NCBI GenBank assembly: GCA_012840725.1
Contig: DURQ01000052.1
Span: 1-49,125, forward strand
Length of the DNA stretch: 49,125 bases
Reading direction: 5' to 3'
From: Bacillota bacterium
GTDB taxonomy: Bacteria > Bacillota > Limnochordia > Darwinibacteriales > Darwinibacteriaceae
Within the stretch, counting starts at the first letter, position 1. Each line of letters opens with the position of its first letter. The notes beneath the pieces are model-generated. The model saw only the letters and a list, made by a program, of their open reading frames with translations, did not search any database and had not been told where the DNA came from. Shown here one piece after another: positions 1 through 49,125 of the stretch. A program made the translations under genes and the position numbers.

Positions 1-622
1 CCAAGCCGTCATTGCCTCCGACCTGGCCCGCTGCAGCCACGGTTAACCCTGACGCCGCTGCCAGCTGAGAAAGCTCCTGCGGAAAACGCACTTCGTCCCG
101 CGCCTGGAAAGGCACTGCCCGCAGATTGATGACCACATCTGCGCCAGCTTTCTTGAGACCATGCGCCAACCGGCCATCTAGTTCCAGGCCCAAAGCAAAA
201 CCTATTGAACGCCCCGCAAGCGAAAGAATGAGGTTTTCCCGGCCAGGGCTGAAGTAACGGCTCTCAGGGAAGGACCGGAAGGGAGTCAGCTGGCGCTTGT
301 GCTGAACTCCCAGCACCGCGCCGTCCTGTAGCACGACTGCCGAATTGAAAAGCGTTCCTTCTTCCTGCCAGGGTGTTCCCACGATCAGCGCGGTCTCTGG
401 GTGTTCCCTGCTGAACTCCTGCACAGCAACGAGAGTACCGCGAACTGCTTCCAGGAAGTCAGTGCGCAGCAGGAGATCGCCAGGCGGATAGCCAGTTAAG
501 TACAGCTCAGGAAAGACAATAAGCTCTGCGGCGGAGTTTTCCCGGACAACCTGGCGCAGCCTGGATAGGTTGCCCTTAAGATCCCCCACCTTTGGATTCT
601 CTTGCGCCAGATAGATTCTCAT
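1..622 (-). CDS. nadE: NAD+ synthetase, N-terminal nitrilase-fold domain (partial)
   Basis: The first 207 residues are visible; the 3' end lies beyond the left window edge. They match the amidase domain that in glutamine-dependent NAD+ synthetases feeds ammonia to the C-terminal synthetase. Seen: NPKVGDLKGN near the start, the catalytic Glu in FPELYLTGYPP (E39), the catalytic Lys in QHKRQL (K109), then RYFSPG and near the end QVGGNDG, which matches the family QVGGQD block. The family ICEDLW segment, which carries the nucleophilic Cys, reads ALGLELD, so Gly145 stands where Cys is expected. The glutaminase is probably inactive and the enzyme may use free ammonia; whether a synthetase domain follows cannot be seen. 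The ATG overlaps the TGA of the upstream MATE gene in ATGA, which suggests translational coupling. Confidence 0.82.
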   Translation of the reverse strand, partial: MRIYLAQENPKVGDLKGNLSRLRQVVRENSAAELIVFPELYLTGYPPGDLLLRTDFLEAVRGTLVAVQEFSREHPETALIVGTPWQEEGTLFNSAVVLQDGAVLGVQHKRQLTPFRSFPESRYFSPGRENLILSLAGRSIGFALGLELDGRLAHGLKKAGADVVINLRAVPFQARDEVRFPQELSQLAAASGLTVAAAGQVGGNDGL

Positions 623-2007
623 GGGTTCACCTCGCTTACCAGGGCTGCGGGCGCCTCCTGCCTTTCGGCCCTGCTTAAGTGAGCGAATTCCCTCAGAACA
701 AGGATGGCCGTCACCGCCGCTGCCCCGACATCGGAGAGGGGATACGAAGCGAACACACCGGCTAGGCCCAAGAACCTGGGCAGAATCAGCACCAGGGGGA
801 TGAGCAGGAGCACTTGACGGCTGAGAGAAAGCAGAGAAGCTTTGGTCGGTTTGCCCAGCGCCTGGAAGAAGTTGGACCCAACGATCTGCAACCCGACAAC
901 GGGCAGGCCGAGGGTGGCGGTACGGACCGCCTGTACTCCTAGTGCGATCAGATCAGCATCCTGCCGGCCAAACAGAGACACAAGCTGTCTTGGGAAGAGG
1001 CGGGTTGCCAAAAAGCCCAAGCACACAATGATGGTGGCTCCGCCTGCAGCATAGCGGAAAGTCTGGCGCACACGGTCATACTGCTTGGCACCGTAGTTGA
1101 AACCCAGGATGGGCTGGGCTCCCTGGTTGATGCCAAAGATGGGCATCAGGATCAAGGTGTTCAAACTGAAGACAATGCTCATGGCTGAGATGGCCAGGTC
1201 TCCCCCGTGCCTGATCAAGATTTGGTTGAGGATCAGGTTCTGAACGCTGGACGCCATCTGGATCGAGAAGGGCGCAAAGCCGATAGTGGCGATCTGCTTC
1301 ACAACGTGCAGCTCAAGCCTGGGTACAGCGCGCCAGTTCAGGCGCAGCTGGCTTTTGCCTCTGAGAAAGTAGGAGAGCACCCACGCTGCGGACAAGGCTT
1401 GGGCCAGAATCGTGGCGAAGGCCGCGCCCTTGACCCCCAAACCGAAGACAAAGATGAAAACCGGGTCCAAAATGGCATTGGAGATGGCTCCAATGAGCAT
1501 GGTAGCCATGGCGACAGCGGGGCTTCCCTGCGCACGGATCATGTGGTTGAGGCCGAAGCCCACGGCTTGGAAGATGGCTCCGTAGAGGATGATGCTCAGG
1601 TAATCGTGGGCATAGGGCAGGACAGCATCGCTGGCACCCAAGAGCCGCAGCACAGGATCGAGGAAGAGGATCCCGGCCGTCGTTCCGATCACTGCGATAA
1701 GCACAAGGAGCCCGAGGGCATTGGCCATGATCTTCTCCGCCTCTTCCCTGCGCCCTTCCCCCAGGCGGATGGAGATCAGGGCAGTAGCGCCCAAGCCAAC
1801 CAGCATAACAAACGCCATCTGCACCAGCATAACCGGGAAAACGATGGACAGCCCGGCAAGTCCCAAGGCGCCCACGCCGTTACCCACGAAAATGCGGTCA
1901 ACCACATTGTAAAGGGCCTGCACAAGCATGCCCACAATGGCCGGTATGGAGAATCTCAGCAAAAGGGGGAGGATCCTCTCCTTCCCCAGTCTTTCAGCGC
2001 GATCCAT
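619..2007 (-). CDS. MATE family multidrug/Na+ antiporter
   Basis: A 462-residue polytopic inner-membrane protein with about twelve hydrophobic segments, the usual MATE length. It starts with a short charged tail, then LPLLLRFSIPAIVGMLVQALYNVVDRIFVG, here abbreviated by its key block NVVDRIFVG (residues 34-42), typical of MATE TM1. The second half opens with GINQGAQPILGFNYGA, the family repeat signature. The family exports cationic drugs or metabolites in exchange for Na+ or H+; the substrate here cannot be told. The ATG at 2007 is preceded by AAAGGGTGA at suitable spacing. The gene lies 31 bases after rapZ and overlaps nadE by four bases, so the three are probably cotranscribed. MepA-like subfamily membership is plausible but not proven. 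Confidence 0.93.
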   Translation of the reverse strand: MDRAERLGKERILPLLLRFSIPAIVGMLVQALYNVVDRIFVGNGVGALGLAGLSIVFPVMLVQMAFVMLVGLGATALISIRLGEGRREEAEKIMANALGLLVLIAVIGTTAGILFLDPVLRLLGASDAVLPYAHDYLSIILYGAIFQAVGFGLNHMIRAQGSPAVAMATMLIGAISNAILDPVFIFVFGLGVKGAAFATILAQALSAAWVLSYFLRGKSQLRLNWRAVPRLELHVVKQIATIGFAPFSIQMASSVQNLILNQILIRHGGDLAISAMSIVFSLNTLILMPIFGINQGAQPILGFNYGAKQYDRVRQTFRYAAGGATIIVCLGFLATRLFPRQLVSLFGRQDADLIALGVQAVRTATLGLPVVGLQIVGSNFFQALGKPTKASLLSLSRQVLLLIPLVLILPRFLGLAGVFASYPLSDVGAAAVTAILVLREFAHLSRAERQEAPAALVSEVNP

Positions 2008-2038
2008 AGACTCACCCTTTGCACGTTATTGCTGCATG

Positions 2039-2920
2039 TTACGAACTGCTCCAGCCAAGCTCCCTGTGCCTGGCCCGGGCTTTGACCCTCAGGTTCTCCA
2101 GCCGCCTGGCCAGCTCATTGGCGATGGCCACCGAGCGGTGCTGGCCGCCTGTGCAGCCGATACCGATACTCAAATGGCCCTTTCCCTCTCGGGCGAAGTC
2201 GGGAAGTAGTTCGTAGATAAGGTTGGTGAACTTCTCCAAGAACAGCTGGGTTGCCGGCCAGCGGAGGACGTAATCGGCCACTTCAGCATCCTGGCCGGTG
2301 AGGTGCCGCAGTTCATCCACGTAAAACGGATTGGGGATGAAGCGCACGTCAAACACGATATCCGCATCGATCGGCGCCCCGTATTTGTACCCGAAGGAAA
2401 ACACATCCACCAGAACAGACTCCTGCAGGGGGATCCCGGCGAAAATGTCGCTGATGCGCACCTTGAGGTCCATGGGGCGCATGTCGCTTGTATCGATGAC
2501 CACATGGGCCATCCCCCGCACTTCGGCGAGAAGCCGCCTTTCTTCAGCGATGCTTGCGAAAATGCTCTCGGCTTCAGTCTTCCCCTTGATCAGGGGATGA
2601 AGGCGCCTGGTTTCGCTGAAGCGCTTGATGAGCACGGAGTCGGAGCAGTCCAGGAAGATGATCATGTACGAGTGGCCGCTCCCTTCGAGCCATTCCAGGG
2701 ATTGGCGCAGATCACTGAAGTACTCACGAACACGGATGTCGATGGCGATTGCATACTGCCGGGCGCTCTGACTCTGCACGTGCAGCTCAACCAAGCGGGG
2801 CAGCAGAGCAGGGGGCAGGTTGTCTATGCAGAAAAACTCCAGATCTTCCAAGACCTTCATGGCCTGCGTCTTGCCCGCACCCGACAAGCCAGTGATGATC
2901 ACAAAATCCACTTTGTTCAA
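2039..2920 (-). CDS. rapZ: RapZ/YvcJ family RNase adapter, nucleotide-binding protein
   Basis: A 293-residue cytoplasmic P-loop protein of normal family length. Walker A is GLSGAGKT (residues 11-18), followed by CIDNLPPALLP; a Walker-B-like strand IIFLDCSD and the FSETRRLHPL block follow. The C-terminal half carries GYKYGAPIDADIVFDVRF, FYVDELRHLTGQD and the terminal GIGCTGGQHRSV phosphate/ligand-binding motif. RapZ proteins bind GlcN6P and, in enterobacteria, steer RNase E to sRNAs; in Bacillus YvcJ hydrolyses GTP and affects competence. Initiation is at TTG, nine bases after GGGAGG. In many Bacillota this gene precedes yvcK and whiA; here it precedes a MATE transporter and nadE. Confidence 0.95.
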   Translation of the reverse strand: MNKVDFVIITGLSGAGKTQAMKVLEDLEFFCIDNLPPALLPRLVELHVQSQSARQYAIAIDIRVREYFSDLRQSLEWLEGSGHSYMIIFLDCSDSVLIKRFSETRRLHPLIKGKTEAESIFASIAEERRLLAEVRGMAHVVIDTSDMRPMDLKVRISDIFAGIPLQESVLVDVFSFGYKYGAPIDADIVFDVRFIPNPFYVDELRHLTGQDAEVADYVLRWPATQLFLEKFTNLIYELLPDFAREGKGHLSIGIGCTGGQHRSVAIANELARRLENLRVKARARHRELGWSSS

Positions 2921-3002
2921 CTCTCTGCACCTCCCAAGGCTAGCGTTTCAGCGGTTAGCTGCTTTATTCCACAGCTGTTTGCATCTCCCTGCTTCTCCTG
3001 AA

Positions 3003-3060
3003 AAGCAAAACCCTCCACCCGGGCAGGCAGATCCTGCCTAGGTGAAGGGTGGATATCCCC
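3003..3060 (-). terminator. Rho-independent terminator of the 3069-5806 operon
   Basis: A nested hairpin: outer arms TCCACCC (3014-3020) and GGGTGGA (3047-3053), inner arms GGCAGG (3022-3027) and CCTGCC (3033-3038). Read on the minus strand it is followed by GGGTTTTGCTTTT. It closes the transcript of the caspase-like lipoprotein and the two paralogous exported proteins, just before rapZ. Confidence 0.8.
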
Positions 3061-3068
3061 AAAACCTG

Positions 3069-3869
3069 CTACCGCCGCCAATCCCAAGCGGGAGTTGGAG
3101 GCGAACTCAAATGAGAATTGTCCTGATAGGCCAGCTGCCGGCTGAAGACCAGGATGGTCGGGCCTTCGATCTCCTGGTCAGAATAGCGCCCGCGGGCATC
3201 CTCCGGAACCTTGTAGACGCTGAAGGAGAAGGTGGTAACCTCCCGCTGCGGCCGTGGTGCCTGCATGGTCAGGATCATATAGGGGTCGATCCACTCCACC
3301 CGCTGGCGAGCCGGTGAGAAGTAGAACCCGCCTTCCACAGATTTGACCGTGATCTCGCCCACATCGCTCTGACCGAGGCCTCGGTAGACATCATCGACCA
3401 CAAGAGTTACGGTCTCCCGTTCAGGAGCCAGAAAGGCCAGATCGACAAACACCTGCAGCTCCTCCTGAGAACGCACCACATAGGAAGAGGGGCTGAAGAT
3501 CTCTTGAGTCTGAACTTCCACCACCGCCTCCCGGTCCCAGGCGCTGACCTTTACTGCCACAGGTTCGCCACGCCACGTTGAGTTCAGGTTGAAGGCCTCG
3601 ATGACCACGGTGCGGGCCGGCACCACGAGAGTACGATCCAGGAAAAACGGGCGCCAGCGCTGGTCCCACCCTTCCGAAGTTAACGTCACGGTGAGGCGGG
3701 ATGTGCCTCCATTGGCCAACGCCACTTTCACGGTCGAGTCTTCCAGCCATGCCACAACTGCCATGTCTCCCAACCAGCCGTCCCGCATGGCCGCAGCGGC
3801 CGGACTGGCGAGAAGAACCACAATGAACACTGCTGCTGTCAAAGCTTGAACCGAACTCAAACGACGCAA
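3069..3869 (-). CDS. Exported protein of unknown family, paralogue of the next gene upstream
   Basis: A 266-residue protein with a signal peptide (residues 1 to about 27, ending SPAAAA). I do not recognise the family. The remainder looks all-beta. It matches the 256-residue product of the adjacent gene block by block: VVAWLEDSTVKVALAN / IAWLEGGTLSVALAN, the STWRGE / TYWRGE block, EIFSPSSYVV / DIFQPDSYIV, TLVVDDVY / RLVVDDYY, DPYMILTMQAP / KPYMVLRMKTP and EIEGPTILVF / RIEGPTILVY. The start is TTG at 3869, eight bases after a perfect AGGAGG; the ATG directly abutting that SD is out of frame. It is the last gene of a three-gene operon with the caspase-fold lipoprotein and ends just before a terminator. 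A role at the cell surface or in the wall is inferred only from export and context. Confidence 0.8.
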   Translation of the reverse strand: MRRLSSVQALTAAVFIVVLLASPAAAAMRDGWLGDMAVVAWLEDSTVKVALANGGTSRLTVTLTSEGWDQRWRPFFLDRTLVVPARTVVIEAFNLNSTWRGEPVAVKVSAWDREAVVEVQTQEIFSPSSYVVRSQEELQVFVDLAFLAPERETVTLVVDDVYRGLGQSDVGEITVKSVEGGFYFSPARQRVEWIDPYMILTMQAPRPQREVTTFSFSVYKVPEDARGRYSDQEIEGPTILVFSRQLAYQDNSHLSSPPTPAWDWRR

Positions 3870-3892
3870 CTCTTCATCCTCCTCAGCTCAGA

Positions 3893-4663
3893 CTACCGCG
3901 CCACTCTCCCGCTGTTGTCATCGTACGGTGATGTTCCGAGGAAGCGCATGTTGCGGCCGTAAACCAGGATGGTTGGGCCCTCGATCCTCTCCTGCCACCA
4001 GTTGGATGGGCCTTCTGACTTGCGCATGCCGAAGGTCAAGGTGGTCAGGCCGGCGATGTTGGGAGTCTTCATCCTCAGCACCATATACGGCTTCACATAC
4101 TCGATTGTGTTGGTACCCCGCACCTGTGTAAGGCCGCCGCCAATGGATTCGATGCGGATGCGATCGTCCTGCGCGCCGCCCTGTGTGGTGTAGTAGTCAT
4201 CAACAACCAAGCGGGTTTGACCGGAGCTGTCCAGGAGATTGTCCAGGTTCACCCGCACGTTCAGCTGGGTGTTGGCTGCGACGATGTAGCTGTCCGGCTG
4301 GAAGATGTCCCCGTTCTGAACCGGAACCTTGAACCCGCGGAACCCTCCCGAAACCCGCACATCGAGCTCACCGCGCCAGTAAGTTCCCGGGTAGAAGGTC
4401 TCCAGCACGATGGTGCGCCCCGGAATGCTCACCTGGCGAGAGGCAAACACCGGCCTGCCCCAGGAATCGACTGTATTGGTCGAAACGGTTACCGTGGTCC
4501 TGGTGTTGCTGGAGTTGGCAAGCGCAACACTCAAGGTACCGCCCTCGAGCCAGGCTATCGCAGTAACGTCAGTAACAGTTCCGTAGCTCTCCCACTGGGC
4601 GGCCGCCGGAACAGACCCGATAAGCAGCAGCGCTGCCAGCAAAGCGATAGTCAACCTTTTCAT
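3893..4663 (-). CDS. Exported protein of unknown family, tandem paralogue
   Basis: A 256-residue protein with a clear signal peptide (MKRLTIALLAALLLIGSVPAAAQ, cleavage after AAA). Beyond it lies a predicted beta-rich region with many alternating Thr, Val and aromatic residues and no cysteine. It is paralogous to the 266-residue product downstream along its whole length, including the terminal IEGPTILVYGR block, so a tandem duplication followed by divergence is the simplest account. The ATG follows GAGGAGGGATACT, a strong ribosome binding site. It sits 24 bases after the caspase-fold lipoprotein gene and 23 bases before its paralogue. No enzyme motif was seen; a structural, ligand-binding or partner role for the lipoprotein is possible but unproven. 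Confidence 0.82.
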   Translation of the reverse strand: MKRLTIALLAALLLIGSVPAAAQWESYGTVTDVTAIAWLEGGTLSVALANSSNTRTTVTVSTNTVDSWGRPVFASRQVSIPGRTIVLETFYPGTYWRGELDVRVSGGFRGFKVPVQNGDIFQPDSYIVAANTQLNVRVNLDNLLDSSGQTRLVVDDYYTTQGGAQDDRIRIESIGGGLTQVRGTNTIEYVKPYMVLRMKTPNIAGLTTLTFGMRKSEGPSNWWQERIEGPTILVYGRNMRFLGTSPYDDNSGRVAR

Positions 4664-4687
4664 AGTATCCCTCCTCGAAATCCCGTG

Positions 4688-5806
4688 TTAGTATCTGAAG
4701 ATCGGCGTATCGCCATAGTACCCTTCGTAGATATACGGTTCGTGATAATCCGATGCCCGGTTGCGATCATAATACCAGTACATCTCTTCTTTGGTGTACT
4801 CGTAAAGCTCATATGCTGTAATGTTCCCGTCCCGGTTCAGATCGGCGTTTCTCGTCTGCAAGCCCATAAGCAAGAAGTGGGTGAAAACGCTGTGCCCCAG
4901 TTTATTATCGTAGTTCACCCGCTGATTCTTCCTGGCGCCGGCCAGCACCGTGTACCGCCAGTCCTTCCTGAATGCGAAGGGCTGGAACGGTTTGCCGTCG
5001 GCCATGGTCTCCGAAAATGAGCCATCCACGATCAGAGTCACACTGTCGCCGGGGAAGAATTTGACCCAAGACTCCAGTTCAGCATCGGTGATAGCTGTGC
5101 TCCACGTCTGTCCATTGTCATCATAGGGGCTCAGATAGTCGGAGCCCGAAAGGCCTGAGAAGTAGATTACCAGGTAATCATGGGGGCTGCGAGCCATGCT
5201 GATCAGGTTGTCGATTTCTCTTTTGATGTTGGCCTTCGTAGCTTGACTGTTTTTCAGAAGCTTGCCATAGCCAGCTAACATGTTGCCCCCGTGCAGCGTG
5301 TTGTAAATTGCCTCAGCATCCTGCGCCGGCCCCGGATAGTACCGGTCACCGCTGTAGCTGCTGATACCGATCACGAGGTAATAGGCCATGCCCTCGAAAT
5401 TCCTCACGACCCACGACATCTGATTGGCGTAGACATAGGTTGACGTGGCAGCATTGCGCAGAGACAACACCCTCACCGTGTAGGGACCAGAGGCCAAACC
5501 GGTGATCCGGAAATACCCATTGTTACCGGTCCTTCCGCTCTTGGTCTGCCCCGAGTAGTCGTTCCTGGCTTGAACCACCGCATTCCTAAGTGCAACATAC
5601 CCATAGGGAGGGACTTCGCTCGCCGAAAACAGCACATCACCCTGGTCCTCAGAGTTCTCTGCTGCTGCCGGTGAAACGCTGGCCCGAACGTAAATGTAGC
5701 CTTCTATCCCAGTGGTCAAACCAGGCCCAGGCCCAGGGGTAATCTCACACCCCGTCAGTGCAAAGGCTAGCAACAACACGGCTAGACAATACGCGATTCG
5801 CCTCAT
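4688..5806 (-). CDS. Lipoprotein with CarboxypepD_reg-like and caspase-fold (pseudoenzyme) domains plus EF-hand
   Basis: A 372-residue lipoprotein: MRRIAYCLAVLLLAFALTGC places the lipobox LTGC at C20. A reading frame extends 46 codons further upstream, but the ATG at 5806 has GAGGAGG at good spacing and starts the signal peptide, so it is chosen. Residues about 34-120 resemble a carboxypeptidase-regulatory-like beta-sandwich (GIEGYIYV...GYFRITGLASGPYTVRV). Residues about 140-318 follow the C14 caspase fold: YYLVIGISSY, QDAEAIYNTL, DYLVIYFSG, VTLIVDGSFS and GHSVFTHFLL. The catalytic SGHG is SGLS (Leu219 for His) and the D-x-Cys is DGS (Ser263 for Cys), so it is probably not a protease. Residues 322-333 (DLNRDGNITAYE) form a canonical EF-hand loop. 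It leads an operon with two exported paralogues. Confidence 0.85.
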   Translation of the reverse strand: MRRIAYCLAVLLLAFALTGCEITPGPGPGLTTGIEGYIYVRASVSPAAAENSEDQGDVLFSASEVPPYGYVALRNAVVQARNDYSGQTKSGRTGNNGYFRITGLASGPYTVRVLSLRNAATSTYVYANQMSWVVRNFEGMAYYLVIGISSYSGDRYYPGPAQDAEAIYNTLHGGNMLAGYGKLLKNSQATKANIKREIDNLISMARSPHDYLVIYFSGLSGSDYLSPYDDNGQTWSTAITDAELESWVKFFPGDSVTLIVDGSFSETMADGKPFQPFAFRKDWRYTVLAGARKNQRVNYDNKLGHSVFTHFLLMGLQTRNADLNRDGNITAYELYEYTKEEMYWYYDRNRASDYHEPYIYEGYYGDTPIFRY

Positions 5807-5935
5807 CTGCGCCTCCTCCTCGCCCTCATTAATATACGTCGCATCAGTGGGAGGTTTTTCGGCTGATCCTCTCTTTGTTTTCATCTTACCCGTAATTTCT
5901 TGCTTTTGGAAGGACAACTTCACCTTCATTTTCGC

Positions 5936-6014
5936 TTGACACATATATCGCCCGGTGATATATTTATGTCGTCAGACGTTATAACTGTCCGCGATATATC
6001 AGTCAAGGATATAG
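5936..6014 (+). promoter_or_regulatory. padR promoter with inverted-repeat operator
   Basis: TTGACA (5936-5941), a 17-base spacer and TATATT (5959-5964) form a near-consensus sigma-A promoter. The inverted repeat ATATATC (5943-5949) / GATATAT (5957-5963) lies in the spacer and runs into the -10. A second site, GATATATC (5993-6000) with GGATATAG (6007-6014), lies between the start of transcription and the ribosome binding site. Both fit autorepression by the PadR product; this is inference from position and symmetry. Confidence 0.72.
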
Positions 6015-6030
6015 TTAAGGAGGTGGTACC

Positions 6031-6357
6031 ATGGTCCCAGAGGAACAGGGTGCCCTCACAGAAGCCGTCTTCTACATCCTTCTCAGCCTACACGAGCCGC
6101 TCCACGGTTACGGCATCATGCAGAAGGTTCAGGAACTGACGAACGGCAGAGTGGTCTTGGGCCCGGGGACTCTCTACGGAGCCATAAACACACTGGTGGA
6201 GAAAGGGTGGATCAGGCCGCTTGTTGACGGGTCAGATTCCCGCCGCAAGGAATACCTGATCACTGAACGTGGCGAAACAGTGTTCTTGCAGGAGCTGGCC
6301 CGGCTGGAAGAGTTGGTGCGGCACGGAAAATCAGTGACAAGGAGCGAAGAGCAGTGA
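6031..6357 (+). CDS. PadR family transcriptional regulator
   Basis: A 108-residue winged-helix regulator of the short PadR class. Residues 9-85 hold the fold: ALTEAVFYILLSLHEPLHGYGIMQ begins with the family LSL/HGYGI signature, followed by GRVVLGPGTLYGAINTLVEKGWI (recognition helix around GTLYGAI) and RRKEYLITERG (wing). PadR repressors often respond to envelope stress, phenolics or antimicrobials and control neighbouring membrane genes. The ATG follows AAGGAGGTGGTACC. Its TGA overlaps the GTG of the DUF2812 gene (GTGA), so the two are translationally coupled. The upstream promoter carries two inverted repeats that could be its own operators. Confidence 0.93.
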   Translation: MVPEEQGALTEAVFYILLSLHEPLHGYGIMQKVQELTNGRVVLGPGTLYGAINTLVEKGWIRPLVDGSDSRRKEYLITERGETVFLQELARLEELVRHGKSVTRSEEQ

Positions 6358-6866
6358 CGAAGAGCGTCGTTAAGTTCATCTCCAACTTCGAAAAGGAAGA
6401 ACAGTGGCTGAACCAGATGGCGGCAAAGGGCTGGCACTGCATAGACTACGTCTTCGGGCGTTACCTCTTCGAGAAGGGCGAACCCGGCGAGTACATCTAC
6501 CGCATCCAGCTGCTGAAAAACCCCATCAACCACTTGGAAAGCACCGCGTATCTGAACTTCCTGAGAGAGACTGGCGTGGAAGTAGTCGCCTCCTACTCTC
6601 GCTGGGTGTACCTGCGCAAAAAGGCGGCAGATGGGCCGTTCGACCTTTTTTCCGACAAAGAGTCCCGGATCGCACATTACAAGAACATCATCTACATGTT
6701 TCTCCCCTTCGCCATCATGAACTTGGCCTTCAGCCTGAAGATCTTCACCGGTCAAACGGTTCCAGGCCTGATCCACGTAGCTGCTGTGGTGATTCTATCC
6801 ATCCCTATCGCCCGCTGCTACAAGAGGATCCGGCGGCTGAAGAAGGAGAGACTGATCAGTGAGTAG
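6354..6866 (+). CDS. DUF2812 domain membrane protein
   Basis: A 170-residue protein starting at GTG within the padR stop. Residues 1 to about 105 match the DUF2812 pattern: a short VVKFISNFEKEEQWLNQMAAKGW opening, where the EEQWLNQMAAKGW block is diagnostic, then a beta-rich part with YRIQLL and GVEVVASYSRWVYLRK. Two hydrophobic helices follow (about residues 112-133 and 139-158), then a basic tail. The family is often paired with a PadR regulator in Bacillota and its function is unknown; an accessory or anti-stress membrane role is a guess. The product would sit in the cytoplasmic membrane with the DUF2812 domain probably inside the cell. Confidence 0.88.
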   Translation: MTKSVVKFISNFEKEEQWLNQMAAKGWHCIDYVFGRYLFEKGEPGEYIYRIQLLKNPINHLESTAYLNFLRETGVEVVASYSRWVYLRKKAADGPFDLFSDKESRIAHYKNIIYMFLPFAIMNLAFSLKIFTGQTVPGLIHVAAVVILSIPIARCYKRIRRLKKERLISE

Positions 6867-6888
6867 CGCAAATACGGTGAGAACAATA

Positions 6889-6930
6889 AGCGACTGAAGC
6901 CCCATACAGCTCCAGCCGCTTTCTTTTTAT
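6889..6930. terminator. Bidirectional terminator between DUF2812 gene and pot operon
   Basis: An imperfect hairpin of AGCGACTGAAGC (6889-6900) against GCTCCAGCCGCT (6909-6920). On the plus strand it is followed by TTCTTTTTAT, on the minus strand by TTATTGTTC. It lies between two convergent genes and can serve both. Confidence 0.65.
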
Positions 6931-6931
6931 C

Positions 6932-7975
6932 TCAATGCGCCTTAACTTCCGTCCAGATGCGATCATAGATGCTCAGAGTCTGCCCGAGGTTGACAAACAC
7001 TTCGGCATTGACCAAGTCCTCCGGTTCCGGATAGACGCTGTGGTCCTGACTGATCTCCGGAGGAAGCATGGAACGGGCAGCTCCGTTGGTCACGGCGTAG
7101 CCCGTGTAATCGGCGTTGCGGAAGGCGATTTCGGGGTCGAGCATGAAGTTGATGAACTTCATGGCTCCTTCGGGGTTCTTGGCGTTGCTCGGTACTGCCA
7201 TGACATCAAACCAGAGGTTTGTGCCTTCCTTCGGGATGGCGAAAGCCAGATCCGGGTTCTGGCTGCGGGCTACCGTGGCCTCTCCAGACCAGACTACGGC
7301 CAGGGCTGCTTCGCCAGCGATCATCTTGTCCTGCGCCTCATCCACCACGTAGGCCAGGACCAAGGGTTTCTGCTGCTTGAGCAGTTCCCCCGCCTCGGCG
7401 AGTTCCTGTTCATCGAGGGTGTTGATGCTGTAGCCCAGCTTGAGAAGGGCCACAGCGATGGAGTCCCGCTGACTGTCCAGCATCAGGATCTCCTTTTCAT
7501 ACTTCGGGTCCCAGAGGATATCCCAGCTGTCCACGGGATCCTCCACCATAGTTGTGTTGTACAAGATGCCAACAGTACCCCAATAGTACGGGAGCGAGTA
7601 CTCGTTCGCCGGATCGTAGTCCCAGCCCAAGTGCCTCTTTTCCACGTACTTCACATTGGGGATCTTGGTCAGATCCAGCTTCTGCACCAAGCCTTCTTCG
7701 ATCATCCTAGTGAGCATGTAGTCCGATGGGAAGATGACGTCGTAAGCGCTGCCGCCAGCCTTGATCTTGACGTACATGTCCTCGTTGGTGGCGTAGGTGT
7801 CGTAGACTACCTTGATCTTCGTCTGCTTTTCGAACTCTGCCAAGACACTTTCGTCGATGTAGTCACCCCAGTTGTACACGTAGATCGTAGGCTTGTCCCG
7901 CGTGCAGCCGCTGTGCGCTGCACCGAGCAGAACTAGAGCCGCCAGCACCGCCAGCGTTTTCGAGAGTCTGCTCAC
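6932..7975 (-). CDS. potD: Spermidine/putrescine-binding lipoprotein, second copy
   Basis: The chosen GTG at 7975 gives 347 residues: it follows AAAGGAG at eight to nine bases and directly opens the signal peptide; an open frame runs 20 codons further upstream. Signal peptide to SGC, with His at the -3 position, a weak lipobox. The mature part opens with the PotD signature YVYNWGDYID. NLWFDVMAVP holds the Trp and Asp that grip polyamines in E. coli PotD, and DSQRDS and WSGEA are also conserved. It is highly similar along its length to the adjacent copy (shared ending YDRIWTEVKA), so it is a tandem duplicate. It is the last gene of the pot operon, 33 bases after the first potD and just before a terminator. 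The two copies may differ in polyamine preference. Confidence 0.92.
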   Translation of the reverse strand: MSRLSKTLAVLAALVLLGAAHSGCTRDKPTIYVYNWGDYIDESVLAEFEKQTKIKVVYDTYATNEDMYVKIKAGGSAYDVIFPSDYMLTRMIEEGLVQKLDLTKIPNVKYVEKRHLGWDYDPANEYSLPYYWGTVGILYNTTMVEDPVDSWDILWDPKYEKEILMLDSQRDSIAVALLKLGYSINTLDEQELAEAGELLKQQKPLVLAYVVDEAQDKMIAGEAALAVVWSGEATVARSQNPDLAFAIPKEGTNLWFDVMAVPSNAKNPEGAMKFINFMLDPEIAFRNADYTGYAVTNGAARSMLPPEISQDHSVYPEPEDLVNAEVFVNLGQTLSIYDRIWTEVKAH

Positions 7976-8067
7976 ACTCCTCACTCCTTTCTTATGATTG
8001 GGGTTTTGGAGGGCCCGCAGAGCCCATATACGCAAGAGCCCCTCCTTGGGGGAGAAGCTCTGCTTGC

Positions 8068-9117
8068 CTAGAACGCTTTAACTTCGGTCCAGATGCGGTC
8101 GTATTCTTTTAGGGTCTCACCCAAACTGACAAACACTTCGGCATTGGCCAGGACATCCTCGCTTGGATAGGCCGCGGGATCGTTGCGCACCTCTTCGGGC
8201 AGCATGGCCCAGGCGGCCAGATTGGGGGTGGAGTAGCCGGTGTACTCGGTATTGCGCAGGGCAATCTCCGGCCTGTTCAGGAAATCAATGAACTTGTGGG
8301 CGGCGTCAACATTCTTGGCACCCTTGGGGATGGCCACGACATCGAACCAGAGGTTCGTCCCCTCTTTGGGGATGGCGTAGGCCAGATCGGGGTTCTCACC
8401 GATGGCGTACATTGCTTCTCCCGACCAGGTCAAGGCCAGCACTGCTTCACCTGCTACCATCTTGTCTTTGCCTTCGTCCACCACGTAAGCCAGCACCAGC
8501 GGCTTCTGCTTTTTGAGGAGCTCGCCGGCCTCGGCCAGCTGCTTGGGATCCTTTGTGTTAACGGAGTAACCAAGCTTCAGGAGCGCCGCACCGATGGAGT
8601 CGCGCTGGCTGTCGAGCATGAGGATCTCCTTGGCGTACTTGGGATCCCAGAGCACATCCCAGCTGTCGATTTCCTCATCCACCATGGTGGTGTTGTAGAG
8701 GATGCCCAGGGTACCCCACATGTAGGGCAGGGTGTACTCATTTCCCGGATCGTAATCGGCACCCATCAGCTTCGGGTCGATGTTCTTGTAATTCGGGATC
8801 TTGTTCAGATCGATCTTCTGCAGCATTCCCTCGTTGATCATCCTGGTGACCATGTACTCCGAGGGGAAGATCAGGTCGTAGTTGCTGCCGCCAGACTTGA
8901 TCTTTACATACATATCCTCATTGGTGGAATAGGTGTCATAGACCACCTTGATTCCCGTCTCTTTTTCAAACTCTGGAAGAATAGTCTCGTCGATGTAGTC
9001 TCCCCAGTTGTACACATGCAGTGTGGGCTGATCTTTTCCGCACCCTGCAAGACTCAGGCTAAGCACTACCAAACTTAGGATCGTAAGGACTGTCTTTCTT
9101 AGGCGCACGCTTCCCAT
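8068..9117 (-). CDS. potD: Spermidine/putrescine-binding lipoprotein, first copy
   Basis: A polyamine-binding protein of about 349 residues. The longest open frame begins at 9162; ATG at 9117, or GTG at 9108 which lies nine bases after AGGA, are better starts because they open the signal peptide. Both overlap the 3' end of potC by 50-59 bases. The lipobox is LAGC, a good signal peptidase II site. Mature sequence: LHVYNWGDYIDETILPEFE, where NWGDYID is the family hallmark; TLPYMWGTLGILYN; DSQRDSIGAALLKLGYS; WSGEAM; NLWFDVVAIP with the ligand Trp and Asp. It captures spermidine or putrescine outside the membrane and delivers it to PotBC. A second potD copy follows at once. Confidence 0.93.
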   Translation of the reverse strand: MGSVRLRKTVLTILSLVVLSLSLAGCGKDQPTLHVYNWGDYIDETILPEFEKETGIKVVYDTYSTNEDMYVKIKSGGSNYDLIFPSEYMVTRMINEGMLQKIDLNKIPNYKNIDPKLMGADYDPGNEYTLPYMWGTLGILYNTTMVDEEIDSWDVLWDPKYAKEILMLDSQRDSIGAALLKLGYSVNTKDPKQLAEAGELLKKQKPLVLAYVVDEGKDKMVAGEAVLALTWSGEAMYAIGENPDLAYAIPKEGTNLWFDVVAIPKGAKNVDAAHKFIDFLNRPEIALRNTEYTGYSTPNLAAWAMLPEEVRNDPAAYPSEDVLANAEVFVSLGETLKEYDRIWTEVKAF

Positions 9118-9895
9118 TCCTTTCTTTTCTTTCTTCGCGGGCCTGCCGCACATTGACCACAATCAGTAGTGCCAGAACAAACGTGAACATTATGGTAGAC
9201 AGTGCGTTGATCTTGGGGTTAATTCCCCTTCTGGCCATGGAGTAGACCGTGATGGACAGCGTGGATACTCCTGAACCAGTGGTGAAAAAGCTGATGACGA
9301 AGTCATCAATGGACAGGGTAAAAGCCAGAAGCAGTCCTGTAACGATGCCCGGCATGATCTCGGGGATGATCACCTTCCACAAAGCCTGCAGCGGCGTGCA
9401 GCCCAGGTCCAGGGCCGCTTCGTAAAGGTGCTTGTTCAACTGCCGCAGTTTAGGCAGTACAGAAAGGATCACATACGGAACGTTGAAGCTGATGTGCGAA
9501 AGCAGCAGGGTCAGGTAACCGAACCGCACCCTGGTGAAAACGAACAGCAGCATCAGGGAAATGGCGGTCACAATCTCCGGGTTCAGAACCGGCAGGTAAG
9601 TCACGTTCATGATCACCTTTTTGGCCGGACCCTTTGAATTGTGGATGCCGATGGCCGCCATGGTGCCAATGATGGTGGCCAGTACAGCCGAGCTGGCGCC
9701 TATGATCAGCGTTGCATACAGCGAATGCATGATGGTGCGATCCTGGAACAGCTCTACGTACCAGCGCAGCGTAAAGCCTCCCCACATGCCCCGGGAACGC
9801 GCATCATTGAAGGAATACACCATCAAGACGGCGATGGGCATGTACAGAAAGGCGAAGATGAGGTAGATGTAGCTGCGTTTGAGATGCCTTACCAT
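9059..9895 (-). CDS. potC: Polyamine ABC transporter permease PotC
   Basis: A 278-residue inner-membrane permease with six predicted helices. The ABC-2 coupling EAA loop reads YEAALDLGCTPLQALWKVIIPEIMPGI (key residues EAA at about 160 and the closing G-x8-P pattern), which docks onto PotA. The extreme N-terminus KRSYIYLIFAFLYMPIAVLMVYSFN is the usual PotC start. It overlaps potB by seven bases and the following potD by about fifty, as expected of a tightly packed operon. The C-terminal tail after the last helix is rich in Arg, Lys and Glu. With PotB it forms the channel for spermidine/putrescine import. Confidence 0.95.
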   Translation of the reverse strand: MVRHLKRSYIYLIFAFLYMPIAVLMVYSFNDARSRGMWGGFTLRWYVELFQDRTIMHSLYATLIIGASSAVLATIIGTMAAIGIHNSKGPAKKVIMNVTYLPVLNPEIVTAISLMLLFVFTRVRFGYLTLLLSHISFNVPYVILSVLPKLRQLNKHLYEAALDLGCTPLQALWKVIIPEIMPGIVTGLLLAFTLSIDDFVISFFTTGSGVSTLSITVYSMARRGINPKINALSTIMFTFVLALLIVVNVRQAREERKERNGKRAPKKDSPYDPKFGSA

Positions 9896-10710
9896 AGCGC
9901 CACATCCCTTTCCGGCCCTTCAAAGAAGGACATTACTGCCATGCTGAGCAGGATCACCACTATCATCACCACGGAGATGGCGGAGCCGAAGCCCCAATCC
10001 CCGACCACCAGGAACTGCTGCTCAATCAGGTTCCCGATCAGGGTGAACTGACCTCCACCCAGGAGCCTGGAGATGACAAAGGTTGTCATGGCCGGCATGA
10101 ACACCATGGTGATTCCAGAAACGACCCCTGGCATGCTCAAGGGCAGGATCACCTTGATGAAGACCTGAAGGGGATTGGCTCCCAAATCTCCAGCGGCTTC
10201 CACGACGCCTTTATCGATCTTGCTGAGCACCGAATAGATCGGAAGCACCATGAAGGGCAGGAAGTTGTACACCATGCCGAGGATCACGGCCTTGTCGGTG
10301 TACAGGATGTTCAGGCGCGGCAGGTTCAGAAAAGCGAGCACCGAGTTGATAAACCCGCTGCGCTCCAGGATAGTCAGCCAGGCGTAGGTCCTCAGGAGGA
10401 AGTTCATCCACATGGGGACCACAAAGAGCAGCATGACCACGTTCTTGCGCTTGAAGGCGCTTCCCGCCATGATCATCGCTGCGGGGTAGCCCAACAGCAA
10501 ACAGATGGCGGTGCTGATCACGGCCAAGGACAACGAACGGAGAAACACTCTGAGGTAAATCGGCTCAAAAAACCGAGAAAAGTTCTCCAGCGACCAGGTG
10601 GTGCCGCCCGCGGTTGGGACGGAAAAGGCGTAGTAGAGCACGAGCAGCATGGGCACTACCGTGAACAGCACCATCCAAACCAGATAGGGGGTCAGCGTAA
10701 AGCGCCTCAC
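9889..10710 (-). CDS. potB: Polyamine ABC transporter permease PotB
   Basis: A 273-residue permease with six predicted membrane spans. The start is GTG; the stop of potA (TAG) shares one base with it in TAGTG. PotB features include the early LTPYLVWMVLFTVVPMLLVLYYAF span, the periplasmic TWSLENFSRFF segment and the coupling loop VEAAGDLGANPLQVFIKVILPLSMPG (EAA motif). It pairs with PotC to form the transmembrane pore of the polyamine importer. Order potA-potB-potC-potD is the standard one. Confidence 0.95.
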   Translation of the reverse strand: MRRFTLTPYLVWMVLFTVVPMLLVLYYAFSVPTAGGTTWSLENFSRFFEPIYLRVFLRSLSLAVISTAICLLLGYPAAMIMAGSAFKRKNVVMLLFVVPMWMNFLLRTYAWLTILERSGFINSVLAFLNLPRLNILYTDKAVILGMVYNFLPFMVLPIYSVLSKIDKGVVEAAGDLGANPLQVFIKVILPLSMPGVVSGITMVFMPAMTTFVISRLLGGGQFTLIGNLIEQQFLVVGDWGFGSAISVVMIVVILLSMAVMSFFEGPERDVALW

Positions 10711-11759
10711 TACGCTCTCACCTTCTTCATGATGTGGATGTCCATGGGTTCAAGGCCAAGCCCGATCGTCGTCCCCACGGGCTCCATCAAAGTTGAGTGA
10801 ACCAGCCAAGAGGTGCCATCGCTGCCATCCACGATCATCTCCCAGTGTACGCCCAGGAAGTTCACTGAGCGGACCTGGCCCCTGATCTTGGCTCGATCCG
10901 GAGGCATGAGGGTGAGATCCTCCGGCCGGATGACGACGTCGACGGGCTCATCCTGGTCGAAACCTGCATCGGCGCAGTCAAAGGTGTTGCCGGCGAACTC
11001 CACCAGGTAGTCCTGGCGCATAATACCGTCAACGATGTTGCTTTCTCCAATGAAATCCGCCACAAAGGCGTTGATCGGTTCGTTGTAGATTTTCTCAGGA
11101 GTCCCGATCTGCTGGATCTCTCCTTCCTTCATCACCACAACGGTGTCGCTCATGGACAGAGCCTCTTCCTGGTCGTGGGTGACATAGAGGAAGGTAATGC
11201 CCAGCTGGCGCTGCATGTTCTTCAACTCATGCTGCATCTCTTTGCGCAGTTTGAGATCGAGCGCTGCCAGGGGTTCATCGAGCAGCAGTACCTCGGGCTC
11301 GTTTACCAAGGCGCGTGCAATCGCCACACGCTGCTGCTGCCCGCCGCTGAGGGAGTTGACATCCCGCTTTTCATACCCCTCGAGGTTCACCAGCTTGAGC
11401 ATGTGGGCAACCTTCTCCTGGATGACCGGCTCCTTCATCTTTTTGATCCTCAGGCCAAAAGCGATGTTTTCAAACACGTTCAGATGGGAGAACAGGGCAT
11501 AGCGCTGAAAGACAGTGTTTACTCTGCGCTTGTGAGACGGAACATTGCTGATGTCTTCGCCTTTGAAGGTTATGGTACCGCTGTCCGGCTTCTCAAAACC
11601 CCCAATTAGGCGCAGCATAGTTGTCTTACCGCAGCCGCTCGGGCCAAGCAGCGTAACGAACTCGTTCTTCCGAATATAGAGATCTACGTCTGTGAGTGCC
11701 GGTGTGTCATCGTAGTACTTAGACACACCTTTCAGCTGTACAATGATCTCGGACACCAC
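10710..11759 (-). CDS. potA: Polyamine ABC transporter ATP-binding protein PotA
   Basis: A 349-residue ATPase. Walker A is GPSGCGKT (residues 39-46), the Q-loop is in TVFQRYALF, the signature is [15 protein letters not shown], Walker B is [11 protein letters not shown] and the switch His is in YVTHDQEEA. The C-terminal third is a TOBE-type domain (residues about 240-345, containing [17 protein letters not shown]). It hydrolyses ATP on the cytoplasmic face to drive uptake through PotBC. It lies 18 bases after the XRE-cupin regulator and overlaps potB by one base. Confidence 0.97.
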
Positions 11760-11777
11760 AGTCCCCCCTCGTGATTC

Positions 11778-12317
11778 TTAGAAGCTGGGCGGTGAAGACA
11801 CCCAGAGCACTACTGCGGGCCGCTTGCCCGCATTGGCTATATAATGGCCTGCTTGAGCCGGGAAGTGAAACGACTCGCCGGCGCGTACCTTCACGACTTC
11901 TGAGCCGAAATACAGCTGGATCTGCCCCCTGATCACATAACCGAACTCCTCGCCATCATGGGGATCATCGTAGGGCGTGCGCCCATCGGGCTCGAGGTAG
12001 ACCATGATCGGTTCCATGGAGTTCTTCTGGGCATTGGGCACTAACCAGTGAATCTCGCTCTTCAGCTCTTCATCGCTCTTAACCGCTACATCGTTCTTTG
12101 TGAAAACCAGTTTCTCAGGCACATCTTGACTGAAGAAATCCTGCAGATTGGTTCCCAGCGATTCGAGAATGTCTATCAGGGTCGCGATGGAAGGCGAGGT
12201 CAGGTCACGCTCAACTTGAGAAATAAAGCCTTTTGACAGTTCGCAGCGATCCGCCAACTCCTCCTGCGTTAAGTTGTGCTGCATGCGGAGGCGCTTTATT
12301 TTCTCGCCGATCTTCAT
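11778..12317 (-). CDS. XRE-cupin transcriptional regulator of the pot operon
   Basis: A 179-residue regulator from the ATG at 12317, preceded by GGAAGGGGGG; an upstream in-frame extension to 12395 would run through the promoter and operator and is rejected. Residues 1-60 form an HTH_3 domain (IGEKIKRLRMQHNLTQEELADRC, then LSKGFISQVERD with the recognition helix). Residues about 105-175 form a cupin with PHDGEEFGYVIRGQIQLYFG and GESFHFPAQAGHYIAN, a ligand-sensing pocket. The same arrangement occurs in PuuR-type polyamine regulators, and this gene leads the potABCDD operon. It probably represses from the operator at 12349-12376 and responds to a polyamine or product. Confidence 0.92.
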   Translation of the reverse strand: MKIGEKIKRLRMQHNLTQEELADRCELSKGFISQVERDLTSPSIATLIDILESLGTNLQDFFSQDVPEKLVFTKNDVAVKSDEELKSEIHWLVPNAQKNSMEPIMVYLEPDGRTPYDDPHDGEEFGYVIRGQIQLYFGSEVVKVRAGESFHFPAQAGHYIANAGKRPAVVLWVSSPPSF

Positions 12318-12348
12318 CCCATACCCCCCCTTCCTGAGTTTCATGATA

Positions 12349-12376
12349 CTAAACTCGGAGTTTAGGAAGACTAAAC
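12349..12376 (-). promoter_or_regulatory. Triple half-site operator of the pot operon
   Basis: CTAAACTC-G-GAGTTTAG (12349-12365) is a perfect interrupted palindrome, and GTTTAG-GAAGA-CTAAAC (12360-12376) overlaps it, so three alternating CTAAAC half-sites occur in 28 bases. They begin at about the expected transcription start of the promoter at 12383-12411 and cover the first part of the leader, a layout typical of repression by the downstream-encoded XRE-cupin protein. Confidence 0.72.
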
Positions 12377-12382
12377 AAGAGT

Positions 12383-12411
12383 ATTGTACCGACAAGGGGG
12401 GTGCATGTCAA
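12383..12411 (-). promoter_or_regulatory. Sigma-A promoter of the XRE-cupin/pot operon
   Basis: On the minus strand TTGACA (12411-12406) and TACAAT (12388-12383) are separated by exactly 17 bases. The promoter lies 66 bases upstream of the regulator ATG and directly upstream of the half-site operator. Confidence 0.85.
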
Positions 12412-12503
12412 TACCCTGCCTCCAAGAATTTCTCGGGGTGATGAAATAATTCTCCGCTTCGGGAAATAGGCATGTAGAGGGCACTTGCGAGGGGGGATCG
12501 TCG

Positions 12504-13220
12504 GTGTGGGATCTGGCCCGACTAGTGTACTTGGGCACCATCGCCGGACTTTTGGGCACAGGGGCGGGAGGGATCGTCCTGGCCCTCGGCCGGCGGCCGC
12601 AGGGAGCAGAACTCAGCTTCCACCTGGGCCTTTCGAGCGGGGTGATGCTGGCCGTCGTCTTTCAGGATCTCATTCCGGAAGCGCTGGCGCTTCAGGGAGT
12701 CGGACCGGCCGTTGTCGGGCTGGCTGCGGGTGTGGCGGCCCTTCTGCTGCTCAAGCCGTTTTTCACAGGCGGGAGCAGTAGCTTGATCAAGACAGGGCTT
12801 TTCCTCGGCTTGGGCATCGCGGCCCACAACTTCCCTGAGGGCCTCGCCATCGGCGCCGGCTTTCTGGCTGAAGAAGAGCTCGGCCTGGGACTAGCTCTGG
12901 CCCTCTGCCTGCACAACATCCCTGAGGGCATGGCCATGGCTGCGCCGCTCCTGGCGGGCGGAATTGGAAAGACTAAGGCCGTTCTCCTGACCCTCGCGGC
13001 CGGCCTGCCCATGGGGTTCGGGGCCCTCGCCGGCGGTATTTTGGGCAGCTTGACTCCGGGCACACTCGCCGGCACCTTGGGTTTTGCCGCGGGTGCCATG
13101 CTCTTTTTGGTGTTCCATGATCTCCTCCGGGAGGCGCACCGCCTCCCCCACCCCTTGGCCACCACCCTAGGAGCCGTTTTCGGCATCGTTCTCGGGCTCG
13201 CGCTGCTGGTTTTGTTCTAA
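12504..13220 (+). CDS. ZIP family divalent metal transporter
   Basis: A 238-residue membrane protein with about eight hydrophobic segments. The two ZIP metal-site helices are plain: HNFPEGLAIGAGF (about residue 110) and HNIPEGMAMAAPL (about 137), both carrying the His-Asn-x-Pro-Glu-Gly core that binds zinc and related cations. FQDLIPEAL in TM2 and FHDLLREAH near the C-terminus also fit. The family imports Zn2+ and often Fe2+ or Mn2+ into the cytoplasm; the exact ion is unknown (ZupT/GufA-like). It starts at GTG, preceded by GAGGGGGGATC. It is transcribed away from the pot operon. Its stop codon overlaps the -35-like TAAA element of the flagellin promoter. Confidence 0.93.
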   Translation: MWDLARLVYLGTIAGLLGTGAGGIVLALGRRPQGAELSFHLGLSSGVMLAVVFQDLIPEALALQGVGPAVVGLAAGVAALLLLKPFFTGGSSSLIKTGLFLGLGIAAHNFPEGLAIGAGFLAEEELGLGLALALCLHNIPEGMAMAAPLLAGGIGKTKAVLLTLAAGLPMGFGALAGGILGSLTPGTLAGTLGFAAGAMLFLVFHDLLREAHRLPHPLATTLGAVFGIVLGLALLVLF

Positions 13221-13245
13221 AGCCTCGCAGCCTTCTTTCCGATAA
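13218..13245 (+). promoter_or_regulatory. Sigma-D (sigma-28) type promoter of the flagellin gene
   Basis: TAAA (13218-13221), a 16-base spacer and TCCGATAA (13238-13245) match the flagellar sigma factor consensus TAAA-N15/16-GCCGATAA in all but one -10 base. The TAAA uses the TAA stop of the ZIP gene. The site lies 35 bases before the flagellin GTG. Confidence 0.78.
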
Positions 13246-13279
13246 TATAAGAAGACCGAACCCACAAGGAGGTGGTGCG

Positions 13280-14104
13280 GTGAACCTGTTCTACCTGGCC
13301 GGGTTAAGGGCATTGAGTGCCTACCATTCGGCCCAGAAGGCCTATGTCCTGTCCATGGAACGTATCGCCACAGGACGGAGAATTAACCGCGCCGCCGATG
13401 ACCCATCGGGTTTGGCCATCTCAGAACGCATGAAGGCGCAGATCCGCGGACTGCGGCAGGCTTCCCGCAACGCCCAGGATGCCATCTCTCTCCTGAACGT
13501 AGCCGATGGAGCTATGGGAGAGATGCAGGCCATCCTGCACCGCCTGAGGGAAATCTCGGTCTACGCCGCCACCGGCACGCTCACTAACGAGGACCGCGCT
13601 GCCCTGCAGATGGAGTTCAGCGAGTTGATAAAGGGTCTCGATGACATCGCGAAGAACACCAACTTCAACACCATCCCGCTGCTTGACGGAAGCAGGGGCG
13701 AAGACAAACCCCTGATGATCCAGATCGGAGCCAACTCAGGACAGTCCATGGACATCGCCCTAGGGAGCCTGCTGGTGAAAGACCTTGGCCTGGAAAACGC
13801 CTCCGTGGCCACTCAAGAGGAAGCGGATAGGGCCATCGGTATGATCGACGATGCCCTCGCCAAGGTTTCCACGCAGAGGGCATATGTGGGGGCCAAGACC
13901 AACCGTCTGGAGCACACGATCGACAACTTGGAGAATACTGCCCTCAACCTGACTGAGGCTGAATCCCGCATCGCCGATGCGGACATTGCCCTGGAGATCA
14001 TGAACATGGTTTCTGCCCAGATCCGCATGCAGGCGGCCTTGGCCATGATCGCCCAAGCCAACATGGCCCAGCAGATGATCCTGCAGCTGCTCTGGCCGAA
14101 GTAA
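13280..14104 (+). CDS. hag: Flagellin
   Basis: A 274-residue flagellin of the short type in which the conserved D0/D1 coiled regions meet with almost no variable domain. N-terminal signatures: SMERIATGRRINRAADDPSGLAISERM, with the RINRAADDPSG core, and NAQDAISLLNVADGAM. C-terminal: AYVGAKTNRLEHTIDNL and ESRIADADIALEIM, ending in QANMAQQMILQLL. The protein is exported by the flagellar type III apparatus and polymerises into the filament. GTG start after AAGGAGGTGGTGCG. It is monocistronic: a sigma-D-like promoter precedes it and a strong terminator follows. No other flagellar gene is in the window. Confidence 0.96.
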   Translation: MNLFYLAGLRALSAYHSAQKAYVLSMERIATGRRINRAADDPSGLAISERMKAQIRGLRQASRNAQDAISLLNVADGAMGEMQAILHRLREISVYAATGTLTNEDRAALQMEFSELIKGLDDIAKNTNFNTIPLLDGSRGEDKPLMIQIGANSGQSMDIALGSLLVKDLGLENASVATQEEADRAIGMIDDALAKVSTQRAYVGAKTNRLEHTIDNLENTALNLTEAESRIADADIALEIMNMVSAQIRMQAALAMIAQANMAQQMILQLLWPK

Positions 14105-14127
14105 AACACTCCCTGTTAGGAGAAGCG

Positions 14128-14154
14128 GCACGCCGGAACCGGCGTGCTTTTTTT
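14128..14154 (+). terminator. Rho-independent terminator of flagellin gene
   Basis: A perfect nine-base-pair stem GCACGCCGG (14128-14136) / CCGGCGTGC (14139-14147) followed at once by seven T residues. Confidence 0.95.
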
Positions 14155-14195
14155 CGCTCAAAACAGGAAGGCTATCTACGGGCAGAAAGCGAATA

Positions 14196-14228
14196 CACCA
14201 GCAGTTTTGGTGAAAGGTCGTGACCTTT
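14196..14228 (+). promoter_or_regulatory. Tandem inverted repeats over the phosphohexomutase start
   Basis: CACCA (14196-14200) / TGGTG (14208-14212) is followed at once by AAAGGTC (14213-14219) GT GACCTTT (14222-14228). The second repeat contains the only SD-like sequence (AAAGG) and the first GTG; a second in-frame GTG starts at the next base, 14229. In mRNA the SD could be held in a small hairpin, or the DNA palindrome could be an operator. Function not shown. Confidence 0.4.
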
Positions 14229-15659
14229 GTGATCAAGTTCGGCACGGGCGGATGGCGTGCCATAATCGGCGATGAGTTTACGTTCAGCAACGTGCGCAGG
14301 GTGGCGCAGGCGGCTGCCCTGTATCTTAAGGAGATCAAAAAGGACCATCTGCCGGTCGTGGTTGGCCATGATCTGCGTTTTCTGTCGGGGCGCTTTTCCC
14401 GGGCCATCGCGGAGATACTGGTGCAGAACGGCATCCAGGTCTGGTTCATGGAGCAGGTGGCGCCAACACCCATGCTCATGTTTGCCGTTGAGCAGGAGCA
14501 CCTGGCCTTGGGCCTGATGGTTACCGCTTCCCACAACCCTTCCGAGTACAACGGCATCAAGGTGATCGTTGAGGGGGGCAAAGACGCCCCTGTTGAAGTC
14601 ACGAACCGCTTGGAGGAGCTCTGCAGAGACATACCGCCTCTCCAGGCGCCGCCCCTCAGCTTCTTTGATGCTCTGGAGCAGGGGAAAATCACCATCTACT
14701 GTAACAAGAACGCGTATATCGACTCCCTGCTGAGGCAGATCGATGTGCCTGCCGTTCAGCAGCGCAACCTAAATGTGCTGTTCAACCCCATGTTCGGCGT
14801 GTCTAAGGACACCATGGCCATGTGCCTCGCTTCGCTGCGCTGTTCAGTGGACCTGATCAACGCCCAGCGGGACACCATGTTCGGTCAAAAGGCTCCTTCG
14901 CCCTCACGCGATGCCCTCCAGGACATGGAGTACCTCATGAAGCAGGGCAGGTACCATATCGGAATTGCCACAGACGGCGATTCGGACCGCATCGGCCTCT
15001 ATGATGAGAAGGGCAACTACATCACGGCAAACGATATTCTCAAGCTCCTTTACTACTACCTGAAGCAGTACCGCGGCGAGAAAGGCGGGCTGGTGCGCAA
15101 CATCACCACCACCCACATCCTGGACCGCATCGCCCAGTCCTTCGGCGAACCTGCCTTTGAAGTGCCCGTGGGGTTCAAGTATATTTCCCAGAAAATGGAC
15201 GACGAAAACCTGCTCTTGGGCGGCGAAAGCAGCGGCGGGCTGAAGATCAGGGGGCATGTCAACGGGAAAGACGGGATTTTGGCCGCGCTGCTGGCCGTGG
15301 AAATGCTGGCCAAAACGAAAAAAAGCCTCAGCGCTCTTCTGGAGGAGATCAATGCCAAGTACGGCACCCTCTACTTCGGGGAGCTGAACCTCGGTTACCG
15401 GCGGGAAGACCGCACCCGCTTGGAGCAGGTTCTGCTGGCAGACCGCCACATCCCTGCGTTTCCCCGGGAGATCTTCAAAACATCGTACATCGATGGTGTC
15501 AAGTTCTACTTCGCAGACGACAACTGGTTCTCCATCCGTTTTTCCGGTACAGAGCCGGTCCTGCGCCTGAGCTGGGAAACAACCACCAAAGAGCAGGCGG
15601 AAGAGCTCCTGCGGGTTATCCGGGAGGACAGCGTTCTAAAACTTCCGCTGAAGAGCTGA
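14220..15659 (+). CDS. Phosphoglucomutase/phosphomannomutase family protein
   Basis: A 479-residue alpha-D-phosphohexomutase. All four family loops are present: phosphoserine loop VTASHNPSEYNG (Ser104), metal loop DGDSDRIGL (about 246), sugar-specificity loop GGESSGGL (about 338) and phosphate-binding loop RFSGTEPVLRL (about 440). It interconverts hexose 1- and 6-phosphates for glycogen, nucleotide-sugar or envelope synthesis; glucose or mannose preference cannot be read. The frame opens at GTG 14220; the GTG at 14229, giving the family-like opening MIKFGTGGWRA, has better spacing to AAAGG. The first glycine block is FGTGGWR where most relatives have FGTDGWR. Confidence 0.92.
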   Translation: MTFVIKFGTGGWRAIIGDEFTFSNVRRVAQAAALYLKEIKKDHLPVVVGHDLRFLSGRFSRAIAEILVQNGIQVWFMEQVAPTPMLMFAVEQEHLALGLMVTASHNPSEYNGIKVIVEGGKDAPVEVTNRLEELCRDIPPLQAPPLSFFDALEQGKITIYCNKNAYIDSLLRQIDVPAVQQRNLNVLFNPMFGVSKDTMAMCLASLRCSVDLINAQRDTMFGQKAPSPSRDALQDMEYLMKQGRYHIGIATDGDSDRIGLYDEKGNYITANDILKLLYYYLKQYRGEKGGLVRNITTTHILDRIAQSFGEPAFEVPVGFKYISQKMDDENLLLGGESSGGLKIRGHVNGKDGILAALLAVEMLAKTKKSLSALLEEINAKYGTLYFGELNLGYRREDRTRLEQVLLADRHIPAFPREIFKTSYIDGVKFYFADDNWFSIRFSGTEPVLRLSWETTTKEQAEELLRVIREDSVLKLPLKS

Positions 15660-15676
15660 CCCCGCTCCATAGACAC

Positions 15677-15703
15677 AGCCCCGCCGCATCCGGCGGGGCT
15701 TTG
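15677..15703 (+). terminator. Probable terminator after phosphohexomutase
   Basis: A ten-base-pair stem AGCCCCGCCG (15677-15686) / CGGCGGGGCT (15691-15700) with a CATC loop. Only three T residues form the tail (15700-15702), so termination may be partial. It lies between convergent genes. Confidence 0.65.
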
Positions 15704-15751
15704 GCGCCATTAAAGACAATTGGAACATATAATTATCTGGGATAGCGCCGG

Positions 15752-16249
15752 TCAGCTGTGCTGCCGCATCCTGCGCACATACTTGAACACAGCGATAATC
15801 GTCTTCGCGTCGTTGATCTCGCCCTTGTCGATCATCTCCTCCACCTCTTCCAGAGGTATCCAGCGCACCTTGATGTCTTCTTCGCCCGCTTCCAGCCGCT
15901 GTTCTCCCTTGGTCAAGCCGCTGGCGAAGAAGATGTGCAGGACCTCATTGGTGTACCCTGGCGTAGGATAGAGGTGGCCCAAGGTTTCCCAGTTGTCAGC
16001 ACTGTAGCCGGTCTCCTCCCGCAGTTCTCGGCGGGCACAATCCAAAGGGGACTCGCTGCGCTGGATGGTCCCTGCCGGGATCTCCAGCATGTTGCGGCCA
16101 GCTGCGGGCCGGTACTGTTCGACGAAGAGCACCAGGCCGTCCTTCACTACGAGGATGGCTGCCGCCCCCGGATGATCGACCATTTTGAACTGCCTCACTC
16201 TGCTGCCAACCCAAACATCCTTCGTTATGAACCTGAACACTGCTCTCAC
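15752..16249 (-). CDS. Nudix hydrolase, ADP-ribose pyrophosphatase-like
   Basis: A 165-residue Nudix protein. The box G-x5-E-x7-REUxEExGU is complete: G60, E66, R74-E75-L-R-E78-E79-T-G81. It is preceded by LFVEQYRPAAGRNMLEIPAG, of which EQYRPAAG and EIPAG typify ADP-ribose pyrophosphatases (NudF type), and the loop after the box (LYPTPGYTNEVLHIFFA) also fits that subfamily. The enzyme cleaves ADP-ribose or similar sugar nucleotides to AMP and sugar phosphate in the cytoplasm. It stands alone, convergent with the phosphohexomutase gene and divergent from the small membrane protein gene. Confidence 0.92.
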   Translation of the reverse strand: MRAVFRFITKDVWVGSRVRQFKMVDHPGAAAILVVKDGLVLFVEQYRPAAGRNMLEIPAGTIQRSESPLDCARRELREETGYSADNWETLGHLYPTPGYTNEVLHIFFASGLTKGEQRLEAGEEDIKVRWIPLEEVEEMIDKGEINDAKTIIAVFKYVRRMRQHS

Positions 16250-16389
16250 CTCATGTTTCTAATTCTGGTAAAAGGCGCGGACTCCTTTTGCCCGCCGCCC
16301 GCAGGACAGCTTTCTATTGTGCCCGTGGGTAATACGCGGGACTGGGTGGTTATACTATTCCAGAACACTCTTGGGAAGGAATGGTGCCG

Positions 16390-16854
16390 ATGGCCGCCCA
16401 GCTGCTGGTCTACCCAGTCTTGGTCGTGGTTTTGGGCGTACTTGTTCTGCTGACGGTCCCGAAAAGCAGACTGGACGCTCTCCTGCCCTTCGGTGTGGTT
16501 CTGGGCGGGCTGCTTGATTACCTGTACAGCGAGTTCATGGGACCCCTGCTGGGGATCACCGCCTTCAAGAACTTGGGATTTCTGCAGGCGAGCGGCCATC
16601 CCCTCCTGGGACACATTGCCTGGGTGTTCATCGTGGTCCTGTTCCTCCACTTCTGGCCGGAGGACAACAGATACCTGGGCAGCCTGTACGGCCTAGCCTG
16701 GGCCCTGCTGGCCACGGGGTTCAGCCAGGTGGTCCGCAACCTCGGTGTTTTTGAGTACGCTCCCTGGTTTTACCCAATCCCCATGCTCCTGCTCTTCATC
16801 GCCCGCTTCGCCATCACGGTCTGGGCAGCGAAGCGCCTGCAGCTTCTCCGCTAA
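16390..16854 (+). CDS. Small polytopic membrane protein, unknown function
   Basis: A protein of 154 residues with about five hydrophobic helices (roughly residues 3-20, 29-46, 66-85, 95-115 and 125-145). I do not recognise a characterised family; similar short membrane proteins with an HFWPEDNRYLG-like loop occur in Bacillota. The start at 16390 is preferred over ATG 16381 because AAGGA lies nine bases before it but directly abuts the earlier ATG. Conserved-looking polar spots are DYLYSEF, GHIAWVF and SQVVRNLGVFEYAPW. It is transcribed alone between the Nudix gene and the beta-lactamase-fold gene. Function unknown. Confidence 0.75.
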   Translation: MAAQLLVYPVLVVVLGVLVLLTVPKSRLDALLPFGVVLGGLLDYLYSEFMGPLLGITAFKNLGFLQASGHPLLGHIAWVFIVVLFLHFWPEDNRYLGSLYGLAWALLATGFSQVVRNLGVFEYAPWFYPIPMLLLFIARFAITVWAAKRLQLLR

Positions 16855-16892
16855 CCTCCTGCTCTTCTTACAAATTCTTCACAAGGGGAAGG

Positions 16893-16953
16893 AACCCACC
16901 CTGAGTTAGGAGAAGTGTGTAGGCAAAGCAGTTATTACCTGATGGGGTGGGTT
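16893..16953 (+). promoter_or_regulatory. Inverted repeat covering the SD of the beta-lactamase-fold gene
   Basis: AACCCACCC (16893-16901) is a perfect complement of GGGTGGGTT (16945-16953), 43 bases later. The 3' arm is the only plausible Shine-Dalgarno region before the ATG at 16956, so the leader could fold to hide it. Whether this is functional is not shown. Confidence 0.35.
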
Positions 16954-16955
16954 AG

Positions 16956-18851
16956 ATGAAACGGATCTGCGTATCTGCGGTGCTTATCGCCCTCTTACTG
17001 ATCGTCTCTGCGGCTTCGGCTCAAGTGAACAGTGTGCTTGACCCAGCTGCCTTGGAGGCGTTTTTTGACGGAGTGTTCTCTGTTCAGCTGGCCCAGAACA
17101 AGGTTCCCGGCGCTGAAGTCTTGGTCGTGGCTGACGGTGAGATCGTCTTTTCCAAAGGCTACGGCTTTTCCAACCTTGAGGAAAAGACCCCCATGGTTCC
17201 CGGGGTCACCCTGCACCGTCCCGGTTCTGTATCCAAGATCCTCACGTGGCTGGCTGTGATGCAGCTCGTAGAGCAGGGCAAGCTGGATCTCTATACTGAC
17301 GTGAACAATTACCTGGACTTCAGCATCCCCGCGCGCACCGCAGACAACCGTGACGTTCCCCCGATCACCCTCCACCACATCCTGACCCATACGGCCGGCT
17401 TTGAAGAGGAAGCCTCTGGAGTCATCGTCTCCAGCCCGGATCTCGTCAAACCGCTGGACCAGTACGTTAAAGAACACGTGCCCGCCCGCGTTTTCACGCC
17501 CGGTTCGGTCCTGGCTTACTCAAATTACGGGACCTGTTTGGCCGCTTACATTGTGGAGCGGGTAAGCGGCATGCCCTTCACCGCCTACGTTCAGGAAAAC
17601 ATCCTCACTCCCTTGGGGATGGACTCCACAACCTTTGAACAGCCGCTCCCCAGTGAGCTGGCACCCCGCTTGAGCAGGGGTTACCGCTACTCTCAGGGGC
17701 GCTACATAGCCGGCGAGTTCGAGTACGTTCAGGGCTACCCCGCGGGAGGCTTGACCACCAGCTCCCATGACCAAGCACGCCTGATGCTCGCCCTGATGAA
17801 CCTGGGGGTTCTGCCATCGGATGAGGAAGAGCCGGTGCGCCTTTTGGAGGAAAGCACTGCCCAGACCATGGAGAGACAGCAATTTGCCGCGCATCCCGAG
17901 CTGCCGGGCATGACCTATGGGCTGCTGGAATGGAGACTCAACGGCCGGAGGATCATCGGCCACTTAGGCGACACATACCTCTTCAGCACCGGTTTGTACT
18001 TCCTGCCAGACGAGAACGTCGGCATATATGTTGTGTACAACACAACGGCCGGAAGCCAGCTGCGCGGCATGCTCATCCAAGCGTTCATGGACCGCTACTT
18101 CCCGAGTGAACAGGTGCAGCCGACTCCTCGTCCGCTCACGCCCGGCACTGAGGCTAACTACAGAGGCGTCTACCACAGCTCCCGTTCCAACTTCACAGGC
18201 GTGGAATCGGTACTGCGGCTGGTTCAGTCTCTGACCGTCGATGTCGATTCCGAGGGCTACCTGGTCCTCAAGACGGGGGGAGGGGCTATGCGTTTTGGGG
18301 AAATCGCTCCGGGCCTCTTCCAGGAGCTCTATGGGAACACCCGCATCGCCTTCGCCTTCCAGGACGGCAGAGCCGTGCGCATGATGTTCCCGGGTCCTGC
18401 GGCCTATCTGCGTACAGCCTGGTACCAGACTCCCCGGTTTGTCATCGGGGTGGTGGCAGGCACCGCACTGCTCATGCTGGTGACGTTGATTGGCTGGATA
18501 AAGGCCCTGTTCAAGACGAGGTCGAGGCAGCGGCTTCCCCTTGTTGCCAAAGCACTGGCGGTGGCCTTCATGCTCCTCTTCTTCACCGCGCTTGTTCTGG
18601 GCGGAGAAGTTCTCACGACGGTGGATCCCGCCTATAACGTGCCGGTAGCCGCTTTGGAACCCTCGGCTACCCTTAGTGTTCTGCTCGTTCTTACGAAGAT
18701 TCTTATGGGGCTGGGAACAGCGATGCTGGTTACCGCCATCTACCTGCTGGCTGCCCGCAAGGGGAGCCTGTGGCAGCGTCTCCACTATGTTCTGCTCACC
18801 CTGAGCGTGCTCGGTGCCAACTTCGTGTTGTGGCAGCTTAACCTCTGGTAG
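16956..18851 (+). CDS. Exported beta-lactamase-fold serine hydrolase with C-terminal membrane domain
   Basis: A 631-residue protein. Signal peptide MKRICVSAVLIALLLIVSAASAQ; then a class C beta-lactamase/penicillin-binding-like domain (residues about 35-380) with all three catalytic motifs: S91-V-S-K94 in RPGSVSK, Y188-S-N190 in LAYSNYG and H336-L-G338. A linker domain of about 100 residues follows, and four predicted transmembrane helices (about 480-630) anchor it. Relatives include D-aminopeptidases, esterases and PBP4-like peptidases; substrate unknown, acting outside the membrane. The gene ends 32 bases before a RelA/SpoT-type gene on the same strand, so the two may be cotranscribed. The leader carries an inverted repeat overlapping the SD. 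Confidence 0.92.
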   Translation: MKRICVSAVLIALLLIVSAASAQVNSVLDPAALEAFFDGVFSVQLAQNKVPGAEVLVVADGEIVFSKGYGFSNLEEKTPMVPGVTLHRPGSVSKILTWLAVMQLVEQGKLDLYTDVNNYLDFSIPARTADNRDVPPITLHHILTHTAGFEEEASGVIVSSPDLVKPLDQYVKEHVPARVFTPGSVLAYSNYGTCLAAYIVERVSGMPFTAYVQENILTPLGMDSTTFEQPLPSELAPRLSRGYRYSQGRYIAGEFEYVQGYPAGGLTTSSHDQARLMLALMNLGVLPSDEEEPVRLLEESTAQTMERQQFAAHPELPGMTYGLLEWRLNGRRIIGHLGDTYLFSTGLYFLPDENVGIYVVYNTTAGSQLRGMLIQAFMDRYFPSEQVQPTPRPLTPGTEANYRGVYHSSRSNFTGVESVLRLVQSLTVDVDSEGYLVLKTGGGAMRFGEIAPGLFQELYGNTRIAFAFQDGRAVRMMFPGPAAYLRTAWYQTPRFVIGVVAGTALLMLVTLIGWIKALFKTRSRQRLPLVAKALAVAFMLLFFTALVLGGEVLTTVDPAYNVPVAALEPSATLSVLLVLTKILMGLGTAMLVTAIYLLAARKGSLWQRLHYVLLTLSVLGANFVLWQLNLW

Positions 18852-18866
18852 GAGGTTTAATACGGT

Positions 18867-18893
18867 ATGGATAGGAGAGCGCCATGGCTTTAG
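18867..18893 (+). other. Possible eight-codon leader ORF overlapping the alarmone synthetase start
   Basis: A perfect AGGAGG (18849-18854) lies 12 bases before ATG 18867, which opens MDRRAPWL and stops at TAG 18891-18893, seven bases inside the RelA/SpoT-type gene (ATG 18884, another frame). Such an overlap could couple translation, but it may be chance. Confidence 0.2.
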
Positions 18894-20149
18894 TCAGAGA
18901 GTTTATCGAAGACTACCGGGGTAAGATCAGTCACTTTCAGCATCTGGCTGAGGTATGCGCCTACCAATGCGAAAGTACTCTGAAAAGGCAGGGCCTGCGG
19001 GTCCTGGTTACCTCAAGAGCCAAAAGGCTGGATAGCCTTGCCTCGAAAGTTGAGGACAGGGCGCAGGAGAAGAATTACCAAAGTATTGAAGAGATCTACC
19101 AGGATATCGTTGACTTAGCGGGCGTGCGTATCGCCCTCTTTTTCCCCCAGGACGGAAGAGAAGTTGATCAGTTCATCCGCTCCACCTTCCACGTGGAAAG
19201 CATTAAGGACTTCCCGGAGGCCCTCGGCGATCCGCTGGGCTATCCCAAGCATTTCCTGGGCTATGTGGGCCGCCACTACCGCATCTACATGAAACCCGAA
19301 TCCCTTCCCCCTGAGGAAAGGCACCTGGCCAACCACGTCATCGAGGTACAGGTGGGCACTGTCTTGATGCATGCCTGGGCCGAAGTGGAACATGACCTGG
19401 TCTACAAGTCCACCGGGGGGTTTCTCTCCCAGGATGAGTATGCCATCTTAGATGAACTGAACGCCTTGATGTACGAGGGTGAAATGGCCCTGGAACGGCT
19501 GCAGACAGCTGTGAAGAGCAGGATCAACGCGGAGCAGCATCCCTTTTCCAATCACTACGAGCTCTCTTCCTACCTCCACGATCAGAAACGCAGAGTCCTG
19601 CCGGGCCCAGGCTGCCGCTTTTCCATCGGGCGTACCGATGTGCTCTTCCAGTTCCTGAGGCGCATCGGCCTCAACTCTGTGCCGGGCCTGCGCCCCGTTC
19701 TCCAGCACTGCCGGTTTGAGGCGCATGCCGCGCCTTTGTCTCAGCAGATCGTGGATCGGCTGCTCCTTGATGACCCCAACTTGTACACGGAGTACGATCA
19801 AGCCCGGATGGCGGTTGGCGCCTTTGACCCCTTCGGCACCCCCTTTGAAGCACAGTCGGTCTTCTCTGAGGAAGGCGGGCTCGGTCCCTTTATGCGTTCC
19901 TGGATCAACCTGGAGGAATCCATGGGAGAAGAGCTCTACCGCATCCTGAGAGGCGAGTCCGCAAGCTTTGTGGCCGATCCCCATGCAGCCGAGCAGCTGA
20001 GGTCCGCCAAACGGCTGCGGGACCAAATCCTCTTCGGCTGCCAGCCGCCAGACCCAGAAGAGCTGGAGCAGGCGGAGCAGTCTCTCTCAGCCATGATGGA
20101 CTTCCTTAAGGAGCAGGAAGCTGAACACAGCCTGAGGCAGCAAGCCTGA
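18884..20149 (+). CDS. RelA/SpoT-type (p)ppGpp synthetase-domain protein
   Basis: A 421-residue cytoplasmic protein. Residues about 30-180 form the RelA/SpoT synthetase domain: SRAKRLDSLASKV (substrate-binding Arg/Lys strand), DIVDLAGVRIALFF with the metal Asp77, FLGYVGRHYRIY (the GY...H segment) and EVQVGTVLMHAWAEVEHDLVYK with the catalytic Glu154. Gly158 stands where RelQ-type synthetases have Arg (EIQIRT). There is no HD hydrolase domain, so it resembles a small alarmone synthetase with an added C-terminal half (residues 215-421) of mixed helices that I cannot assign. It may make (p)ppGpp or transfer pyrophosphate to another target. It lies 32 bases after the beta-lactamase-fold gene; ATG follows GGAGAGCGCC. 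Confidence 0.88.
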   Translation: MALVREFIEDYRGKISHFQHLAEVCAYQCESTLKRQGLRVLVTSRAKRLDSLASKVEDRAQEKNYQSIEEIYQDIVDLAGVRIALFFPQDGREVDQFIRSTFHVESIKDFPEALGDPLGYPKHFLGYVGRHYRIYMKPESLPPEERHLANHVIEVQVGTVLMHAWAEVEHDLVYKSTGGFLSQDEYAILDELNALMYEGEMALERLQTAVKSRINAEQHPFSNHYELSSYLHDQKRRVLPGPGCRFSIGRTDVLFQFLRRIGLNSVPGLRPVLQHCRFEAHAAPLSQQIVDRLLLDDPNLYTEYDQARMAVGAFDPFGTPFEAQSVFSEEGGLGPFMRSWINLEESMGEELYRILRGESASFVADPHAAEQLRSAKRLRDQILFGCQPPDPEELEQAEQSLSAMMDFLKEQEAEHSLRQQA

Positions 20150-20243
20150 AACACATGTTTTTGCACCCATAGGTAGGAACCCCGCACTCATTGTGGAATG
20201 AACTCCCTATGCCCTGCAGTATTAGATCGAAGGAGGAAACTCG

Positions 20244-21410
20244 ATGAACGTCTATGAAAAAGCTCTGGAAGCACACAAGCAGTGGCGCGGCAAGGTTGAG
20301 GTTGTCAGCCGGGCAGCGGTGACCAACGCTGCTGAGCTCAGCTTGGCCTACTCCCCAGGCGTGGCTGAACCGTGCCGGCAGATCGCTGCCAATCCGGATG
20401 CTATCTGGGATTATACCTGGAAAGGCAACACCATTGCCGTCGTTTCCGACGGTTCTGCGGTCTTGGGACTGGGCAACATCGGGCCCGCAGCAGGCCTGCC
20501 AGTCATGGAAGGCAAGGCAGTCCTGTTTAAAGAGTTTGCCAACGTCAACGCCATCCCCCTCTGCTTGAACACCCAGGATGTTGATGAAATTGTGCGCATC
20601 GTAAAGTCGCTCGAACCCACATTCGCCGGTGTGAACCTGGAAGATATTGCAGCCCCTCGCTGTTTTGAGATTGAGGAGAGGCTGAAGAAAGAAACCAGCA
20701 TGTTCATCTTCCACGATGACCAGCACGGCACGGCCGTTGTTGTGATGGCTGGTCTGATCAACGCCCTGAAGGTAGTGGGCAAGGGTAAAGATGCGGTCAT
20801 CGTGGTCAACGGTATCGGAGCCGCCGGCGGCGCCATCGTCCGTACTCTTCTGGAGGACGGCTACACCAACATCATCCCCTGCGGCCGCCACGGCAGGCTT
20901 GTTCCGGGCGATCCGGCCAACAACCCCGTCCATGAAGAGATCGCGCAGGCGACAAATCCGGGCGGCATCAAGCAGAACCTGGCCGAAGCGCTCAAGGGAG
21001 CCGATGTCTTCATCGGTTGTTCCGTAGCCAACGTGGTCACTCAAGACATGGTCAGGAGCATGAACAGTAAGCCCATCATCATGGCTCTGGCCAACCCTGA
21101 ACCCGAGATCAAGCCTGAGCTGGCCTTGGAAGCGGGAGCAGCCGTTGTGGCCACGGGGCGTTCGGATTACCCCAACCAGATCAACAACGTGCTCGGTTTC
21201 CCCGGCATCTTCCGCGGCGCCCTCGATGTGCGGGCTTCCGACATTAACTTCGCCATGAAGATCGCCGCAGCCAAGGCCATTGCCAGCCTCGTTGAGGAGC
21301 CTACACCGGAGTGCATCATCCCTTCGCCATTTGACCGCAGGGTTGTCCCGGCGGTGGCTGCAGCAGTTGCCGAAACCGCAAAGCAGACGGGTGTAGCGCG
21401 GGAGGTGTAA
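20244..21410 (+). CDS. NAD(P)-dependent malic enzyme
   Basis: A 388-residue enzyme of the short bacterial malic enzyme class. It oxidatively decarboxylates malate to pyruvate and CO2. Active-site Tyr36 lies in SLAYSPGVAEPC and the general base Lys91 in MEGKAVLFKEF. The metal ligands are E133-D134 (NLEDIAAPRCFEIE) and D159 (FHDDQHGTA). A Rossmann motif GIGAAGGAIVRTLL is present at about residue 192. The preference for NAD or NADP cannot be read safely. The ATG follows AAGGAGGAAACTCG, a strong site. The next gene, a MalY/PatB-type lyase that also yields pyruvate, starts five bases after its stop, so the two form an operon. Confidence 0.96.
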   Translation: MNVYEKALEAHKQWRGKVEVVSRAAVTNAAELSLAYSPGVAEPCRQIAANPDAIWDYTWKGNTIAVVSDGSAVLGLGNIGPAAGLPVMEGKAVLFKEFANVNAIPLCLNTQDVDEIVRIVKSLEPTFAGVNLEDIAAPRCFEIEERLKKETSMFIFHDDQHGTAVVVMAGLINALKVVGKGKDAVIVVNGIGAAGGAIVRTLLEDGYTNIIPCGRHGRLVPGDPANNPVHEEIAQATNPGGIKQNLAEALKGADVFIGCSVANVVTQDMVRSMNSKPIIMALANPEPEIKPELALEAGAAVVATGRSDYPNQINNVLGFPGIFRGALDVRASDINFAMKIAAAKAIASLVEEPTPECIIPSPFDRRVVPAVAAAVAETAKQTGVAREV

Positions 21411-21415
21411 GCAGG

Positions 21416-22591
21416 ATGGGCTGTTGTCCCTTTGACCAGGTGGTGAATCGCCGGAACACCGACTGCACCAAGTGGGACGGTGTCCTTGAGGTCTTCGGCT
21501 GCGATGAAGTGCTCCCCATGTGGGTGGCAGATATGGACTTCCGCTGCCCGGAAGTTGTGGTCAAGGCAGTAACCGAACGAGCCCAGCACGGTGTATTCGG
21601 CTACGAGTACTGCCCCGCCCGGTTCAACGAGGCAGTTGTCAACTGGTACCGGGCCCGCCAGGGCTGGGAGATCGATCCGGCTTGGCTGATCCACACTCCC
21701 GGAGTGGTGCCTGGTTTGACCTACGCGGTGCTGGCCCTCACTGAACCAGAAGAGAGAGTGGTTATCCAGCCCCCTGTCTATCCCCCGTTCTTCCGGGTTC
21801 TCCAGTGCAACGGCCGGACGGTGGTCGAAAACCCCCTGGTTGAGGTGGACGGCAGGTATACCATGAACTTCGCCGAGCTGGAGGAGATCTTCCGCTCTGG
21901 CGTACGGGCGATGCTCTTCTGCAGCCCCCACAATCCTGTGGGGAGGGTTTGGACCCGCGCTGAGCTGGACAAGCTTGCCGCACTGGTCCTGAAGTATGGG
22001 GTAACTGTGATCGCGGATGAGATCTGGTCCGATCTGGTCTTTCCGGGGGCGCGGCACATTCCTTTCGCCAGCCTATCACCGGAGATCGCCCAGCACACCG
22101 TGACCTTCAATGCTCCGAGCAAGACCTTCAACATCGCCGGGCTCTATGTCTCCAACGGGATCATCCCAAATGGGGAGCACCGCGAGCGGATCTGCGCCCT
22201 CCTGGAACGCCTGTCCATTGGCGGAGTGGGCATTTTCGGGGTGGCCGCCGGCGAAGCGGCCTACCGCGAGGGGGCTGAGTGGCTCGACTCGCTCCTGGTC
22301 TACCTCCAGGAAAACGCCCGTTTTGTAGTTCAAGAACTGGGCCGCATCGCTCCCCAGATCAAGATCGCTCAGCCGGAAGGCACCTTTGTCCTCTGGCTGG
22401 ACTGCCGTGAGCTGGGGATCCCCTTTGAGGAGCTGAACCGGTTTTTTGTGGCTAAGGCCGGCATCGCTTTCAGCGAGGGTTCCAGCTTCGGGGCTGCGGG
22501 CCGCGGTTTTCAGCGGATGAACATCGGCTGCCCCCGCAGCCTGATCAGTGAAGCCCTGAGCAGATTGGAGCAAGCCCTGTCAGCTCTCTAA
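21416..22591 (+). CDS. PLP-dependent C-S lyase, MalY/PatB family
   Basis: A 391-residue fold-type I PLP enzyme. The PLP lysine is K236 in NAPSKTFNIAGL; D201 in IADEIWSDL contacts the pyridine nitrogen and N173 lies in SPHNPVGR. The opening FDQVVNRRNTDCTKWD and LPMWVADMDF is the hallmark of the MalY/PatB subfamily, which cleaves cystathionine or cysteine conjugates to a thiol, ammonia and pyruvate. It is translated from ATG after GGGAGG, directly behind the malic enzyme gene. A role in methionine biosynthesis or sulfur recycling is likely; general aminotransferase activity is an alternative. Confidence 0.93.
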   Translation: MGCCPFDQVVNRRNTDCTKWDGVLEVFGCDEVLPMWVADMDFRCPEVVVKAVTERAQHGVFGYEYCPARFNEAVVNWYRARQGWEIDPAWLIHTPGVVPGLTYAVLALTEPEERVVIQPPVYPPFFRVLQCNGRTVVENPLVEVDGRYTMNFAELEEIFRSGVRAMLFCSPHNPVGRVWTRAELDKLAALVLKYGVTVIADEIWSDLVFPGARHIPFASLSPEIAQHTVTFNAPSKTFNIAGLYVSNGIIPNGEHRERICALLERLSIGGVGIFGVAAGEAAYREGAEWLDSLLVYLQENARFVVQELGRIAPQIKIAQPEGTFVLWLDCRELGIPFEELNRFFVAKAGIAFSEGSSFGAAGRGFQRMNIGCPRSLISEALSRLEQALSAL

Positions 22592-22612
22592 GCCTTTTCC
22601 CAAGATCACCTT

Positions 22613-22640
22613 AAAGCGCCTGGCATCACCAGGCGCTTTT
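22613..22640. terminator. Terminator between the C-S lyase and alpha-glucuronidase genes
   Basis: An 11-base-pair perfect stem AAAGCGCCTGG (22613-22623) / CCAGGCGCTTT (22629-22639) with a CATCA loop, followed by TTTT on the plus strand. It lies between convergent genes and, with TTTAAGG on the other side, may act in both directions. Confidence 0.85.
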
Positions 22641-22656
22641 CTGCACTCTATGGGCT

Positions 22657-24690
22657 TCAGGGGTAGATCTTCCGCCCCTGGGCATCGGGGATATGGGTAA
22701 AGCGGTAGAAGTAGGTGTTGATCACATCGCACCACTCCCGCGCGTGTTCGAGCTGTTCTTCGAGGCGCTGCAGCACATGGGCGAAGGTCTCGGGATCGAC
22801 TTTTTCCTCGATCTGCTTCCATTTCTCGATCATCTGTTCCACCTGCTCCACTCCCTCGAAGTGGGTATCGTAGATGTGCTGGATCAGGGTTTTTCCCGAC
22901 TTGAGCACGTGGGTGTAGGGGATCCGGTGGAAGAAGAGGAGCAGCTCTTCTGGGCAGGTTTGTACGGACTCATAGAGGCGGGCGTTTTCCGGCCTGTACT
23001 GTCCGGCGTAGCCGGTTCCTCTCTTCACGCTGCGGTCCACACCGATGGCGGTGCAGTCGGCGCGGTGGTAGGTGCCCCACCTTGAGAACTCATATCCTTC
23101 TGGGCTCGGCCCGAAATGGTGGCCGGGATTGCACATCCAGCCTATTCCCAGCGGAACAGTGTAGTTTTCGTAAGTTTCCCAAGACCCAAGCAGCAGATCC
23201 TCCACCGTCTGCACAACCGCGGGTTCATGGCCGAAGGTGAGCACCACCCATTCCCTGGTGATCTGCTCTGTGGGTAAACCTGGGTCCCAAGCCAGCCGTC
23301 CGTAGCCGTAGAGGTTCGCCTGGGCTAGGGTGTGCCCGGTCCAGTTTGGATCGCTGCCCACATTGGCCACGCCGGCGATCCCGCTCCAGTGCATGGGAAA
23401 GACCGATCCTGTCACGATGCGCGCCACGGTAGACCCGGGGCCCCGGGCATAGGTGTCAAAATCCAGGACTTCTTTCCACATGGGGACCAGATAGCAGAGG
23501 TGGCGCTGCTGGCCGGTGTATTCCTGGGTGATCTGCAGCTCCAGGATCTGGTTCGTGCGCTCCAGGCCTCCAAACAAAGGGGAAACGGGCTCCCGCACCT
23601 GGAAATCCACGGGGCCGTTCTTGATCTGCAGTACAGCGTTGTCGGCAAAGCGGCCGTCGAGGGGTTGGAAGTGGTCATACGCAGCCCGGGCCCTGTCTGT
23701 TTTGGTATCCCGCCAATCCTGCTGGCAGTTGTAGACGAAGCAGCGCCAGATCACCACGCCTCCGAAAGGCTTCAGGGCCTCTGCCAGCATGTTGGCTCCT
23801 TCCACATGAGTCCTCCCGTAGGTGAAGGGGCCAGGCCGGTGTTCCGAGTCCGCCTTTACCAGGAAACCGCCTAAGTCTGGGATCTCGGCGTAAAGCTTGG
23901 CGGCACGCTCTTTCCACCAGTTCTGCACCTGCGAATTTACGGGATCGGCCGTATCCAGCCCGAATTCGAGGGGACTGGCGAAGTTGATGCTCAGGAAAAG
24001 GCGGATGCCGTAAACCCGGAAGATGGCCGCGAGGGTTTTGACCATGCCTACCTTGGAACCGATCAGCTCTGTCGCCTCGCGGCTCACATTGACGTTGTTC
24101 ACCACGACTCCGTTGATCCCGATGGAAGCCAGGAGCCGGGCGTAGTCCCGCACGCGGTCCAGATCCTCAACCAGGCGGTTATCCTGGAAGAAGATGGACC
24201 TTCCCGCGTACCCCCGCTCGATGCTGCCGTCCAGGTTGTCCCAGTGGTTGAGGAGCCGAAGGGGCGTACGGGGCCCATCTGCAGACTCGAAACCCCCCGC
24301 GATCTGGCCGAGCTGCAGTGCCCGCAGAAAGGCAAAAGTGCCGTAGAGCAGCCCCCGCTCTCCCGCGCTGGTGATAGATACCTTGAGCTGGCCCTGATCT
24401 TCCTGAACCCTGAGGCGGAAGCTTTCCTCCCCGCCCGTATCGGCTTCGTCTCCCGGCGCGCAGACCGTGACCGCGGCTGCCTCAAGGTCTTCCACCAAAC
24501 GAGGACTCTGCCCCAGTAAGCCTTCTAGGCCCCGCTTGAGTTCTTCTTCTATGGCGGGAGCCAACCCGCCAGCGTTCCTCACTGATACAGTTGAAAACTG
24601 ACCGCTATACCTCTGCCAGAGCCCCTTTGGGAGCCGTTCATAGTTCAGCCAGCACCCGTAATCCCGGGTTTTCCTGGGATGAAATGCCAT
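22657..24690 (-). CDS. aguA: GH67 alpha-glucuronidase
   Basis: From the ATG at 24690 (AGAGG six bases upstream) the product has 677 residues, the normal GH67 length; an open frame runs 46 codons further upstream through the intergenic promoter region. It removes 4-O-methyl-glucuronic acid from the non-reducing end of aldouronic acids. Catalytic residues line up with Geobacillus AguA: general acid E283 (VKADSEHRPGPF), and D362 (VDFQVREP) and E390 (ITQEYTGQ) as the base pair. RLLNHWDNLDGSIERGYAG and SINFASPLEFG are also typical. No signal peptide, so hydrolysis is cytoplasmic after import. It is divergent from the GH3 gene. Confidence 0.97.
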   Translation of the reverse strand: MAFHPRKTRDYGCWLNYERLPKGLWQRYSGQFSTVSVRNAGGLAPAIEEELKRGLEGLLGQSPRLVEDLEAAAVTVCAPGDEADTGGEESFRLRVQEDQGQLKVSITSAGERGLLYGTFAFLRALQLGQIAGGFESADGPRTPLRLLNHWDNLDGSIERGYAGRSIFFQDNRLVEDLDRVRDYARLLASIGINGVVVNNVNVSREATELIGSKVGMVKTLAAIFRVYGIRLFLSINFASPLEFGLDTADPVNSQVQNWWKERAAKLYAEIPDLGGFLVKADSEHRPGPFTYGRTHVEGANMLAEALKPFGGVVIWRCFVYNCQQDWRDTKTDRARAAYDHFQPLDGRFADNAVLQIKNGPVDFQVREPVSPLFGGLERTNQILELQITQEYTGQQRHLCYLVPMWKEVLDFDTYARGPGSTVARIVTGSVFPMHWSGIAGVANVGSDPNWTGHTLAQANLYGYGRLAWDPGLPTEQITREWVVLTFGHEPAVVQTVEDLLLGSWETYENYTVPLGIGWMCNPGHHFGPSPEGYEFSRWGTYHRADCTAIGVDRSVKRGTGYAGQYRPENARLYESVQTCPEELLLFFHRIPYTHVLKSGKTLIQHIYDTHFEGVEQVEQMIEKWKQIEEKVDPETFAHVLQRLEEQLEHAREWCDVINTYFYRFTHIPDAQGRKIYP

Positions 24691-24716
24691 TTCCGCCCTC
24701 TCCATTCTTCCTGATT

Positions 24717-24745
24717 TTGTAATACTGTGATACAATTGCTTACAA
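24717..24745. promoter_or_regulatory. Inverted repeat in the aguA/GH3 divergent intergenic region
   Basis: TTGTAA (24717-24722) and TTACAA (24740-24745) form a perfect inverted repeat across 17 bases that contain TACAAT and CAATTG. The 79-base gap between the two divergent genes must hold both promoters, and the symmetrical element is a candidate shared operator. It does not resemble the TATACTACC palindrome used elsewhere in the locus. Confidence 0.4.
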
Positions 24746-24769
24746 GAAAAACAAAAACGGAAAGATGGT

Positions 24770-26935
24770 GTGTTCATGCTGTTCAGACGAACCGATCTGC
24801 CGCTGGAGGAACGCATCGCGGACCTCATATCACACTTAACTCTGGAAGAAAAGGTATCCCAAATGGTCTACGACTCCGCAGCCATCCCCCGCCTGGGCAT
24901 TGAGGAGTACAACTGGTGGAATGAGTGCCTTCACGGAGTAGCACGAGCCGGCACTGCCACCGTCGTCCCCCAGGCCATCGGTATGGCCGCGAGTTTCAAC
25001 GAACCACTCTTGAAGAAGGTAGCTGAGGTCATTGCTGTCGAGGCCCGTGCTAAGCACCACGAGGCTGCACGCCACGGCGATCGGGGAATCTACAAGGGTC
25101 TCACCTTCTGGACGCCTAACGTCAACATCTTCCGTGATCCCCGTTGGGGCCGGGGACAGGAAACCTACGGGGAAGACCCTTACCTAACCGCCCGGCTCGG
25201 CGTCGCGTTCGTTGAAGGACTGCAGGGCGACGATCCCAAGTACCTTAAGACGGCCGCTTGCGCCAAGCACTATGCTGTGCACAGCGGTCCTGAAAGCCTG
25301 CGCCACAGCTTCGATGCAACCTGCAGCCAAAAGGACCTGTATGAGACCTATCTGCCGGCTTTCCGCGCCTTGGTCACCGAAGCCAAAGTAGAGTCAGTGA
25401 TGGGCGCCTACAACCGCACCAACGGCGAACCATGCTGCGCCAGCCCCACCCTTCTTCAGAAGATCCTGAGAGAGGACTGGGGATTTGACGGCCATGTCGT
25501 CTCCGACTGCGGAGCGATCTACGACATCCATGCGCATCACAAGATAACAAACAGCCCCGAGGAGTCGGCCGCACTAGCGGTAAAGAACGGCTGCGATCTC
25601 AACTGCGGACGGGTCTATCCCGCGCTGATCGAGGCCGTTGCTCAAGGCCTGATCTCGGAAGAAGAGATCGACCGGGCCCTGGCCCGCCTCCTGCGGACCA
25701 AGTTTAAACTGGGCCTGTTTGACCCGGAGGAAGAAGTACCCCTGGCGGATACCCCGTATGAAGTCGTGAGCTGTTCAGAACACCGCGAGCTTGCCAGAGA
25801 AATGGCCCGCCAGTCTATGGTACTGCTCAAGAACGAGAACAACGTGCTGCCGCTGAGTAAGGATCTGAAAACGGTAGCGGTGATCGGGCCGAACGCCGAC
25901 AGCCGCAAGGTGCTCCTGGGCAACTACTACGGCACCCCAGCCAAACCGGTCACCGCCCTGGAGGGAATCCGCAGCAGGCTGGAGCCGAACTGCCGGGTGC
26001 TCTTTGCCGAAGGCTGCGATCTGATAAACACCAAGGTCGGCTACTGGGGGAACAGCCCTAAACAAGGTTTCTCCGAGGCCTTAGCAGCAGCCGAAAGGGC
26101 TGATGCCGTGATCATGTGCCTCGGCGTCTCCCCCGAATTGGAAGGCGAAGAAGGAGAAGCTGCCAACTCTGACGGCGGCGGAGACCGCGTAAACCTGGAT
26201 CTGCCCGGAATGCAGAATGAGCTCCTCAAGGCTGTTGCCGCCCTGGGCAAACCCCTCGTTCTGGTGCTCTTCAGCGGCAGCCCCCTGACAGTCAACTGGG
26301 CACAGGAAAACGTCCCCGCCATCATCCAAGCCTGGTATCCGGGAGAAGAAGGCGGCAATGCCCTCGCCGACATCATCTTCGGCGACTACAATCCTGCCGG
26401 CCGGCTGCCCATCACCTATATCAAGTCTCTGGAGCAGCTGCCGCCGTTTACCGATTACGCCATGGCCGGAAGAACCTACCGCTACTCCGAAGAAGAGCCT
26501 CTTTACCCCTTCGGCTACGGACTGAGTTATACCAGCTTCGCCTACAGCAGCCTCCAGGCGCCCGACTCCCTCGGGATCGGTGAGAACCTGGTGGTGCAGG
26601 TTGACGTTGAGAACACGGGCACACGGGCCGGCGATGAAGTTGTCCAGCTCTACATCAAGCATCTTGATGCTTCCGTGCCGGTGCCCCGCTTCTCGCTTCA
26701 GGGCTTCACCCGCATAGCGCTGGAGCCGGGCCAGAAGCAGACCGTCACCTTCGAGCTCTCCCCTCGGCAGCTGGCCATCTTTGACGAAGAAGGCCGCTGC
26801 CTGGTAGAACCGGGTACGTTGGAGATCTTCGTTGGCGGCAGCCAGCCCGATGGGCGGAGCCAGCAGCTCACCGGGAAAAAGCCGCTTTCAGTGCGTACCA
26901 GGCTTGAGGGCAGCACCCTTGAGCTCCCGCGCTGA
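24770..26935 (+). CDS. GH3 beta-xylosidase/beta-glucosidase
   Basis: A 721-residue cytoplasmic GH3 enzyme without signal peptide. The N-terminal barrel contains EYNWWNECLHGVAR, FWTPNVNIFRDPRWGRGQETYGEDP (key block RDPRWGRGQE) and the nucleophile Asp246 in VVSDCGAI; SDCGA rather than SDW is typical of the xylosidase group. The alpha/beta sandwich begins at MVLLKNENNVLPL (about 355) and a fibronectin III-like domain ends the protein (from about 600). It releases xylose, or possibly other sugars, from imported oligosaccharides, beside the GH67 enzyme that clears glucuronic acid. The frame starts at GTG 24770; ATG 24776 is an alternative. Confidence 0.95.
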   Translation: MFMLFRRTDLPLEERIADLISHLTLEEKVSQMVYDSAAIPRLGIEEYNWWNECLHGVARAGTATVVPQAIGMAASFNEPLLKKVAEVIAVEARAKHHEAARHGDRGIYKGLTFWTPNVNIFRDPRWGRGQETYGEDPYLTARLGVAFVEGLQGDDPKYLKTAACAKHYAVHSGPESLRHSFDATCSQKDLYETYLPAFRALVTEAKVESVMGAYNRTNGEPCCASPTLLQKILREDWGFDGHVVSDCGAIYDIHAHHKITNSPEESAALAVKNGCDLNCGRVYPALIEAVAQGLISEEEIDRALARLLRTKFKLGLFDPEEEVPLADTPYEVVSCSEHRELAREMARQSMVLLKNENNVLPLSKDLKTVAVIGPNADSRKVLLGNYYGTPAKPVTALEGIRSRLEPNCRVLFAEGCDLINTKVGYWGNSPKQGFSEALAAAERADAVIMCLGVSPELEGEEGEAANSDGGGDRVNLDLPGMQNELLKAVAALGKPLVLVLFSGSPLTVNWAQENVPAIIQAWYPGEEGGNALADIIFGDYNPAGRLPITYIKSLEQLPPFTDYAMAGRTYRYSEEEPLYPFGYGLSYTSFAYSSLQAPDSLGIGENLVVQVDVENTGTRAGDEVVQLYIKHLDASVPVPRFSLQGFTRIALEPGQKQTVTFELSPRQLAIFDEEGRCLVEPGTLEIFVGGSQPDGRSQQLTGKKPLSVRTRLEGSTLELPR

Positions 26936-26960
26936 AACAGCTCGCCTAAGCTCTAATCTA

Positions 26961-26993
26961 AGGCGCCAGAACCGCAGGGTTCTGGCGCCTTTT
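26961..26993. terminator. Terminator between GH3 gene and transporter operon
   Basis: A 13-base-pair perfect stem AGGCGCCAGAACC (26961-26973) / GGTTCTGGCGCCT (26978-26990) with a GCAG loop and TTTT on the plus strand. It lies between convergent genes, 20 bases after the last minus-strand permease, whose transcript it could also end, though that side lacks a good T run. Confidence 0.85.
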
Positions 26994-27013
26994 GCCTGTC
27001 AGCCGTAAGGCTT

Positions 27014-27880
27014 TTATTCTCCAGTGATCCCCGAAGTTCCCATGGTCTGCACGATCTTGGCCTGGTTGATCACAAACACGGTGATGGGCACCGCCATGAG
27101 GATCACGGAAACCGCGGCGGCCACCCCAGCACGCCCAACACCGCCGCCAATGATCTGGCCTAAGGCGTAGGGCAGCGGCTTCAGCTCTTCAGAATAGATG
27201 AAGAGGCTGCCCTGATCGCCCCAGAGCTGCTGGAAGTTGAGAATGACCAGCGTAAGCCAGGCTGGTTTGACGATAGGCATGACGATCCGCCAGTGGATGT
27301 ACCACTCCGAGGCTCCGTCGATGCGGGCCGCCTCGAGCAGGGAGTCGTGGACCATGTGGGTGATGAAGTTCCGCATAAGGAACACGCCCAAGGTAGTGCC
27401 CCAGGCGGGAACCACCAGAGCCGCGTAGGTGTTGATCCAACCAAGGTAGGAGATGATCAGGTACCTGGGGATCACGAGCACCGAACCAGCGAACATAAGC
27501 GAAAACAGGATCAGGTTGTTAATCAGGTTTTTTCCCTTGAACTCATGCTTGCTCAGGGCATAGGCAGCCAGCGATCCCAGCACCACATTGCCCGCACAGC
27601 CCGCGGCCACGATGAATAGGGAGTTGAACAGATAACGTGTGACCGGCACCCACGATTGAGCCATGAGCAGAAAGAGGTCGCTGAAATTGTCCAGCGTGGG
27701 ATGGCGCGGCAGGAACTGCGGCGGGAAGATGAAGAGCTCGTTTAGGGGCTTAAATGCCTGGCAGATGGCATAGAACATGGGCAGCGCCATGTACGCGGCA
27801 CCAAGGCCCAGGAAGATCAGGATGGTCACATCGCCTGCCGCTGAGCGTGCCAGACGCCGGTTGCTGATTCTCAGACGCAT
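27014..27880 (-). CDS. Sugar ABC transporter permease, MalG-like (system B)
   Basis: A 288-residue CUT1-family permease with six predicted helices. The EAA coupling loop reads LLEAARIDGASEWYIHWRIVMPIVKPA, with the EAA..DGA core that docks onto a shared MsmK-type ATPase. No ATPase gene lies in the window, as is common for CUT1 systems in Bacillota. ATG follows GGGAGGCACCGAT. It is the last gene of the long minus-strand array and pairs with the MalF-like permease 15 bases upstream and the large solute-binding protein before that. The clustered enzymes suggest a xylo-oligosaccharide or aldouronate substrate. Confidence 0.94.
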   Translation of the reverse strand: MRLRISNRRLARSAAGDVTILIFLGLGAAYMALPMFYAICQAFKPLNELFIFPPQFLPRHPTLDNFSDLFLLMAQSWVPVTRYLFNSLFIVAAGCAGNVVLGSLAAYALSKHEFKGKNLINNLILFSLMFAGSVLVIPRYLIISYLGWINTYAALVVPAWGTTLGVFLMRNFITHMVHDSLLEAARIDGASEWYIHWRIVMPIVKPAWLTLVILNFQQLWGDQGSLFIYSEELKPLPYALGQIIGGGVGRAGVAAAVSVILMAVPITVFVINQAKIVQTMGTSGITGE

Positions 27881-27895
27881 ATCGGTGCCTCCCTT

Positions 27896-28786
27896 CTAAC
27901 CTATGGAGCGGAGCAGCCGCTGCACCAGCCGCTGCACAAGCACCATGGTGATGAACAGCAGCACCGCCATGGCTGAGGCGTAGCCCATCTCGTAGCGCAC
28001 ATAGCCATAGTCGTTGATGTGCTGCACAATGGTCCAGGTCGCCCAATCGGTTGGTGCATTGCCCGTGAGAGCCTGAATCTGATCAGCGGCGGCGAAGGAG
28101 TTCGTGATACTGATGATCGCTCCAAACATCAAGTGGTTCTTCATCATGGGAAGGGTAATGTACCACAGCTCCTGCCAGCGGTTGCGGATGCCGTCAATGG
28201 CTCCCGCTTCGAAATAGATGTTGTCTATCCCCTGCAGGCCGGCTATGAAGGTTAGGAAGCTGACGCCGAGGCTCATCCAGAGCACTACCACGATCACGAT
28301 GGGCATCATCCACTGGGGGTCCACCAGCCACTGTACGGGCTTGTCGATAATCCCCAGATCGAGCAGCAGGCCGTTGATGTACCCGTAGGCGTCCCCGCTG
28401 AAGAGCACCGTCCAGATCATGAAGGCATTCGCCGAGATGCTGGGAGCATAGAAGAGCAGGGTGAGCACGGCCCGGATCTTCGGTTTCAGCTCGTTGATCA
28501 GCCAGGCAAATACGAAGCACAGGGCGTAGCTCAACGGCCCGGTAATCGCTGCGAAAAGCAGGGTGTTCTTCACCGCGATAAGAAACACATCATCCTCTAG
28601 AAACAGGGCAAGGTAGTTAGACCAGCCTACCCAGCGCGGAGGTTCGATCATGTTGAAGTAGGTGAAGCTGAGTCCCACGGCTATCAGGATCGGAGCCACA
28701 ACGAAAACGGCAAACACCAGAAGGAACGGCGTCACAAACAGATACGGGATTCGGTTTTCCTTGAGCTCCCGCCAAAATGCCTTCAT
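27896..28786 (-). CDS. Sugar ABC transporter permease, MalF-like (system B)
   Basis: A 296-residue CUT1 permease: six helices, with an N-terminal span YLFVTPFLLVFAVFVVAPILIA and the coupling loop FEAGAIDGIRNRWQELWYITLPMMK (EAG..DG variant of the EAA motif). Its ATG overlaps the TGA of the solute-binding fusion gene in ATGA, so expression is coupled to its own binding protein. With the MalG-like protein downstream it forms the channel of the second transporter of the locus. Confidence 0.94.
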   Translation of the reverse strand: MKAFWRELKENRIPYLFVTPFLLVFAVFVVAPILIAVGLSFTYFNMIEPPRWVGWSNYLALFLEDDVFLIAVKNTLLFAAITGPLSYALCFVFAWLINELKPKIRAVLTLLFYAPSISANAFMIWTVLFSGDAYGYINGLLLDLGIIDKPVQWLVDPQWMMPIVIVVVLWMSLGVSFLTFIAGLQGIDNIYFEAGAIDGIRNRWQELWYITLPMMKNHLMFGAIISITNSFAAADQIQALTGNAPTDWATWTIVQHINDYGYVRYEMGYASAMAVLLFITMVLVQRLVQRLLRSIG

Positions 28787-31700
28787 TCACCCTCGCCTCC
28801 TTCCAGCAGCCTGTAGCGTTCCAGGATGTCTCGGTATTCCTCACTCAGCCCAGGTGGATCCCAATCCAAGCGCCAAACATGGGTGAAATGGTCCCAGAAC
28901 AGCTGTTTCCAGCGTTCATCCACATCTTCCAGTTCAGTCTCGAAACCGAACTCCATGCGCTTGCGGGCGATTTCTCGGTCTATCTCACGGGCGTAGTCCA
29001 GAACCGACTCCCTCACGGGGGCGTTCTGGAGGACCACTGCCCTGAACAGCCAGTCGAACTGCCGGGTGACGTAGTACCCGCCGAGAACCGGCGGTACTCC
29101 TTCTGCCCAATCCCACTGGATGTTCAGCTGCTCCCGTTCCTCAACCCTCCAGGGCAGCTCCTGCATGGCTTCCACATTGGCCGTGGCGTAGCGGGCGCTG
29201 GCCCCGATCAAAGCCTCCAGCTCCCGGCCAAAGCGCACCTGCGTTTCCTTACTCGTCCACCACTTTAGAAACTCCCAGGCTTCCTGCTTTTTCTCCGACT
29301 TTTCCAGAATGATGGAGCCCGTGGTGCCGCTTGGCATGATCACTGCCCCCAACTGGTCAGTGCGGATCTGCAGGGCATCTTGGGCCACAGGCACAGCGCG
29401 GTTGATGGTCCCGTCGGGCTGGAGAGTCCCGGGGATCGGCGCCATTCCCCACTGGCCGCGCAGCTCGGTGGCAAACACCGAAAGGGTGTTGAACTCAGCG
29501 TAGTTCGCGATAGCCAGCGGCATTTCACCCATGCGGAAGCGGTTGATGAAGTTGTACTGAAGCGGCAGGCCTGATTGGGTAAAGAGGTTGGTCATCCACC
29601 CAAAGATGTCCACGGCCGCGTGGGCCGCAAGGTTGGTCTGGACCACATCTTCCTTATACAGGCTGATGCCGTTCTGGTACAGGAACTGCACAAAGGTGTA
29701 CATGCTCGGCCAGATGCCGAACTCCAGATGGTTGTTCTGCAGTTCCGGCAGGATCCGCATCACATCATCCCAGGTCTGGGGAATTTCCAACCCCAGTTCA
29801 TCGAGGATGTCCTTGCGGTAAAACAGCATGGGAAAGCTCTGAACTTCCGGCAGGGCGAACACCTTGTCCCGGAAGCGGAAAGTAAGCAGTGCAGATTTCT
29901 TAAACCTCTCCGCCACCTCTGGAAAGTCCGGAAACTGTGTTAAGTCCGCGACTGCGCCGCGGAAAGCCAGATCCATGTTGGCTGCTCCGATGGCCACATC
30001 CGGCTGATTCCCGGCGATGGTGGCTGGCACGAGCAGCTGATCCATGGATGTGATCAGCTCAAGATCGACCCGGATGCCTGTTTCCGGAGTGAAGCTGTCT
30101 TCGATCATCTGCTTGAGAATCTGCGCCTGGTCGCGGCCCAGGCCGATCCAGACCCTGATGCTCCTGGCAGGCCCACTTCCCTCCGCACCTTCAGAGATGT
30201 CGTGGATGGTGGTGTAGTCCCGCACGAAGGAGGCAAAAAAGGCGCGCATTTCATGGAGCGCCACTTCCCACCAGCTGGGTTTGGCTCGCGGCATCTGCTG
30301 TTCAGGCGATGCCACGACCAGAAAATCGATCTGGAGGGGCTGGCGCCTGGAGGTCATGATCCAGGTTCCCAGCTGACCGATGGCATCCCGGTACTCCTGC
30401 AGAAGGTTGGGGATGGCATCGGGTTTTTCGTACATGCGTTCCAGCATGCGGGCGAAGTCCAGGAGCGCGGCAGCGTGGCTGCGCTGGCCGGTGATGCGTT
30501 CGATCTCGCTGGCCAAATAGCGCAGATCTTCCTCCCCGGCTTTGATCCGCTCCAAAAGCTGCGGCACCCGCTGCTCCAGTTGATAACTGCGGATGGGATC
30601 AGGCGTGGGTGAGGTGATCATGATAATGCTGCGGTAGATAGCATTGAGTTCGTAGAGCGTCTCCTCAGCGAACTGGATGAGCGGCCCCAGTTCGCCCAAG
30701 ACGGCCTCCAAGCGGATTTCATGCCGGCCCTTAGTCAGGTAAAACAGGAAGGGCTCTCCCTGTTCCGCCTCACCCAGTTGAACGATTTCGTAGCGGGAGG
30801 AAAAGGGAAACGGGATGGCGGCCACCTCGGCAAAGGGCACGGCGCCGTCAATCAGCAGCTTGCGGTTGCTCAGGTCTCCCCGGTTTGTGTTCTGTTTGGC
30901 TTTGATGGCGATCTTGTAATAGCCATCTTGTGGAATGTCCACATGCCATGCGATCCAGTCGCCCACCTCGGTCCAGCGATGGCCGCCGATGGAGTTCAGC
31001 CTGGTTTCGAAATAGTGGTAAGGTACCACCGTGGGATCACCCGGGTCGGCCACAGCAAAGAGGGACGGGCTCGAACGGTAGCTCGAGGACTCACCTTCGA
31101 TCTGGAGAAAGATGCCCTTGAGTTCTGGAGCGCCCGGTTGTTCAGCTCGTACCTCCGCATAGGGCCGGGGCAGCGGCGCTTGGCAGAGCCGCAGCTGGCC
31201 GATGATCATCGGTTCGGCCCGAGAGGTCAACCTGATGGTATTCCAGCCCTGTTGGAAATAGAAGAAGAACGGATTCTCCTCGTAGCCCTGGGCGTCGCTG
31301 AGAAACACCGTCTGCCACATGGGTTTTTCCACCTGCTGCGGGCGGATCTCATTGCCGCCCGCATCGACGCGGATCGGGCCCGCGTCACCAAAGACCCTGT
31401 GGAAAACCAGGTACTCCGCGGCAGCAAAGGGCAGCTCTCCGTTCACCGCGATGCTGCGCTCAATAGAGGTACTGCGCCCTGTGGCAGGATAGTATGTGAG
31501 CTCAATGTTGTACAGCCCGGCTTCCTCGACCCAGACCTCCCACTCGATCATCCCCTGTTCATCCACCCAGACGGATACGCCCGGGTAACCTTCATGGTCA
31601 AACAGGAGTTTGGTGCGGGCCGTGGCCCGTGCAAAGCCCGAGCCGTTGATCCGCACCTCGCGCTGAGGATAACCCGGTTCGCTGAAGCTGGCCAGGTACT

Positions 31701-31812
31701 CCCGGTAGGTTGGGGCCTCAGCTAGTGCCGGCTCGCAGCAGGCAAAGGCTGACAGAAGCAGAAGGCAGCTGAGGACAAGCGGAAAAGCTGTTCGCAGGCG
31801 CCTCGTGAGCAT
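28783..31812 (-). CDS. Extracellular solute-binding protein fused to N-terminal beta-sandwich (CBM-like) domains
   Basis: From ATG 31812, eight bases after AAGGAGG, the product has 1009 residues, more than twice a normal binding protein. Signal peptide (1 to about 33, ending ALAEA). Residues about 35-212 and 235-380 look like two beta-sandwich modules; the second has DWIAWHVDIPQDGYYKIAIKA, the CBM35/CBM6-like aromatic strand, and the first has MIEWEVWVEEAGLYNIEL at the same place. A helical region follows (380-550). Residues from about 551 are a family 1 solute-binding domain (SIRVWIGLGRDQAQ, NQPDVAIGAANMDLAF, SFPMLFYRKDILDELGLEIPQTWDD). It probably captures substrate near the polymer and feeds the two downstream permeases. 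Confidence 0.9.
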   Translation of the reverse strand: MLTRRLRTAFPLVLSCLLLLSAFACCEPALAEAPTYREYLASFSEPGYPQREVRINGSGFARATARTKLLFDHEGYPGVSVWVDEQGMIEWEVWVEEAGLYNIELTYYPATGRSTSIERSIAVNGELPFAAAEYLVFHRVFGDAGPIRVDAGGNEIRPQQVEKPMWQTVFLSDAQGYEENPFFFYFQQGWNTIRLTSRAEPMIIGQLRLCQAPLPRPYAEVRAEQPGAPELKGIFLQIEGESSSYRSSPSLFAVADPGDPTVVPYHYFETRLNSIGGHRWTEVGDWIAWHVDIPQDGYYKIAIKAKQNTNRGDLSNRKLLIDGAVPFAEVAAIPFPFSSRYEIVQLGEAEQGEPFLFYLTKGRHEIRLEAVLGELGPLIQFAEETLYELNAIYRSIIMITSPTPDPIRSYQLEQRVPQLLERIKAGEEDLRYLASEIERITGQRSHAAALLDFARMLERMYEKPDAIPNLLQEYRDAIGQLGTWIMTSRRQPLQIDFLVVASPEQQMPRAKPSWWEVALHEMRAFFASFVRDYTTIHDISEGAEGSGPARSIRVWIGLGRDQAQILKQMIEDSFTPETGIRVDLELITSMDQLLVPATIAGNQPDVAIGAANMDLAFRGAVADLTQFPDFPEVAERFKKSALLTFRFRDKVFALPEVQSFPMLFYRKDILDELGLEIPQTWDDVMRILPELQNNHLEFGIWPSMYTFVQFLYQNGISLYKEDVVQTNLAAHAAVDIFGWMTNLFTQSGLPLQYNFINRFRMGEMPLAIANYAEFNTLSVFATELRGQWGMAPIPGTLQPDGTINRAVPVAQDALQIRTDQLGAVIMPSGTTGSIILEKSEKKQEAWEFLKWWTSKETQVRFGRELEALIGASARYATANVEAMQELPWRVEEREQLNIQWDWAEGVPPVLGGYYVTRQFDWLFRAVVLQNAPVRESVLDYAREIDREIARKRMEFGFETELEDVDERWKQLFWDHFTHVWRLDWDPPGLSEEYRDILERYRLLEGGEGE

Positions 31813-31825
31813 GACCACTTCCTCC

Positions 31826-32962
31826 TTAATTGTCCTGAGCAGTGCCGTATTTCTCCTGGTTCTCTTTCCATGGATTGAAAGGATCAACGACCGCCCAGAA
31901 GCACGGTTTGGGCTGGCCCTGCCCATCGAATAACAGAGGATAGTCGGGGCGGTTGGCTACGGGGAAGTGGTTCTTCCAGCTGTGGCTGTCCTTCACTCCC
32001 CACCACGTGACCCGCTCAATAACATCCGAGCATTCCTTGAACACACGGAAGATGGCAGCATAGCGATCAGCCTGCTCTTCCTGGACCGACTCGGGCAGCC
32101 CGGTGCGATAGCGGTTGGCCCGGTCATCCCAGGTGTACACGCTGATGTCCAGCTCGGTGATGTGCACCTTCACCCCGAGAGAGGAATAGAGCTCTATCGC
32201 GTCGCGGATCGCCTGGATGCTGGGGTTTTTCAGATCCCAGTGTCCCTGCATGCCGATGGCATCGACGCGCACCCCCTTATCCAGCAGGCCCTTGACCATG
32301 GTGTAGATGGCATCGCGCTTGGGGGCATCGGCGGCGTTATAGTCGTTGTAGTAAAGTTCCGCCTCCGGATCTGCCTCGTGGGCAAAGCGAAAAGCGTATT
32401 CGATGTAATCATCCCCGATTATCCTCCGCCAGGGAGTGTCTCGCAGCTCCCATTTGCCGGTAGCAGGGTTGTACTCGATGGCTTCGTTCACCACATCCCA
32501 GCCCTTGACCCTGCCCTTATAGCGGCCGACCACGGTCTTGATATGCTCTTCCATCCTTGCCAGAAGGACCTCGCGGCTCACCTCTTTCCCTTGATCATCC
32601 TGGAACACCCAAGCCGGGGTTTGGTTGTGCCAGATCAGGGTGTGCCCGATCACCTTCATGCCGTGCTCTTCCGCGTAGAGGATCAGGTTATCCGCCTGGG
32701 CAAAGCGGAAGTCGCCCGGCCGGGGCTGCAGCGCTTCCCACTTCATCATGTTCTCCGCGGTGACGGCGTTGAAATGCTGCAGAAGCGGTTCATCAAGCCA
32801 GTAATCAGAGCGGGCGGCAAAACCAATCAAGAAGTCTTCAGCATAGATGTCTTTCAGCATTGGTATCCCTCCAGCCTCTCCCACTGCTGGGAGCCCAAGT
32901 GTTAGTAAGGCAATAAAGGCCAAACTCAGCCTGGAAACCCTTCTGGTAAGCACTGCTCTCAT
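31826..32962 (-). CDS. Exported GH10 endo-1,4-beta-xylanase
   Basis: A 378-residue single-domain GH10 enzyme with a signal peptide (residues 1 to about 30). The acid/base is E160 in WDVVNEAIEY and the nucleophile E270 in VHITELDIS. Other family marks are NAVTAENMMKWEALQP, GHTLIWHNQTPAW, ELYYNDYNA and VTWWGVKDSHSW. No carbohydrate-binding module or surface anchor is attached, so it should be released or loosely held. It cleaves the xylan backbone outside the cell into (aldouronic) oligosaccharides for the flanking transporters. ATG lies close behind GGAGG; the GTG three codons later is an alternative. It sits between the permeases of one ABC system and the binding protein of the other. Confidence 0.97.
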   Translation of the reverse strand: MRAVLTRRVSRLSLAFIALLTLGLPAVGEAGGIPMLKDIYAEDFLIGFAARSDYWLDEPLLQHFNAVTAENMMKWEALQPRPGDFRFAQADNLILYAEEHGMKVIGHTLIWHNQTPAWVFQDDQGKEVSREVLLARMEEHIKTVVGRYKGRVKGWDVVNEAIEYNPATGKWELRDTPWRRIIGDDYIEYAFRFAHEADPEAELYYNDYNAADAPKRDAIYTMVKGLLDKGVRVDAIGMQGHWDLKNPSIQAIRDAIELYSSLGVKVHITELDISVYTWDDRANRYRTGLPESVQEEQADRYAAIFRVFKECSDVIERVTWWGVKDSHSWKNHFPVANRPDYPLLFDGQGQPKPCFWAVVDPFNPWKENQEKYGTAQDN

Positions 32963-32974
32963 CCACCTCCGTTG

Positions 32975-33919
32975 TTATCCGACGATGCCTGTGCGCTCCA
33001 CGCTTTCCACGAAGTAGCGCTGCAGGAAGATATAAAGGATCAGCAGAGGCACAATCACCATCAGCATCCCTGCGTTGTTGATCAGCGAGTAGAAATGGTC
33101 ATCGAGAAAGCCGCTGGTGGAGGCAAGGGCATCCGCCTCGTCAATGGCTTTAGCTACTCTGCTGGCAGCTCCCTCAAGGGCCTGGGGCAGACAATTGCGG
33201 CCGGCCATGAACGTGGTCACATACAGGTAGTCGTTCCACTGCCAGACGAAAGAAAACAGGAAGGTGGTGATCAGCCCGGGAATGGCACCGGGAATCATCA
33301 CCCGCCAGAACGTGGTCAGCGGGCCGGCTCCATCGATGTAGGCGGCTTCTTCGAGTTCCTTCGGCATACCCCTAAAGAACTGCCGCATGATGAAGATGTA
33401 CAAACCGCAGCGAAACCCTGTACAGGTTAGGCTCATGAGGATGAACGGCCAATAGGTTCCGGTCAGATTGAGCGGCTTGCCTCTGAGCAGGCCGAAAAAG
33501 TCGAAGAACCGGAAATTGAGATAGCTGGGGGTCATGATCAGCTGAGGCGGGATCATGAGGGTGAAGATGGCCAGCCCGAAGATGATCGAGCTCCCGGGGA
33601 ATTTGAAGCGGGCCAGGCCGTAACCCACCATGGAGCAGGTGAACAACTGCAGCACGCTGGTTAGTGCTGCCAAAAAGAACGATCTCGCGAAGGCTATGGG
33701 GTACTCCATATGCTCCCACATCAGCCTGAAGTTGCGCAGAGTGGGCTTTCTGGGGATCCAGCGCACTGATTGATCATAGAGATCCTCAATGCTCATCAAA
33801 GCCGTGGATAGGCGGTAGAACAAGGGCTGCAGGATCACGTAGGCGATACCGATCAGCAGCACCGTGCGCAGGAAAGCCACGATACGCTTTCTCCACTTTT
33901 CTTTTGCTGCAAGGCTCAT
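32975..33919 (-). CDS. Sugar ABC transporter permease, MalG-like (system A)
   Basis: A 314-residue CUT1 permease with six predicted helices. The coupling loop is LEEAAYIDGAGPLTTFWRVMIPGAIPG (EEAA..DGAG). A longer-than-usual segment near the C-terminus, ALEGAASRVAKAIDEADALASTSGFLDD, lies between helices 5 and 6 where related permeases are shorter. ATG follows GGGAGGTGCAGAA. It pairs with the MalF-like gene 15 bases upstream; the binding protein of this system is probably the 433-residue protein at 39851-41152. Confidence 0.94.
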   Translation of the reverse strand: MSLAAKEKWRKRIVAFLRTVLLIGIAYVILQPLFYRLSTALMSIEDLYDQSVRWIPRKPTLRNFRLMWEHMEYPIAFARSFFLAALTSVLQLFTCSMVGYGLARFKFPGSSIIFGLAIFTLMIPPQLIMTPSYLNFRFFDFFGLLRGKPLNLTGTYWPFILMSLTCTGFRCGLYIFIMRQFFRGMPKELEEAAYIDGAGPLTTFWRVMIPGAIPGLITTFLFSFVWQWNDYLYVTTFMAGRNCLPQALEGAASRVAKAIDEADALASTSGFLDDHFYSLINNAGMLMVIVPLLILYIFLQRYFVESVERTGIVG

Positions 33920-33934
33920 TTCTGCACCTCCCGG

Positions 33935-34834
33935 CTATACGTGGTAGAAGACACGCCGCGACAACAGGCCGAACACGGCGAGCAGGACCAAGCCGATGGC
34001 CACGAAGTAAATCATGGCCATGGCCATGCTCACCCCATATCCTGCACCCCGGAGCATGGTTTCCCTGATCAGCACTACCAGCTCGTTGTTCATGGCGGTG
34101 AAGGAGTCAATGACGGTGTAGATGACGTTCACCAAAATCAGGGGGCTCATCATGGGAAAAGTGATCAGCCAAAACCGCTCCCAGCCCGTGGCCCCCTCTA
34201 CGCTGGCGGCCTCGTACACTTCCTTGGAGATGGACTGCAGTCCCGCCAAAAAGATCAGGATCTGCACTCCCGAGGGCCGGATAACCGTGGGCAGGGCTTG
34301 GATGGCGTCGATCACGTAGTCCACCATCCCGGCAGGAAAACGGGCGGCGGCAAAAAAGCCGCGCACTGCTGCTCCGCCAAAGAAAGGCGCCCCTTCGGCA
34401 AGGTGGGTGACCATGATCTGGGCATAGTCATTGACCTCCATCTTCAGGACCACGCCGGCACCGAGGATGACGGGCAGGAAGAACAGGGTGCGGACGATGG
34501 AACGCCCCCGGAAGTCGCTGTTGAGGATGGTGGCAGCAAAGAAGCTGAAGCCGATGATCATGGGCAGCTCAGTGGCCAGTTTGACCATGACCTCAGTGAA
34601 CGTCTTGGAAAATTCAGGGTGCACCTGCAGGGCGTAGCCGTAGTTCGCCCATCCCTTGGGCTGGAGCTCAAAGGTCTGGGGCGTGAGCACCAGCTCGCTG
34701 AAGCTGATCACCACCGCTTGGTAGAACGGGACGGCAAACAGGAAGATGAAACCGAGCAGAAAGGGAACCGTGAACAAGAACCCTGCCAGCTTCTGCCTCC
34801 TGGAAAAACTCATGGGCCGTCGCTTCCTCTTCAT
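33935..34834 (-). CDS. Sugar ABC transporter permease, MalF-like (system A)
   Basis: A 299-residue permease from ATG 34834, one base after the stop of the DUF5696 gene and behind GGGGGGAACTGAG; a 17- to 18-codon upstream extension would lie inside that gene and is not used. Six helices, with FLFTVPFLLGFIFLFAVPFYQAVVISF as TM1 and the coupling loop YEAASVEGATGWERFWLITFPMMSP (EAA..EGA). The gene order DUF5696 - MalF-like - MalG-like recurs in hemicellulose loci of Bacillota, which supports a functional link between the DUF5696 protein and this transporter. Confidence 0.93.
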   Translation of the reverse strand: MKRKRRPMSFSRRQKLAGFLFTVPFLLGFIFLFAVPFYQAVVISFSELVLTPQTFELQPKGWANYGYALQVHPEFSKTFTEVMVKLATELPMIIGFSFFAATILNSDFRGRSIVRTLFFLPVILGAGVVLKMEVNDYAQIMVTHLAEGAPFFGGAAVRGFFAAARFPAGMVDYVIDAIQALPTVIRPSGVQILIFLAGLQSISKEVYEAASVEGATGWERFWLITFPMMSPLILVNVIYTVIDSFTAMNNELVVLIRETMLRGAGYGVSMAMAMIYFVAIGLVLLAVFGLLSRRVFYHV

Positions 34835-34835
34835 C

Positions 34836-37577
34836 TCAGTTCCCCCCTTGCAGAACCGCGTAGCCCACTGCCGGCACAACCGTACCATCTGGCAGGCTGT
34901 AGGGCTGCGAGGTGTAGTTCACCACGACACGAAGCCCGTTATCGTAAGTGGTCTCACACACATTTTGGGCAAGCACTCTGTGATCCGCGATGGCAGCCGG
35001 CCAGGAATCGCCCAGAACCTCCTTGACTGTGCTGTAAACAGCCAAGACATCCTCTTTGACATCTGGGTAATACGTGGAGAACAAGTAATCGAAGTCCGTG
35101 TTCTTCGTCAGAGACGAGGGTTGCCAGGTTAGGGCGAAGTAAGGCGCTGCTCCCGTCTCCAAAAGTTTCAAGAGGTAGAAATCGCCCCTGTGATCCGATA
35201 GGTTGTACGGCTGGCCGGCGAACTCCATGTAACCACTGACCACCATGGCGTAAAACGGTACCGTCTGGTGGAGGATTGCCTCGCCGCGGGCGTACAGCGG
35301 CGCCTCAACCAGCACTTCAGCGTAGGGCAGCAGATAGGCGTTGCTCCCAGCGATCATCAGGTGCTTGTTCTCCGCCAACCTGCGAACCTGCTCAACAATG
35401 ATGTCCTCCGCCATGGGCCGGTCCACCAGCTTACTGGGGTTCAGGCGGTAATCTGCATAGAGCAGCAGCCCCAAGTCTCCCAAAGCGAGCCCCGAAACTC
35501 CGTAGCGTTCGTACCCTTTGAGGAACGAGTCCAGTACGCCAGACAGCCTTGCAGGGGACAAGAGGGCAACCTGGCGGCCGTTTATGGGCTGGTAGGTGGC
35601 GATGTGGAATGTGTTGAGAGAAGCGCCGCTTCTGTCCAGTCCCCTGGGAGCATGGAAAAACTCAAAATACAGGTCTGCCAAGCTGTTACGGTGAACCTGC
35701 AGAAAATCCACACTGGGGTAGAAACTTACACCCAAGCTTTCGAGGTGCTGGTTCAACCGCTGCCAGCTGGCAGCACTGCCCACAGCCCTCTCCAGGGGCG
35801 CCCCCCGAGGATAGACATGGCGGATGCCACCACGCAGCCAGCCTAGATAGCGCACCTTGAGGGTGTCTACTCCCTCTGAGAGCAGATCGTCCACCATCAG
35901 CTGAGTCTGTTCATGGGTGGTGAGGGGTTCCACCACGTTGGTGGGTATGCCCAGCACCGGCTGGACATGGTCGAAGGAGCCGATAACATCCACAATCAGA
36001 GGCAGCCCGCCACCGGGCTCAAGTTTTTCCAAACCGTGTTTTTCCACCAGGTAACCCTGGAAAGCCCTGGCCATGCCGGCGTAGCTGCTCTCGTCCCGAG
36101 GCAGAAAAACGTAGCGGATGACGTTGTCGCTCTGGTTCAGCCTAGATTGGTACATGAGGATGGACAGCTGCCGCAGATGGATCAGTTCACCCTCTGCCTG
36201 CATGTTCACCCTCGCCGCAGAGCGCACTTCAAAGGACGCCCAAACTTTGTTGTAGGAGTCGCGCATGCCCGGCAGCATGGCTTCGATCCTGGCGGCTGCG
36301 TCCCCCTTTTCAATGATGGCCAGGAAAGCTTGATCGTTCTTCACCACTCCGAAAACCGGGAGATAAATCTGTTCCTTGAGCATGGCGGAGTATTCCCGCA
36401 GGGGTGTGGCTGCGTGATCCTGGCCGTACACCCGCCGGCTGTACGGTTCCGCCAGGGGAGAAGTCCGGTTGAAATAGATCAGGGCACCGGAACCGTCGGG
36501 AACAAACATATACCCCTGGTCTTCAACGCTTCCCGCTCCGAAGTAGGGAAGCACGCTGATGGAAGTGAGGGGATAGGAAACTTCCTGATCATTCTTGGGG
36601 TCCCACACCTTATCGGGAAAGCGGATCTCCTGGGTGGGAACGCGCACCACGAGGTCAGCGCCGTCCAGCAGATACTCTACTGTAATCTCGAACTGGCGCA
36701 GATCGGGATAAGGAGGCGCGGCGCTGTAATACTCGTGATCGTAGGCCACGTCCTCCGGTGTATAGCCGGCGGCCTTGACCAGTTTGATGGCATCCTCAAT
36801 ATCCCACTGCATCACATTCCATTTCAGCAGGAGGGTTGGCGTGTTGCGGAGGCCAACGATCTCTTCGGGCTTGACCTCTCCCAAAGAGTCGTATTTCTTG
36901 TTATCCCGGATCAGGACCAGGTACTCCTGGAACAGCCGCCTTTTGTCAGTGGTGCGAAAGCGCGGCTCATCCACTTTGATGCCCCAGCCCGCCAGCAGGT
37001 GGTCGAAGTCCACACCCATAATGTTCAGATCTTCACCGCTGTCGTAGCCCTCTTCCAGGCTGAAGAGGCCGTACATATCCCGGAGAAACTCCCGATCCTT
37101 CTCCCGGGGTATGTTGGCCAAGATCAGTTCGTTGAACCTCTCTTCGGAAATGATTGTTGGCAGGTAATCCCTGTCCTGCCAGATCTTCCCAAACCTGTAT
37201 TTCACCCTCAGCCCGTTTTCCAGGGGAGTGATCTCGTACTGACCATGGGCCACGCTGTCGTTGAAGCTGTCCATCTGCTGCTGCTGGTTGGCGGAGTAGT
37301 AGGTCAGCACCAGCTGCGAGCTTAGGCGGGCTTTCGCCGCGCCCCGGGCCAGTGTTTCCTGTTTGTCCCTGCCCGGTGGGTTGGAGTACCACACCGCCCC
37401 CGTTTCCTTGTGCACCACCGCTATCTCCGCGGTATCGGCTCTATAGTACAGCTCCAGGAATTCGTTTTCCGCGCACAGCTCAAAACCGGCCAATTGGTCG
37501 GCAGCATAAGCAAAGGATGCCAAGGCAGCCAGGATTATTGTGAGCGCCGCAATATGAGTGAATATTCTAGAGCGCAT
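34836..37577 (-). CDS. Exported DUF5696 protein, possible uncharacterised glycosidase
   Basis: A 913-residue protein with a signal peptide (1-26, ending SFAYA). The family is DUF5696, whose function is unknown. Residues about 38-130 and 295-500 look beta-rich, with a start (ELYYRADTAEIAVVHKETGAVW) like the super-sandwich domain that precedes the barrel in several glycosidase families. Residues about 525-860 read like a (beta/alpha)8 barrel: LPLIVDVIGSF, GVDTLKVRYLGW, GVSFYPSVDFLQVH, GVSGLALGDLG (D701) and AEVLVEAPLY (E754, E758), acidic residues at strand ends. This resemblance is my inference. It lies in one operon with transporter system A, between the NHL-Yip1 protein and its permeases. 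Confidence 0.85.
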   Translation of the reverse strand: MRSRIFTHIAALTIILAALASFAYAADQLAGFELCAENEFLELYYRADTAEIAVVHKETGAVWYSNPPGRDKQETLARGAAKARLSSQLVLTYYSANQQQQMDSFNDSVAHGQYEITPLENGLRVKYRFGKIWQDRDYLPTIISEERFNELILANIPREKDREFLRDMYGLFSLEEGYDSGEDLNIMGVDFDHLLAGWGIKVDEPRFRTTDKRRLFQEYLVLIRDNKKYDSLGEVKPEEIVGLRNTPTLLLKWNVMQWDIEDAIKLVKAAGYTPEDVAYDHEYYSAAPPYPDLRQFEITVEYLLDGADLVVRVPTQEIRFPDKVWDPKNDQEVSYPLTSISVLPYFGAGSVEDQGYMFVPDGSGALIYFNRTSPLAEPYSRRVYGQDHAATPLREYSAMLKEQIYLPVFGVVKNDQAFLAIIEKGDAAARIEAMLPGMRDSYNKVWASFEVRSAARVNMQAEGELIHLRQLSILMYQSRLNQSDNVIRYVFLPRDESSYAGMARAFQGYLVEKHGLEKLEPGGGLPLIVDVIGSFDHVQPVLGIPTNVVEPLTTHEQTQLMVDDLLSEGVDTLKVRYLGWLRGGIRHVYPRGAPLERAVGSAASWQRLNQHLESLGVSFYPSVDFLQVHRNSLADLYFEFFHAPRGLDRSGASLNTFHIATYQPINGRQVALLSPARLSGVLDSFLKGYERYGVSGLALGDLGLLLYADYRLNPSKLVDRPMAEDIIVEQVRRLAENKHLMIAGSNAYLLPYAEVLVEAPLYARGEAILHQTVPFYAMVVSGYMEFAGQPYNLSDHRGDFYLLKLLETGAAPYFALTWQPSSLTKNTDFDYLFSTYYPDVKEDVLAVYSTVKEVLGDSWPAAIADHRVLAQNVCETTYDNGLRVVVNYTSQPYSLPDGTVVPAVGYAVLQGGN

Positions 37578-37611
37578 AACAGCACTCAGCTCCTCTCATG
37601 TTGCTTCATGA

Positions 37612-39771
37612 CTAGGTGCGGTGGATCGCTTCTGTCAGCAACTGCCGGACAAACATGATCACCTGTTCAGTAAGGGCGATGAACAAAAGACCCAAGAAGA
37701 GGGCGAAGGCCATGCCCATCAAGGTCGCGATGCAGGTGAAAATGGTCTTGCGGAAGTCGTATTCGTGGGTGACCATGGTGGCCCCCACGATGAGCAGGAC
37801 CACTGCCCAGCCCAAGCCCGCGGACATAAGCATGTAGTAGAAGGCTCCTTCTTCCTGGATCAAAAAGTTGCTGACCACAGTTAGGGGCACCACTGTGATG
37901 ATCACCGGGATCAAGGCAAAGGCACTGGCGATGTACACATCCTTCAAGGTCCCCTTGCCTTCCATCAAGGTGGTAAGCGCCCAGTTGACAAAGGCCCAGA
38001 GCAGGAAGGGCAGCACAACACTGCCGATTTCCGCCAGGAGGTTGATCTTGCTCAAATCGGCTCTGTTGAAGATGAACCCCGTATACTGCCTGGCGAACAC
38101 AAAGGTGAGCACAACCAGGGCCAAAATGATGGTGGCCGCAAGTGGTGTTCCCTTCCGTTCCTTCTTCAGCCTTTCAAAACCGTCGAAGGGGTGGATGATC
38201 ACGTAGAGGCCAAAGCACAGGCTTTCCAGGGTTTTCTGGCCAAACCTGCGGCGTTTTGCTCCGGCTGCAGCTGCTTCCTGCGCGACGGGACGGGCTTTCC
38301 GTCCCCTCCACAGCCTGCGGGCGGCAAAGATGGCTGCCAGCACAACCACAAAGACTGCAGCGGCTTTGGGAAAGTGCTCGTAGACCATTTCTTTCCTGTA
38401 CAGCTCGAAGGCATCGGAGTACTCAGACCGGTTGTTGCCCAGCTTGAAATTCTTCATGGCCTCGGCATATTCGTCCCGCCTCAAAAGGGCGCGCCCTATA
38501 CCCGTATAGGCCACATCGAAGTTGGAGTTGAGCACCAAAAGCTGGCCCCAAATCTTCTCAGCCAGGTAATAATCACCGCGATCGTAGGCATCAAGGGCAG
38601 CCCAGATCAGGAGTGCATAGTCGGTTGGCTCAAAGACCACTACGCCTCCCCTTTTGGAGTCCAGGACAAACATGGTTCTATCCAGGGCATCGATGGCCAC
38701 GGGGCTGGAAACCTGGCCGTGGTTCGTGCCGTAGTAGCTGAACTCGTAGAGGAGGTTGCCGTTGTTATCGTAGGTAAAGACCCTCCCCCTGTTGCCGTCC
38801 AGGACGCTGTACACCCCGTACGGCTGGACAGTGATGTCCACCAGCATGGAGGAGGTGCGGCGGGTCGCCGTCGACCAGCGATCGGGAAACTCCACATCAC
38901 CCATGGGTATTGAGAAACCCAGCCGCCTGAGGAGGTCTTCGCCCTTCGCGTTGATCCTGCGGATTTTGATGGCGATACCGCCTTCATCTTCTGCCTTGTC
39001 CTCTGCGTGGCTGGTGGCGTAGATGAAGCCTTCCGGATCCAGATCGAAGTTGGTGTACTCCGTGGGCAGGAACGCTCTGATGCGCTGACGCTGTTCCTTG
39101 GTGGCAAAGCGGCTCCAGAGGTAATCGGCTAAGCTGGGATTGACCCGGGGCGCGCCTACAAAGCCCCTAAACTGACCGTCGGCGCTGAAGCTTATAAACC
39201 CTTCATATAAGTCCTGAGCGATGACATAGATCCGGCCGTGCTGGTCGACACCAACCTTGAGCGGCCGGTAGTTGAAGTTGGCAGGCAGAACTCCCTCAAT
39301 GTCTGACTGCGGTGCCGGCACAATCCTGTGCAGCGTTCCGTCGGGATTGAGGTGCACGATGCGGGCGTTTCCCGTGTCGGCAACGTAGATGTCTCCTTCC
39401 AGCGTCACAAAGACGCCCATGGGAGAACGAAAGCCGTCCCCATCCCCAAAACTGGAGATCACACGGAGCAGCTTGAAGTCGCGATCGGCCACCACAATCC
39501 GGTGGTTGCCCGTATCCACTATGTAGATTTCACCCTGTTCCGAAACAAACAGATCGCTGGGGTTGTTGAACGCTCCTACCTGCAGGTCTTCACCGCTTAC
39601 GGTCCTGGAAGGAAGGTACGCCTGAGGGCTGGGTACCGCCTTTTCCCAGAAATCATAGAGATAGCTTGTATACGGGACGGTGAAGTTGGTGATCGAGGTG
39701 CCTTGGGCGTGAACAAAACAGCTGGCCGCCAAGAGGATAGCCACTGCTGCCAGCACCTTTCGCCACATCAT
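37612..39771 (-). CDS. NHL-repeat, TPR-like and Yip1-domain membrane protein
   Basis: A 719-residue multidomain protein. Signal peptide (1 to about 23), then an NHL/beta-propeller region (residues about 65-380) with repeats such as NPSDLFVSEQGEIYIVDTG and SPMGVFVTLEGDIYVADTG. A TPR-like helical stretch follows (about 395-450: GDYYLAEKIWGQLLVLN, GIGRALLRRDEYAEAMKNF), one membrane helix (about 470-488), a short basic cytoplasmic loop, and a Yip1-type domain with five helices (about 520-715). The propeller would face outside. Function unknown; position between a binding protein and the DUF5696 protein suggests a scaffold or accessory of the sugar transporter. ATG follows GGGAGGTGGGCG. Confidence 0.88.
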   Translation of the reverse strand: MMWRKVLAAVAILLAASCFVHAQGTSITNFTVPYTSYLYDFWEKAVPSPQAYLPSRTVSGEDLQVGAFNNPSDLFVSEQGEIYIVDTGNHRIVVADRDFKLLRVISSFGDGDGFRSPMGVFVTLEGDIYVADTGNARIVHLNPDGTLHRIVPAPQSDIEGVLPANFNYRPLKVGVDQHGRIYVIAQDLYEGFISFSADGQFRGFVGAPRVNPSLADYLWSRFATKEQRQRIRAFLPTEYTNFDLDPEGFIYATSHAEDKAEDEGGIAIKIRRINAKGEDLLRRLGFSIPMGDVEFPDRWSTATRRTSSMLVDITVQPYGVYSVLDGNRGRVFTYDNNGNLLYEFSYYGTNHGQVSSPVAIDALDRTMFVLDSKRGGVVVFEPTDYALLIWAALDAYDRGDYYLAEKIWGQLLVLNSNFDVAYTGIGRALLRRDEYAEAMKNFKLGNNRSEYSDAFELYRKEMVYEHFPKAAAVFVVVLAAIFAARRLWRGRKARPVAQEAAAAGAKRRRFGQKTLESLCFGLYVIIHPFDGFERLKKERKGTPLAATIILALVVLTFVFARQYTGFIFNRADLSKINLLAEIGSVVLPFLLWAFVNWALTTLMEGKGTLKDVYIASAFALIPVIITVVPLTVVSNFLIQEEGAFYYMLMSAGLGWAVVLLIVGATMVTHEYDFRKTIFTCIATLMGMAFALFLGLLFIALTEQVIMFVRQLLTEAIHRT

Positions 39772-39807
39772 CGCCCACCTCCCTGTTCTCTCCTCTAGTC
39801 CTTGGAA

Positions 39808-39835
39808 GGTCTGTGAGCCCGAAGGCTCACAGACC
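39808..39835 (-). other. Hyperstable intercistronic hairpin with UUCG tetraloop
   Basis: A perfect 12-base-pair stem, GGTCTGTGAGCC (39808-39819) / GGCTCACAGACC (39824-39835). On the minus strand the loop reads TTCG closed by C-G, the exceptionally stable cUUCGg loop. No T run follows, so it is more likely an RNA 3'-end protector or processing block after the binding-protein gene than a full terminator. Confidence 0.7.
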
Positions 39836-39850
39836 TCAGCCGTTCAGAGT

Positions 39851-41152
39851 TTACTGCTTGAGATACTCGTCGATCATTGACTGGCCTTGAGGTTTGAACT
39901 CGTTGACGATGGTTGAAGCCACGCCGCCGCCTTTGATCCCCATAATCACGCCGCCGTAGGGTGTTTCGCCCTGATACCAGGCGCCGAGGAAGTTGTGGTA
40001 GTAAGCGGCGTCGCCGTCCACCTCTGACACGCCACGATTCAGGACTTCGTAGGAAGTGCGGTCAAAGGCGCGGGCGCGGATGTAGTCCTCCATGGTTTCA
40101 TAGTAATCTTCCAGAGGGAAGAGGAAGTTGTCCAGGGCGATCATGCCCAGCGGATAGGCGGAGTTCCTGGGCAGGAAGATGGCGTCGGCAACGCCGGGCG
40201 AGAAGACATAATCGTCCACATCGTCGCCCATGGGCAGGGGCAGGATGCCGTGCCTAAACTCATACTGGGTCGCATCAATCTGCCACATGGGCATGATGCC
40301 GATAAGCGTGCGGCCAGTGATGAACTCACGCATCTGCCAGTCGCCGTAGGAAATGCCCAATACGTTCTCCCACTCGCCCAGTTTGCGCAGGGCGTTGATG
40401 GCCTGGGGTTCATCCAAAGCATAGTAGACCCTGCCGTCGTCACCCAGTCTGGTGATGGCTCCACCGTTGGAGAAGATCATGAACATGGGATCGATGAAGG
40501 CCAGGCCCCACTGATCCACGACGCCGTCGCCATCGGTGTCGCGGGTGACCTGACGGCCCATTTCCTCCACGTTCTTCCAGTTCCATTCGCCGTTTTCGTA
40601 GAGCTCGTAGGGATCGGGCAGGCCTTCCCTCTCAAACATATCCAGGTTCACTACGGCAAAGGGCGCATGCCCGTAGTCGTCGGGAGTTCCCACGGAGAAG
40701 TGGAACATGTTCCCGTCATAGATCAACCGCTCGTTCTTCTCGCGGGTGATCGGCGAAAGGGTCTCGAAATACTCGGGAGGCAGGATCTCGTTCACTGGAT
40801 AGAATGCGCCGCGGGTAGCAAGTGAGAAATAGGCGATGTGCGGCAGGCGCCAGAGGTCATACTTGGAGTCTCCAGAGAGGTAGCGGTTGAGGGCCAGCTC
40901 GCCGACTTCATCCCAACCTGCAGTCACAAGCTGGATATCCCCGATGTTAAAGAGTGCCTTGGCCTCTTCCAGGCGCCCAGCCCGGGCTCCACCCTCGTAA
41001 AAGGCCGAAAGGTTGTCGAAGTGTGCCACAACAGTTACGGTTGCACCTTGAAAGTCAATGTCTCCAAAGTTGTAGCGATCAGATTCGTAAGCAAAGACCG
41101 CACTCGACAGCACGATGACCAGCACGGCAGCAAGCAATCCAATCCTTCTCAT
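39851..41152 (-). CDS. Extracellular solute-binding protein (system A)
   Basis: A 433-residue binding protein from ATG 41152, ten bases after AAAGGAGG. Signal peptide MRRIGLLAAVLVIVLSSAVFA, with a type I site and no lipobox, so membrane attachment is not evident. Family 1 features: VTVVAHFDNLSAF at the first strand, KYDLWRLPHIAYF, a calcium-loop-like RDTDGDGVVDQWGLAF, and the ATQYEFRHGILPLPMGDD segment. It should bind oligosaccharides for the MalF/MalG-like pair at 32975-34834, though NHL-Yip1 and DUF5696 genes lie between. A hyperstable hairpin directly after the gene could raise its mRNA level over the downstream genes. Confidence 0.9.
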   Translation of the reverse strand: MRRIGLLAAVLVIVLSSAVFAYESDRYNFGDIDFQGATVTVVAHFDNLSAFYEGGARAGRLEEAKALFNIGDIQLVTAGWDEVGELALNRYLSGDSKYDLWRLPHIAYFSLATRGAFYPVNEILPPEYFETLSPITREKNERLIYDGNMFHFSVGTPDDYGHAPFAVVNLDMFEREGLPDPYELYENGEWNWKNVEEMGRQVTRDTDGDGVVDQWGLAFIDPMFMIFSNGGAITRLGDDGRVYYALDEPQAINALRKLGEWENVLGISYGDWQMREFITGRTLIGIMPMWQIDATQYEFRHGILPLPMGDDVDDYVFSPGVADAIFLPRNSAYPLGMIALDNFLFPLEDYYETMEDYIRARAFDRTSYEVLNRGVSEVDGDAAYYHNFLGAWYQGETPYGGVIMGIKGGGVASTIVNEFKPQGQSMIDEYLKQ

Positions 41153-41245
41153 TGACTCATGTCCTCCTTTGGTCTTCCTCGTCATATTTTCCTCTGCACA
41201 GCGCGGAGTGGTTTGGCAGTTGTTCGGCTGCGATCCCTCCCTTCT

Positions 41246-42472
41246 TCACTCAGTTTTGTTGTGATCTGCCCAACGGTCATTGGGCAGCAGAGGATACCAA
41301 CCAGGCCTCCTTGAGTCGCGGTCATAGGGATAACCGCCCAGTTCTTTGTACAGCTCAGAGTATTTCTGAACCTTTTCGCGGTCGAGCTTGACGCCCAAGC
41401 CAGGTGCTTCCGGCACTTTGATCTTGCCGTCCTTAACCGTAAACTTACCGCCCACCACAATGTCATCGCGCAGGTGGTGGTAGTGGGCATCGATATCAAA
41501 GGAAAGGTTTGGTAAGACAGCTCCCAGATGGAGCATGGTGGCCAGCTGAATGCCCAGCTCGCCCGAGGAGTGCACGCCCACTCCCACCTGGAAGGTCTCA
41601 CAGACATGGGCCGCTTGGATGCAGGCACGGATACCGCCCCAGAAGGTTGTATCGAGTAGGATAACGTCAGCAGCGGGATGGAGGATGTTTTGAGCCAGCT
41701 GCTCGAAGTTTACTACCACCGTGTTCGTGGCCAGGGGGATACAGGTCTTCTCCCGCACGCGCCGCATCCCGTTCAGGCCCCAAGTCGGATCTTCCAAATA
41801 ATCATTGCGGATGCCTTCAATCTGCTTGGCAAACCAGATGCTCTCTTCCACACTCCAGCAGGCATTGGGGTCAATCCGCAGGGAGTCTTCGGGGAACTCC
41901 TCGGCCAAGGCGCGGTAAGCCTCCAGTTCATACTCGGGGGTAAACACGCCCGCCTTCAATTTGTGGGTGCGGAACCCGTATGTTTCTTTGAGCTCATGCG
42001 TGTGCTGCACCAGCTGATCGATGGTGCGGACCTCGCCATAGAGTCCATCATCACTGGGATAGCGGAAGAAGAGGTAGCTTGCCACGGGGATCTCGTCCCG
42101 CAGTTTTCCGCCGAGAAGTTTGTAGACCGGCAGGCCCAAGCTCTGTCCGATAATATCCAAACAGGCGAACTCGATCGCCGCCATGAGCTGGGTGCGGTTG
42201 TTGTAGAGACTTGCGGTGGGGTTGCAGATCTTGAAGCGGAGTTCCTGCAGAGAGAAGGGATCGTGGCCTACCAGATACTGCTTTAGGCCGAGAAACTGCA
42301 GCTCGGCGCTTTCTCCGCCCCCGCCCATTTCGCCAAGCCCGATCAGGCCGTCGTCCGTTTCCACCTCTATGATCGTGCGTACAAAGCGTCCCCAATGCTC
42401 TCCGTTGCTGTGCCTGAGGGGAGCCTCCAGGGGTACCGTAACCGTAGTCGGCCGTATATCTACGATCTTCAC
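41246..42472 (-). CDS. Enolase-superfamily acid-sugar dehydratase, glucarate dehydratase-like
   Basis: A 408-residue enzyme of the enolase superfamily. Active-site residues fit the glucarate dehydratase branch: the K-x-K pair K171/K173 in THKLKAGV, metal ligands D201 (LRIDPNACW), E227 (YLEDPTWG) and N250 (PLATNTVV), D274 in LLDTTFWGG and the base H301 in [15 protein letters not shown]. Asn as third metal ligand is a mark of that branch. It should dehydrate an aldarate or aldonate to a 2-keto-3-deoxy acid in the cytoplasm. The true substrate may differ from glucarate, because the usual HSNNHFD block reads HSSGELG. It is the gene after gntR and is probably the first catabolic step under its control. 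Confidence 0.9.
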
Positions 42473-42498
42473 CTAGACCATCCTTTCACCAGGCCTCT

Positions 42499-43185
42499 TT
42501 AGCTCTCCACAAAGTATTCCGGATACTCTGCCATGAGAGCATCCTTTTCCACGATGATCATGCGCAGATGGTCGCTCATGATCTTTTTGGCCGCTTCCCC
42601 GCGTCCTTCTTTGAGGGCCTGGAGGATCTCCTTGTGCTGGCTGAGGATCTGCTCCCAGCGCAGATCGTGGGACAACCTGAGTACTCTCACGCGGTAGAAG
42701 TCTATGTTCAGCTGCTTGACCATTTCATAGGTGCGTTCTTTGCCGCAGGCGCGGAAAATCGTGGCATGGAACTCATCGTCCAAGGCCAGCATTTCCAGGT
42801 AATTTCTGCTCCGGCAGCACACTTCCTGAGCAGCGAGGTTGGATTCAAGCTTATAGACATCCTCCTCGGTCAAGTGTCCGGCCGCATCTTCCATGATTTC
42901 CTTTTCCATGATCTCCCTAACCCAGCGCCCTTCTTCCACGGCCTTGAGGTTGATCAGGGAAACATAGGTGCCGCGCTGCGGATAAATATCAACCAAGCCA
43001 TCTTGATGCAGGTGGACAAAGACCTCGCGCACAGGCGTGCGGCTCACTTTGAACTCCTCCGAGATCTCCTGTTCTGACATTTTCGTGCCGGGCATCAGCT
43101 GCAGATGCAGGATACTGTGGCGCAGTGCGTTGTAGACATGTTCCCGCGCTGATGACCTGCTTCCAGGGATCCGTCTAGCTGTCAA
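42499..43185 (-). CDS. GntR family (FCD) transcriptional regulator of the xylan/uronate locus
   Basis: A 228-residue regulator. N-terminal winged helix (about 12-80): SAREHVYNALRHSILHLQLMPGTKMSE, whose LRHSIL...PGTKMSE is the family start, then EEFKVSRTPVREVFVHLHQDGLVDI. Residues about 90-220 form the all-helical FCD ligand domain, with D126 (ALDDEFHATIFRACG) and distal His residues for metal and carboxylate binding, which suits a uronate or aldonate effector. The annotated start is TTG; the perfect AGGAGG lies 17 bases before it, and in-frame ATC 43194 is at ideal distance, so the real start is uncertain. It is the first gene behind the operator palindrome at 43216. Confidence 0.92.
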   Translation of the reverse strand: MTARRIPGSRSSAREHVYNALRHSILHLQLMPGTKMSEQEISEEFKVSRTPVREVFVHLHQDGLVDIYPQRGTYVSLINLKAVEEGRWVREIMEKEIMEDAAGHLTEEDVYKLESNLAAQEVCCRSRNYLEMLALDDEFHATIFRACGKERTYEMVKQLNIDFYRVRVLRLSHDLRWEQILSQHKEILQALKEGRGEAAKKIMSDHLRMIIVEKDALMAEYPEYFVES

Positions 43186-43215
43186 GTCCTGGATCGTAAT
43201 CGCCTCCTACGGCCG

Positions 43216-43233
43216 ATACTACCATGGTAGTAT
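43216..43233 (-). promoter_or_regulatory. GntR operator palindrome, copy 1
   Basis: ATACTACCATGGTAGTAT is a perfect 18-base palindrome starting seven bases after the -10 box of the gntR promoter, at the expected transcription start. The same sequence recurs at 46837-46856. Its position right before gntR points to autorepression by the FCD regulator. Confidence 0.82.
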
Positions 43234-43239
43234 ACTTTA

Positions 43240-43268
43240 ATAATAAGTAACACTTTCCTAAAAGTCAA
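43240..43268 (-). promoter_or_regulatory. Promoter of gntR and the transporter/xylanase array
   Basis: On the minus strand TTGACT (43268-43263), 17 bases, TATTAT (43245-43240), then TAAAG and the operator palindrome. The -35 lies eight bases from the stop codon of the GH2 gene. Sequence, spacing and operator offset are the same as in the promoter at 46803. Confidence 0.85.
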
Positions 43269-43275
43269 CCTCGTT

Positions 43276-46200
43276 TTATTCACTTACGTCACAAACATTG
43301 CGCAAAGGCACGAATTTCAGCCAGGCAAGGTCAAACTGCGACCCGGGCAGGAAGAGCAGGCGCACTGCGGCCCGTCCTCTGATGGGGTCAAGGGCAAATA
43401 CCTGCTCGACGTAATCTTCTGCGGCGGTGAACTCCACCTGATGGCGTTCTTCCCCTTCGGGAAAGAGCAGGCTGAGCTGGATAGGTGCCCTGTCCAGCGG
43501 AGTGCGCCCGCAGATGATGAGCCCCGCCGCACCGTCCGGGCCGAAATCCAGCTCTCCGAAGTCGAGGGTGACGTTGTTGCCGATCCCTTCCACCCGGTCC
43601 CCTTTGACCTCGTATTGATCGCCGTAGATGTGCGTACATTCTGCAGCTGGTATCGCAGCGAACGCCCTCCGCTGCCTGGCGAAGGAGAAGCCTTTGATGT
43701 GGATCTTATCCTGGGTGACGATCCACAGGGAGGTTACGCCGCGCAGACGCTTCCTGAGCCTAAAGGTCTCGCTCTGGTAGACATTCCACTTTGACGGTTT
43801 CTGGTAGACAGTGTCTAAGAGCAGCTCACTTCCTGCTTCTCCGGGCTTACCCTCCCAAAACTGCAGAGAGTAAGTGCTGCTGGTCAGAGCGAAGATGGGC
43901 AGGGTGATCTCGTCTGAACCATCGGGGCCGAAGTCCAAGTCGGCAAAGCCGACCTGGGTCTCCACTCCCCGGGCCGTGGCCACTCCGCGCTCATTTCCCG
44001 GCCCTGCCTCTCCCACTACTGAATCAAAGAGGCTGCCGGCAACAAACTCGTAAGGGTTTTTGCAGAGCTTGCCGAGGCCAACGGCCTCGAATTCGAGTTC
44101 AGCAAAGAGCCGCACGGCAGCAGTGCCGTTTCTGCTCAGGCATCGCAGGCGGAACTGGCCGTCACCAAGAGCACAAAGGCGTACTTCCCCCTCACCCACC
44201 TGCTCGAGTCTGGCCAGTGGAGAATCAACTCCCCCGGCGCTGACTACCCGCCAGGTCAGATCGGGATACGATGTGTCCGCCGGATAGAGCACTGCACGCA
44301 CGGTGATTTCCCTGCGCTCCGGGGTGAGCACCCGGTCTCCCTCGGCATGCAGCTCGATCTTGCGCAGCGGCACTTCTCCAATGTGCCCTGTGTGAACAGG
44401 CCTGGGAACATTCCTCTCCTGTGCAGACACCCCTCGGGGCGGGCCGCCGGCACACGGCCTGCTGCTGAAGACCGCTTCCGCTTTTGGCAGGCCCGGTGAA
44501 GACACCTCCAGCAGGATCTCACCTGGTTCCAGAGTTGCGGCGATCACGGCCCTCAGCTTGCCGCTGAACAACCTCCTGCTTGTGCCTTTGAAGGAGTCAT
44601 AGTCGGTGCTGTCTCCGTTATCCAAACCAACCAGCCGTCCTGCGCCGCCAACCTGCACCTCCACCCGGTTCACCGCGTTTTCTACCGGGTTTCCTTGGGC
44701 ATCCTCCATGGAGATCTCCACAAAGATCAGGTCGCTGCCGTTCGCCTCGATTTCTGTTCTGTCGGCCTGCAGCTTGATTCTCGCTGGATCGCCAAAGGAG
44801 CGCCGCACGGCACAGGCTACCACATTCCCGTCTTCGTCAAGGGCCTTTGCCTTAAGCTCACCCGGTGCATAGGGAACCTTCCAGCTGGTTACGTAGAGGT
44901 ACTCAGGCGTGCGCAGGCTGCGGCGCCCGATCTCCACTCCGTTGAGTTCCAGAGCAACTTCTGGTGCGTTGGAACAGACCCTCACGTCAATAATCTGCCC
45001 CGGGCTGAAATCCCAGTAGGGATAGAGGTGGACCATGGGGCTTGTCCGCCAGTCCGTCCAGGCAGCCTGGTAGATGTAGTAGGAATCCTTGGGGAATGCC
45101 GCGGTATCCAACTGGCCGAAAAAGGAGTTCTTGCTGTGGTAGGGCGTGGGTTCGCCCAGGTAATCAAAGCCTGTCCAGATAAACTGCCCCAGAGAAAAGG
45201 AGGCTTCCCGCTCCGCATCCAGGCAGGCCTGGGTGCTCTTCGCGCCCCAGCTCACCGGACTGTTGCCCAGGGCCGAGCACTGGCCGTCATCCTCGCCGAG
45301 AATGATGGCTTCCAAGGGGAAATGGTAGATGCCCCGGCTCTGCACTACGGAGCTGGTCTCGCTCCCGTAGATCACCCAGTGGGGGTGCTTGGCCCGGTGT
45401 TCCTTGTAAAGGTTGGTTCCGTAGTTGTAGCCCACGGCATCGAGGAGTTCCGCACAGGCCTGTGCATTGTCCCACTGCAGGTAGTTGGAACCGAAGGTGA
45501 CAAACCCGTTGCCGCGTGGATCGTGCCGGCGCACCAGGCCGATGTGTTTCTCAGTCAGTTCCCTGCCCCGTTCTCCCAGATGAGCGTCGAGGATTTCGTT
45601 CCCGATACTCCACATGAGGAGACTGGCGTGATTGCGGTCCCGCCTAACCCAGCTGGCCACATCTCTTTCCACCCATTCGGGAAAGAAGCGCGCGTAATCA
45701 TGTGCGGTCTTCGGCAGTTCCCACACATCAAAGGCCTCGCTGATCACCAAAAACCCCAGCTCGTCAGCGAGTTCCATAAAGCCTTTGGCCGGCACGCTGT
45801 GGCCGGTGCGGATGGCGTTGACCCCCATGCGCTTCAAAAGATGCAAGCGGAAGCGCAGGGCGCTTTTGCTAAAAGCAGCTCCCAACGCTCCAAGATCGTG
45901 ATGCTCACATACCCCGTTAAGCTTGAGCCTGCAGCCGTTCAGAATCAGGCCTTCCTCCGGTTTGAGAACAACTTCTTTAAGGCCGATCTTCTGCTCCACC
46001 CAGTCCACGGCCTGGCCGGTTGCGGCTTCGGTCAGCTCAGTTACAAGCCGGTAGAGCCTGGGCTGCTTCGGACTCCACAGTTCCGCTTGTGGCACGATGA
46101 GCTCCTGGCTGTCCTTCAGCCTTCCCGAGCCTGGTGCTAGAAGGGCCCGAGCCCGGGCTTTGACCACGCCATCCTGGTAGATGGTGTGGACCAGGGCGAG

Positions 46201-46731
46201 CCGGGTACCGCCGCCCGCTTCCACTTCGCTGTCCACCGTCACAATCCAGGAACCGTCCGCATCACGAAGGGGGCGGCTGGAAACGTAGATCCCGTCCGTT
46301 GGAAGGTAGTCATCCCCCCGCAGTTTCAGCCAGACATTCCGGTAGATGCCCGCCCCCGAATACCAGCGGCTGTTGGGCGCCTGGTGGACAACCCGCACCA
46401 AGATCTCATTGCATCCCTCCCGCAGCGCCTCTGTAATCTCGTATTCGAAGGAGGTATAGCCGTTTTTCCAGTCGCCTATCCAGGTGCCGTTGACGAAGAG
46501 GGAAGAGTCCATATAGACGCCCTCAAAATAGAGGAAAACCCTCCAGCTGCCCCTATAATCAAACCACTTCCTGTACCAGCCGATGCCGTTTTCGTAGAGG
46601 TTTGTTGAATCGTAGATCAACCAATCATGGGGAAGGTCCACCGCGGCAAACTCAAGACCATTTGGGTCCCCCATATCAAGGGGCCCTTTGGCAAACTGCC
46701 AGCCGTCATTGAAGAGGATGGTTTCGCTCAC
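43276..46731 (-). CDS. GH2 family glycosidase with C-terminal CBM6-like domains
   Basis: A 1151-residue GH2 enzyme. Order: sugar-binding jelly roll (about 5-140: FNDGWQFAKG, VDLPHDWLI), immunoglobulin-like domain (about 145-255), barrel (about 260-545) with acid/base E379 in MWSIGNEILD and nucleophile E458 in VIYGSETSS, then DUF4982-type (VHLYPYWDFSPGQ) and GH2 C-terminal Ig-like domains to about 735. The last 270 residues hold two CBM6-like modules sharing DLDFGPDGSDEITL / ELDFGPDGAAGLII. Activity could be beta-galactosidase, beta-xylosidase-like or beta-glucuronidase; not decidable. There is no signal peptide, unusual for a protein with binding modules. GTG start after AAAGGAG; divergent from the third transporter. 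Confidence 0.92.
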   Translation of the reverse strand: MSETILFNDGWQFAKGPLDMGDPNGLEFAAVDLPHDWLIYDSTNLYENGIGWYRKWFDYRGSWRVFLYFEGVYMDSSLFVNGTWIGDWKNGYTSFEYEITEALREGCNEILVRVVHQAPNSRWYSGAGIYRNVWLKLRGDDYLPTDGIYVSSRPLRDADGSWIVTVDSEVEAGGGTRLALVHTIYQDGVVKARARALLAPGSGRLKDSQELIVPQAELWSPKQPRLYRLVTELTEAATGQAVDWVEQKIGLKEVVLKPEEGLILNGCRLKLNGVCEHHDLGALGAAFSKSALRFRLHLLKRMGVNAIRTGHSVPAKGFMELADELGFLVISEAFDVWELPKTAHDYARFFPEWVERDVASWVRRDRNHASLLMWSIGNEILDAHLGERGRELTEKHIGLVRRHDPRGNGFVTFGSNYLQWDNAQACAELLDAVGYNYGTNLYKEHRAKHPHWVIYGSETSSVVQSRGIYHFPLEAIILGEDDGQCSALGNSPVSWGAKSTQACLDAEREASFSLGQFIWTGFDYLGEPTPYHSKNSFFGQLDTAAFPKDSYYIYQAAWTDWRTSPMVHLYPYWDFSPGQIIDVRVCSNAPEVALELNGVEIGRRSLRTPEYLYVTSWKVPYAPGELKAKALDEDGNVVACAVRRSFGDPARIKLQADRTEIEANGSDLIFVEISMEDAQGNPVENAVNRVEVQVGGAGRLVGLDNGDSTDYDSFKGTSRRLFSGKLRAVIAATLEPGEILLEVSSPGLPKAEAVFSSRPCAGGPPRGVSAQERNVPRPVHTGHIGEVPLRKIELHAEGDRVLTPERREITVRAVLYPADTSYPDLTWRVVSAGGVDSPLARLEQVGEGEVRLCALGDGQFRLRCLSRNGTAAVRLFAELEFEAVGLGKLCKNPYEFVAGSLFDSVVGEAGPGNERGVATARGVETQVGFADLDFGPDGSDEITLPIFALTSSTYSLQFWEGKPGEAGSELLLDTVYQKPSKWNVYQSETFRLRKRLRGVTSLWIVTQDKIHIKGFSFARQRRAFAAIPAAECTHIYGDQYEVKGDRVEGIGNNVTLDFGELDFGPDGAAGLIICGRTPLDRAPIQLSLLFPEGEERHQVEFTAAEDYVEQVFALDPIRGRAAVRLLFLPGSQFDLAWLKFVPLRNVCDVSE

Positions 46732-46802
46732 GCCCAGGTCTCCTTTCCTGGTTTTTCATGTTTTTCCCGGGTTAAATGGACCATGGGGGCGTAAAAAATG
46801 GG

Positions 46803-46831
46803 TTGACTTTTATCAAAATGTAAGATATTAT
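46803..46831 (+). promoter_or_regulatory. Promoter of the third transporter operon
   Basis: TTGACT (46803-46808), 17 bases, TATTAT (46826-46831), then TCAAG and the palindrome. It is nearly the twin of the gntR promoter. Confidence 0.88.
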
Positions 46832-46835
46832 TCAA
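46807..46835 (-). promoter_or_regulatory. Possible promoter of the GH2 gene
   Basis: On the minus strand TTGAAT (46835-46830), 17 bases, TAAAAG (46812-46807). The -10 match is weak. It would overlap the plus-strand promoter face to face, with the palindrome at 46837 directly upstream of its -35, so one regulator could act on both directions. Confidence 0.3.
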
Positions 46836-46836
46836 G

Positions 46837-46856
46837 TATACTACCATGGTAGTATA
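46837..46856 (+). promoter_or_regulatory. GntR operator palindrome, copy 2
   Basis: TATACTACCATGGTAGTATA is a perfect 20-base palindrome at the start of transcription of the third transporter operon. It contains the same 18-base core as the element before gntR, 3.6 kb away. Confidence 0.85.
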
Positions 46857-46877
46857 AAGCTGGGCGGAGGGCAAGAG

Positions 46878-47816
46878 ATGAAAAGATCATCTGCCATCAA
46901 TCGCAAACGGATCGCCAACTACCTAAGGAAGTACTGGACCCTTTACTTGATGCTGTCCATCCCTTTGGCGTATTTTGTCGTTTTTAGGTACATCCCCATG
47001 ACCTACGTCCAGATCGCCTTTAAGAAGTATAGCATCGTCAAGAGCCCCTGGGAGATGCCCTGGGCCGACAACAACGGTTTTGAATACTTCATCAAGGCCT
47101 TCCGGAACCTGGACTTCTTGTATGCTCTGCGCAATACTCTGCTCCTTAACTTCCTTGACCTTGTGCTCGGGTTCCCGGCCCCGATCATCCTGGCCCTGCT
47201 CCTCAACGAGCTGCCTTTCCCCCGGTTCAAGCGCCTGACGCAGTCCGTAGCCTATCTGCCCCACTTCTTGTCCTGGATCATCATCGCTGGACTGGCCAAA
47301 CAGCTCTTCGCCCCGACCAACGGCATGATCAATATCGCCCTGAACCGCCTGGGCTTCGAATCGGTTCCGTTCTTGAACGACCCTGTCCATTGGGTGTTTA
47401 CCTACGTTTTCCTCGGAATCTGGCGCAATGTGGGCTGGAACACCATCATCTATCTTGCCGCCCTGACCAACATCAACCCAGAGCTGTATGAGGCCTCCGC
47501 CATCGACGGTGCCAACCGCTGGCAGAACATCCGGTACATCACCCTGCCGGGCCTCCGGCCGACTATTATCACGCTGCTCATTCTCGCCCTAGGCCAGATT
47601 CTGAGCAGTGAGTTCGACCGGCCCTTTGCCCTGACCAACCCGCTGGTTAACAGCGTCTCGCAGGTAATTTCCATCTTCGTCTACCGTTACGGTATCCGCG
47701 GCCTGCAGTTCTCCCTGACCACGGCCGTAGGACTGTTCCAATCTTTGATCTGTGTGATCTTCCTCATGGCCGCCAATGCGCTGGCTAAGCGCTTTGGCGA
47801 GCGGGGCATCTGGTAA
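46878..47816 (+). CDS. ABC transporter permease, LplB-like (system C)
   Basis: A 312-residue permease of the LplB/YteP type, with six predicted helices. The opening YWTLYLMLSIPLAYFVVFRYIPMTYVQIAFKKY, with its FRYIPM turn, is characteristic of this branch, as is the coupling loop LYEASAIDGANRWQNIRYITLPGLRPT. Related systems import polysaccharide-derived oligosaccharides, for example the YtcQ/YteP systems for rhamnogalacturonan or aldouronate uptake. ATG follows GGCGGAGGGCAAGAG. It is the first gene of an operon with a YtcP-like permease and a binding protein, behind the shared GntR operator. No ATPase gene is present. Confidence 0.95.
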   Translation: MKRSSAINRKRIANYLRKYWTLYLMLSIPLAYFVVFRYIPMTYVQIAFKKYSIVKSPWEMPWADNNGFEYFIKAFRNLDFLYALRNTLLLNFLDLVLGFPAPIILALLLNELPFPRFKRLTQSVAYLPHFLSWIIIAGLAKQLFAPTNGMINIALNRLGFESVPFLNDPVHWVFTYVFLGIWRNVGWNTIIYLAALTNINPELYEASAIDGANRWQNIRYITLPGLRPTIITLLILALGQILSSEFDRPFALTNPLVNSVSQVISIFVYRYGIRGLQFSLTTAVGLFQSLICVIFLMAANALAKRFGERGIW

Positions 47817-47835
47817 GAGAAAGCGGGGATGAGCA

Positions 47836-48708
47836 GTGGTCAAGTCTAGACGCACAAAAGCTGGAGATATTGGGATAGCGGCAATCTGCCTGTTATTGAT
47901 GATCATCTGCCTGCTGCCCATGCTCAACGTTCTGGCCAGATCCCTCAGCTCCTCACAGGCCATCATCCGCAACGAAGTTCTGCTCTGGCCAAAAGGCTGG
48001 AATCTGGAAGCCTATAAATTCGTACTGACAGACAGCAAGTACACCTGGTCGCTGGCCTGGACCGCGATCCTTACTGTGATCTGCACCTTCGTATCCATGG
48101 TCATGACCACACTCTGTGCCTATCCCCTTATCTACCGGGATCTTAAGGGGCGCCGCCTGTTCAATACTCTGATCCTCTTTACCATGTATTTCAACGCAGG
48201 TACTATTCCCCACTACCTGCTTTACAAGGACCTCGGGCTCCTCAACCACCCCTTGGTTTTGATCATCCCAAACAGCCTCTCGGTCTTTTACATGATCATC
48301 ATGCGCACGTTCTTTTACTCGATCCCCGACAGCCTGCGGGAATCGGCCGAAATTGACGGCGCCGGCCCGATCCGCATCCTGTTCAGTATTTACCTTCCGC
48401 TTTCCAAACCGGTGCTTGCCACCCTCTCGCTGTTCTACGCTGTAGGACGCTGGAACGGGTTTTCCGACGCCTTGATGTACATGAACAACCGCACGTACCA
48501 TCCGATCCAGCTGCTGCTTTACAACATCCTCAACGCGATAACCAGCATCGAGATCCAAACTCAGGAAGGCTTCGCCAGCGCTCCGGGCCTTTCCGACACG
48601 ATACAGGCTGCCACCGTCATGTTCGCCACGGTGCCCATCCTGCTCGTGTACCCCTGGCTGCAGAAGTATTTCATCAGCGGGGCCACCTTGGGCGCTTTGA
48701 AGGATTGA
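47836..48708 (+). CDS. ABC transporter permease, YtcP/LplC-like (system C)
   Basis: A 290-residue permease of the LplC/YtcP branch, GTG start behind a GGGGATGA ribosome binding site. Seen: PMLNVLARSLSSSQAI after TM1, a periplasmic segment LWPKGWNLEAYKFVL, and the coupling loop LRESAEIDGAGPIRILFSIYLPLSKPVLAT. The C-terminus VYPWLQKYFISGATLGALKD is nearly invariant in this branch (KYF..G...GA.KG). It partners with the LplB-like protein encoded 19 bases upstream. Confidence 0.95.
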   Translation: MVKSRRTKAGDIGIAAICLLLMIICLLPMLNVLARSLSSSQAIIRNEVLLWPKGWNLEAYKFVLTDSKYTWSLAWTAILTVICTFVSMVMTTLCAYPLIYRDLKGRRLFNTLILFTMYFNAGTIPHYLLYKDLGLLNHPLVLIIPNSLSVFYMIIMRTFFYSIPDSLRESAEIDGAGPIRILFSIYLPLSKPVLATLSLFYAVGRWNGFSDALMYMNNRTYHPIQLLLYNILNAITSIEIQTQEGFASAPGLSDTIQAATVMFATVPILLVYPWLQKYFISGATLGALKD

Positions 48709-48783
48709 GGCGTCCCACCAAATTCGGTTGTGATGCACACAACAGTGCTCAAATAAGAAAAGAAAGGGAAGGGATGACTAGCC

Positions 48784-49125
48784 GTGCGAAAGAGATTGTT
48801 TGTCGTGCTGTGTCTGTCGCTGCTGCTCGTCGTTGGTAGTTCGGTCTTGGCCCTCGCTGCCGATCCTGGGTTTGTGGACGGTCGTTTCACAACTACCCGC
48901 AAGATCACCGTCGAGGTTTACGACCGCAGCAACCCCGGCGGCTCTCCTCCAGAGAACAACTTCTGGACGGACTTCATCAAGAAGGGCATGCTGGAGAAGT
49001 ACAACGTTGAGGTGGAATTCGTCCCCGTACCCCGCTGGACAGAGGTTGAGGTTATCAACAACCTCCTGGCCGCGGGCGATGCACCCGATGTCTGCGTCAC
49101 CTATAGTTATCCCACCATCCAGACC
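48784..49125 (+). CDS. Extracellular solute-binding protein (system C), partial
   Basis: The first 114 codons are visible; the gene runs off the right edge. GTG start about nine bases after AAGGGAAGGGA; the nearby ATG at 48774 is in another frame. Signal peptide MRKRLFVVLCLSLLLVVGSSVLALAA, no lipobox. The mature part begins with KITVEVYDRSNPGGSPPENNFWTDFIKKGM, in which VEVYDRSNPGG is typical of LplA/YtcQ-type binding proteins that pair with LplB/YtcP permeases, followed by RWTEVEVINNLLAAGDAPDVCVTYSYP. A small hairpin GTTGTG/CACAAC (48727-48743) lies in the 75-base gap before it. Confidence 0.88.
   Translation, partial: MRKRLFVVLCLSLLLVVGSSVLALAADPGFVDGRFTTTRKITVEVYDRSNPGGSPPENNFWTDFIKKGMLEKYNVEVEFVPVPRWTEVEVINNLLAAGDAPDVCVTYSYPTIQT

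Follow-up and report, generated by a model that had tools for sequence, protein, structure and literature searches.

A caspase-fold lipoprotein without a catalytic dyad and its conserved downstream partner in an order of Bacillota

A caspase-like lipoprotein gene

The window, by which we mean the whole 49,125-nucleotide stretch of DNA analysed here, carries on its reverse strand a gene (positions 4,688–5,806; 372 amino acids plus stop) whose translation, Pfam matches, structure model and Foldseek matches point to a C14 (pseudo-orthocaspase) lipoprotein lacking the catalytic dyad. All features below lie on the reverse strand unless stated otherwise. The N terminus reads as a bacterial lipoprotein signal peptide with the lipobox LTGC and its cysteine at residue 20 (5,747–5,806), and G19–C20 is invariant in an alignment of 14 homologues. 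The open reading frame opens at 5,944, but we rejected a start upstream of 5,806, as the Met there begins the lipoprotein signal. A carboxypeptidase-regulatory-like beta domain follows (residues 73–116, 5,459–5,590; PF13620, E = 3.2e-8, above the cut-off), and then the C14 caspase-fold domain (residues 138–346, 4,769–5,395), which matches Peptidase_C14 over residues 144–346 (PF00656, E = 1e-7, 32.3 bits against a curated cut-off of 21.4) and so shows family C14 homology. These two domains alone exceeded Pfam cut-offs; the model NF047832 (Caspase, EACC1-associated type) scored 35.9 bits against a curated cut-off of 140. The substituted dyad described below is accompanied by a p20 region and no p10, the latter judged from length and Pfam only, an arrangement that defines pseudo-orthocaspases. 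At the C terminus (residues 371–372), Arg-Tyr or a close variant terminates most homologues, whether or not the dyad is present. Most genomes of the order also have a short lipoprotein-like reading frame without a caspase domain (G000:C38:15559-15900 and matching places), which matches only the N-terminal part of the lipoprotein, that is, its signal and beta domain.

An AlphaFold2 model based on an alignment of 25 homologues had a mean pLDDT of 86. Against the PDB, Foldseek ranked MALT1, yeast Yca1, GSU0716, metacaspases (TbMCA2) and caspases best, the highest TM-score on target being 0.73 for the MALT1 caspase domain. These matches bear out the original prediction, made from the DNA letters, that a caspase fold is retained, and the assignment of the modelled structure to this fold stands.

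Loss of the catalytic dyad

Re-reading the translation showed that the reading frame, strand, residue numbering and the two substitutions, Leu219 and Ser263, had been given exactly in that prediction. The histidine motif SGHG has become SGLS (5,147–5,158; SGLSG at residues 217–221), with Leu219 in the His column, and the cysteine motif D-x-C has become DGS (5,018–5,026; IVDGSFS at residues 259–265), with Asp261 kept and Ser263 in the Cys column. In the family profile alignment, SGLS and DGS coincide with the catalytic motifs of metacaspases from plants and trypanosomes, confirming that both catalytic residues are replaced, so that the His–Cys dyad of an active orthocaspase or cysteine peptidase is missing. 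A frameshift or misread motif was rejected as an explanation because both motifs sit inside well-aligned, conserved stretches. The only cysteines in the protein are at positions 7, in the signal peptide, and 20, in the lipobox; a search for another active-site cysteine therefore ends with the lipidated C20, and no displaced catalytic cysteine is possible elsewhere in the mature chain. TbMCA2, Yca1 and MALT1 share the caspase fold and have alignable SGHG and D-x-C motifs, but unlike the window protein they are active or activatable enzymes.

Homologues were drawn from 151 related genomes, 37 genomes of the order, 73 of the class and 398 of the phylum, most of them metagenome assemblies that are 75–100% complete, which makes calls of absence weak. 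Because a six-frame search with PF00656 overlooks most dyad-less members, including the gene in the window itself, we used profile A3 to find homologues. A single-sequence scan of genome contigs detected no relative, whereas an alignment-based scan of the same contigs succeeded; its contigs overlap the genome set, and only one set was counted. Viral contigs, when scanned, yielded no relative of the lipoprotein. Among rows long enough to score, the catalytic cysteine was absent in 21 of 21 order-level homologues and the histidine also in 19 of 21, thus extending the predicted loss to the lineage, and both residues were present in all 25 homologues from outside the order. The alignment with metacaspases and the absence of the cysteine from every order-level homologue indicate that the loss in the window protein is not a chance event. 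Histidine is retained in two scored rows (L010 and L015) and in the partial row L030, a pattern that fits loss of the cysteine first and the histidine later. In a maximum-likelihood tree built without the dyad columns, the dyad-less rows lay on one side of a single branch; one loss in the order lineage is the simplest reading of this sequence-based tree but is not proven, as the branch support is modest (72/63).

Some elements of the active site persist. The putative S1 pocket of TbMCA2 is lined by the acids Asp95 and Asp211 (PMC4357240), which correspond to Asp163 (5,318–5,320, from the family-profile alignment) and Asp261 by a numbering offset derived from the profile alignment; these are kept in 16/21 and 19/21 dyad-less homologues, respectively. 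The same Asp pair is kept in other pseudo-orthocaspases (PMC6426788), and the window protein shares it with them. Retention of Asp261 could reflect the fold rather than ligand binding.

The mostly kept S1 acids, together with the frequency of serine in the Cys column (10/21, more than any other residue), would suit a protein that is still an enzyme, with Ser263 or a shifted residue as a new nucleophile in place of the dyad. We consider this very unlikely. The Cys column holds six residue types across the order lineage (S, A, N, T, G and D) and the His column nine, leaving no common new pair, and 19 of 21 C14 cores contain no cysteine at all. Meanwhile, Gly147, Asp210, Gly218, Asp241, Leu244 and Phe308 are invariant in the lineage. 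That the catalytic columns drift freely within a kept fold argues against replacement chemistry. The S1 acids would equally suit a protein that regulates, or acts as a decoy for, an active caspase-like protease of its own cell, a classical role of pseudo-caspases, as c-FLIP has for caspase-8. However, searches of the host genome (84% complete), one of them with a profile that included active forms, yielded no C14 gene besides that of the lipoprotein, and no active paralogue was found in any order genome searched, although the Pfam search for C14 paralogues is not very sensitive and overlooked the window's own gene. A decoy role is, in our judgement, improbable.

A conserved downstream partner

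Immediately downstream, 24 nucleotides past the caspase stop codon, lies a gene (3,893–4,663) for a secreted protein with a Sec-type signal peptide. This partner had no family match in Pfam or NCBIfam, and its structure model (pLDDT 86) is all-beta. Foldseek matches to Ig-like and transglutaminase-domain proteins were generic (TM-score about 0.2–0.3, r.m.s.d. 10–26 Å); we did not take them as homology, and they assign the partner no binding function. In the closest relatives a paralogue of the partner comes next in the cluster, as a comparison of homologue loci indicates (3,069–3,869 in the window); this tandem copy is more distant or absent in other genomes.

In 21/21 order loci with downstream sequence present, the caspase gene is followed immediately by a partner homologue, and the gap of 9–37 nucleotides (21 order loci measured) suggests a single transcript for both genes. 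Every one of the 23 order genomes with a caspase gene also encodes the partner; eight further order genomes have a partner homologue and no detected caspase gene, several of these copies being at contig ends. Importantly for the history of the pair, the same partner stands directly downstream in 5/5 loci of a sister family, f10, whose caspase dyad is intact, and the flanks examined around the phylum's other C14 genes contained no partner homologue. The f10 C14 lipoproteins (L023, L026, L027 and L029), which come from the same class, have the same architecture and downstream partner as the window protein and differ from it in their intact SGHG and D-x-C motifs. Because the partner is shared between the order and f10, the two genes were already paired before catalysis was lost and have stayed so since, which makes the partner the leading candidate ligand of the pseudo-caspase. 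Among the papers searched, none described a caspase-like lipoprotein paired with a gene of this kind.

Constraint and divergence

Within its neighbourhood the caspase gene changes fastest, with about 45% identity to same-genus relatives compared with 80–92% for MATE, RapZ and PotA, and it was undetected in some genomes of the genus. Both observations would be expected of a gene decaying after its function was lost, in which the missing dyad reflects nothing but relaxed constraint. Several findings make decay highly improbable. The two most similar caspase genes (61% identity) differ by 0.29, 0.24 and 0.59 at codon positions 1, 2 and 3, respectively, and other caspase-gene pairs likewise show an excess at third positions, indicating that the gene is maintained by purifying selection. 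Furthermore, reading frames were intact at the order-level loci not cut by contig ends, the core of the fold is strictly kept around the lost dyad, and adjacency to the partner has been retained.

Divergence within the caspase family did not track that of RapZ (rho = 0.20, p = 0.18). In 9 of the 23 order genomes with the caspase gene (G002, G008, G012, G022, G027, G031, G032, G035 and G036), this gene was cut by a contig end or lay within 200 bp of one, compared with 1/30 for RapZ and 2/22 for MATE (together 3/52; p = 0.0008), in a test devised only after the pattern had been noticed. One possible explanation for this excess is strain-level hypervariability that breaks assemblies. Strain variation of this kind, and divergence independent of RapZ, would also be seen if the lipoprotein were a receptor or recognition protein at the cell surface that diversifies fast, the caspase fold serving only as a stable framework and the partner belonging to the displayed complex. 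We regard this as unlikely: the contig-end test followed the observation, the third-position excess signals constraint rather than positive selection, and the protein varies most in its N-terminal stretches and its loops, a pattern that ordinary proteins also show.

Calcium loop and membrane location

An EF-hand-type loop, DLNRDGNITAYE, occupies residues 322–333 (4,808–4,843) and was read from the sequence and from sub-threshold Pfam dockerin and EF-hand matches. The loop that had been predicted is thus present here, but it is kept whole in only 7/21 dyad-less homologues, and PF13202 scored 11.1 bits against a cut-off of 25.9, below the level of an EF-hand protein. The complete pattern also occurs in 2/4 f10 members and 9/21 other homologues. 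Its presence in some dyad-less and some dyad-bearing forms suggests an ancestral feature that is not strictly kept, and the calcium-dependent role suggested in the original prediction is therefore not supported; for the window protein itself, the sequence makes a weak case for such a role. The calcium site of metacaspases differs from this EF-hand loop.

The genome of the window organism encodes an Omp85 protein. Contigs of relatives carry the names Limnochordia or unclassified Bacillota, and an outer membrane is present in cultured Limnochordia (PMC11456536). We take the organism to be probably diderm and, given Omp85, the lipoprotein could sit in either the inner or the outer membrane, as far as sequence can indicate.

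Proposed role

We find it fairly likely that the lipoprotein is an envelope pseudo-orthocaspase with a C14 fold that does not cut, and that it probably serves in binding or as a scaffold, its groove holding a peptide or protein for which the downstream partner is the prime candidate. An enzyme has thus probably become a binding protein. Binding is the best inference because the fold is kept, the dyad is gone, no alternative cysteine exists and the gene is maintained by selection; of the binding or sensing role first proposed, the preference for binding over proteolysis survives and the calcium dependence does not. In the mechanism we propose, an envelope lipoprotein that has lost its dyad would not cut proteins, and its caspase groove, with acidic S1 residues retained, would hold a peptide or protein partner, possibly by binding basic segments. 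The first candidate for this ligand would be the all-beta secreted protein encoded immediately downstream, which would presumably contact the lipoprotein, and the ancestral pair may have been a protease and its target or regulator. A broader and more tentative possibility, which we hold to be somewhat doubtful, is that a two-gene envelope module that once included an active protease became, in this diderm order, a fast-diversifying complex for recognition or scaffolding that has no catalytic activity. If so, the intact-dyad version in f10 would provide a natural before-and-after pair.

By every sequence feature tested, the lipoprotein belongs to the pseudo-orthocaspases, a class that is itself established; the novelty lies in its spread through a whole order of Bacillota, its architecture as a lipoprotein and its conserved partner. 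One survey classed 8.6% of bacterial homologues as pseudo-orthocaspases, of which 90% came from Alphaproteobacteria or Cyanobacteria (PMC6426788); the host here belongs to Bacillota, whose old name, Firmicutes, is absent from the main text of that survey. An earlier survey found an intact dyad in 84% of bacterial homologues and few homologues in Firmicutes (PMC3501461). Similar to the cyanobacterial and alphaproteobacterial proteins, the window protein has p20 without p10, a replaced dyad and the S1 Asp pair, and in some genomes such a protein is the sole copy. By contrast, its lineage has drifting dyad columns where theirs are mostly Tyr-Ser, and it is a lipoprotein with a carboxypeptidase-regulatory-like domain and a linked partner gene. 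TbMC4, a pseudo-metacaspase, and c-FLIP (both discussed in PMC6426788) are likewise caspase-fold pseudoproteases with non-catalytic roles, but they are eukaryotic, and pairing with a secreted beta protein is not known for either.

Bacterial pseudo-orthocaspases have so far been discussed mostly for phototrophs, and a photosynthetic role has been proposed for them (PMC6426788); SyOC of Synechocystis, studied by deletion, affects survival of oxidative stress (PMC7889975). An order-wide, single-copy lineage in Bacillota that are not known to be phototrophic shows that the link to photosynthesis cannot be general. Since the sister family f10, with its intact caspase, has the same partner gene, the function of a pseudo-caspase becomes directly testable with two small proteins.

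Other genes near the caspase gene also recur in relatives. On the forward strand, 6,031–6,866 encodes a divergent PadR-like regulator and, after it, a second gene that overlaps it; both are also retained upstream of the caspase genes at L031, L033, L037 and L038. Two tandem PotD-like substrate-binding lipoproteins (6,932–8,035 and 8,068–9,162, reverse strand) lie beside one transporter set, and the duplication is present also at L033 and L037.
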